Shown piece after piece: positions 1 through 42,753 of a stretch of DNA of 42,753 nucleotides; the stretch's first letter is position 1; each line of letters begins with the position of its first letter. Made by a program: the position numbers and the translations under genes. The stretch is from Candidatus Thiosymbion oneisti (lineage in GTDB: Bacteria; Pseudomonadota; Gammaproteobacteria; Chromatiales; Chromatiaceae), in NCBI RefSeq assembly GCF_900092655.1, contig NZ_FLUY01001648.1:1-42753 (forward strand). The letters are read 5' to 3'. The notes under the pieces were generated by a model. It was not told where the DNA came from, did not search any database, and saw nothing but the letters and a program-made list of their open reading frames with translations.

Positions 1-78
1 ATCCGGCGGGTGACGGCGCGCCCACCGCCGCGGCAATCGCAGCGCTTGGCGCACGCGCCTGACCCGCCCTACGGGCTC
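1..78. repeat. GC-rich intergenic repeat, copy 1 of 2
   Basis: This 78-bp block recurs in the same orientation at 39957-40034 with only two mismatches. It contains the segment GACCCGCCCTACGGGCTC. The second copy sits inside the Rpn-type pseudogene at 39543-40181, so the unit can insert into coding DNA. The window starts inside or at the edge of this copy, so its full length is unknown. Confidence 0.85.
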
Positions 79-126
79 GTATGCCGGAAGAAGCTGGGGT
101 TCCGTACCTCACCCCAGCCTGCAACC

Positions 127-175
127 CTCCGCGGCGCGGAGCTTCCGCGTTCCCACGCAGCGCGTGGGAACGAGA
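127..175. repeat. Hairpin-bearing intergenic repeat, copy 1 of 2
   Basis: CTCCGCGGCGCGGAGC is followed by the perfect hairpin TTCCCACGC-AGC-GCGTGGGAA and then ACGAGA. The same arrangement occurs at 11518-11566 inside the element downstream of argH. A related palindrome (CCCACGCTCCAGCGTGGG) is at 42680-42697. The role is unknown; such hairpins are common REP-like intergenic units. Confidence 0.8.
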
Positions 176-251
176 GAATCAAGCAAATCGGTCGCAATCG
201 ATTCGCCACCAGCGACGGTTCTCGGTCCATTTCATTGCTTCAATGACTTTA

Positions 252-299
252 GTACGCGAAGCGTACCATAGTTGAAACTATGGACTTTCAGTCCATAGT
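252..299. repeat. Three consecutive, partly overlapping hairpins
   Basis: Three stems occur in 48 bp. They are GTACGC-GAA-GCGTAC (252-266), CCATAGTT-GA-AACTATGG (266-283), and ACTATGGACT-TTC-AGTCCATAGT (277-299). The last two share bases 277-283, so only one of them can form at a time. The block ends 13 bp beyond the kdsA stop codon, so it would lie in the 3' end of the kdsA transcript. No T-run makes it a classical terminator. Confidence 0.7.
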
Positions 300-311
300 G
301 GTTGATTGCGT

Positions 312-3125
<2,814 letters not shown>

Positions 3126-3530
3126 ATGCAAAAACTTTCCAAGATCCTGGGCGTTGTCGCCATTGCCGGCGTCGCCGCTTTCTCCATGAGCTCCGCCCAG
3201 GCCTGGTGGGGTGGTGGCGGCCCCTGGGGTGGTGGGCCCGGCTGGGGTGGCTGGCCCGGCTCCGGCTATAACGACAACAACTGGTGGAACGACATGTTCG
3301 GCGATGGTTACGGCGATTTCAGCATGAACATGAGCGGCGGCGGCCGCGGCTCGGGCCGCGGCTACAACCGTTATCGCGATCGGTACGGTTACGGACCCTA
3401 CGGCTGGGGTGGCCCATACGGCGGCTGGGGCGGTTACCCGGGCTATGGCGGTTGGGGTGCCCCTTACGGCACCCCTTTTGCCACCCCCACCCCTCCGACG
3501 GCCCCTACCCCCGGTAAGACGAAGAAGTAA
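3126..3530 (+). CDS. Sulfur globule family protein (secreted, Gly/Tyr/Trp-rich)
   Basis: The 134-residue protein begins with a clear Sec signal peptide (about residues 1-26, cleavage after AQA). The mature part is low-complexity, very rich in Gly, Trp, Tyr and Pro, with [10 protein letters not shown]-type repeats, a central [20 protein letters not shown] block, and a Pro/Thr tail. The central block and overall composition match, from memory, the sulfur globule proteins (SgpA/B/C) of purple sulfur bacteria such as Allochromatium. Those proteins form the envelope of the sulfur globules, which lie in the periplasm. AGGAG sits 9 nt before the ATG. The gene stands alone. I cannot tell which Sgp type it is. 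A generic Gly-rich envelope protein is the alternative, but the [10 protein letters not shown]-like core argues for the Sgp family. Confidence 0.8.
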
Positions 3531-3566
3531 AGGACGCAGCTGATTCTAAGGTTACCGGTAGTTCTG

Positions 3567-3637
3567 TAGGTCGGGTTAGGCGCGTGTTCCGGTGTATCGG
3601 TTGAGCCGATGAATCCGGACGCGCCATAGCCCGACAT
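3567..3637. repeat. Long imperfect intergenic hairpin
   Basis: AGGTCGGGTTAGGCGCG and its inverse CGCGCCATAGCCCGAC form the outer stem. The inner arms CCGGTGTATCGG and CCGATGAATCCGG close it around TTGAG. It lies in the 151-bp gap between the sulfur globule-like gene and the periplasmic cyclophilin. It lacks a T-run, so it looks like a REP-type intergenic repeat rather than an intrinsic terminator. Confidence 0.75.
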
Positions 3638-3681
3638 GTCGAGACACGATCGATCAACAACCAGGCCGGAGGAACCCTACC

Positions 3682-4275
3682 ATGTGCCGACTACTCGCAG
3701 CTGCCGCCACCCTGTTCATCCTGCTCGGCGCCGCCCCCGCGGCCTTGGCGGACAACCCCAAGCTACGGATTGAAACTAGTAAGGGGCCCATCACCGTCGA
3801 GCTCTATCCCGACCAGGCCCCGGCGACCGTAGCAAATTTCCTGGAGTATGTGGACGCGGGTTTCTACACCGGGACTGTCTTCCATCGGGTCATCAAAGGC
3901 TTCATGATCCAGGGCGGCGGGTTCGACAAGGAGATGCGGAAAAAGGCTACCCGTGCTCCCATCAAGAATGAGGCGGATAACGGATTGAAAAACAAACGCG
4001 GCACCCTCGCCATGGCCCGTACCATGGAGCCCCACTCGGCTACTGCCCAGTTCTTCATCAACCACAAGGACAACGCCTTTCTGGATCACAAGTCCAAGGA
4101 TCGACGGGGCTGGGGCTACGCGGTCTTCGGCAAGGTAACCGACGGCATGGAGGTGGTGGACGAGATCGCTGCCACTCCCACCGGAGCCTTCTCGAAAGAC
4201 GGGAAAGATGTGTTCTCGAAAGATGTGCCGAAGGATGGCGTCGTCATCGAAAAGATCACGCGCTTGGACGGCTGA
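3682..4275 (+). CDS. ppiA: Periplasmic peptidyl-prolyl cis-trans isomerase (cyclophilin)
   Basis: This cyclophilin-type prolyl isomerase catalyses cis/trans isomerisation of X-Pro bonds in folding proteins. Residues 1-23 form a signal peptide (cleavage after ALA), so the enzyme acts in the periplasm. The rest is a single cyclophilin domain with the active-site Arg in [19 protein letters not shown], and the typical start of [18 protein letters not shown]. The length (197 aa) fits the family. A small insert ([13 protein letters not shown]) repeats a short motif near the C-terminus. The cytosolic paralogue starts 14 bp downstream, so the two probably form one transcript. Confidence 0.93.
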
Positions 4276-4289
4276 CCCGGAACGACCCG

Positions 4290-4778
4290 ATGATCAAGCT
4301 GACTACCAACCACGGCGATATCCTCATCGAGCTGGAACCGGATAAGGCCCCCCTTACCTGCGACAACTTCGAACGTTATGTCCGCGAAGGCCATTTCGAC
4401 GCCACCCTCTTCCACCGGGTGATCGATGGATTCATGATCCAGGGTGGGGGCATGACGACCGACTTCACGGAGAAGGCCACCCACACGCCGATCCGAAACG
4501 AGGCCAAGAACGGGCTCAAGAACCTCACCGGCACCGTCGCCATGGCCCGTACCATGGAGCCCCACTCGGCAAGCGCTCAGTTCTTCATCAACGTGTCCGA
4601 CAACGCCTTTCTGGACTATCCGGGCCAGGACGGTTGGGGCTACTGCGTCTTCGGCCGGGTGACCGCCGGTATGGAGGTAGTGAACACCATCAAGGGCATC
4701 AAGACCGGCTCCCGGCACGGCCACCAGGACGTGCCGATGCAGGATGTAATCATCGAGAAGGCGGAGATCGTCGATTGA
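4290..4778 (+). CDS. ppiB: Cytosolic peptidyl-prolyl cis-trans isomerase (cyclophilin)
   Basis: This 162-residue cyclophilin has no signal peptide and corresponds to the cytoplasmic PpiB type. It carries [15 protein letters not shown] with the catalytic Arg, QFFINVSDNAFLD, and GWGYCVFGRV. It follows the periplasmic paralogue by 14 bp. The two genes are nearly identical at the DNA level across the [17 protein letters not shown] segment (about 4011-4064 versus 4546-4599), much more than elsewhere, suggesting tandem duplication or gene conversion. A long hairpin follows the stop codon. Confidence 0.94.
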   Translation: MIKLTTNHGDILIELEPDKAPLTCDNFERYVREGHFDATLFHRVIDGFMIQGGGMTTDFTEKATHTPIRNEAKNGLKNLTGTVAMARTMEPHSASAQFFINVSDNAFLDYPGQDGWGYCVFGRVTAGMEVVNTIKGIKTGSRHGHQDVPMQDVIIEKAEIVD

Positions 4779-4781
4779 GGA

Positions 4782-4847
4782 AAAACTACGAATCACGCGA
4801 ATCCACGCGAAAATTGATTCGCGCTGATTCGCGTGATTCGTAGTTTT
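4782..4847. repeat. Perfect 22-bp-stem hairpin repeat
   Basis: Bases 4782-4803 (AAAACTACGAATCACGCG plus AATC) are the exact inverse complement of 4826-4847. The loop has a further small stem (CGCGAA/TTCGCG). A less perfect relative with the same words is at 35177-35249. It lies in the 79-bp gap between ppiB and lptD. The stem ends in an A-run and a T-run, so it could act as a bidirectional terminator, but its recurrence indicates a dispersed repeat. Confidence 0.85.
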
Positions 4848-4857
4848 AAACGATAGC

Positions 4858-7281
4858 ATGTCTTTTTGTCATCCCAATCCTGCCTGCTGCGTCGGGATCT
4901 TTCTGTTGCTGGCAACCGCTTGTGCCGTTTGTGCCGGCGAGGGTCGGAGCTGCGGTGCGGGAGCGGGTGGTGTTGATCGGCGCTGCGTGGGTCAAGGTCG
5001 AGAAGGGCCTCCCACACTGGCGCAACCCCCGGTCCGCACATCCACTGCAATGCCCCCGGAGGCGGCCACTGGCGTGTCCACTCAGGCGACCGTCGATACC
5101 GATCTCCTCCATGAGGGCCTGGATTGGGAGTATTGCGGTCTCCGCCCGGTCAGGCTTGGGCCGGCAGTGCGCCCGCCGCCACCGACCGCAGAGGACCCCT
5201 TGTCCTTGAGCGCCGATGCCTTCGATTATGATCAGGAGAGTGATCTGCTGTGGCTGAGAGGGGACGTCCGAGGGGTCCAAGGCAACCGATTCGTCGCGGC
5301 GGACGGGGTTGTTTACGACCACAACACCTCGGACCTGGTGGCTAAGGGGAGCATCTTTCTCGCCGACCCAGGGGTCCGGCTCATCGCCGACGGGGCACGG
5401 ATGAACCTGGCATCGGACCAAGGTAGCCTCTCCGATGTCTACTACCGATTCACGGGGAAGCTCAATGCCCGCGGCAACGCCGACCAGGCAGAGCTGGTTG
5501 ACCCGACCCTGACCCGGTATCGAAATATCGTCTATTCCGCCTGCCGACCGGGACAGCGGGCCTGGTCCCTGGATGCCGCCGAATTGGAGCTGAATCAGGC
5601 CAAAGGATGGGGCGTGGCACGCCACGCCACGCTACGGGTACGTGGCCTGCCGGTTTTCTACTCCCCGTATCTATCGTTTCCGATCGATAAGCGGCGCAAG
5701 AGCGGCTTCCTGGTGCCGACGTTCGGTAGCTCGGACCGCAACGGTATCGATGTCACCGTGCCCTACTATTGGAATATCGCCCCCCATATGGACGCAACCT
5801 TCTTTATGCGCCATATGACCAAACGTGGCCCGATGCTCGAGACCGAATTCAGGTACCTGTCGCCCCACCAGAGGGTGCGACTCTCCGGCGAGCTCCTGCC
5901 CCGGGACAACCAGCGCGACAGCCGAGACACGCGCTGGGCGTTACGGATCGAGCAGGCGGGTGCTTTCGGTCCACGCTGGTCGACTGCCCTGGATTACAGA
6001 GCCGTCTCCGACGACCAATATCTCGAGGATTTCAGTGCCCAGCTGGAGCAAACCAGTGCGCGCAACCTCGAGCGCCGGGGCGATTTAAGCTATTCCGGCG
6101 ACGGCTGGTACCTGCTCACCCGGCTGCAAGAATTCCAAACCCTGGATGAAACCCTTGGGCCCGAGTCCAAACCCTATGCACGATTGCCCCAGCTGGTCTT
6201 TGGGATAAATCCGCGCAATCGGGTTGGCCCCGGAATCGAGCTGGGCGTCAGCGGCGAGTACGACTACTTCCATCACGATACGATCATGCATGGGCACCGC
6301 ACCGCCCTCCAGCCCTTCGCCCGTTGGCCACTGCGCAGGCGCTACGGACATCTGATCCCGCAGCTGAATCTCCATCTGGCCGGATACGACCTTAAGGACC
6401 GGCAACCGGACAAGGATGCACGTCCCTCCTATGCGATCCCGAGCTTCAACCTGGATGCGGAGCTGGTGTTCGAGCGTGCGGTAAAGTGGTTTGGTCGGGA
6501 ATCGCTGCAGACGCTCGAGCCCCGGGTCTTTTATCTCCACACTCCCTTCACGGAGCAGGCAGATCTCCCCGTTTTTGACACCGCCGAACAGAGCTTCAGC
6601 TACGACAGTCTGTTCCGACTGAATCGGTTCACGGGATGGGACCGCGTCGGCGATGCGAACCAGGTTACCCTCGGCCTTACATCACGAACCCTCGCCAGGG
6701 ACTCGGGGCAGGAGCTGCTGCGGGCCAGCATCGGCCAAATCCTGTACGCTCGCGACCGGGACGTGCAGGTCTCCGGTCCGCCCGAAGAGGGGGGCAGGTC
6801 CCCGATTGCGGGGCTTCTGAGCGCCCGACTCCTGCAGAACTGGACCGGTCGCGCGAGCTTCGAATATGACTCGGACCAGGAGACCGATCGCTTGCGAAAG
6901 CAGACCCTGGAGCTACGCTACCAGACACCAGACAATCGGCTGCTCAACCTGGCCTATCGGTTTGATCTCGGCACCGGCGAGGAGAAGCTATACGAGAATA
7001 CCGACCTGTCGTTCAGTCTACCGGTCAATCGAGGGTTCCAACTCGTCGGTCGCTGGCACTACTCTTTGCTCGACAGCCAGACGGTGGAGGCCTTCGCCGG
7101 CCTCGAGTACGGTCAGTGCTGCTGGCGGGTACGGCTGCTGGGCCATCATCTGAAGAACGAGCCGGACAGCGCCGGCACCAACAGTGTCATGCTCCAGGTA
7201 GAGCTGGCGGGGCTCGGCTCGATCGGACAACAGGTGGACAAATTCTTCGAGCGCAGTATCTATGGTTATTCCATACACTAA
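4858..7281 (+). CDS. lptD: LPS-assembly protein LptD
   Basis: LptD is the outer-membrane beta-barrel that, with lipoprotein LptE, inserts lipopolysaccharide into the outer leaflet. The 807-residue protein has a hydrophobic signal region (about residues 11-26), a periplasmic OstA/LptA-like beta-jellyroll (about residues 112-235), and a long C-terminal barrel. The four cysteines expected for the disulfides that activate LptD are present: Cys93, Cys229 and the adjacent pair Cys754-Cys755 (EYGQCCW). The spacing of the first two (136) is close to that of E. coli LptD. The segment before Cys93 is longer than usual and rich in Cys and Gly, so a later start is possible, but this one keeps the signal peptide. 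The gene precedes surA, the conserved order; SurA helps fold LptD. Confidence 0.95.
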   Translation: MSFCHPNPACCVGIFLLLATACAVCAGEGRSCGAGAGGVDRRCVGQGREGPPTLAQPPVRTSTAMPPEAATGVSTQATVDTDLLHEGLDWEYCGLRPVRLGPAVRPPPPTAEDPLSLSADAFDYDQESDLLWLRGDVRGVQGNRFVAADGVVYDHNTSDLVAKGSIFLADPGVRLIADGARMNLASDQGSLSDVYYRFTGKLNARGNADQAELVDPTLTRYRNIVYSACRPGQRAWSLDAAELELNQAKGWGVARHATLRVRGLPVFYSPYLSFPIDKRRKSGFLVPTFGSSDRNGIDVTVPYYWNIAPHMDATFFMRHMTKRGPMLETEFRYLSPHQRVRLSGELLPRDNQRDSRDTRWALRIEQAGAFGPRWSTALDYRAVSDDQYLEDFSAQLEQTSARNLERRGDLSYSGDGWYLLTRLQEFQTLDETLGPESKPYARLPQLVFGINPRNRVGPGIELGVSGEYDYFHHDTIMHGHRTALQPFARWPLRRRYGHLIPQLNLHLAGYDLKDRQPDKDARPSYAIPSFNLDAELVFERAVKWFGRESLQTLEPRVFYLHTPFTEQADLPVFDTAEQSFSYDSLFRLNRFTGWDRVGDANQVTLGLTSRTLARDSGQELLRASIGQILYARDRDVQVSGPPEEGGRSPIAGLLSARLLQNWTGRASFEYDSDQETDRLRKQTLELRYQTPDNRLLNLAYRFDLGTGEEKLYENTDLSFSLPVNRGFQLVGRWHYSLLDSQTVEAFAGLEYGQCCWRVRLLGHHLKNEPDSAGTNSVMLQVELAGLGSIGQQVDKFFERSIYGYSIH

Positions 7282-7338
7282 GTACGGATGCTCCCAATTA
7301 CCGATAGTGTTGAGCGAGCAGATATTCACGGAAGGATT

Positions 7339-7399
7339 ATCCGCAAATCAACGCAAGCGGCAAAAAAATGATTCCTGTGTTACCGGTACTTCGGTGCTG
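7339..7399. repeat. Dispersed repeat running into the surA start
   Basis: CCGCAAATCAACGCAAGCGG, then CAAAAAAATGATTCC and on to CGGTACTTCGGTGCTG, closely matches 10009-10052 upstream of argH (GCGGCAAAAAATGATTCC through CGGTACTCCGGTGCT). Related arms lie at 8829-8860 and 308-331. The ATG assigned to surA is inside this repeat, so the first dozen codons of surA appear to be repeat-derived. Confidence 0.75.
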
Positions 7400-8735
7400 C
7401 CGTACTCGGGGCACCAGTGGGCAGGGCCTACCGATCCGGGCCCTATTCGTCATCTTGATCTGCTCCCTCGTCCCCGCCGATGCCCTGTGGGGGGTCGAGG
7501 AGCTGGACTCTATCGTGGCGGTGGTCAACGACGATGTCATCGTCGCCAGTGAGCTTGAGCACCAGATAGTCCTAGCGATCCCTGCGATCCGGGACCGGGG
7601 GATGACGCTCCCGCCGCGTCCGGACCTGGAGCGTCAAGTCCTCGAACGCATGATCCTCGGACGCCTCCAACTCCAGAAGGCCAAGGACTTAGGCATCGTG
7701 ATCGATGACGCCGTGCTGACCGAGACCATCACCAATATCGCCGCCCGTCACGGCATGAAGCTGGAGGAGCTGCGCGCTACCCTCGAGTCCGAGGGCGTGC
7801 ACTACGAGGACTTTGCCGCGGATACGCGCCTCAAACTGATTACGACCCGCCTCCAGACCCACGAGGTCGTCACGAATATCAGGGTCACGGATCAAGAGAT
7901 CGATCGTTTTCTAAAACGGGAATCCGGCCGCCTGATCAAGCGTAGCGATGTGAGGCTTTCGCACATCCTGGTCGCGGTCTCCGAAAATGCCCCCACCGTA
8001 GCGGTCAGGAAGGCCGAGGCCAAGGCCAAAGACCTGGTCAAGCGCCTACGCGGCGGCGCCGATTTCGCACAGCTGGCGATCCGTTTCTCCGATGGACGGC
8101 GGGCCTTGGAAGGCGGCGATCTCGGCTGGTTCCCGCTGGGCCAGGTCCCAACGTTGGCACAGAAGGCGGCCCGCTCGCTGACCAAGGGGGAATGCACCGA
8201 GCCGTTACGCAGTCCAAGCGGTTATCACATCATCAAACTGGCCGATTTCAAGGGTTCGGGCCCTAAGATCGTCAACCAGATCAACGCCCGCCACATCCTC
8301 ATCCGCACCAACGAGGTGGTGTCCGACGACGACGCCAGGAATCACCTGGAGCAGCTGCAGATCCGCATCCTGGGCGGCGACGATTTCGCCACCCTTGCCC
8401 GTTCCCACTCCGACGACACAGGTTCTGCGCTCAAAGGCGGTAATCTGGGTTGGCTCGGCCCGGGAGATACGGTACCCGAGTTCGAAAAGGCAATGAGCAC
8501 CCTGGCGCCGAATCAAGTGAGTGCGCCATTCAAGAGCAGCTTCGGTTGGCACATCGTCCAGGTCATCGAGCGCCGCACCCAGGACACCACGGACGAGGCC
8601 ATGCGGTTGAAAGCCCGCGAGGTGATTCGGGAGCGTAAAGCCGATACGGCGATCGAGCTGTGGTTACGCCGGCTGCGCGATGAAGCCTTCGTGGAGATTC
8701 GGCTTCCGAGTGCCGAAGAAGAGAAGTCGCGGTAG
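7368..8735 (+). CDS. surA: Periplasmic chaperone / peptidyl-prolyl isomerase SurA
   Basis: SurA escorts unfolded outer-membrane proteins, including LptD, across the periplasm. The 455-residue protein has a hydrophobic signal stretch (ALFVILICSLVPADALWG, residues 25-42) and the SurA N-terminal domain starting ELDSIVAVVNDDVI. Two parvulin domains follow, each with the signature around F-A-x-L-A and GGDLGW/GGNLGW (about residues 195-290 and 305-400), and then a C-terminal helix. The start is uncertain. The only ATG in frame before the signal peptide lies in a dispersed intergenic repeat and has no clear Shine-Dalgarno sequence; a GTG three codons later is an alternative. The usual next genes, pdxA and rsmA, are absent; a repeat and a toxin/immunity pair follow instead. 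Confidence 0.93.
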   Translation: MIPVLPVLRCCRTRGTSGQGLPIRALFVILICSLVPADALWGVEELDSIVAVVNDDVIVASELEHQIVLAIPAIRDRGMTLPPRPDLERQVLERMILGRLQLQKAKDLGIVIDDAVLTETITNIAARHGMKLEELRATLESEGVHYEDFAADTRLKLITTRLQTHEVVTNIRVTDQEIDRFLKRESGRLIKRSDVRLSHILVAVSENAPTVAVRKAEAKAKDLVKRLRGGADFAQLAIRFSDGRRALEGGDLGWFPLGQVPTLAQKAARSLTKGECTEPLRSPSGYHIIKLADFKGSGPKIVNQINARHILIRTNEVVSDDDARNHLEQLQIRILGGDDFATLARSHSDDTGSALKGGNLGWLGPGDTVPEFEKAMSTLAPNQVSAPFKSSFGWHIVQVIERRTQDTTDEAMRLKAREVIRERKADTAIELWLRRLRDEAFVEIRLPSAEEEKSR

Positions 8736-8751
8736 AGATCCCCACGAGAGA

Positions 8752-8860
8752 TTTGGCCGCAAATTAACGCCAATGAACGCAAATGGATCAAGAGCTATCG
8801 ATAATGGCGAGCCAACTTGACCGACCTGCGGTGATTCGCGTTCATTTGCGGCAAAAAAGA
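8752..8860. repeat. Imperfect inverted repeat left of the amidase/immunity pair
   Basis: The left arm TTGGCCGCAAATTAACGCC with AATGAACGCAAAT pairs with the right arm GATTCGCGTTCATTTGCGGC. The right arm and its A-run recur in direct orientation at 9987-10020, on the other side of the amidase/immunity pair. The 8736-8961 gap otherwise holds only the AT-rich leader of the amidase gene. Confidence 0.75.
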
Positions 8861-8961
8861 ATTCCTATTGTCGAACCACAAGCGCCGCATCGAGAGAACA
8901 TAATTGTACCCGAATAGTTACTTTTTTCGATGTTCAATACATTTTAATTGAGAGGAATATC

Positions 8962-9357
8962 ATGGTCCTTTCATTTCAATCATTATGGACTAACTACCCA
9001 AAACTATTACGACCATGTGATGGGCCTTGGCAAAACCAATGTGCAATACGGTTCTCGATTGCACTGGAAAAGACGGGGTTCGGTTTGGCCGGCTATAAGC
9101 ATCCTGTTTGCAAACATGGTCATGCCCGAGGGGCGGACGGCCTTGCCAACTATCTGTGGAGGAATGTTCGGCCACCACGGCTTGTTACAAACAAGCAGAG
9201 CAGCATTACGAACAAGAAAGGAATTGTTTTCTTCGAAAACCTGAAAGGATTTCGAGGTGGACGAGGTGATCACATCGATCTTTGGAATAAAGGGATTACC
9301 AAAACCGGAGATTATTTTGGAGCCTGTCAAAAGGTATGGTTTTGGGAGTTGTTATAA
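8962..9357 (+). CDS. Tae4-like type VI secretion peptidoglycan amidase effector
   Basis: The 131-residue protein looks like a Tae4 amidase. Tae4 enzymes are NlpC/P60-like cysteine peptidases that type VI secretion systems inject into rival cells, where they cut the gamma-D-Glu-mDAP bond of peptidoglycan. It begins SFQSLWTNYP, has the nucleophile motif NQCAIR (Cys27), KHGHARGADGLANYL, and the GDHIDLWN motif with His104 and nearby Asp residues, ending KVWFW. It is somewhat shorter than characterised Tae4 proteins. AGAGGA at 8951-8956 is a good ribosome binding site. There is no signal peptide, as expected for a T6SS substrate. The TAATG junction with the next gene fits an effector/immunity pair. 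Base composition is more AT-rich than the flanking surA and argH, suggesting transfer. No T6SS structural gene is visible here. Confidence 0.85.
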   Translation: MVLSFQSLWTNYPKLLRPCDGPWQNQCAIRFSIALEKTGFGLAGYKHPVCKHGHARGADGLANYLWRNVRPPRLVTNKQSSITNKKGIVFFENLKGFRGGRGDHIDLWNKGITKTGDYFGACQKVWFWELL

Positions 9358-9848
9358 TGGCCCGCGGAATATTTGCACTTTTTGCATGTTTCCTTGTTTT
9401 GATCTGCTGGGGAAACGATCATGAAATTCCCTACGATCAGGAGACTGACCGAACGCAAAACGGAATGCCTGAAAAGAAAATCGTGGTTGGCGATTTCGAG
9501 CTCACTATATCGCGCTCGGATGATAAGTGCATAGTACACTATAAGGGTGAAGCTAAAATCGGAGCTATAAAAACCAATATGACATCTCCCTGTGTTTTTG
9601 CTGTTGGCCGAGATGGGAATGTTCATTCAGAGAAAACCAAATGGGGATGGAGTCTGATTCTTGTCAGCTCCGAACAGAGTACAAACGAAGGGGATTGTAT
9701 TACCCGACTTCAAGGGATACTCGTAGGGAAAGGACAAGTTCTGTCTTCTCCTGTCCAACAGACGGTTGCCCTCTGTGGTCACGGACCATGGGATCAAAAA
9801 TCATATCTTGTTTTTGCCGCACAGACAGCACATTTTCATGATCTGTGA
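9357..9848 (+). CDS. Probable periplasmic immunity protein for the Tae4-like amidase
   Basis: The start ATG overlaps the amidase stop codon (TAATG, 9355-9359), so the two are translationally coupled. The 163-residue protein begins with a Sec-type signal segment (MARGIFALFACFLVLICWG). That places it in the periplasm, where a Tae4 immunity protein must act. The mature part has four spaced cysteines (CIVHYKG, SPCVF, GDCITRL, ALCGHG) that could form two disulfides, and it looks beta-rich. I do not recognise it as a classical Tai4, so the immunity role is inferred from position, overlap and signal peptide. The open frame extends 21 bp upstream, but that start lies inside the amidase gene. Confidence 0.65.
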   Translation: MARGIFALFACFLVLICWGNDHEIPYDQETDRTQNGMPEKKIVVGDFELTISRSDDKCIVHYKGEAKIGAIKTNMTSPCVFAVGRDGNVHSEKTKWGWSLILVSSEQSTNEGDCITRLQGILVGKGQVLSSPVQQTVALCGHGPWDQKSYLVFAAQTAHFHDL

Positions 9849-9904
9849 AAAACATCTGCAGAAGATTCGGAAACGGGGTACGAGATTGTGATGATTGTCG
9901 GGGC

Positions 9905-10052
9905 ACCTTTTTTCTTAGCTGCAAATAAGCACAAATGCACGCAGATAGATCGAGAACCCTTGATGACAGCGAATCGATTTCTGGCGATTTGCGTTGATTC
10001 GCGTTCATTTGCGGCAAAAAATGATTCCCATGCTATCGGTACTCCGGTGCTA
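9905..10052. repeat. Intergenic mosaic repeat before argH
   Basis: The left arm (TTTTTTCTTAGCTGCAAATA and AGCACAAATGCACGCAGAT) and the right arm (GATTTGCGTTGATTCGCG then TTCATTTGCGGCAAAAAATG) form an imperfect inverted repeat. The right part continues to CGGTACTCCGGTGCT, as at the surA start. This fills most of the 239-bp gap between the immunity gene and argH. I see no promoter I can defend. Confidence 0.75.
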
Positions 10053-10087
10053 TTGCACCAGCCTAGCATGCTTCCCTCCACGCCGCG

Positions 10088-11485
10088 ATGAATAATGAAC
10101 CCGGCTCTGACAAGCCTTGGGCCGGACGCTTCCATGAGCCCACGGATGCCTTTGTGGAGGCCTTTACCGCGTCGGTGGGTTTCGACCACCGGCTCTACCG
10201 CTACGACATCGAAGGCTCCATCGCCCATGCCACCATGCTGGCTCGCCAGGGCATCCTGACCGCAGAAGAACGCGACCTCATCGTCGACGGCCTGATCCGC
10301 ATCCGCGAGCGCATCGAAGCCGGTGGATTCGAGTGGTCGATCCCCCTCGAGGACGTACACATGAATATCGAGGCGGCGCTCACCCGGGACATCGGTGACA
10401 CCGGCAAGAAGCTGCATACCGGGCGCTCGCGTAACGATCAGGTGGCGACGGACGTACGGCTCTACCTGCGCGCCGAGATCGACACCATCCGCGTCGAGAT
10501 CGGGCGCCTGCAGGGTGCGATCCTGGAGCTGGCCGAACGCGAGGTCGAATCGGTGATGCCCGGCTTCACCCATCTGCAGGTCGCCCAACCCATCACCTTC
10601 GGCCACCATCTCATGGCCTGGTTCGAAATGCTGCAGCGCGACCGTGAGCGTCTCGCGGATTGCCGCCGGCGGGTCGATATCCTGCCCCTGGGGGCGGCCG
10701 CCCTGGCCGGCACCACCTACCCCATCGATCGCCACTATACGGCGGAGCTGCTGGGGTTCGCACACCCGGCGGAGAATTCCCTGGACGCCGTCTCGGACCG
10801 AGACTTTATCGTCGAGTTCAGCGCCGCCGCCGCGATCCTGATGATGCACCTGTCGCGCTTCTCCGAGGAACTCATCCTCTGGTCCTCCGCCCAGTTCGGC
10901 TTCGTCGAGCTCTCAGACGCCTTCTGCACCGGCTCGTCCATCATGCCCCAGAAGAAGAATCCGGACGTGCCCGAGCTAGTGCGCGGCAAGGCGGGGCGCA
11001 TTTTCGGGCACCTGATGGGATTGCTGACCCTGATGAAGGGCCAGCCGTTGGCCTACAACAAGGACAACCAGGAAGACAAAGAACCCCTGTTCGACACGGT
11101 TGACAACCTTAAGGGCTCGCTGAAGGTGTTCACGGATATGATGGGGGCGCTGCGGTGCAATTCGGAACGCATGCGCGCGGCGGCGCGTCAGGGCTTTGCC
11201 ACCGCTACCGACCTGGCGGATTATCTAGTGCGCAAGGGTATTCCCTTCCGTGATGCCCACGCGATCGTCGGCCAGGCGGTGGCCCTGGGTATCCGGGAGG
11301 GCAAAGACCTCTCTGAGCTGTCCCTGGAGCAGCTGCGGCAGTTTTCCCCGGATATCGCCGAGGACGTCTTCGCGGTGCTGACCCTGGATGGCTCGGTAGC
11401 CGCCCGGAACCACATCGGTGGTACCGCCCCGATCCAGGTGCGCGCAGCCATCGCGCGGGCCCGGGAGCGCATGGCGGATGACTGA
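10088..11485 (+). CDS. argH: Argininosuccinate lyase (ArgH)
   Basis: ArgH splits argininosuccinate into arginine and fumarate, the last step of arginine synthesis, as a cytoplasmic tetramer. The 465-residue protein matches family length. It has [12 protein letters not shown] at the N-terminus, [15 protein letters not shown] (substrate loop), [16 protein letters not shown], and the fumarase/lyase superfamily signature [15 protein letters not shown]. The gene stands alone: an intergenic repeat precedes it, and its TGA stop lies in the terminal repeat of the element at 11483-12077. A weakly purine-rich stretch precedes the ATG. Confidence 0.97.
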
Positions 11486-12077
11486 GCAGCTGTTTGGTTA
11501 AAACGGATCCTGATTCTCTCCGCGGCGCGGAGCAACCAGGTTCCCACGCAGCGCGTGGGAACGAGAAAAAATTGGACTTGTACCAGAACGAACCGCACCG
11601 AAGAACCACGGATGGACACGGATAAACACAGATCACAATCCGTGTTGGCTCTTTATGGATTCCGGACTGTTCACGCTCATGGAAGGTACTACCGGACGTT
11701 TTGGAGTGCGGCGGCAACTTCACCCCGATGCTTACTGGAACCGACAGCGCAAGGCATAAGCAGGGGGTCGGCCAAGTGGCACGATCCTGCCGCCGCTTTG
11801 GATTTGGCGATGCATCCGTCTCCAACACAGGTGTTGCGGCCAGGGGAAAGCGCCGTCGCCGCGGCGCGCGTAGAGTTCAGAGCCCAGATTCCCGGCCAAC
11901 GTGGTTGCTATTCCCCGTCGCTGAGGTTCGATTCGGTCGCGCCGCTTTGCCGGCGCACTCCAAAGCAGTCCGGAATCCATAAAGAGCCTCCGTGTTTATC
12001 CGTGTCCATCCGTGGTTCTAATGCAGTACAGTAAAACCCCTAATACCATTTGTTGCTTCTGACCGGACAGCTGCTCA
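11483..12077. mobile_element. 595-bp non-coding MITE-like element with nested inverted repeats
   Basis: Outer ends TGAGCAGCTGTTTGGT (11483-11498) and ACCGGACAGCTGCTCA (12062-12077) are inverted copies (14/16). The left end continues AAAACGGATCC, as in the element at 17733. Inside, GAACCACGGATGGACACGG through GGATTCCGGACTG (about 11599-11671) is inverted at about 11964-12020. Within that, TTTGGAGTGCGGCGGCAA is matched inversely near 11945-11963. The left part also holds the second copy of the hairpin repeat of 127-175. So it is a nest of repeats within repeats. Short open frames occur but none has protein character, so I call no gene between argH and the L,D-transpeptidase. It would need a transposase in trans; its family is unknown. 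Confidence 0.75.
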
Positions 12078-12104
12078 GACGATTGCAGACTGGCTCTTTG
12101 AAAA

Positions 12105-12593
12105 ATGCCCCTTATCACCAGGCGCATCCTGATCGATCTTGCCACTCAGAGCCTGGCGCTCCGGGAGGGGGAGCGGGTGCTCGGGCGGTATCGGGTCTCT
12201 ACCGCCCGCAATGGCCCCGGCGAGCAGCGGGACAGCGGTTGCACGCCCCGCGGGTTGCACCGGGTGCGCATCCGCATCGGGGCCAACTGTCCGGAGGGGA
12301 CGGTGTTTGTGGGGCGACGGGCAACGGGCGAGATCTATGGCTCGGAGCTAGCAGGGCAATATCCCGGACGGGATTGGGTCCTGACCCGCATCCTCTGGCT
12401 CACCGGGTTGGAGTCCGGGCGCAATCGCGGCGGGTGCGTGGATACTTTGCGTCGCTACATCTATATCCATGGTTGCCCGGACACGGAACCCATGGGAGTG
12501 CCTTGCTCCCATGGTTGCATTCGCGTGCGCAATCGGGATCTGATCGAGCTCTTTGATCTGGTCCCGGTAGGGACCCTGGTGGAGATGCGCTAG
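12105..12593 (+). CDS. L,D-transpeptidase (YkuD family)
   Basis: L,D-transpeptidases make 3-3 crosslinks in peptidoglycan, attach lipoproteins to it, or modify it otherwise. This 162-residue protein is a single YkuD domain with the catalytic motif YIYIHGCPDTEPMG followed by CSHGCIRVRN; the nucleophile is Cys138. There is no signal peptide or anchor, unusual for an envelope enzyme but typical of a small subgroup of stand-alone YkuD proteins in gammaproteobacteria. The preceding 595-bp element ends 27 bp upstream, so the original promoter or N-terminus could have been affected. The gene is separated from hrcA by a promoter region with its own repeat. Confidence 0.9.
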   Translation: MPLITRRILIDLATQSLALREGERVLGRYRVSTARNGPGEQRDSGCTPRGLHRVRIRIGANCPEGTVFVGRRATGEIYGSELAGQYPGRDWVLTRILWLTGLESGRNRGGCVDTLRRYIYIHGCPDTEPMGVPCSHGCIRVRNRDLIELFDLVPVGTLVEMR

Positions 12594-12609
12594 TACATCT
12601 GCGTACAAA

Positions 12610-12707
12610 TTGGGTAGTGCTCAATATATAGTGATCGTGCAATTATCCCATCGAAGAAGAGAGAGGTTCAGCAAGAAGTTCACCACTACCCATTAAGCAC
12701 TACCCAA
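12610..12707. repeat. 98-bp inverted-repeat element upstream of the hrcA promoter
   Basis: TTGGGTAGTGCT (12610-12621) is exactly inverted by AGCACTACCCAA (12696-12707), and the pairing extends to 15 of 16 with the inner AAT/ATT. A third ACTACCC word lies just inside the right arm. The right end stops 3 bp before the hrcA -35 hexamer. It looks like a tiny non-autonomous element or a structured upstream region; no coding capacity. Confidence 0.65.
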
Positions 12708-12709
12708 AG

Positions 12710-12738
12710 TTGACAGCCTTACGTGCAAACCCTACATT
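12710..12738 (+). promoter_or_regulatory. Sigma-70 type promoter for hrcA
   Basis: A consensus -35 TTGACA (12710-12715) is followed after 17 bp by a -10 TACATT (12733-12738). Transcription would start near 12745, exactly at the left arm of the CIRCE operator. HrcA bound there would block initiation, giving autoregulation. Confidence 0.85.
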
Positions 12739-12744
12739 GCCCTG

Positions 12745-12771
12745 TTAGCACTCGTATAAATCGAGTGCTAA
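12745..12771. promoter_or_regulatory. CIRCE operator (HrcA binding site)
   Basis: TTAGCACTC (12745-12753), a 9-bp spacer and GAGTGCTAA (12763-12771) form a perfect CIRCE element, the operator of the heat-shock repressor HrcA. It sits 45 bp upstream of the hrcA start codon and over the predicted transcription start. No second CIRCE was seen before grpE, dnaK or dnaJ. Confidence 0.97.
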
Positions 12772-12816
12772 CCTGCTCGCTGTGGTCGAGCTTCGATTTC
12801 CCGCGAGAGGGTCTTG

Positions 12817-13869
12817 ATGACGAGTACTGCCGGCGGTGACAACCAGGTTAGCGAGCGCGCCCAGCATTTTCTAAAGGTCCTGATTGAACGCTATATCCGG
12901 GATGGTCAGCCCGTGGGCTCCCGGACCCTGTCGAAGGAAACGGGCCTGGAGCTGAGCCCGGCGACGGTGCGCAATGTGATGGCGGATCTGGAGGAGATGG
13001 GGCTGGTGTCCTCGCCCCATATCTCCTCCGGGCGGGTGCCTACGGACTTGGGTTACCGGCTCTTTATCGATTCCCTGCTTACCGTCAAGCGATTGGCCGA
13101 ACAGGAAGTGGCCGCGATGCGTCGCCAGCTGAACGACCTCGGCGATGCCTCCACGCTGATCGAGCGCGCCTCCCAGCTGCTTTCCGGCGTAACCCGTCTC
13201 GCCGGGGTGGTCATGATGCCGCGCCACGAGCACGGTGCCTTCCGCCAGATCGAGTTTTTGTCCTTGTCCGGGGGTCGGGTGCTGGCGATTCTGGTGACCA
13301 GCGAAGGCGAAGTCCACAACCGGGTTGTCAATACGGATCGCAGCTATTTACCGGCAGAGCTCGAGCAGGCGGCAAACTGTTTGAACGCCATGTTCACCGG
13401 CCAGGATCTGCATGCGGTGCGTAGGCGCCTGGTGGCAGACATGAAGACCACCCGTGAGCATATGGACCGGGTCATGTTGCAGGCGGTAGAGATGGCACAA
13501 GGGGTGGTGGAAGCCGCCGAGGGCACCGACGATTGCTTTATCGCCGGGCAGACCAACCTGATGGAATTCAACGAGCTGGCGAGCGTGGAACGGCTCAAAC
13601 AGCTCTTCGACGCCTTTACGGAGAAGAGTCAGATCCTGCATCTGCTCGATCGCTGCATCGCGGCCGAGGGGGTGCAGATCTTCGTCGGCGAGGAGTCCGG
13701 CTATCAGTTGCTGGACGACTGTAGCCTGGTTACGGCGCCATATGGTAGCGACGATCAGGTGATCGGCGTGCTGGGGGTGATCGGGCCGACGCGAATGAAT
13801 TATCCGCGGGTCATTCCTCTTGTGGACATGACCGCGCGTCTGTTGACGGCGGCCTTGAAACAACAATAG
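12817..13869 (+). CDS. hrcA: Heat-inducible transcription repressor HrcA
   Basis: HrcA represses chaperone operons by binding CIRCE and is released when GroE is occupied by unfolded proteins. The 350-residue protein has the N-terminal winged helix-turn-helix (RYIRDGQPVGSRTLSKE through LSPATVRNVMADLEEMGLV), the HISSGRVPTDLGYRLF loop, and the C-terminal sensor domain ending in GPTRMNYPRVIPLVDMTA. I chose the ATG at 12817, with GAGAGGG at 12805-12811 five bases upstream; an adjacent TTG codon at 12814 is the alternative. A perfect CIRCE and strong promoter lie directly upstream. In most hrcA-grpE-dnaK-dnaJ operons grpE follows closely; here about 1.15 kb of inserted elements intervenes. Confidence 0.97.
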   Translation: MTSTAGGDNQVSERAQHFLKVLIERYIRDGQPVGSRTLSKETGLELSPATVRNVMADLEEMGLVSSPHISSGRVPTDLGYRLFIDSLLTVKRLAEQEVAAMRRQLNDLGDASTLIERASQLLSGVTRLAGVVMMPRHEHGAFRQIEFLSLSGGRVLAILVTSEGEVHNRVVNTDRSYLPAELEQAANCLNAMFTGQDLHAVRRRLVADMKTTREHMDRVMLQAVEMAQGVVEAAEGTDDCFIAGQTNLMEFNELASVERLKQLFDAFTEKSQILHLLDRCIAAEGVQIFVGEESGYQLLDDCSLVTAPYGSDDQVIGVLGVIGPTRMNYPRVIPLVDMTARLLTAALKQQ

Positions 13870-13946
13870 CGTACCCGATTTCTGAGGTGACCGAAAGTCG
13901 CTAGGGTGTGTTGACATTTAACCTAGGGTCTACGCTCAACCAACTG

Positions 13947-14851
13947 TTGGGCGGTCTCTTGACGTAACTCGCGATGGAAAATAAGAGTTCTAAGCCTAAT
14001 AGCTGGTGGACTACGCTTCCAGGCGTGCTTACGGCTGTGGCTGGGCTAGTTACCGCAGTTACCGGTCTTCTAGTCGCAGTCGACAGACTGGTCGAAACAA
14101 AAAGTGATCCGATTGCTGCGCAGAAACCACAGCAGGTTCAGTGGATTCTAGATAATGACGGTCACGGCACAGCTGGAATGTGCTTGGGACAGTGGGTACT
14201 TGATACGCAGCGATTAGCACGAGGTCCTATTTGCAGGTATGACTCGCTTTTCATTCCTTGGCGTGACCTCAGAACCGATTTGGAAAAGAATATCCTCCGA
14301 GAGGTCGGCCGCGTACCAAACGCTGCAAATCTTCGGTTAGCGGCTGGCCCTCAGGGCCAACTCAACTGGATCATGCAAGTCATTGACTCCCATGGAAAGG
14401 AGGTTGCTCACATCTGGATTGGCAGCAATCCGTTAAACCGTTGGGAATTTGACGGGCTAATACGTATTGGAGCTCCTACTGAACCTCCAGACGTCTGGGA
14501 AACATTCCGTCGATTTTCCGACGGAAGTTATAAGCGTTTCTAACTATCTGTAACGTGAATCCGTGAGATAAAATCCGGGATTTCGGTTAACTCTATGATT
14601 TTACTTGGATTTTAAAAGATTGGCTATTTCACCTGCTGGGTGAGTCCAAAAATGAATGAATTTTTCCATTATCCTGTTGTTTTATAAGGGGATTATTCTA
14701 TAAGCGGTTCATTTAGTTCACGGAACCAGGTGTAATATACCAGCCCGAATCGCCCAACAACTGGCTCAGCGCCGACCCAATACCGCGCTCCGAACTTATC
14801 ATTAAAACATAAGTCCGTGCCAGCGCGGTATTGGGCCAGCTAGCCAAAACG
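13947..14851 (+). mobile_element. Solitary integron-type gene cassette
   Basis: The segment has the anatomy of an integrated integron cassette. At its left edge is a core site G|TTGGGC (13946-13952, matching GTTRRRY), 22 bp before the start codon of a single ORF. After the ORF comes an attC-like site starting GCCCAAC (14752-14758, matching RYYYAAC) and ending at the G of GTTGGAA (14851). On excision the circle would join G to TTGGGC, giving a core exactly complementary to GCCCAAC. That match between two ends 900 bp apart is what I would expect of a real cassette. No integrase gene, attI site or second attC is visible, so it would be an insertion at a secondary site inside a MITE-like element. 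Confidence 0.75.
13974..14543 (+). CDS. Cassette-borne membrane-anchored protein of unknown function
   Basis: I do not recognise this 189-residue protein. A single hydrophobic segment near the N-terminus (about residues 12-36, SWWTTLPGVLTAVAGLV onward) predicts one transmembrane helix. It is followed by a soluble domain of about 145 residues with several Trp and two Cys (AGMCLGQW, GPICRYD) and the word QLNWIMQVIDSHGKEVAHIW. The TTLPGVLTAVAG-type anchor is common in small proteins of diverse soluble function. It is the only gene in the cassette-like segment, has no clear Shine-Dalgarno sequence, and has codon use unlike hrcA and grpE. About 208 non-coding bases separate its stop from the attC-like site; I see nothing there. 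Confidence 0.7.
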   Translation: MENKSSKPNSWWTTLPGVLTAVAGLVTAVTGLLVAVDRLVETKSDPIAAQKPQQVQWILDNDGHGTAGMCLGQWVLDTQRLARGPICRYDSLFIPWRDLRTDLEKNILREVGRVPNAANLRLAAGPQGQLNWIMQVIDSHGKEVAHIWIGSNPLNRWEFDGLIRIGAPTEPPDVWETFRRFSDGSYKRF

Positions 14852-14857
14852 TTGGAA
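14752..14857 (+). other. attC-like recombination site
   Basis: R'' is GCCCAAC (14752-14758) and L'' is GGCTCAGC (14763-14770). L' is GCTAGCC, inverse to L'' except for one extra base in L'', the extrahelical-base pattern that sets strand choice in attC sites. R' is GTTGGAA (14851-14857). Between them CCCAATACCGCGCT (14776-14789) is exactly inverted by AGCGCGGTATTGGG (14822-14835), and an inner ACTTAT/ATAAGT stem closes the top. The size (about 106 bp), order and spacing fit the attC class of integron sites. Confidence 0.75.
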
Positions 14858-15022
14858 AGCCAGGTAAGTCGGGATCGCAATCGGAATCCCGATTTCGATT
14901 CTGATCCCGATGTCGGGTATGACGCATTCCAAACTACCTGGCTGATGTGGTTCGCTAAATGTCAACGGCCCCTAGGCGCTGGATCCGGCGCCGGGTCCGG
15001 GAACCAGTGGGGAGATTCACAG

Positions 15023-15694
15023 ATGGTAGCGGAGCGAGAGACAGACAAGCCGGAACAGGAGCCGGAAGGGCAGGACGAATCGGCGCAGGACACGGCAGAG
15101 ACGACAGAGACGACAGAGACGACAGAGGTGACGGAGGGCGTAGTGGCAGCGGAAGCCGAAGAGACAGCGATAGCGGCGGATGACGCCGACCCGGCCGAGG
15201 ATGCTACGCCGGAGCGTCTGACCGCCCTGCTGGAGGACGCACGGGCCAAGGCAGACGAAAATTGGGACCAGTTGTTGCGGGTCCGCGCCGAGATGGAAAA
15301 CCTGAAACGGCGTCAGGCCAACGAGCTGGAGAAGGCGCACAAGTTCGCCCTCGACGGCTTCGTGCGCGAGCTGCTGCAGGTACGCGACAGCTTGGAGCTC
15401 GGCCACACCGCAGCCTTGGACGAGCACGCGGACCTTGCCAAGCTCCGCGAGGGCACGGAGCTGACCCTCAAGCTGCTCGCGGACGTGATGGGCAAATTCG
15501 GCGTCGAGCAGATCGACCCGAAGGACGAGCCCTTCGACCCCGCGTATCACCAGGCCATGACCATACAGCCCACGCAAGATGCGGCCCCTAACACAGTGGT
15601 CACGGTGATCCAGAAAGGCTATCTGCTCAATGGCCGGCTGGTGCGACCGGCCATGGTGATTGTCGCGGCGGCCCCGGCATCGGAACAGGCTTGA
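15023..15694 (+). CDS. grpE: GrpE, nucleotide exchange factor for DnaK
   Basis: GrpE drives ADP release from DnaK in the DnaK-DnaJ-GrpE chaperone cycle. The 223-residue protein has an acidic, low-complexity N-terminus with a run of TET units encoded by tandem 9-bp repeats (about 15100-15130). Next comes the long dimerisation coiled coil (ENWDQLLRVRAEMENLKRR) and the C-terminal beta-wing domain ending GYLLNGRLVRPAMVIVA. I chose the ATG at 15023, with GGGGAG at 15009-15014 eight bases upstream. The frame is open for a further 190 bp, but that part reads through the attC-like site and the MITE end and has no GrpE similarity. dnaK follows after 81 bp. Confidence 0.96.
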   Translation: MVAERETDKPEQEPEGQDESAQDTAETTETTETTEVTEGVVAAEAEETAIAADDADPAEDATPERLTALLEDARAKADENWDQLLRVRAEMENLKRRQANELEKAHKFALDGFVRELLQVRDSLELGHTAALDEHADLAKLREGTELTLKLLADVMGKFGVEQIDPKDEPFDPAYHQAMTIQPTQDAAPNTVVTVIQKGYLLNGRLVRPAMVIVAAAPASEQA

Positions 15695-15775
15695 AAACCA
15701 CAGGGTTTTACCCCAACTGAGTCGGCAGAGAAGGCGCGTCGAGCGACGAGAACTCAACTTGGAGATAAGAGCATC

Positions 15776-17725
<1,950 letters not shown>

Positions 17726-17732
17726 TCAGTAG

Positions 17733-17923
17733 TCAGAAGCCGTCTGGTTAAAACGGATCCAGACCCGCAGGCCGCGCGGGGGGTCATGTGGGTGTAGGTT
17801 GCGTTAAGACGCTGGCATGACCTAAGCAGACAATCAACGCGCCTTGGTGCGTCGAACGCAACACGTCGAATCCTCCGACAACGCCGAATCATTCAGGATT
17901 GCTTTTAACCAGACAGCTTCTCA
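17733..17923. mobile_element. 191-bp MITE-like element between dnaK and dnaJ
   Basis: TCAGAAGCCGTCTGGTTAAA (17733-17752) is inverted at the right end as TTTAACCAGACAGCTTCTCA (17904-17923). The left end continues with AACGGATCC, shared with the left end of the 595-bp element at 11483. A single related end is at 2893-2911. It carries no ORF. It lies just after the dnaK stop and before the terminator at 17940. Confidence 0.75.
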
Positions 17924-17939
17924 GTGATCAGTGGACAGG

Positions 17940-17972
17940 GGCGCATGGGTGCCTTACCCATGCGCCGTTTTT
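17940..17972 (+). terminator. Rho-independent terminator after dnaK
   Basis: GGCGCATGGGT (17940-17950), loop GCCTT, and ACCCATGCGCC (17956-17966) form a perfect 11-bp GC-rich stem followed by GTTTTTG. It probably ended the dnaK transcript before the 191-bp element pushed it away. It stands 72 bp before the dnaJ start, so dnaJ may need its own promoter. Confidence 0.85.
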
Positions 17973-18044
17973 GCTTGGATGCTCCATTGATCCTGAGGTT
18001 TGATATCTGCCCGCCGTCCACTGCCCACTGCCCACTCTGGAGCC

Positions 18045-19178
18045 ATGTCCAAACGCGATTACTACGAGGTGCTCGGTGTCAGCCGCAACGCCAGCGACTC
18101 CGACCTGAAGAAGGCCTACCGGCGCCTCGCCATGAAGTACCACCCGGACCGTAATCCCGGGGCGGAAGCGGAACGTAGGTTCAAGGAGGCCAAGGAGGCC
18201 TATGAGGTCCTGAACGACCCCAAGAAGCGCTCGGCCTACGATCAATTCGGCCATGCCGGGGTGGAGACGAGCGGCGGATTCGGTGGGGCAGGGGATTTCG
18301 GTGGCGGCAGCTTCTCCGATATTTTCGGTGACGTGTTCGGGGACATCTTCGGCAGTGGGGGCCGGAGTAGGGGCCGGCGCGTGCATCGGGGCGCCGATTT
18401 ACGCTACGATCTCTCCCTGACCCTGGAAGAGGCGGTAGCGGGAAAGGAAATCAAGATCCGCGTCCCCACCTTGGCGGAGTGCCAGTTCTGTGGGGGCAGC
18501 GGTGCCAAACCGGGGACCTCCGCCAAGACCTGCCCGACCTGCGGCGGCGGCGGCCAGATACGGATGCAACAGGGCTTCTTCTCGGTACAGCAGACCTGTC
18601 CCCAGTGTCGCGGCCAAGGCACTGTCATCGAGGAGCATTGTAGCTACTGCCGGGGTGAGGGCCGGGTCCAGGAGCAGAAGACCCTCTCGGTGAAGGTCCC
18701 GGCGGGCGTCGATACCGGTGATCGCATCCGGTTGTCCGGCGAAGGCGAGCCGGGGGAGCAGGGTGGACCGCCCGGGGACCTTTACGTTCAGATTCTGGTC
18801 AAAGAGCACCCTATCTTCACGCGCGAGGACAATCACCTGTTCTGCGAGGTACCCATCGGCTTCGTCACCGCGGCCCTCGGCGGTGAGCTGCAAGTGCCGA
18901 CCCTGAACGGAAAGGTCATGCTCAAGATCCCCGCCGGGACCCAGACCGGAAAGATGTTTCGGATGCGCGGCAAGGGCGTGAAGCCGGTGCGCGGCGGCAT
19001 TATCGGTGACCTCATCTGCCGCGTGGTCGTCGAGACGCCGGTCAACCTGACCGAGCGCCAAAAGGAGCTGCTGCGCGAGCTCGACGAAGCAGTTCAGGCC
19101 GGGGGCAGTAAACACAGCCCTCACGCCACCTCCTGGCTCGACGGCGTCAAGAGCTTCTTCGAGAAGATGGGGTTTTGA
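18045..19178 (+). CDS. dnaJ: Chaperone DnaJ (Hsp40)
   Basis: DnaJ stimulates the DnaK ATPase and delivers substrates. The 377-residue protein is a complete type I Hsp40. It has a J domain with the HPD motif at residues 33-35, a Gly/Phe-rich linker (about 72-105), and four zinc-binding CxxCxGxG repeats ([32 protein letters not shown]). Two C-terminal substrate-binding beta-domains follow. I start it at [11 protein letters not shown] (18045); the frame is open 45 bp upstream, but that part is intergenic repeat (CCCACTGCCCACTC-like). Its last 19 bases (19160-19178) recur exactly at 35003-35021, across the polysaccharide island. Confidence 0.97.
19160..19178 (+). repeat. 19-bp direct repeat, left copy (3' end of dnaJ)
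   Basis: CGAGAAGATGGGGTTTTGA, the end of dnaJ including its stop codon, is repeated exactly and in the same orientation at 35003-35021. The bases on either side differ. The two copies bracket the AT-richer polysaccharide island, so this may be an attachment-site duplication (attL/attR-like) or a trace of homologous exchange. Confidence 0.75.
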
Positions 19179-19296
19179 CATGCTTTGAGTTTTGCCCTTT
19201 GGGCCAGTAAACTCACCTCGCCTTTTTGGGAATCTTGAAAAATTCAGTTTTTTCAGCCTCTTTGTTAGTTGAATTTAGGCAAGAAACGGCTAATTC

Positions 19297-19482
19297 CTAA
19301 TAAGCCTTTATAATAAGCTCCTGCTCTTTCTCCGTATAGGGCTCTCGGGGTTCAAGTACGCCGTAGGCGCCACAGGTTTTACAATGATATTGCAGGTTGC
19401 CGCATACATTTATGTTATTTTTGGTCAGCACTTTGCTGTGACATTTGCGGCACGTATGTACTTTCTTTTCAATAATCATCAC
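19297..19482 (-). pseudogene. IS1-family transposase fragment (InsA-type zinc-ribbon N-terminus)
   Basis: The 61-residue frame carries a zinc ribbon: CRKCHSK, then CGNLQYHCKTCGAYG, then LEPREPYTEKEQE. This matches the N-terminus of the first reading frame of IS1-type transposases. The helix-turn-helix part and the catalytic second frame are missing: the frame stops right after LIIKAY. It lies 118 bp beyond dnaJ, on the opposite strand, at the left edge of the polysaccharide island. The upstream 183 bp (19483-19665, same strand) is also open, but I do not recognise its product. Confidence 0.65.
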
Positions 19483-19683
19483 TCAAAACCCTTTTGTTAA
19501 GTGGAGCTTGGCGGGCTTGATCTTTCGCGGATAAGACCGGTCTGGTCGAACGGCTTCGACGCTCGCCGCCATCGCCAACACTAACGCAGTGAGCAGCTGC
19601 CGCGAGGAGATGTCAGGTTCCGTGTGGTTATATACCAAACAAGAGTTATCCTTTGCTGCAAGCAAGAGCGGTGTTAGAGCTGC

Positions 19684-19895
19684 TCGTCAGGCATGATCAC
19701 GCGGCTAGCGTTTGCCACGGTAACCTCCACGAATACTGATATTTTGCTGATGGATGAGGTAATTGGCACCGGTGAACCGCATTTATAGACAAGGCCGAAA
19801 AACGGCTAAGCGACTTAGCTGAGGTTCTCGTGCTTGCATCCCCTAACGAGGCCATGATCCGAAAATTTTGTAACAAGGCATTCTGTGAGATATAA
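19684..19895 (+). pseudogene. Remnant of a polysaccharide ABC-exporter ATPase (Wzt/KpsT type)
   Basis: One frame reads SSGMITRLAFATVTST and then DILLMDEVIGTGEPH, the signature-loop, Walker B and D-loop region of ATPases that export O-antigen or capsule. It hits a stop at the point where homologues continue HF-I-DKA. Dropping into the next frame restores FIDKAEKRLSDLAEVLVLAS and IRKFCNKA, the H-loop region and following helix. The break lies in CATTTATAG, where a T seems to have been lost. The Walker A half is missing at the 5' side, next to the IS1-type fragment, and the 3' end is also truncated. It suggests that this locus once had its own ABC exporter. Similarity is judged by eye. Confidence 0.75.
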
Positions 19896-19938
19896 AGTTC
19901 GAGCTGTATAACGAACGCATCGCTGCGGGAACGGACGA

Positions 19939-20664
19939 ATGACTAAGCACACCCCGACCGAAGCCATCATTCTAGCAGGTGGCCTGGGAACGCGTCTCCG
20001 CACGGTTGTTAGCGATGTTCCAAAGCCAATGGCACCCGTACGAGGACGTCCATTTCTGGAATACCTGATGGACTACTGGATCGAACAGGGCATTCAACGA
20101 TTTATATTGTCGGTTGGATACCTCGCGGAGACTATCGAGAGCCATTTTGGCCATTGGTACCATGGGTGCAACATAGATTATGTTCCGGAAAAGACGCCAC
20201 TTGGTACCGGTGGAGGGCTCCGGCAAGTGTTGCTAAAGACCCACTGGCAAAACCCACAGGTCATCCTTGCTAATGGTGATACATGGTACGAGGTCAACCT
20301 ACCACAACTGGTGACCGATGCCATGTTCGCCAAAAAGCCAGTGACGATTGCCCTTAAGCCAATGCAGAGAAATGATCGCTATGGCGGTGTTGGCGTCGAT
20401 GATCATGGTCACATTACCCAATTTGGCCTCAAAGCCAGCACACGCTGTCTGGTCAACGGGGGCTATTACCTGCTTGATACCGAAGCGGTGACCGGCCAGC
20501 TTCGGAACTTTCCGGATAAATTTTCACTGGAGCAGGACTTTCTCGCAGCTATGGCCAAAGGAGGAAATGTAGCGGCCAGCATTCAGGATGTCACCTTTCT
20601 TGATATTGGTATTCCCGAAGACTACGCATTAGTCCCGCGAATATTGAAAAAGAAAAGGACATGA
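19939..20664 (+). CDS. hddC: D-glycero-alpha-D-manno-heptose 1-phosphate guanylyltransferase-like nucleotidyltransferase
   Basis: This sugar-nucleotidyltransferase fits HddC, which makes GDP-D-glycero-alpha-D-manno-heptose from heptose 1-phosphate and GTP. The 241-residue protein starts with AIILAGGLGTRLRTVV (nucleotide-binding loop) and DVPKPMAPVRGRPFLEYL, then has EKTPLGTGGGLRQVL and ANGDTWYEV, with the metal-binding Asp in the last. The HddC call is supported by the neighbours: a gmhA-like remnant overlaps its stop by 4 bp (ATGA), and an HddA-like kinase lies at 31680. Other NDP-sugar pyrophosphorylases of similar size (for example MurU) share these motifs. It is the first intact gene of the island. 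Confidence 0.82.
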   Translation: MTKHTPTEAIILAGGLGTRLRTVVSDVPKPMAPVRGRPFLEYLMDYWIEQGIQRFILSVGYLAETIESHFGHWYHGCNIDYVPEKTPLGTGGGLRQVLLKTHWQNPQVILANGDTWYEVNLPQLVTDAMFAKKPVTIALKPMQRNDRYGGVGVDDHGHITQFGLKASTRCLVNGGYYLLDTEAVTGQLRNFPDKFSLEQDFLAAMAKGGNVAASIQDVTFLDIGIPEDYALVPRILKKKRT

Positions 20665-20998
20665 GTTACGCCCAGACCCTATCGCGGAACATTGCAGACT
20701 CCATTTTTCACGTCAGTTAGCTGGAAAAACTCAGCGGAACGACGCTTTTCTGGGAATCACCACTTCCGGAAAATCGAGCAACATCCTTAAAGCGTTGGAC
20801 CAGTGCCGCTCATCAGGCGTGAAAAGCATCGTTTTCGCAGGACAAGGCGGAGGTCCGGCAAAAGCAACGGCCGACTACTGTATCGTCGCGCCGGGTACTA
20901 GGACCAGCGTAATACAAGAACTCCACATTATCCTCGCACATACCCTGTGTGAATGCGTGGAAGAGGCCCTTTTTCAACATCAAACGAAAAAAGAGTGA
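20661..20998 (+). pseudogene. gmhA: Sedoheptulose 7-phosphate isomerase (GmhA), internally deleted
   Basis: GmhA converts sedoheptulose 7-phosphate to D-glycero-D-manno-heptose 7-phosphate, the first step to GDP- or ADP-heptose. The frame opens as MSYAQTLSRNIADSI, overlapping the hddC stop by 4 bp, but ends at a TAG at 20718. Another frame picks up at about 20712 and continues NDAFLGITTSGKSSNILKAL through GGPAKATADYCIV to QELHIILAHTLCECVE, the C-terminal half of the SIS fold. About 80 residues between these parts, including the first phosphate-binding loop, are missing, so the gene is very likely dead. A complete gmhA elsewhere could supply the activity. The C-terminal part alone (20795-20998) is unlikely to be a functional protein. 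Confidence 0.8.
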
Positions 20999-21003
20999 AG
21001 TAG

Positions 21004-21942
21004 ATGTCCTACAACATTCTTGTTACCGGCGGTGCCGGCTACCTGGGCTCGACCATGGTGCCCGATCTGCTCGCTGCTGGTCATAAGGTCACAGTGCTTG
21101 ATAACTTCATGTTCAAGCAGACCAGCCTGAACCACTGCGCATATCACCCACATTTTTCAGTAGTTAAAGGGGATATCCGGGTTAAAGAGACCATGGTATC
21201 ACTCATGAAAGATGCTGATGTCATCATTCCCCTTGCTGCTCTGGTAGGTGCACCACTGTGCAGCCTAGACCCGGTTGGTGCTACGACCGTCAATCACGAT
21301 GCCATTACACTAATGCTCAAACTCCTCTCCAAGGAGCAAATCGTACTCATGCCCACGACCAATAGCGCCTACGGTACCGGGGATGAGAACAACTACTGCA
21401 ACGAAGAGTCACCATTGCGACCCCTCTCTCAATACGCCATCGAGAAGGTGGAGATTGAAAAGCAACTAATGGACCACCCCAATGCCATCAGCTTCCGGCT
21501 GGCTACCGTTTTTGGCATGTCGCCCCGCATGCGTATCGACCTACTCGTTAATGACTTTACCTATCGTGCAGTTTACGACCGCTTTGTGGTGCTTTTCGAA
21601 AGCCATTTCAAGCGTAACTACATCCATGTGCGCGATGTTTCCCGTGTTTTTCGGCATGCGTTGAACAACTACGACACCATGAAAGGCGAAATATACAATG
21701 TTGGCCTTTCCAATGCCAATGTCTCCAAAAAAGAGCTCTGCGAACAGATTCAGAAGCAGTTGCCGGAGTTCATCTTTGTTGAGGAGAAGATCGGAAAAGA
21801 TCCGGACCAGCGCAACTACATTGTCTCGAACGATAAGATAGAGGCAACCGGATTCAAGCCCGAGTTCTCGCTCGACCGCGGCATAAGCGAGTTGATCAAG
21901 GGATATACCATGATCCGCAACGCGCGCTACGGTAACGTCTGA
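21004..21942 (+). CDS. NAD-dependent sugar epimerase/dehydratase (extended SDR)
   Basis: The 312-residue protein is an extended short-chain dehydrogenase of the NDP-sugar epimerase/dehydratase type. It has the Rossmann motif VTGGAGYLGS at residues 7-16, Asp at the end of strand 2 (VLDNF), the central TTNSAYG segment, and the catalytic YAIEK (YxxxK) motif. Its exact reaction cannot be read from the sequence. It sits between the heptose genes and an LhgO-like oxidase, so it probably acts on a GDP-heptose or another nucleotide sugar. It starts 5 bp after the gmhA remnant, and the oxidase follows after 9 bp, so the three are one transcription unit. Confidence 0.85.
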   Translation: MSYNILVTGGAGYLGSTMVPDLLAAGHKVTVLDNFMFKQTSLNHCAYHPHFSVVKGDIRVKETMVSLMKDADVIIPLAALVGAPLCSLDPVGATTVNHDAITLMLKLLSKEQIVLMPTTNSAYGTGDENNYCNEESPLRPLSQYAIEKVEIEKQLMDHPNAISFRLATVFGMSPRMRIDLLVNDFTYRAVYDRFVVLFESHFKRNYIHVRDVSRVFRHALNNYDTMKGEIYNVGLSNANVSKKELCEQIQKQLPEFIFVEEKIGKDPDQRNYIVSNDKIEATGFKPEFSLDRGISELIKGYTMIRNARYGNV

Positions 21943-21951
21943 TACCGGTAG

Positions 21952-23154
21952 ATGGCACAGAACTTCGACTTCGTCATTATCGGGGCAGGCATCGTTGGCC
22001 TAACCGTGGCGGCAGAGTTGCGCAAGCGACAACCTGCCGCCCGGGTTGCCGTGTTAGAGAAAGAGTCTGATCCAGGCGCACATGCCAGCGGCCGCAACAG
22101 CGGTGTTATGCATAGTGGTATCTACTATGGAAGCGATACGCTGAAGGCAAAAGTGTGCGCAACTGGCGGTCGGCGAATGGTAGAGTTCGCTCGGGCAGAA
22201 GGTATAGCAGTTAACCCGTCCGGAAAAGTCATCTTGGCTACATCGGAAAAGCAATTGCCGACTATTGAAAGATTGATGCGAAATGCAAGGGAGAATGAAA
22301 TCCCGGCTGAACGGATCGACCAGCAGCAATTGAAAGCGCTTGAACCCTTTGCAGCTCCGGGAGCAGCAGCGATCTATTGCCCTACTACGGCTGTGATTGA
22401 CTCCTCAGCGATTCTGTTCAGGCTGAAAGAGAAACTTGAACATCAAGGAGTCAGATTTCTATTCGGTTGTAAAGCAAGAGGACCGTTGCAACGGTCTAAA
22501 CTGAATACCACACAGGGCGATGTCGGTTATGGCTTTCTATTCAATTGTGCAGGCGCCTATGCGGATACCATTGCCAAACAGTTTGGACTCGCACAGGAAT
22601 TTGCCCTGGTCCCCTTCAAAGGTATCTATTGGAAGCTGAGTCTGGCTGCCAATCATAAGGTAAGAGCCAATATTTACCCGGTGCCGGATATCGATATGCC
22701 ATTCCTGGGGGTTCATCTCACAAGAGTCATTAGCGGAGATGTCTACGTAGGACCAACCGCCATCCCCGCCTTTGGCCGTGAAAACTATGGTTGGTTACAG
22801 GGTATCAACTTGGCGGAGTCGCTGGACATCGGCTACCAAATTGCCGGAATGTACCTCAATAACGAGGACAACTTCCGCAAACTGGTTCATGCCGAAATGA
22901 GTAAATATTGGAAGCGAAACTTCCTAAATGCCGCGCGTAAACTCGTGCCATCGCTCTTAGCGAAGGAGATGGTGCCTACAAAGAAGGCAGGCATCCGACC
23001 ACAGCTGGTTAATACCAAAACAAGTAGATTGGAGATGGACTACATCTTGACAACTACCGATGACTCGCTCCACGTGCTGAATGCCATATCTCCCGCCTTT
23101 ACCAGCGCTTTTGCATTTGCAGAGGTGATCGTAGACAGGGCGCAGATTCATTAG
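21952..23154 (+). CDS. lhgO: L-2-hydroxyglutarate oxidase-like FAD enzyme (LhgO family)
   Basis: The 400-residue FAD-dependent oxidoreductase matches the LhgO/YgaF group, which oxidises L-2-hydroxyglutarate to 2-oxoglutarate and passes electrons to the membrane quinone pool. It has the FAD-binding GAGIVG motif at residues 11-16, then SGRNSGVMHSGIYYG, typical for the group, FNCAGAYAD, LVPFKGIYWK and a C-terminal GIRPQLV. Its presence inside a polysaccharide cluster is unusual. Related oxidases do turn up in such loci, where their substrate may be a sugar-derived hydroxy acid, but that is inference. It follows the SDR gene by 9 bp, and 76 bp separate it from the next glycosyltransferase. Confidence 0.78.
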   Translation: MAQNFDFVIIGAGIVGLTVAAELRKRQPAARVAVLEKESDPGAHASGRNSGVMHSGIYYGSDTLKAKVCATGGRRMVEFARAEGIAVNPSGKVILATSEKQLPTIERLMRNARENEIPAERIDQQQLKALEPFAAPGAAAIYCPTTAVIDSSAILFRLKEKLEHQGVRFLFGCKARGPLQRSKLNTTQGDVGYGFLFNCAGAYADTIAKQFGLAQEFALVPFKGIYWKLSLAANHKVRANIYPVPDIDMPFLGVHLTRVISGDVYVGPTAIPAFGRENYGWLQGINLAESLDIGYQIAGMYLNNEDNFRKLVHAEMSKYWKRNFLNAARKLVPSLLAKEMVPTKKAGIRPQLVNTKTSRLEMDYILTTTDDSLHVLNAISPAFTSAFAFAEVIVDRAQIH

Positions 23155-23230
23155 AGATTAGAGGGGGAATGTTTTTCTCAATTCGTACACAAGGCGCCGA
23201 ACAGTTAAAACCAACAATATTTTCAGACAG

Positions 23231-25303
23231 ATGAGAAAATTTATCCTTATCGACCACTCACTCAAAGATCCGGGCGGGCATTATCTTGAATATGCGTTGC
23301 GCGTTTTAAGAGCGGCCAAGAAAGAGGGCTTTAAGACCATCCTAGGAGTGCACAAGGACTGTGAAGATATTAGCAGTGAGCATATCGATGTCGTTGCAAA
23401 AGGGTTCTCCTATACCTTTTGGGAAAACTTTCAAAGCGAATACACTCGCCTTACTCCAGGTAAGCGCAGGTTTATAAAAAAGATAATTGCAACAAAGAAT
23501 CAACTGCTATGCGGACTGATGAATAGTTCGTTAGGGTACGCGTATATGACAGCGGCACAGGGTTTTTCCCTACCTGAAATCCTGGAGCGGTATAGAACGA
23601 TAACCGCCGGCATACGAATATCAACAGGAACGATTCTTTCTGGGTATATTCTTTTTAAACTTAACTTTAAACTCAGCCAATTTCGCAAAAAACTATCAGC
23701 ATCGGTCATCTTGATAACGCTACGACGGATCGTACGGCTAGTGCGCATGTCTGTTGGCGCTGTAGTCGTCGTACTACTTTCACTGCCATTTCTTCCTTAT
23801 ATCTTAGTGCATCAGCGCGGATCGCTGTTCCGTTCAGATAGTTATGCAAGACAGTTTGCGAAAGATATTCAGCGACTGATTAAGCAAGCTAATGCGGGAA
23901 GCGGAGACCTGGTATTGATACCAACACTGGGAAATATTGAACTAGTTGGCGTCGCCTTGGCTGTGAAGAAGTCACCAATGGAATCTCTTTCGTGGCACTT
24001 GTTATTCCGCCGAGACATTTTCCATGGACGTGAGCCGAGCTATCAAGATCAGATTGAGTCACGATTTAAGACATTACAAACTTTTTCGTTATGCAAATCG
24101 ATCATTCGTGAGAAAAAAGCGATCTTTAATTTTTACACCGATACAGACGCGCTCACCGAGCAGTACAGGCGTCTTGGAATATTCAAGTTTACGACCCTTC
24201 CCATCCCGCTTGATGATTCATTGAATCGGCTAACGCAAAGCGACGAAAAGCCAATCAATGTCTCATACATCGGTGATGCAAGGGACGAAAAGGGGTATCC
24301 ACTGTTGCCTCGCCTGGTTGCCGATTTACGAGCGGCTGGTTTTACTGAAGAAAGTATCCATTACACGTTTCAGAGCAATTTCAACGTTCCTGGTGGTGAA
24401 CCAGGTTCACAGGTTGCTAAAGCAGTGCTTGCAGCTGAACCAAACGGGCTTGTTGACCTACTTGATGGTCCTTTTGAGAGTCGGGAGTATACGAACTTAG
24501 TCAATCAGGCGGATATCCTCCTGATGCCATACGATGCTGGTAATTACTATGCACGAAGTTCAGGAATATTCGCTGAAGCAATAGTTACAGGCATACCTTT
24601 CGTAGCGGCTGATAAATCATGGATGTCTCAGGAACTGTTTGAAGTCAATCAAACGTATTATCGCGATCTACTGAGAACACAGCCCAAACTGCAGTCTGTG
24701 ACGTTGGAAAACCTTCTAGCACACTCTAGGTCTGTAGTCTATACGCATTCAAAACTGCAGTCTGTGACGTTGGAAAAGCTTCCGGCATACTCTAGGTCGG
24801 TGATCTATGCGCATTCGAAGTCAGATATTATTTGGCTGTTGATCGAGGTCAGTCAATTAGACGCAAGGCCTGGATGTTACATACACATTCACTGGAAGAG
24901 TTCTCCGGAAACAATTTTGGCGGCAAATCAAAACGCGGTCTTTTTTCGGCAGTTTGCAATTGATCTGAGATCCGAGGATTCTTATGGCCTCCTACGTTTA
25001 CCAAAAAAAGAAAGATTCCTTTTGGAATTCGAGTTGGATGACGGGCGCGGAAATGTTACCTCCCTATCTGACGCCAGTGTGTACGGGATATCGATACAAG
25101 TGCATGAGATGGATATTGACTCAGCGGTGCCGCTTTTCAAAGGGGGAGCATTCTATTGCACCGATGAGGATTTTTCGGTTGCCGTCGCTGAAGTCATAAC
25201 AAGATACAAGGCTTACTCAAGAGATATTAAAGAAATCACCACACAATGGAGAGATTTCCATAGTTCTGAGGTCCTTGTAAGGTGGCTTAGCATGGGTATT
25301 TAA
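23231..25303 (+). CDS. Large glycosyltransferase (GT4-like) with a tandem 22-residue duplication
   Basis: The 690-residue protein starts RKFILIDHSLKDPGGHYLEY, the usual opening of a GT-B glycosyltransferase that binds its acceptor at the N-terminus. Its C-terminal GT4-type lobe holds YIGDARDEKGYPLLPRL, LLMPYDAGNYYARSSGIFAE and GIPFVAADKSWMS, including the nucleotide-sugar-binding Glu. A hydrophobic stretch near residues 170-200 may sit on or in the membrane. At residues 487-530 a 22-residue unit starting LQSVTLE is present twice; the DNA period is 66 bp (24689 and 24755) and the copies differ at a few bases. About 150 further residues follow, with no family I recognise. Donor and linkage cannot be told. 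The next gene starts 2 bp after its stop. Confidence 0.75.
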   Translation: MRKFILIDHSLKDPGGHYLEYALRVLRAAKKEGFKTILGVHKDCEDISSEHIDVVAKGFSYTFWENFQSEYTRLTPGKRRFIKKIIATKNQLLCGLMNSSLGYAYMTAAQGFSLPEILERYRTITAGIRISTGTILSGYILFKLNFKLSQFRKKLSASVILITLRRIVRLVRMSVGAVVVVLLSLPFLPYILVHQRGSLFRSDSYARQFAKDIQRLIKQANAGSGDLVLIPTLGNIELVGVALAVKKSPMESLSWHLLFRRDIFHGREPSYQDQIESRFKTLQTFSLCKSIIREKKAIFNFYTDTDALTEQYRRLGIFKFTTLPIPLDDSLNRLTQSDEKPINVSYIGDARDEKGYPLLPRLVADLRAAGFTEESIHYTFQSNFNVPGGEPGSQVAKAVLAAEPNGLVDLLDGPFESREYTNLVNQADILLMPYDAGNYYARSSGIFAEAIVTGIPFVAADKSWMSQELFEVNQTYYRDLLRTQPKLQSVTLENLLAHSRSVVYTHSKLQSVTLEKLPAYSRSVIYAHSKSDIIWLLIEVSQLDARPGCYIHIHWKSSPETILAANQNAVFFRQFAIDLRSEDSYGLLRLPKKERFLLEFELDDGRGNVTSLSDASVYGISIQVHEMDIDSAVPLFKGGAFYCTDEDFSVAVAEVITRYKAYSRDIKEITTQWRDFHSSEVLVRWLSMGI

Positions 25304-25305
25304 TA

Positions 25306-26424
25306 ATGCTCCGTATAATGACAATCGCGGATACTGTTCTTGGCTATGGATCTCCGCAGATAGCAAAATTGACAGAATCAATTGGCAGGGAGCTGCAAGC
25401 GGCGAGTCAGATTTTACAACCGTTGTTACCACAGCGCGCTGTTATAGATTTGAATTTATCAAATATAACACTAGAAACGGTGGCCACATCCATACATCCG
25501 TATACGGCAGTTGGACGTGGCGAGTATATTAATAAGTGCGTAAAAGTTGTTAATGAGATACGCCCTGACATTGTCATTATAACGAACTATGTTTTGTTCG
25601 ATTTTATCGATGGCCTCAAATACAAACCAAAAAAATTGATTCATTTGGCACTGGAAGACCTAGAGCCGATATCGATGGCAAAAAATGCCTCGTGCAGAGT
25701 TGAGCAACTGAAGCGGCAGGGAGAAAAAATCGATATTTGGTTATTTCCGGAATCGAATCGCGCGCAGTACGATATAGAGCTCCTTGAAATACAATGGAGG
25801 AGGGTTTTTATTTTTTACAATGTGTCTTCTGATAGCTTCCTAGTAAATAAAGATAAAAATGAACGTTTTATTTATGCGGGTACACTCGATGCCGATATAT
25901 CTGTTGGCAAATATATATTTGATGCGGAAATGGCACCTTATCCGGTAGATGTTTATGGTGATTTACAGGGAACGTCAAAAGATAAAATGAAAGAGAAATT
26001 AGATCATCTTAAAAGGCTGGGGAAGCGGAATCGAGTCAAATGGCATGGACAGATACCAAAGGTTGCACTGGATAAGGTATTGCCGGAATACAGCTTCTCT
26101 CTGCTGTTATGGCTGCCGGTAAGACATGCATTACTGAATGCCGCACCAAATAAATTTTTCCAATCCATCGCCGCTGGGGTTCCTGTCATTTCAGCGCCGC
26201 ACCCTCAGATCAAGGTGCTCATTGAGCGGTATGGATGTGGTCTGGTTTTAGATGGATGGGAGAGGCATCAACTTATTAATGGTATCAGAAAGGCGAAAAG
26301 AGTTATGGAATCTTCTGTGTATGATGAGATGTTAAAAAACTGCAAGCACGCCACGTCTACGGAGCTATGTTGGGACATTCAGTTTAGTAAATTTGATAAG
26401 CGTTTTAATATCAAGGATTGGTAA
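25306..26424 (+). CDS. Glycosyltransferase (GT4-like)
   Basis: This 372-residue protein is probably a GT-B retaining glycosyltransferase. The C-terminal half has ERFIYAGTLDADISVGKYIFD, RVKWHGQIPKVALDKVLPEYSFSLLLW, and the donor-binding APNKFFQSIAAGVPVIS followed by CGLVLDG. The N-terminal half is divergent, with EIRPDIVIITNYVLF as the only clear Rossmann-like strand. Its start follows the previous stop at once (TAATAATG). The DNA is among the most AT-rich in the window. After its stop a 27-codon frame (MKKCFFRLRRIAWVM...) runs at 26425-26508, which may be a remnant or a leader; I do not call it. Confidence 0.8.
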   Translation: MLRIMTIADTVLGYGSPQIAKLTESIGRELQAASQILQPLLPQRAVIDLNLSNITLETVATSIHPYTAVGRGEYINKCVKVVNEIRPDIVIITNYVLFDFIDGLKYKPKKLIHLALEDLEPISMAKNASCRVEQLKRQGEKIDIWLFPESNRAQYDIELLEIQWRRVFIFYNVSSDSFLVNKDKNERFIYAGTLDADISVGKYIFDAEMAPYPVDVYGDLQGTSKDKMKEKLDHLKRLGKRNRVKWHGQIPKVALDKVLPEYSFSLLLWLPVRHALLNAAPNKFFQSIAAGVPVISAPHPQIKVLIERYGCGLVLDGWERHQLINGIRKAKRVMESSVYDEMLKNCKHATSTELCWDIQFSKFDKRFNIKDW

Positions 26425-26519
26425 ATGAAAAAATGCTTTTTCCGGCTCAGGCGGATTGCTTGGGTGATGCTTAATGCCTATCTATGTGGTTTACGAAGCG
26501 TGGGTTAAGGGAGGTCTCT

Positions 26520-27725
26520 ATGGATTGTAGAGTATGTGATTCTCAAAATCTCGAGTTGGTCGTTGATCTCGGTGAGCAACCCCGGTGCAACAACTTCCTG
26601 AAACCTGAGGACGTTGGTAAAGAGCCGTTTTATCCACTGCGTCTTCTTTATTGCCACGACTGCCATACCTCTCAGTTGGACTTCACAGTCAAGAAGGAGG
26701 TTATGTATAGTGATCACACCTATCTCTCGGGTGTCACCAAATCACTATCCGAGCACTTCCTCGGTATTGCACAAGAGGTGGATAACCGATTTATGAGGGG
26801 GCGCGCCGACAAGAGGGTGCTGGATATCGGTTCCAACGACGGCACGCAACTCAAACACTTCCAGGCCTTGGGTTACGAAGTTCTGGGGGTGGAGCCGTCC
26901 AAGACGACAGCGCGCATTGCGAATAAAGCCGGTGTTCCGACTCTAAATGCCTTCTTCAATGAAGAGACGATGAAAGGGATCGGAAAGCAGTTTGATGTTT
27001 TCAATGCTGCAGGTGTTTTCTTTCACTTGGAAGAGCTGCATTCAGTTTGCAGGGCCATTAAGCAGGGACTCAAGCAAGATGGTATTTTCGTGGTGCAGTT
27101 TTTATATATGAAGAGCATCATGGAAAACTCGGCATTTGACCAGATCTACCATGAACACTTGCTTTATTATACGCTTGAAACGATCGAGGTTTTACTCAAT
27201 CGACACGGACTCTCGATGTTTGATGCGTATCTGGCACCGATTCATGGTGGCTCGATCATTGGCTTTATTTCACACGAGGGCACACGGGAACCAGAACCAC
27301 GTTTGCTGACGATGCGTGAAGAAGAAAAAGCCTCTGGTTGTAATTCGGTTGCAGCATATCGAAAGTTTGATCGTCGTATCAAGCAGATGAAGGAGGAGAA
27401 TTTGGCTTATCTGCGTGCGGCTAAGGCAGCAGACAAAAAGGTCTACGGATTCGGTGCGCCAATAAAGGGTAACACGATGCTCAACTACCTTGGTGTCGGG
27501 CCTGATCTGATTCAGTATCTGGTAGAGAAGAACGAGTTGCGGCGGGGCCTTTACTCACCCGGCATGCATATTCCATTGCTGATCGAAGATGAGGTGAAGG
27601 AATTGCCTGATATCTACTATGTGCTGGCCTGGAACTTTAAGAAAGAGATTCTTGCCAACAACAAGGCGTTGATGGACCAGGGGGTCGAGTTCTATTTTCC
27701 GGTTAATCCGAAAGTGTGCGCATGA
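26520..27725 (+). CDS. SAM-dependent C-methyltransferase-type sugar enzyme
   Basis: The 401-residue protein has the three-part plan of nucleotide-sugar C-methyltransferases such as TylC3 and NovU. It has an N-terminal zinc site (CRVCDSQ at residues 3-9 and CHDCHTSQLDF), a central SAM-binding domain with motif I VLDIGSNDGTQLKHF, and a C-terminal domain with YGFGAPIKGNTMLNYLG. Members methylate a carbon of 4-keto-deoxy sugars, so a branched sugar is plausible in this polysaccharide. I start it at MDCRVCDSQ (26520) rather than at an upstream ATG. Its TGA overlaps the ATG of the next SDR gene (ATGA), which implies coupling. Confidence 0.88.
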   Translation: MDCRVCDSQNLELVVDLGEQPRCNNFLKPEDVGKEPFYPLRLLYCHDCHTSQLDFTVKKEVMYSDHTYLSGVTKSLSEHFLGIAQEVDNRFMRGRADKRVLDIGSNDGTQLKHFQALGYEVLGVEPSKTTARIANKAGVPTLNAFFNEETMKGIGKQFDVFNAAGVFFHLEELHSVCRAIKQGLKQDGIFVVQFLYMKSIMENSAFDQIYHEHLLYYTLETIEVLLNRHGLSMFDAYLAPIHGGSIIGFISHEGTREPEPRLLTMREEEKASGCNSVAAYRKFDRRIKQMKEENLAYLRAAKAADKKVYGFGAPIKGNTMLNYLGVGPDLIQYLVEKNELRRGLYSPGMHIPLLIEDEVKELPDIYYVLAWNFKKEILANNKALMDQGVEFYFPVNPKVCA

Positions 27726-28642
27726 AGATTATCGTGACCGGAAGTAGCGGTTTCCTCGGCACCGCGCTATGTTCGTATTTGGAATCCATGGGTCATCGGC
27801 TTGTTCGTTTGAACTCTCGCAATTGCGACCTTCGAAAGGCAGATAGCCTGGACGCGTTCTCGACCGAGAAATATGATCTGCTATTTCATCTTGCTGCGTG
27901 GACTCAGGCGGGAGATTTTTGTATTAGGCATCCTGGTGAACAGTGGATCATTAATCAGCAGATCAACACCAATGCACTTTCTTGGTGGGCAGCGCAGCAA
28001 CCGCAGGCCAAATTGGTTTTCATGGGCACGAGTTGTGTCTATGCGCCTGAAGGTGGGTTGCGTGAATCGGAATACATGCTCAGCGAACCAATCGATAGTC
28101 TGTACACCTATGCAATGACAAAGCGCATGTTGTATCAGGGAGCGCGAGCCTTGAGCAAGCAATATGGTCTACGTTATCTCTGTGCTGTGCCTTCCACCCT
28201 ATATGGGCCTGGCTATCACACGGATGGACGTCAGATGCATTTCATCTTTGACCTGATCCGCAAGATCATCCGTGGCAAGGAGTATGGCGAGCTCGTAGTG
28301 CTATGGGGTGATGGTTATCAGAAGCGTGAATTGGTTCTGGTGGATGATTTCATTCGTATACTTTGGCAATTAACGGAAAAGTTTGATAACGAGGTATTTA
28401 ATATTGGCGCGGGCGAAGAGTATTCCATACGTACTTTTGCTGGGATTATCTGTGAAGAAGTCGGCTATCCGAGTGACGAGATTGAATACGACACCAGTCG
28501 TTATGTTGGTGCTAAATCAAAGTGTCTTAACATAGAAAAGGTTTGTGGAGCGTTGCAAAGTTACTCTTTGAGTTCGATTGATCTAGGGCTTAGAAAGACC
28601 ATTGAGTGGTTCTATGAGACTGGTGCATACAATCAGTCATGA
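27722..28642 (+). CDS. NAD-dependent epimerase/reductase (GDP-fucose synthase-like SDR)
   Basis: The 306-residue extended SDR has IVTGSSGFLGTAL at the N-terminus, FHLAAWTQAGD, GTSCVYAPEG, the catalytic YAMTK and PSTLYGPGYHTDGRQMHFIFD. The latter part recalls GDP-L-fucose synthase-like reductases and GDP-heptose C3/C5-epimerase/reductases. With hddC and hddA in the island, a GDP-deoxyheptose substrate is an attractive guess but unproven. The start overlaps the methyltransferase stop by 4 bp. After its stop a 49-codon frame (28639-28788, starting MIMSTQINISLEKTGGG) overlaps the next gene; it may be a remnant and I do not call it. Confidence 0.85.
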   Translation: MKIIVTGSSGFLGTALCSYLESMGHRLVRLNSRNCDLRKADSLDAFSTEKYDLLFHLAAWTQAGDFCIRHPGEQWIINQQINTNALSWWAAQQPQAKLVFMGTSCVYAPEGGLRESEYMLSEPIDSLYTYAMTKRMLYQGARALSKQYGLRYLCAVPSTLYGPGYHTDGRQMHFIFDLIRKIIRGKEYGELVVLWGDGYQKRELVLVDDFIRILWQLTEKFDNEVFNIGAGEEYSIRTFAGIICEEVGYPSDEIEYDTSRYVGAKSKCLNIEKVCGALQSYSLSSIDLGLRKTIEWFYETGAYNQS

Positions 28643-28774
28643 TTATGTCTACTCAGATCAATATTTCTCTGGAAAAAACCGGCGGAGGCAATGAGAAAAC
28701 AGGTAGTCCTGCCACGGGTATGCCGCGACAGAATACGAAATCACCAATTCAAGTCAAAAAAAGAGGTGTGATTT

Positions 28775-29818
28775 ATGAGATATATTAAGAGACTAGCGCT
28801 TCTATCCCCGTCATTGCGAAGAGTTTATGATGAGCGCGCTGTTTATGCCAAAGAAGTTGAGCGATTAACACAACAATCGGCCAAATATGAGTCGGAAAAT
28901 AATGCACTTCAGCAGGTGTTGAAGGAGAAATCATACGCGGTAGATTCGCTGACACAGCAAATTAGAAAGTATGAAACAAGGTATGATAAAACTAGGTTCC
29001 CTGGTATGTACTCATGGGTTCCATATTACACAGTTGGTCGTATCTTTTTACCCGAAGACTATTCTCACCCGGCAATAGTTGTACCGATTGACGGTGAATA
29101 TGTGTTGTCCCCACCCTTCTCAGATTCAGAGCAAGGTAGTATTCCACATTTCGTTCGTTCTTTCGAGAGTATGCTTGAAATCTTCAAGAACAATCTTGAA
29201 ACGTATATGGATGCAAATATTGGAGAAATTCTCGATTATGACGACGGGGTATCTCCGTATATACCGAATCCATATTTCAATGAGACTGACGGCCAGATTT
29301 TGGGGGGAGTTATTGTAGATTGCAAGCCCAGAAAATACTTGGAAATCGGTTCTGGTAATAGCACGAGATTCGCTCGTCAGGCGATCAAGGCCAATGCCCT
29401 TGATTGTGAAATAGTATGCATTGACCCTAACCCTCGTTTGGATGTTGATAATATCGCAGATCGCGTGATTAAAAAGTCGTTTTTGGATATTCCTCTTCGC
29501 GAATTTGAGAGTTTGCAAGCAGGAGATATTCTATTCCTTGATGGAAGCCACTTGGTTTTTGACGGGACTGACACGACTAGGTTTTTTTTGGAAATATTAC
29601 CTGCAGTCAATGTGGGCGTCATGATTCACTTGCATGATATTTTTCTCCCGTTTCCCTACCCTTCCCGGTGTGATAGGTTGTATTGGAATGAGCAGTACAT
29701 TCTGGCGGCATTTCTAATGATGAACGATAGTTTTGAAACTGTTTTACCAGTTCAGTATCTGTTTAGGAAAGGATATTGCGGCGAGGGTGGCGGTTTCTGG
29801 TTCAGGAGGAAAATGTGA
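28775..29818 (+). CDS. Class I SAM-dependent methyltransferase with N-terminal coiled coil
   Basis: The 347-residue protein has two parts. Residues 1-70 are charged and helical, with SLRRVYDERAVYAKEVERLT and further heptads, likely a coiled coil. From about residue 185 comes a Rossmann methyltransferase: motif I KYLEIGSGNSTRFARQA, the acidic strand IVCIDPNPR, GDILFLDGSHLVFDGTDTTR and VGVMIHLHDIFLPFPYP. Such enzymes O-methylate sugars in polysaccharide loci. Residues 1-40 are clearly related to the N-terminus of the pyruvyl transferase encoded 87 bp downstream, though the rest is unrelated. The gap between them (29819-29904) holds nothing I can call. Confidence 0.85.
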   Translation: MRYIKRLALLSPSLRRVYDERAVYAKEVERLTQQSAKYESENNALQQVLKEKSYAVDSLTQQIRKYETRYDKTRFPGMYSWVPYYTVGRIFLPEDYSHPAIVVPIDGEYVLSPPFSDSEQGSIPHFVRSFESMLEIFKNNLETYMDANIGEILDYDDGVSPYIPNPYFNETDGQILGGVIVDCKPRKYLEIGSGNSTRFARQAIKANALDCEIVCIDPNPRLDVDNIADRVIKKSFLDIPLREFESLQAGDILFLDGSHLVFDGTDTTRFFLEILPAVNVGVMIHLHDIFLPFPYPSRCDRLYWNEQYILAAFLMMNDSFETVLPVQYLFRKGYCGEGGGFWFRRKM

Positions 29819-29904
29819 GATCGCGACAGAGAAAATGTCGAGATATGTGGAGTTACCGGAAACGGAAGAAATGGTGCGTAGTTATCTTTCAGGAAAAGTG
29901 ATCG

Positions 29905-31683
29905 ATGAAACAGGTTCTTAAGAAACTCGTGCTGCGATTTCCCGCGCTGCGCCGATTGCATCAAGAACGAGATGTTTATGCCAAGGAGGTTGGTCGCTTA
30001 ACACACCAATTAGCCAAATATGAGGATAAGCGTACGAGATGCAAGATGCTGTTCCTTGTCGGCTACTGGGGCTATGGGATTGTTGGCGATGATGCCATTC
30101 TTTCAGCATTGTTGGCAGATTTAAAGGAATGTTTTGGCCAAAACGTGGAAATAACAGCTACATCTTATCGACCTAAGCGAACAACTGAACGTTTTGGTAT
30201 TGACGCAATTGAATTTGATGATCTGTCAAGAGTAATTGAAAGCGTGAAATCCAGTGATTTGGTTATAGTCGCTGGCGGTGGTGCCTACAATGAATACGAT
30301 CCGTGGTGCACTGAAACAAGGCTCGGAAATGCTCAGGGCTACAATGTTTTCTGCGCCATGATCCCCTATCTATGTAATCTGGCTAAGATCCCCTGTTTTA
30401 TTTGCGGTGTTGGAGTCGAGCCCATTTATTCAGATATTGCAAAACAAGACATTGCTCGCGCGTTCGGACTTGCAACCGTAGCGACAGTTAGAGACTCGGG
30501 ATCTTTGGAAGTAATAAAATCATGCGGCATTAGCGCTAATTTTCCTACGGTAACGATGTGTCCAGCATCAAGGACGAGAACTCGGCGATCTGACTATGTT
30601 GATCATATCAGACAAGAAGCTCGTAACCATAATAGGTTCTTGGTTGGCGTTTCGCTTCGCCACTGGGATTATGAACACTGGAGGTATCCAGCTAAGAGTT
30701 GTGCTTGGGAAGATTGGCTAGCTGGTGATCTGAGAGATATCCAGGCTAAATTTAATTGCGAATTTCTTTTCATACCGTTTCAGGCAGCAGAAGAATTCGG
30801 AGACTTGGGAAATGACATTCCTATTATGCGAAGAGTTATCAATAAAGCTAACATTTCTAATTTCTCGCATATATGGGATTCCCCACTCGAACCTGAAAAT
30901 GTAGCTTATGGTCTGTCGGTGTGCAATATGGTCATCGCATGTAGGTTTCATTCGGTGATACTGTCCCTCGCATCTGGTGTGCCGGTGTGTGCATTATCTT
31001 ATTCTAAAAAGGTTCGCCCGATAATGACAGATGCTAATTTTAGTGAATTTGTGGTTGATCTTGAAAGCGCTTTGCGAGGAAGCCTAACCGAAACAGTTAT
31101 CAAGTTGCTAAACCGGCTTCCAGATGTTTCAGCAAAGGTACGCAGCTATCGCAAAGTGATGCGTGACAAAGGCTTGAAGAATATAGAGATAATAGCAAGC
31201 TTTTTGATAGCTGATAGAAGGCAGCAGCCCGATCCCAGGAAAACTTTCCTCCTAACGTATCTTGCTTTAATAGCACAGCGGGAGCGTGTGAATAGCGACA
31301 TTGAACACGTGACTACTGAATTGAATATGGCAATTTCCAATTCGTTAGGGTCGGCACAAGAATCCAAGCTTGTTGTGGAAATTCTGGAACCGCTTATTGA
31401 TAAAATTGACGACGGTCAGATCATTTATTATTACGCGCTCGCACTCCATCAAAGCGGAGAAAATTCTGACTTGGCACTGGATTACTATAATAAGGCGTTG
31501 GCAAGAGGGGCGGATGAGTTTTGGGTCCGTTATAACAGGGGGACTTTGTTGTATTCGATTGGAAAAATAGACCTTGCCGAAAGTGACTGGCGAGCGGTTC
31601 TTTCATTGCCATGCCTTCTTAATGAACCCAAGGAACATATTCTTCGGTCTATGCCATATCTTTCCCCTGAGTCGACAACGTGA
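29905..31683 (+). CDS. Polysaccharide pyruvyl transferase with N-terminal coiled coil and C-terminal TPR
   Basis: This family transfers pyruvate from phosphoenolpyruvate to sugars of exopolysaccharides, forming ketals (CsaB and WcaK are members). The 592-residue protein starts with a helical segment ALRRLHQERDVYAKEVGRLT shared with the preceding methyltransferase. Next comes the GT-B-like pyruvyl transferase domain: GYWGYGIVGDDAILSALL at about 52-70, VIVAGGGAYNEYDPW, ICGVGVEP, and ACRFHSVILSLASGVPVCAL near 335-355. The last 100 residues have tetratricopeptide character (IIYYYALALHQSG, ALDYYNKALARGADEFWVRY). The C-terminal TPR is an uncommon addition that may bind a partner. Its TGA overlaps the GTG start of the next gene. 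Confidence 0.85.
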   Translation: MKQVLKKLVLRFPALRRLHQERDVYAKEVGRLTHQLAKYEDKRTRCKMLFLVGYWGYGIVGDDAILSALLADLKECFGQNVEITATSYRPKRTTERFGIDAIEFDDLSRVIESVKSSDLVIVAGGGAYNEYDPWCTETRLGNAQGYNVFCAMIPYLCNLAKIPCFICGVGVEPIYSDIAKQDIARAFGLATVATVRDSGSLEVIKSCGISANFPTVTMCPASRTRTRRSDYVDHIRQEARNHNRFLVGVSLRHWDYEHWRYPAKSCAWEDWLAGDLRDIQAKFNCEFLFIPFQAAEEFGDLGNDIPIMRRVINKANISNFSHIWDSPLEPENVAYGLSVCNMVIACRFHSVILSLASGVPVCALSYSKKVRPIMTDANFSEFVVDLESALRGSLTETVIKLLNRLPDVSAKVRSYRKVMRDKGLKNIEIIASFLIADRRQQPDPRKTFLLTYLALIAQRERVNSDIEHVTTELNMAISNSLGSAQESKLVVEILEPLIDKIDDGQIIYYYALALHQSGENSDLALDYYNKALARGADEFWVRYNRGTLLYSIGKIDLAESDWRAVLSLPCLLNEPKEHILRSMPYLSPESTT

Positions 31684-32669
31684 TTATCTCACGTACACCC
31701 TTCCGCATCTCCTTCTTCGGTGGGGGCACCGATTATCCCGATTGGTATAAACGCCATGGGGGTGCAGTGCTCTCTACATCGTTTGACAAGTATTGCTATA
31801 TCACCTGCCGTGAGCTGCCGCCATTTTTCGACCATAAATATCGTATCGCCTATTCCAAGATTGAGAATGCCTGCGAAATTGCAGATATCGAGCACAGGGC
31901 CGTGCGGGCGGTGTTGGAGACGTCGGGGCTGGAGCAGGGCCTCGAAATTCACTGCGATGCCGATCTGCCTGCCCGTTCCGGTCTGGGTTCAAGTTCGTCC
32001 TTCGTGGTGGGGATACTTAATTCGTTACAGGCATTCGAAGGCAAACGTGTGTCCAAAGAGTGGCTAACACAAGAGGCGATATGGATTGAGCAAGAGGTAT
32101 TGAAAGAGACGGTCGGATCTCAGGATCAGACTGCGGCGGCTCATGGCGGTTTTAATGTGATTTTCTTTGCTACTGATGGTGGCATCAACGTTACCCCGGT
32201 GATTATGCCGGGTGAACGAAAAGTGCTTTTAAATAATCATTTGATGCTCTTTTTTACCGGGTTTTCGCGCATTGCTTCCAGCATCGCAAAATCAAAGGTT
32301 GCGAATCTTAAGAGGAAATCGGATGAGCTTCATCGCATGCGTACGATGGTTGATGATGCCATGGATATTCTCACTTCGGAGCAGGATATTCGCTATTTTG
32401 GTGAGATGCTTCATTCCGCCTGGGAACACAAGCGTTCACTATCGGATCAGGTCAGCAATTCACAGATAGATGATTTGTACTTGAAAGCACGACAGGCAGG
32501 GGCAATTGGAGGCAAGCTACTCGGTGCCGGTGGCGGTGGGTTTATGGTGCTTTTTGTCGAGCCGGAAAAACAGGCTTCGGTCAAGAAAGCACTTAGCAGG
32601 TTGATACAGGTCCCCTTCAAATTCGAATCGACCGGTAGTCAAGTGATCTACTACCAGCCATCGAGTTGA
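31680..32669 (+). CDS. hddA: D-glycero-D-manno-heptose 7-phosphate kinase-like GHMP kinase (HddA)
   Basis: HddA phosphorylates heptose 7-phosphate to the alpha-1,7-bisphosphate on the way to GDP-heptose. The 329-residue protein is a GHMP kinase starting IISRTPFRISFFGGGTDYP, which is specific to HddA-like kinases. It has the ATP loop LPARSGLGSSSSFVVGIL, VGSQDQTAAAHGG, and GAIGGKLLGAGGGGFMV near the C-terminus. It starts with GTG, overlapping the pyruvyl transferase stop by 4 bp (GTGA). With hddC at the island's start it covers two of the GDP-heptose steps; GmhA is broken here and no GmhB phosphatase is seen. A fucokinase-like role is the alternative. Confidence 0.85.
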   Translation: MIISRTPFRISFFGGGTDYPDWYKRHGGAVLSTSFDKYCYITCRELPPFFDHKYRIAYSKIENACEIADIEHRAVRAVLETSGLEQGLEIHCDADLPARSGLGSSSSFVVGILNSLQAFEGKRVSKEWLTQEAIWIEQEVLKETVGSQDQTAAAHGGFNVIFFATDGGINVTPVIMPGERKVLLNNHLMLFFTGFSRIASSIAKSKVANLKRKSDELHRMRTMVDDAMDILTSEQDIRYFGEMLHSAWEHKRSLSDQVSNSQIDDLYLKARQAGAIGGKLLGAGGGGFMVLFVEPEKQASVKKALSRLIQVPFKFESTGSQVIYYQPSS

Positions 32670-32678
32670 AACTTGATA

Positions 32679-33782
32679 ATGAACAATAAGGAGATTCTCT
32701 GTGTAGTAGGTACACGACCGGAAGCCATAAAGATGGCGCCGGTGATATTGGCGTTAAAGAAAGAGCCATGGGCTGAAGTCCATGTGCTTGCCACTGCCCA
32801 GCATCGCCATATGTTGGACCAAGTATTGAATCTCTTTAGTATTAGGCCGGATATTGATCTTGACATTATGCGCCCTAATCAGGCGTTGACAACCTTGGCG
32901 GCCCGCATTCTACTTGATCTGGATGATGTGCTTCTAGCAGAGAAACCGGATGCAGTATTGGCACAGGGCGATACAACAACGGTAATGACGGTAGCTTTGG
33001 CCTGCTTCTACCACCGGATTCCTTTCGGGCATGTCGAGGCTGGACTACGCACCTGGGATCTGCAGAATCCTTTTCCGGAAGAGGCTAACCGAGTCATTGC
33101 AGGAAGGCTTGCCTATTGGCACTTTGCTCCTACGGAGAGATCACGCGATAATCTACTACGTGAAGGTATCGCTGACAGGGAGATTGTGGTCACAGGCAAT
33201 ACCGTAATTGATGCCTTGATGATTACTGCTGCAATGGATCCGGAACTCGGCATTGATCTGGATTTGGATAAGCGATTGGTTCTCGTTACTGCTCATCGTC
33301 GGGAGAATTTCGGGGAACCATTCAACAATATCTGCCGGGCACTGCGCACCCTTGCGGAATGCAATCCTGATGTGCAATTCCTCTATCCTGTGCATCCTAA
33401 TCCGAATGTAAAAGATGTTGCGTACGATCGGCTGGTGGATTGTACAAATATTCATCTTTGTGAGCCCCTGGACTATGCGCCATTCGTGACGGCTATGAAG
33501 CATGCTTACTTCATTATCAGTGATTCAGGTGGTGTACAGGAAGAGGCGCCCGCATTGGGTAAACCAGTTCTGGTATTGCGCAAGGAGACAGAACGCCCGG
33601 AAGCCGTTGAGCAGGGTGTGGTTAAACTCGTGGGTTTGGATGAAGAACACATCGTACCCGAGGTACAGCGGTTGCTCGACGATGAAAGTGCTTATAAGGA
33701 GATGGCGCGTGGTATTTCACCCTATGGGGATGGGTATGCAGCGGCACGTATCGTAGACGTATTGAGAGACCATTTTGCCTGA
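32679..33782 (+). CDS. wecB: UDP-N-acetylglucosamine 2-epimerase (non-hydrolysing)
   Basis: WecB interconverts UDP-GlcNAc and UDP-ManNAc. The 367-residue protein has VVGTRPEAIKMAPVI at the N-terminus, LAQGDTTTVMTVALAC, GHVEAGLRTWD followed by PFPEEANRVI, VTAHRRENFGEPF, and the UDP-binding SDSGGVQEEAPALGKPVLVLR. All are diagnostic. I chose the ATG at 32679; a TTG two codons earlier is possible. No UDP-ManNAc dehydrogenase (wecC) lies in the window, so ManNAc may be used directly or oxidised by an enzyme encoded elsewhere. The stop shares one base with the next start (TGATG). Confidence 0.96.
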   Translation: MNNKEILCVVGTRPEAIKMAPVILALKKEPWAEVHVLATAQHRHMLDQVLNLFSIRPDIDLDIMRPNQALTTLAARILLDLDDVLLAEKPDAVLAQGDTTTVMTVALACFYHRIPFGHVEAGLRTWDLQNPFPEEANRVIAGRLAYWHFAPTERSRDNLLREGIADREIVVTGNTVIDALMITAAMDPELGIDLDLDKRLVLVTAHRRENFGEPFNNICRALRTLAECNPDVQFLYPVHPNPNVKDVAYDRLVDCTNIHLCEPLDYAPFVTAMKHAYFIISDSGGVQEEAPALGKPVLVLRKETERPEAVEQGVVKLVGLDEEHIVPEVQRLLDDESAYKEMARGISPYGDGYAAARIVDVLRDHFA

Positions 33783-34882
33783 TGCGATTGGTTTATCTGT
33801 CGCCGGTGCCTTGGCAAAGTTTTGCGCAACGGCCGCAAAAGTTTGTTGAGTGGTTTCATGATCGCACCGCCGGCGAGGTGCTGTGGGTTGATCCTTACCC
33901 TACTCGTTTGCCTCGGGTGGTGGATTGTTTGAGGGTAAACCGGGAATCGCGCGGGGTTTCACCCAAGGCCCCGAGTTGGCTGAAAATTTTGACGCCGCGA
34001 GCTTTACCGATTGAACCCTTGCCTGTGGTGAACAGGATCAACACATTGTTATGGCGCAAGGTGTTCGACCGAACATCTGTGTTTGCATCAGAAGGGCCAT
34101 GCTGGATTGGTGTAGGCAAACCCAGTCGGCTGGCTTTGCGGGTGTTGACCAGCGTGCCGGGCATTTCCTCCTTTTATGATGTGATGGATGATTTCTCTGC
34201 CTTTTATTCAGGTTGGTCACGCTCTGCGATGAAAAAGAGTGAGTCTCTATTGTTGCACCGAGTGGGAAACGTTCTTGTCTCTTCAAGTACATCCCTTAAC
34301 CGCATGAGGTCGTTGGGTAAAGAGGTTGTTCCGGTACCGAATGGCTGTGATATCAACCAGTTACCACTTGTAAGTGCCTTGCCCAAGCGTCCTGCACAGC
34401 CAGTTTTGGGATACGTGGGTACCATTGGTTATTGGTTTAACTGGTCTATGGTAATTTCACTGGCTCGCAACAATCCTACGATACTGCTGCGCTTGATTGG
34501 CCCCGTTCATCAGTTTGCCTCCGGTCCCTTACCCGAGAACGTTGAGCTTCGTCCTCCCTGTTCTCATGCTGAGGCTATCCAGGCAATACAAGGTTTTTCG
34601 GTAGGGCTTATTCCGTTCAAACAAAACGCACTGACGGCATCGGTGGATCCGATCAAGTATTACGAATACAGGGCGCTTGGTCTTCCCGTGATCTCTACAT
34701 CATTTGGTGAGATGGTGAACAGATGGCACGAACCGGGGGTGTTTCTTGTGGGTGAGGGTCACGATTTGGATCAGGTTGTGCGAGCAGCACTCACCTTTAG
34801 GTTTAAGGCGGGTGAAATAGAGGCATTTCGTTGCGCAAATAGTTGGAAGGCACGTTTTGATGCCAGCGGAATCCTCCGGTAA
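33782..34882 (+). CDS. Glycosyltransferase (GT4-like, TuaH-type)
   Basis: The 366-residue protein starts RLVYLSPVPWQSFAQRPQKF, an opening used by a GT-B subgroup around TuaH-type glycosyltransferases. It has SSFYDVMDDFSAF, a second strand VPVPNGCDIN, GYVGTIGYWFNWSMV, and SVGLIPFKQNALTASVDPIKYYEYRALGLPVIST, whose EYRALGLPV portion binds the donor. It overlaps wecB by one base. The next frame, a GT2 start, begins 23 bp before its stop, so the operon once continued. Confidence 0.85.
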   Translation: MRLVYLSPVPWQSFAQRPQKFVEWFHDRTAGEVLWVDPYPTRLPRVVDCLRVNRESRGVSPKAPSWLKILTPRALPIEPLPVVNRINTLLWRKVFDRTSVFASEGPCWIGVGKPSRLALRVLTSVPGISSFYDVMDDFSAFYSGWSRSAMKKSESLLLHRVGNVLVSSSTSLNRMRSLGKEVVPVPNGCDINQLPLVSALPKRPAQPVLGYVGTIGYWFNWSMVISLARNNPTILLRLIGPVHQFASGPLPENVELRPPCSHAEAIQAIQGFSVGLIPFKQNALTASVDPIKYYEYRALGLPVISTSFGEMVNRWHEPGVFLVGEGHDLDQVVRAALTFRFKAGEIEAFRCANSWKARFDASGILR

Positions 34883-34949
34883 TTATGATGTGGTCATCGT
34901 CAATTATAACGCCGGGTGTTTTTCCTGTCGGAGAGGGAGTCTGTCGTGA
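34860..34949 (+). pseudogene. Truncated GT2 glycosyltransferase at the island's right edge
   Basis: The frame begins MPAESSGNYDVVIVNYNAG, the textbook opening of a family 2 glycosyltransferase (strand 1 followed by NYN), overlapping the previous gene by 23 bp as operon genes here do. It loses similarity after about 20 residues and stops at 34947. Past the stop the same frame resumes (34950-35021) and ends WYSWVREKMGF, encoded partly by the 19-bp copy of the dnaJ end. So about 250 residues of the GT2 are missing. The base composition becomes GC-rich again from about 34940, which places the island junction here. Confidence 0.75.
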
Positions 34950-35002
34950 ATCGGCTCTGCTGAGGCCACGCTGCTGCTGGAGAAGTGGTACAGCTGGGTA
35001 CG

Positions 35003-35021
35003 CGAGAAGATGGGGTTTTGA
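35003..35021 (+). repeat. 19-bp direct repeat, right copy
   Basis: CGAGAAGATGGGGTTTTGA exactly repeats the last 19 bases of dnaJ (19160-19178), in the same orientation and also as the end of an open frame (EKMGF, stop). Upstream of the match the frame reads EATLLLEKWYSWV, which differs from DnaJ ([12 protein letters not shown]), so this is not simply a duplicated dnaJ gene. It marks the right limit of the AT-richer island. Confidence 0.75.
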
Positions 35022-35095
35022 TCATTTCGTGGTTAATGGTAGCCTTGCGACCATCCAGCCGTGACGCGGTTGAATTTTTTCACTCTGTTACCACA

Positions 35096-35325
35096 GTGGC
35101 TGAATGTTAAGTATAGCTGCGACACAATGCCATTAAGTTAGCTGCTGACCGCTTGTCGTGGTCGATCAGGATGCGGAGGAGAAAACCACGAAGCGCGCGA
35201 ATCGGCGCGAATCCATTCGCACGGATTCGCGTGATTCGTCGTTTCTCCTCTTGTTTGTCGACCAGTAATGCTTAACTTAGTGGCATTGAGCTGCAGCACC
35301 CAAGCTAAATGTCAGCAGCCCTTAG
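35096..35325. mobile_element. MITE-like element, degenerate copy, with hairpin repeat inside
   Basis: The arms at about 35096-35150 and 35265-35323 are imperfect inverse complements (shared blocks include CAATGCCATTAAGTTA/TAACTTAGTGGCATTG and GCTGC). The right end, read inward, is GGGCTGCTGACATTTAGC, close to the ends of the elements at 13901 and 38431. The centre (35177-35249) is a hairpin with the words GCGCGAATC/GATTCGCG related to the repeat at 4782-4847. The rest of the 34950-35429 gap has a small palindrome GTTGGGCA/TGCCCAAC (35353-35391) and no gene I can support. Confidence 0.6.
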
Positions 35326-35429
35326 TTTGTGCGGGCCTCGGTCAGCTCGTAGGTTGGGCAAAGCCGCCAGGGACGGTGGCGTGCCCAACAAGTCATTTAA
35401 ATATTAACCACTACCTGTGTAGGCCTCGG

Positions 35430-37109
35430 TCAGGCCAAGGCCGCTTCACCGAAATCGAAGTCCAGCTCCGCGGAGGGGGGGTGCAGGAAGTCTCCTTGAA
35501 TGAAGTCAACGCCGCAGCCGAAGACGCGGGCGATGGTCCGGGGATCTTGGATGTGGGCGACGATGACCTTGGCCCCCACCGCGTGGACGCGCGTAACCAG
35601 CTCCGTTAAGCGCGCCGGGTCCGGCGCCCTGGTGGGCGGCAGGGGGAACCGTATCAGCGCAATACCTAGGTCGTCGATCAGGTCGGTTACCTGCGGGTCG
35701 TCTGCGGGCACATCCAGACAGGTCTCGATCGCCAGGTGTCGCAGCGCCTCGAAACGGGTTGCGGCGACCTCCCGCGCGGCGGAGAGCTCAGCGAATTGGA
35801 ATTGCAGGATCGGCAGCGTCTCGATGAGATTCCACGCGGCGATCCGGTTCCGGAACCAAGGCAGCCACTCCTCCGCGTTCAGGGTCTCCAGGCCCTGATG
35901 CAGGAAGAGCCGCAGCCGCGGATGGGTAGCCTGCTCCTGCCGGAGCCGGTCCAGGGCGTGCTCCATGACCCAGCGGTCGATGGCCGGCAGCAGACCACCC
36001 TGTCGGGCGGCGGGGAGGAAAGCGGATGCCGGTAGGTACTCGCCGTCCGGCAGCTTGAGCCGCAGACCGGTCTCGTAGAGCGCTTTCCTTTCTCCCCGCA
36101 AGGCCATAATGGGCTGGTATACCAACTGCAGGCCTGCGGAGCGCAGCGCCGCTTGGACCAGTGCGGTCAACTGCGCGACGCGTTCGGGATTGGGGTCAGC
36201 AGGCGCCGGCGGTCGATTACTCCCGACCTGGCTGCCGACCTGGTTGTCGGCCGGTTCGCCTGACTTTGAACGGACCTTCTCAGTGCGAGTCAGTAGGGAC
36301 GGGGTATCGCCTCCGCTCGGGTGTTGCCGCCCCTGCCGCCTACGAAAGGTGCGGATGTTCCGGCGGACGGTTGCGACTAATTGCTCCGGGTGGACAGGCT
36401 TGGCGATGAAGTCGTTTCCACCCACCCGCAGGGTATCCAACTGCCGACTCGGATCCAGCTCCGAGGAGAGAAAGACGACCGGGGTCGCATAGACCGCTTC
36501 GTGCTCACGAATCAGGGCCGTCAGCTCGATGCCGTCTACGCCGGGCATGTGCAGGTCCATGAGCACGAGATCCGGCCGAAACGCCTCCAGGATCTCCAGC
36601 ACGCGACGCGGATCACCGACACTGTGGGTCCGCATTCCCGCATCCTCCAGAACCCGGACGGCGAAGTTGACCGCCACCGGCTGGTCGTCGACCACCAGGA
36701 TCCGGTAGCCATCTGAGCCGGGGGTATCGCTGAGCGCGAGCAGCCGAGCGGCCAGCTCGTCCGCGGCCACGGGGCTGGTCCAGAAGGCGTCCGCGCCCGC
36801 CCGCAAGGCCTGCAGCCGCAGCTCGATTGCGCTGGAATGGGCGATGCAGGTCAGCATGGGACGGCTACCCCAGCGTCGCTCCACATGGCCCATCAGCGAG
36901 GCGATGTCCTGTCCCTCGGGCAGGGTCTTGGTGTCCAGCACCAGGATCGCTCCCAACCCCGGACACCTATCCGCCGTCAGGGCATCGACAGTCGGGAGAG
37001 CGACTATCTCGATGCCTGCCGTGACGAGCCGTTCCGAGACCGCAGCGATCAGCTTGGTGTCCTTGCTCAGGAATACAATGGGTTGCGGTCCTTGTAGCTT
37101 GCGTTCCAT
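35430..37109 (-). CDS. Two-receiver response regulator with degenerate EAL domain
   Basis: The 559-residue protein has a degenerate receiver-like domain (about 1-128), a complete receiver domain (136-255) and an EAL-like domain (about 312-548). In the second receiver, D141/D142, the phosphoacceptor D185 (LVLMDLHMPG) and K237 (FIAKPVHPEQL) are all present. The EAL-like domain keeps YQPIM and E346, but the motif reads YETGLRL instead of YEALLR. The metal-binding and catalytic positions that normally read DDFGTG, LKID and AEGVE are replaced (for example ALIRFP and VIVAHIQ). It is therefore probably not an active c-di-GMP phosphodiesterase but a binding or interaction module switched by phosphorylation. 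No partner kinase is in the window. It lies 101 bp beyond the barrel gene, after a small hairpin (37178-37196). Confidence 0.88.
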   Translation of the reverse strand: MERKLQGPQPIVFLSKDTKLIAAVSERLVTAGIEIVALPTVDALTADRCPGLGAILVLDTKTLPEGQDIASLMGHVERRWGSRPMLTCIAHSSAIELRLQALRAGADAFWTSPVAADELAARLLALSDTPGSDGYRILVVDDQPVAVNFAVRVLEDAGMRTHSVGDPRRVLEILEAFRPDLVLMDLHMPGVDGIELTALIREHEAVYATPVVFLSSELDPSRQLDTLRVGGNDFIAKPVHPEQLVATVRRNIRTFRRRQGRQHPSGGDTPSLLTRTEKVRSKSGEPADNQVGSQVGSNRPPAPADPNPERVAQLTALVQAALRSAGLQLVYQPIMALRGERKALYETGLRLKLPDGEYLPASAFLPAARQGGLLPAIDRWVMEHALDRLRQEQATHPRLRLFLHQGLETLNAEEWLPWFRNRIAAWNLIETLPILQFQFAELSAAREVAATRFEALRHLAIETCLDVPADDPQVTDLIDDLGIALIRFPLPPTRAPDPARLTELVTRVHAVGAKVIVAHIQDPRTIARVFGCGVDFIQGDFLHPPSAELDFDFGEAALA

Positions 37110-37210
37110 GGTCGTTTTCCCCTCGTCCCATAAGGATTGGAACTGTTTAAAGCATGGAACGATCCTTGCTCTTTGGCTAGGCGTTAAAGACGCCTATCCA
37201 CGCTTCGGCA

Positions 37211-38413
37211 TCAGAAATAGCGCGTCAGCTCGATCCGGATGAAATCGTCCGCTGCGAACGCCGCCAGTGGATCGCGGGAGGCCATGTCCAGGAAGAGTTG
37301 TCCCTCGACGGAGAGCTTGTAGCTCTGTCCGATGCGGCGGCTTGCCTCCACTCGAAACGATCTGCTGTGGTAATCGAGATCGAAGAAACCGCCGGCGAGT
37401 AGTTCGCTGCTCTGGGTGTCGTTGAAGGTCAGCCGGGTACCGATAAAGAGGTCGTTCTGAAATGGCGAGTTGGCATCGAGTCGGCGCGAGTCATAGTTAT
37501 ATTCGGCCAATACACCCAGGTCGAGCGGCGTGTCATGGATGCCGACAAAGGTATACTCGAAGCCGCCGACCGCCGCGCGATAATCTTTCCCTTTGGTGTC
37601 ACGGTGCACCGCCTCCAGCTTCCATAACCAGGCCTCGCCGGTGTATTGAAATTCCAGGCCCGCCTGCCGCAGCAGGGGATAATAGGGTATCAGGCCAGAT
37701 GCGCCGTTTTGGGTGGCGCCGGCTTGGGTGTCGGGCACCAGATCCGGAGCGCGCGCCGTTCCGTGGAACCAGGAGAGCGCCGCATCGACAGGGCCGATGG
37801 TCTGATTCCAGCGCAGGGCATAGTCGAAGTGTCTTTGCTCCAAATCGGATTCATAGCGCGCTCGGTCGGTGTCGACCACCAGCGGCGTGCGCAGGCGCCC
37901 CTCGGCGCCCGGAAAGGTGCGCTCCCGAAACCAGGGCAACAAAAAGAGGTCGATGGCGCCGTTCCCCAGCACCCTGGTGACACGCACCATCGGTTGGCCC
38001 AGCTTGTCTTCGCCGTCGATGTTCTCGATCAGATCCGTCTGATTGACGATGTCCACCAGGTGCTGGGATTCGGTTACCCCCCAGAACACCTTGTCGATGC
38101 CGGCGCGAATCTCCCAGCCGTCGGCCACGTGCAGATACTTGAACTCACGGATATCGGCGTGGGTGCGCTCCTCATCCGTGCTATCGATACGCAAGAAGGG
38201 AATGAAGGTGAGCCCTCGCTTGCCGTCGTGCCACTGATGGCGGAGCTCGGGCTGAAAGCTGAGCGACAGGCCACTGTTCTTTTGTTCGGACCACCGGGCG
38301 GCGGAGGGGAAGATACGTGCCTCGACGGCCAGATTCCCGGACCAGTCCAGGGGGTAGGCCGCGGACGCGAGGGTTATCGACAGCGCTGGCAGCAGCCTTT
38401 TCACGAGATTCAT
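37211..38413 (-). CDS. Outer-membrane beta-barrel protein
   Basis: The 400-residue protein has a Sec signal (about residues 1-21, LLPALSITLASAAYPLDWSG) and then alternating amphipathic strands rich in aromatic residues. It ends in RIELTRYF with a C-terminal Phe, the targeting signal of outer-membrane barrels. I recall similar proteins beside RND/MMPL exporters and LolA-like proteins, so it may be the outer-membrane part of that module, but I do not assign a substrate. It is in the same direction as, and 206 bp from, the LolA-like gene upstream. A MITE-like element occupies that gap. Confidence 0.8.
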   Translation of the reverse strand: MNLVKRLLPALSITLASAAYPLDWSGNLAVEARIFPSAARWSEQKNSGLSLSFQPELRHQWHDGKRGLTFIPFLRIDSTDEERTHADIREFKYLHVADGWEIRAGIDKVFWGVTESQHLVDIVNQTDLIENIDGEDKLGQPMVRVTRVLGNGAIDLFLLPWFRERTFPGAEGRLRTPLVVDTDRARYESDLEQRHFDYALRWNQTIGPVDAALSWFHGTARAPDLVPDTQAGATQNGASGLIPYYPLLRQAGLEFQYTGEAWLWKLEAVHRDTKGKDYRAAVGGFEYTFVGIHDTPLDLGVLAEYNYDSRRLDANSPFQNDLFIGTRLTFNDTQSSELLAGGFFDLDYHSRSFRVEASRRIGQSYKLSVEGQLFLDMASRDPLAAFAADDFIRIELTRYF

Positions 38414-38430
38414 TGGGGTGTGCCGCCTTT

Positions 38431-38615
38431 AGGGGCTGTTGACATAATCGTCGTACCAACCGCCAATAGGACAAGATTGGTAGGATGATCAGGATTAACA
38501 GGATTATTTTTCCTAATTAAAACATCCTGTTAATCCTGGAAATCCTGTTAATCCTGTACCATTAGGAGACAAGCCAAAAGGTTGGTTTACCCCTTATTAA
38601 ATGTCAACACGCCCT
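38431..38615. mobile_element. 185-bp MITE-like element (family GTTGACATTTA)
   Basis: The left end AGGGGCTGTTGACATAA (38431-38447) and right end TTAAATGTCAACACGCCCT (38597-38615) are inverted repeats of the type seen at 13901-14975. Next inward, GTACCAACC and GGTTGGTTTAC pair. The centre is built from short words AGGATTAACAGGATT and AATCCTGTTAATCCT in inverted and direct arrangement. It fills the gap between the LolA-like gene and the barrel gene and may affect their co-transcription. Confidence 0.75.
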
Positions 38616-38619
38616 GGAA

Positions 38620-39414
38620 TCAGCGCAGGCGCGCCAGCGCGTTCTTGTTGAAATCGCCGCTGCTAAGTCCCGTGTCAAAGCGGTAATTGGACCATTTCAG
38701 AGTCGTCGACTTTCCGGTCTGATGATTTTGCATGAACATCTCGTCGGCGCGCCAATAGTTACCGGTGGAGAGGCGATAGGACTTATAACCTTTCCACTTG
38801 AGCGTCTTGAGATGGGCGCCTTTGCGGTCATAAAACTCCAACTTTACGCGGCGGTATTCCTTGGTATCGACCCATCCGACCTGACGTGAATAGCCCGAAT
38901 ACTTATAGGCCGGGATGCGCTCTACCACATGGCATCGCCAACCCTTGCCGCAGGCTTCCTCACGCAGGTATTGGTAGCGGTACTTCTCGACCTCTTGCGA
39001 GCCCAGATCCTCGAATGCGAACTCGCTGCCCACGAAGGGACCGGATTTGTTGCGCGAGGTGATGCGTTTGACGCGCTTCAGGGCCGGCAGATAGAGCCAC
39101 TGATCGTCCGGCCGCAGACCATGGGAAAAGGTCAACATCGCGGTCCCCTTGACATCGGCCGGCTCGTCGAACAGCGATAGGCTCTTATCGCCGTCGTTTT
39201 GCATTTCCAGGGTCTTGGTGCGGATTCTGCGCCGACTCTCGTTGCCCCTGCGGTTGCGCAGGATCATGATCAGGTCGGCGGTTTGGTCCTTCCAACCGCT
39301 GTCACGTCGGTCGGCCGCTTTTGCAACCCGTAATCCCTTTTCCGCGGGGGTCTCGGCCGCGAGCGGCATGCTGAGAACCAGCAAGATCAGGATCGGAACC
39401 AGTCGTCTAGCCAT
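38620..39414 (-). CDS. LolA-like outer-membrane lipoprotein-sorting family protein
   Basis: The 264-residue protein has a cleavable signal peptide (about residues 1-20, LVPILILLVLSMPLAAE). It shows the features of the LolA-like family annotated as outer membrane lipoprotein-sorting protein: DLIMILRNRRGNES near the start, KGTAMLTFSH, DDQWLYLPALKRVKRI, GSEFAFEDL, and KKL-like WKGYKSYRLSTGNYWRADEM. These periplasmic beta-folds bind hydrophobic cargo and are often encoded next to RND/MMPL transporters, as here. GGGAG precedes the ATG by about 7 bases. Two Cys (EEACGKGWRCHV) may form a disulfide. Cargo is unknown; a lipid or lipoprotein is likely. Confidence 0.88.
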   Translation of the reverse strand: MARRLVPILILLVLSMPLAAETPAEKGLRVAKAADRRDSGWKDQTADLIMILRNRRGNESRRRIRTKTLEMQNDGDKSLSLFDEPADVKGTAMLTFSHGLRPDDQWLYLPALKRVKRITSRNKSGPFVGSEFAFEDLGSQEVEKYRYQYLREEACGKGWRCHVVERIPAYKYSGYSRQVGWVDTKEYRRVKLEFYDRKGAHLKTLKWKGYKSYRLSTGNYWRADEMFMQNHQTGKSTTLKWSNYRFDTGLSSGDFNKNALARLR

Positions 39415-39542
39415 CGTTTTCTCCCGTATCGATCAGGGCACAAAGAAGCCCAGCTCCATTCAAATGGAAGGGGGATAATTGCAAGGCGGGCGTGTATAAG
39501 GCTTCCCGAAATCGTCACCTTCTTCGTCCGCACGACCCCCCA

Positions 39543-40181
39543 TTAATGCCTGCCGTGCACCGAACTATCATCGTTTCCCGCCGCTGCAATGCGTTTCACG
39601 TCTTCTGCTGAGAGACCGAGCAATTCGGAAACTTCCGCAACATCAAGCCGGTTCAACAGACGGTGCATAATCCGTGCCTCACCTTGCTCCTCACCTATTT
39701 TCCTTACCTTTGCGGTCATGCGGGTAAGATTAGCACAGCAGTCGATCAGTGCTTCGGCACTGCTTACTAAGGCGAACTCGTCGTTGTCGGGCCGAGCGCA
39801 GGCCCAGGCCCGGGTTCCCCCCGTTGCAGCCACATATCCAGGCGCATCAACAGCGGGGGTAGCCCGCGTAGGGCGGATAAGCTTGCGCCATCCGCCGTAT
39901 GCCAGCCACTTCCGTCGCCCTGGCCTGACCCGACCTACGGGCTGCCACCCACCGTCATCCGGCGGGTGACGGCGCGCCCACCGCCGCAGCAATCGCGGCG
40001 CTTGGCGCACGCGCCTGACCCGCCCTACGGGCTCTTGGCGCACGGGTGTAATCCGGGCGGTACCGATCGCAGCGGCTTCGTCCGCAGCGAAGAAGGCCAG
40101 CGCCTGGTGCGGGTAGTCAAGGATGAGGTTCTTGAAGTTCTGGTCGTGGACATGATCCGGGCCGGAAAAAAAGCGGGGCAT
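39543..40181 (-). pseudogene. Rpn/PD-(D/E)XK nuclease family gene, broken by repeats
   Basis: The open frame codes for a mosaic. The N-terminus (MPRFFSGPDHVHDQNFKNLI and LDYPHQALAFFA) is the conserved start of Rpn-type recombination-promoting nucleases. The C-terminus (about 39543-39745: RIMHRLLNRLDVAEVSELLG, SAEDVKRIA) is the typical helical tail of the same family. The middle is foreign. It includes the second copy of the 78-bp repeat (39957-40034), an Arg/Pro-rich translated repeat, and at about 39810-39862 a diverged copy of the 3' end of the neighbouring RND gene. The catalytic core is missing, so the product cannot be a working nuclease. I start it at 40181; the frame is open to 40229 within the RND gene. 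Confidence 0.7.
39957..40034. repeat. GC-rich intergenic repeat, copy 2 of 2
   Basis: Seventy-six of 78 bases equal the window's first 78 bases, in the same orientation. Shorter related words (GACCTACGGGCTGCCACCC at 39932-39950) flank it on the left. It is inside the Rpn-type pseudogene. Confidence 0.85.
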
Positions 40182-40194
40182 ACACCTGTCTGGC

Positions 40195-42534
40195 TTACGC
40201 ATTCGTCGACGTTGGGCTAAGGGCATCATCGCCGTGCCCGCGTGCCCCCTGTTGCAGCCACCCGTCCAGACGCATCAACAATGGGGGTAGAAATAAGAAG
40301 TCGCACAGCAAGGCGAATGCGATCACAATCGAGACCAAGAGCCCCATGGCGCTGTTGATCTCGAAGGACGAGGTCGCCAGCACCAGGAAGCCGCCGATCA
40401 AGGCGATCGAGGTCACCCACAGGGCGACACCGACCGTCTGGAAGGCGTAGCGAACCGCCTGGGCAGCGTCGAGCCCCTGCTCGCGGCGCGCGCGCAGATA
40501 TTTATTCAGAAAGTGAACCGTATCGTCGACTACGATGCCGATCGTCATCGCCGCAACCACGGAGACGCCCAGGCCGATTTCACCATCGATCAGGGCCCAC
40601 ACGCCGAACGCCATCCCCGCCGGCACCAGGTTCGGAATCAGGCTCACCAGCCCGTAGCGCCAGGACCTCAGCGCCACCATCAACAGCAGCGAGATCAGGA
40701 TCAGGGCGATGACTGCGCCACTGATCAGACTGCGAATATTGCGGCTCCCGATATGCGCGAACATCACCGTCGGACTGGCGCCGTAGGTGAGAATCTCCGG
40801 TGTATGCCGCTCCATCCAGTCGTAGACACGGCGCTCGAAGGCGAGCACCTCCTTGGTCGACAGGGTGTGCAGGGTCACCCTCATGCGGGTCGCCCGCTTG
40901 TCGATATCGATCTGGTTATTGAGGTCCAGACCATAGGGCAACGACATCTCGTACAACAGCAGATATTGGGCAGCGAGGTCGCGCTGCTCGGGCAAGCGGT
41001 ACCAGGCGTCCGCATCGCCGTGCAGATTACGATTCAGGCGCTTGAAGATATCCGTAATCGTATTGACATGCACCACCTCCGGCTGAGTGCGCAGCCAGTT
41101 GGCCAGCGCCTCGATCTGTCGCTGGCGTGCCGGTGAGGCAACGCCACCCGGCTCCCCCGCGTCGAGCGAATAGTCGATGAAATAGACGCCGGTCAGGTTC
41201 GCGACGACAAAATCGCTATCGGTGCGGAAGCGGATGCGTTCGTCGAAATAGTGCACGAAGACGTCGTTGCTCTCGTTCATCGGCACCAGCGCGACCAGGG
41301 TCACGATGGTCGCGCCCACCCCGACCAGCAGCTGTCGGCGGCGCCGGATCACCCAGTCGGCAAGCCGCAGCATCCGGTAGCCGTCCGACCGCCGCCGCTC
41401 GCGCACCAGGGACGGCAACAGGGTCGCCAGTGCCGGCAGAAAGGTGACCGAGAGCACGAACGCGATCATAACGCCGAGCGCAGAGATGGTACCCAGGTGC
41501 CGGAACGGTGGTGCATCCGAGAAATTCAGCGTCAGAAAACCGATCGCGGTGGTCACCGAGGTCAGAAAGACGGGGGTGAGATTGAGGCGCAGGCTCTCCG
41601 CCATGGCCTGTTTTTTCTCATGGCCCTGGCGCAGGCCCTGCATCCAGTTGGTGAGAATATGGACACAGTCGGCCACCGCCAAAGTCATGATGATGGTCGG
41701 TGCGGACATCAAGGGTCCGGTGAGCGGCACGCCGAACCAGCCGGCGATCCCCATGGCGGCGATCACCGAGAACAAAATCACCAGTACCGTCGCCAGGGTG
41801 CCCACCAGGCCGCGCAATTGCAGCAAGACGGCGACGACGATGAACAACAAGGCCAGCGGCAACAGGTGCGTCATGTCGAACCGGGAGGCCTCGGCGAAGG
41901 CATTGTTCATCATCACGACGCCGCTCAGGTAGACCTTGATTTCTGGATAGGTACGCTCGACATAAGCGGCGATCTCGCGCGCTTTCTTGACTGCTATCGG
42001 CACCTCCGCACCCCGGTTTTTCCCCGGCAGCTCGACGGTGACATTGATCGCGGTGACATGCCCCTGGGGTGAGACCAACCGCCGCACCAGCAGGGGTTCG
42101 CCCAAGGCGATCGCACGGATCCGGTCTATCTGGTCCGCGGTCTTGGCCGCGGGGTCCTCGATCAGATCGATGACCGTCAGATCGTCCCCTTCGGCATAGG
42201 TATGTTGATAATTGCTCAGGGAATCGACGCGCAGCGAGTAGGGTATCTGCCAGGCCCGTTCGGTGACATCGACGATCGCCGCGAAGACCCGCGGTGTGAA
42301 GACGTCGCCCGACGCGGGCGCCAGCACCATCAGCAGGTTATCGTTCTTGGTGTAGGTATCCTGCAATGCCTCGAAGGCAGTGAGCTGGGGATTCTCGGCG
42401 CTGAAGAACACCCGGTAGTCGGTCGAAAACTTCAGCAACCGGCCGCCGCTGCCGGCCAGCGCTACCAGTAATATAATCGCTGCGATCACCCACCAACGGT
42501 GGGTCAGGATCCAGTTCGCATAGGTCTCATTCAC
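40195..42534 (-). CDS. RND/MMPL-family exporter
   Basis: The 779-residue inner-membrane protein has the RND plan. There is an N-terminal helix (HRWWVIAAIILLVALAGSGG), a large periplasmic domain, a six-helix block, a second periplasmic domain starting near NDVFVHYFDERIRF, and a second helix block. Charged positions of the proton relay are in TLAVADCVHILTNWM and TIGIVVDDTVHFLNKYLR, typical of MMPL/HpnN-like members that move lipids or other hydrophobic molecules. I start at a GTG (42534) with AAAGGG upstream, since the protein then begins VNETYANWILTHRWW; an ATG 63 bp upstream is possible. A LolA-like protein and an outer-membrane barrel follow on the same strand, probably the same export pathway, now separated by a pseudogene and repeats. 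Confidence 0.9.
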   Translation of the reverse strand: MNETYANWILTHRWWVIAAIILLVALAGSGGRLLKFSTDYRVFFSAENPQLTAFEALQDTYTKNDNLLMVLAPASGDVFTPRVFAAIVDVTERAWQIPYSLRVDSLSNYQHTYAEGDDLTVIDLIEDPAAKTADQIDRIRAIALGEPLLVRRLVSPQGHVTAINVTVELPGKNRGAEVPIAVKKAREIAAYVERTYPEIKVYLSGVVMMNNAFAEASRFDMTHLLPLALLFIVVAVLLQLRGLVGTLATVLVILFSVIAAMGIAGWFGVPLTGPLMSAPTIIMTLAVADCVHILTNWMQGLRQGHEKKQAMAESLRLNLTPVFLTSVTTAIGFLTLNFSDAPPFRHLGTISALGVMIAFVLSVTFLPALATLLPSLVRERRRSDGYRMLRLADWVIRRRRQLLVGVGATIVTLVALVPMNESNDVFVHYFDERIRFRTDSDFVVANLTGVYFIDYSLDAGEPGGVASPARQRQIEALANWLRTQPEVVHVNTITDIFKRLNRNLHGDADAWYRLPEQRDLAAQYLLLYEMSLPYGLDLNNQIDIDKRATRMRVTLHTLSTKEVLAFERRVYDWMERHTPEILTYGASPTVMFAHIGSRNIRSLISGAVIALILISLLLMVALRSWRYGLVSLIPNLVPAGMAFGVWALIDGEIGLGVSVVAAMTIGIVVDDTVHFLNKYLRARREQGLDAAQAVRYAFQTVGVALWVTSIALIGGFLVLATSSFEINSAMGLLVSIVIAFALLCDFLFLPPLLMRLDGWLQQGARGHGDDALSPTSTNA

Positions 42535-42677
42535 GCCCTTTCTCCGTCCCTCCGGCCTGGCCGGAGCATCTCGTCGACATCCCGAGCAGCTATCCAAGGT
42601 CGGTGTGATCGTTTTTTAAAGAGGATACGCATCCTTCAGTTAAGGCTATATCAGGTCAGCTGTGTCTTTTGGCTGGC

Positions 42678-42744
42678 TCCCCACGCTCCAGCGTGGGAGC
42701 AGACTTGTCCCGACGGAGGAGGGATCTTGACGCTCCAGCGTCGA
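42678..42744. repeat. Two small palindromes at the window's end
   Basis: CCCACGCTCCAGCGTGGG (42680-42697) and GACGCTCCAGCGTC (42730-42743) share the core ACGCTCCAGCGT. They belong to the same style of hairpin repeat as 127-175. They lie upstream of the RND gene; the rest of 42598-42753 holds no gene. I do not see a defined promoter for the RND gene. Confidence 0.7.
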
Positions 42745-42753
42745 TTAAGCGCC

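Follow-up and report, generated by a model that had tools for sequence, protein, structure and literature searches.

Bacteria of the genus Candidatus Thiosymbion are Chromatiaceae symbionts of marine worms. In Candidatus Thiosymbion oneisti, the genes hrcA and grpE are separated by an ORF followed by a long hairpin, and the question raised by this locus is how what appears to be a single integron gene cassette came to lie inside a housekeeping operon. We analysed the complete stretch of 42,753 nucleotides that carries it (hereafter, the window), together with the rest of the genome and its relatives.

The cassette between hrcA and grpE

The genes are arranged in the order hrcA, gap, grpE and dnaK, and the gap between hrcA and grpE measures 1.15 kb. 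Direct reading of the sequence places the motif GTTGGGC at 13946-13952, GCCCAAC at 14752-14758 and GTTGGAA at 14851-14857. The unit that these motifs delimit, with 13947 as its first base and 14851 as its last, contains a single attC-oriented ORF between two G|TT cores, and its G+C content is 48% versus 61-65% in the neighbouring genes. The attC displays R''/R' and L''/L' boxes, an extrahelical base and one imperfect stem, and its final six bases are repeat sequence. In the excised circle the R''/R' boxes would pair at 7/7 positions, in agreement with the claim of the earlier note that the core before the ORF restores a complement to GCCCAAC. On this anatomy we classify the unit as an integron gene cassette, for which excision and capture by an integrase are predicted.

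Table 1. Features of the hrcA-grpE region of the window
Feature	Position	Strand	Basis or remark
hrcA, upstream neighbour, intact	12814..13869	+	TIGR00331, 324 bits, above cut-off
MITE-like repeat, ~175 bp, IS5-type inverted ends, split by cassette	13901-14975	+	two flanking halves
Left part of split MITE-like repeat	13901..13946	+	joined with 14852-14975, aligns to C338 and C1432
Left terminal inverted repeat, CTAGGGTGTGTTGACATTTA	13901..13920	+	85% complementary over 20 bp to 14956-14975
Inverted core (L-box-like) GCTCAAC	13934..13940	+	alignment of copies; five bases before GTT core
5' core GTTGGGC; cut G13946|T13947	13946..13952	+	perfect complement of GCCCAAC in excised form
Integron gene cassette, 905 bp	13947..14851	+	bounds set by cores and uninterrupted repeat copies
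Cassette ORF, 189 aa	13974..14543	+	N-terminal hydrophobic helix, then ~140 aa without known relatives
attC, R'' GCCCAAC to R' GTTGGAA	14752..14857	+	R2 62 bits, E 1.7e-15; fold z -5.9
Right part of split MITE-like repeat	14852..14975	+	central hairpin 14869-14910; right terminal inverted repeat 14956-14975
grpE, downstream neighbour, intact	15023..15694	+	NF010748, 196.7 bits, above cut-off

None of the 4,227 Rfam families matched the window at gathering scores, and a covariance model was therefore built here. On other contigs of this genome, BLAST with the hairpin revealed similar sites, several of which were supported as attC-like by a fold-based scan; the closest, on contig C1498, shows 79% identity over 85 bp. 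The model, R2, was made from eight other attC sites of this genome, with the window site excluded. When run on the 42.7-kb window it recovered the attC listed in Table 1, and its only other match was the same palindrome on the opposite strand. The hairpin folds into a single long imperfect stem in which L'' has one additional, unpaired base, and it scores z -5.9 on the bottom strand and -5.1 on the top strand against shuffled sequences. The fold and the held-out model, whose match has an E value of 1.7e-15, bear out the full attC architecture with an extra L'' base described in the earlier note, and the extent given there for the cassette, 13947-14851, agrees with the cores, the attC and the uninterrupted copies of the surrounding repeat.

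The cassette protein had no match in Pfam, PADLOC, PHROGs or PDB and nothing meaningful in NCBIfam, and no relatives of it were found in the 37 related genomes, in collections of genome and viral contigs or in plasmids. Among 369 genomes of the class, matches were confined to the N-terminal anchor, residues 4-39. The N-terminal 35 residues resemble a hydrophobic anchor that precedes several different domains in otherwise different proteins; the genes sharing it have no attC nearby. Single-sequence structure prediction gave a mean pLDDT of 51. The likeliest reading is that of a membrane-anchored accessory protein. The gene is co-directional with the hrcA-grpE-dnaK operon, with which it is presumably transcribed: the promoter scan detected neither a promoter on its strand nor a terminator, and transcription by read-through from hrcA is therefore likely.

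The interrupted repeat and its empty copies

The cassette is flanked left and right by the halves of one repeat, whose inverted ends read CTAGGGTGTGTTGACATTTA and TAAATGTCAACGGCCCCTAG. Once joined, these flanks align to a copy on contig C338 with 81% identity over 144 bp and without a break at the junction, and they match a copy on C1432 from 13937 rightwards, that is, over the core and all the sequence to its right; in the copy on C271 the core and the left end are present. The uninterrupted copies, with the core sequence GCCCAACCAACTGTTGGAAAGCC, read CAACCAACTG|TTGGAAAGCC and represent the empty site, rejoining at G|TT. The C1432 site reads CAACCAACTGTTGGAAAGCC, while C338, C271 and 15 places in the congener G003 (Candidatus Thiosymbion ectosymbiont of Catanema) have identical or near-identical cores, so the clean rejoining at G|TT that the earlier note predicted is demonstrated. 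The inverted core reads GCCCAAC in the sister copies. Beyond the locus itself, the core motif occurs at 3 places in the genome of the window and, with up to one mismatch, at 15 in G003, and none of the copies checked gave an attC match at the core. The repeat is thus no proven hot spot, because only one of the roughly 19 core-bearing copies found is occupied.

The left-end sequence is common to many elements of the genome. We call the repeat MITE-like because other short elements, and the remnant of a DUF4096 (IS4/5-type) transposase on contig C1234, have the same ends. It has the properties of an IS5-type MITE, being short, multicopy, bounded by shared inverted ends and devoid of a transposase, and the transposase that was found is a remnant. 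Another family of elements in the same genome, 131-151 bp long (L086, L088, L090 and L091), has the same TTGACATTTA ends and a different interior.

About 100 bp separate hrcA from grpE in the congeners G003 and G001, and this gap contains neither MITE nor cassette, which indicates that the window gained more than the cassette; no attC was detected in the gap of the congeners. The cassette ORF was absent from 37/37 relatives searched, and neither the ORF nor the hairpin was met with at other boundaries in these relatives or in the congener gaps; other boundaries would have counted against the earlier description. Its view that the cassette entered a heat-shock locus holds as to the position between hrcA and grpE, but the target was the MITE-like repeat and not the original spacer. 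The gap of a further congener, G002 (L037), houses another ORF, encoding a hydrophobic protein of 159 aa with no Pfam family and with no attC; the gap has been invaded more than once.

A second lone unit was found in G003. This 816-bp cassette-like unit (L229; contig C1, ~773-774 kb) combines an attC with a perfect 5' core, and its flanks, once joined, align across the junction to a different interspersed repeat with copies in the genome of the window, G002 and G003, some of which read CCCAACACCGGTGTTGGGC or close to it. It too sits at a GTT that belongs to two cores in inverted orientation. Of four joined-flank tests in G003, L229 was the only one to reveal an empty site. The presumed 5' core of another G003 candidate, L231, is probably wrong, as the sequence flanking L231 upstream is found again near other attC sites. 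In each of the two landing sites demonstrated, an inverted core precedes the GTT by a few bases, and two cases do not make a rule.

Integrase and attC sites in the genus

As the earlier note had stated, there is no integrase, attI or cassette array near the locus: neither intI nor attI was found beside the cassette in the window and its contig, and the locus is accordingly not a chromosomal or mobile integron. It corresponds to a SALIN, with the only attC in 42.7 kb and with intI matches on other contigs. The genome-wide search for intI and arrays, also suggested earlier, succeeded in part. It returned about 54 attC sites on many contigs, CALINs and intI fragments, but no intact intI was found in the assembly of 1,891 contigs; because the assembly is so fragmented, an intact copy may be missing from it. 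Two of the fragments adjoin attC sites, namely the C-terminal half of an intI with the integron-specific insertion (L021; contig C108, 17241-17720) and a broken N-terminal piece (L022; contig C113, 2738-3052). They represent what is left of two integron platforms with the usual divergent arrangement.

The genus-wide counts come from an earlier covariance model, R1, which included the window's own attC site. It gave the 54 matches in the genome of the window, 128 in G003 and 7 in G002, and no attC match in G001, which served as negative control. G003 possesses an intact intI (contig C11, 532233-533174; 459 bits, above the curated cut-off), which adjoins attC sites in the usual integron layout. 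Its genome of 5 Mb has at least 96 attC sites at at least 44 separate places, on contigs C1, C9, C10, C11, C12 and C13, an unusually dispersed set. Lone cassettes account for 22 of 44 places, a figure that is an upper bound because a more sensitive scan found neighbouring attC sites and several 3' flanks resemble the start of further cassettes. At one G003 locus (L240; C9:622000-630000), the attC at 4789-4892 is followed by GTGCGCCGCGCAAAGCGCGGCGCATC...GGTGAAAGTCCCGAC, which resembles the beginning of a group II intron, possibly a member of the attC-targeting class. A literature search found nothing on integrons in Thiosymbion.

Origin of the lone cassette and its significance

We consider it very likely that the locus arose by two successive insertions and that the lone cassette is a SALIN produced by integration of the attC x attG type. 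A non-autonomous repeat of about 175 bp, a MITE with IS5-type inverted ends, would have entered the hrcA-grpE spacer, and the MITE would have preceded the cassette. An integron integrase in trans would then have recombined the folded bottom-strand attC of a free circular cassette with the GTT core inside the repeat, CCAACTG|TTGGAA, leaving a lone cassette. Consistent with an attG-type event, the cassette lies precisely at the G|TT of a site that belongs to neither the attI nor the attC type and whose empty counterpart is demonstrated. IntI would have been the catalyst, and its action in trans is plausible. The circle probably came from the host's own integron pool, since the closest attC, that on C1498, fits an origin among the cassettes of the lineage.

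Other histories have to be weighed against this one. The cassette might have entered the repeat elsewhere, the composite of MITE and cassette having then been moved into the hrcA-grpE gap by an IS5-type transposase. On either side of the cassette the end of the repeat is intact, and the genome retains a remnant of a DUF4096 (IS4/5) transposase that shares these ends, both of which speak for composite transposition; however, the ORF is present once in the genome and the attC has no second copy there, hence no sign of a source or sister of such a composite, and we regard this course as unlikely. Target duplication by another element would fit the five bases, GTTGG, common to both junctions, but neither a transposase nor terminal repeats of such an element were found. 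That the locus is what remains of a larger array, a CALIN whose other cassettes and integrase were lost, is in keeping with the CALINs and intI fragments elsewhere in the genome. It is very improbable all the same: both sides of the cassette run into matching halves of one repeat, there is no second attC or intI remnant at the locus, and the uninterrupted repeat copies largely refute it. The hairpin does follow a stop codon and precede the next gene, as an ordinary terminator might, or an unrelated palindrome with its boxes by chance. We give this reading practically no credence and reject it, given the held-out attC match, the lack of a terminator-like site, boundaries that coincide exactly with the break in the repeat and homologous attC sites throughout the genome.

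The proposed two-step insertion, with the cassette entering a resident MITE, relates to systems already in the literature, where both SALINs and attG sites have been described. SALINs and CALINs are the IntegronFinder terms for lone attC sites without integrase (PMC9024848, PMC12690207). The published definition of a SALIN fits the window locus, with one attC, one ORF and no integrase or attI near; the locus differs in that its empty target has been demonstrated and is an interspersed repeat. Insertion of cassettes into chromosomal sites by attC x attG recombination was reported by Loot et al. (2024, Nat Microbiol 9:228-240, doi 10.1038/s41564-023-01548-y), here taken from the accounts in PMC12901181 and PMC12444791. 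So far as those descriptions go, the locus is alike in that a cassette entered, at a GTT core, a chromosomal site other than attI or attC, and differs in that this site is part of a MITE-like repeat and has a second, inverted core.

The attI sites of integrons have an inverted core a few bases before the GTT. The repeat family is similar, with its GTT core and inverted core upstream (GCCCAAC-5-GTTGGAA), and this double core may be called attI-like by analogy; unlike attI, the repeat has no intI, promoter or array beside it. In the MITE-like integron mobilization units of class 1 integrons, two MITE copies flank the integron. There too integron parts are bounded by MITE ends, whereas in the window the cassette splits one MITE.

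That interspersed repeats carrying attI-like double cores serve as landing sites is a modest novelty. Tentatively, and with more doubt than confidence, we suggest that such repeats (one family with GCCCAAC-CAACT-GTTGGAA, another with GCCCAAC-ACCGGT-GTTGGGC) might be dispersed landing sites that let the integrase spread cassettes chromosome-wide; if true, MITE transposition in this symbiont genus would create new entry points for cassettes.

To our knowledge, off-target insertion of cassettes is known mainly from laboratory work with mobile integrons and from lone attC sites without a known empty target. At this locus the target can be given to the exact base, since uninterrupted copies of the repeat exist in the same genome, and the locus is a natural example of the recently described off-target scattering of cassettes through chromosomes. 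With a known target, a housekeeping operon and attC sites at dozens of places, the genus offers a natural system for the chromosomal sites that an integrase prefers, and one in which to ask whether transposable repeats seed integrase sites.
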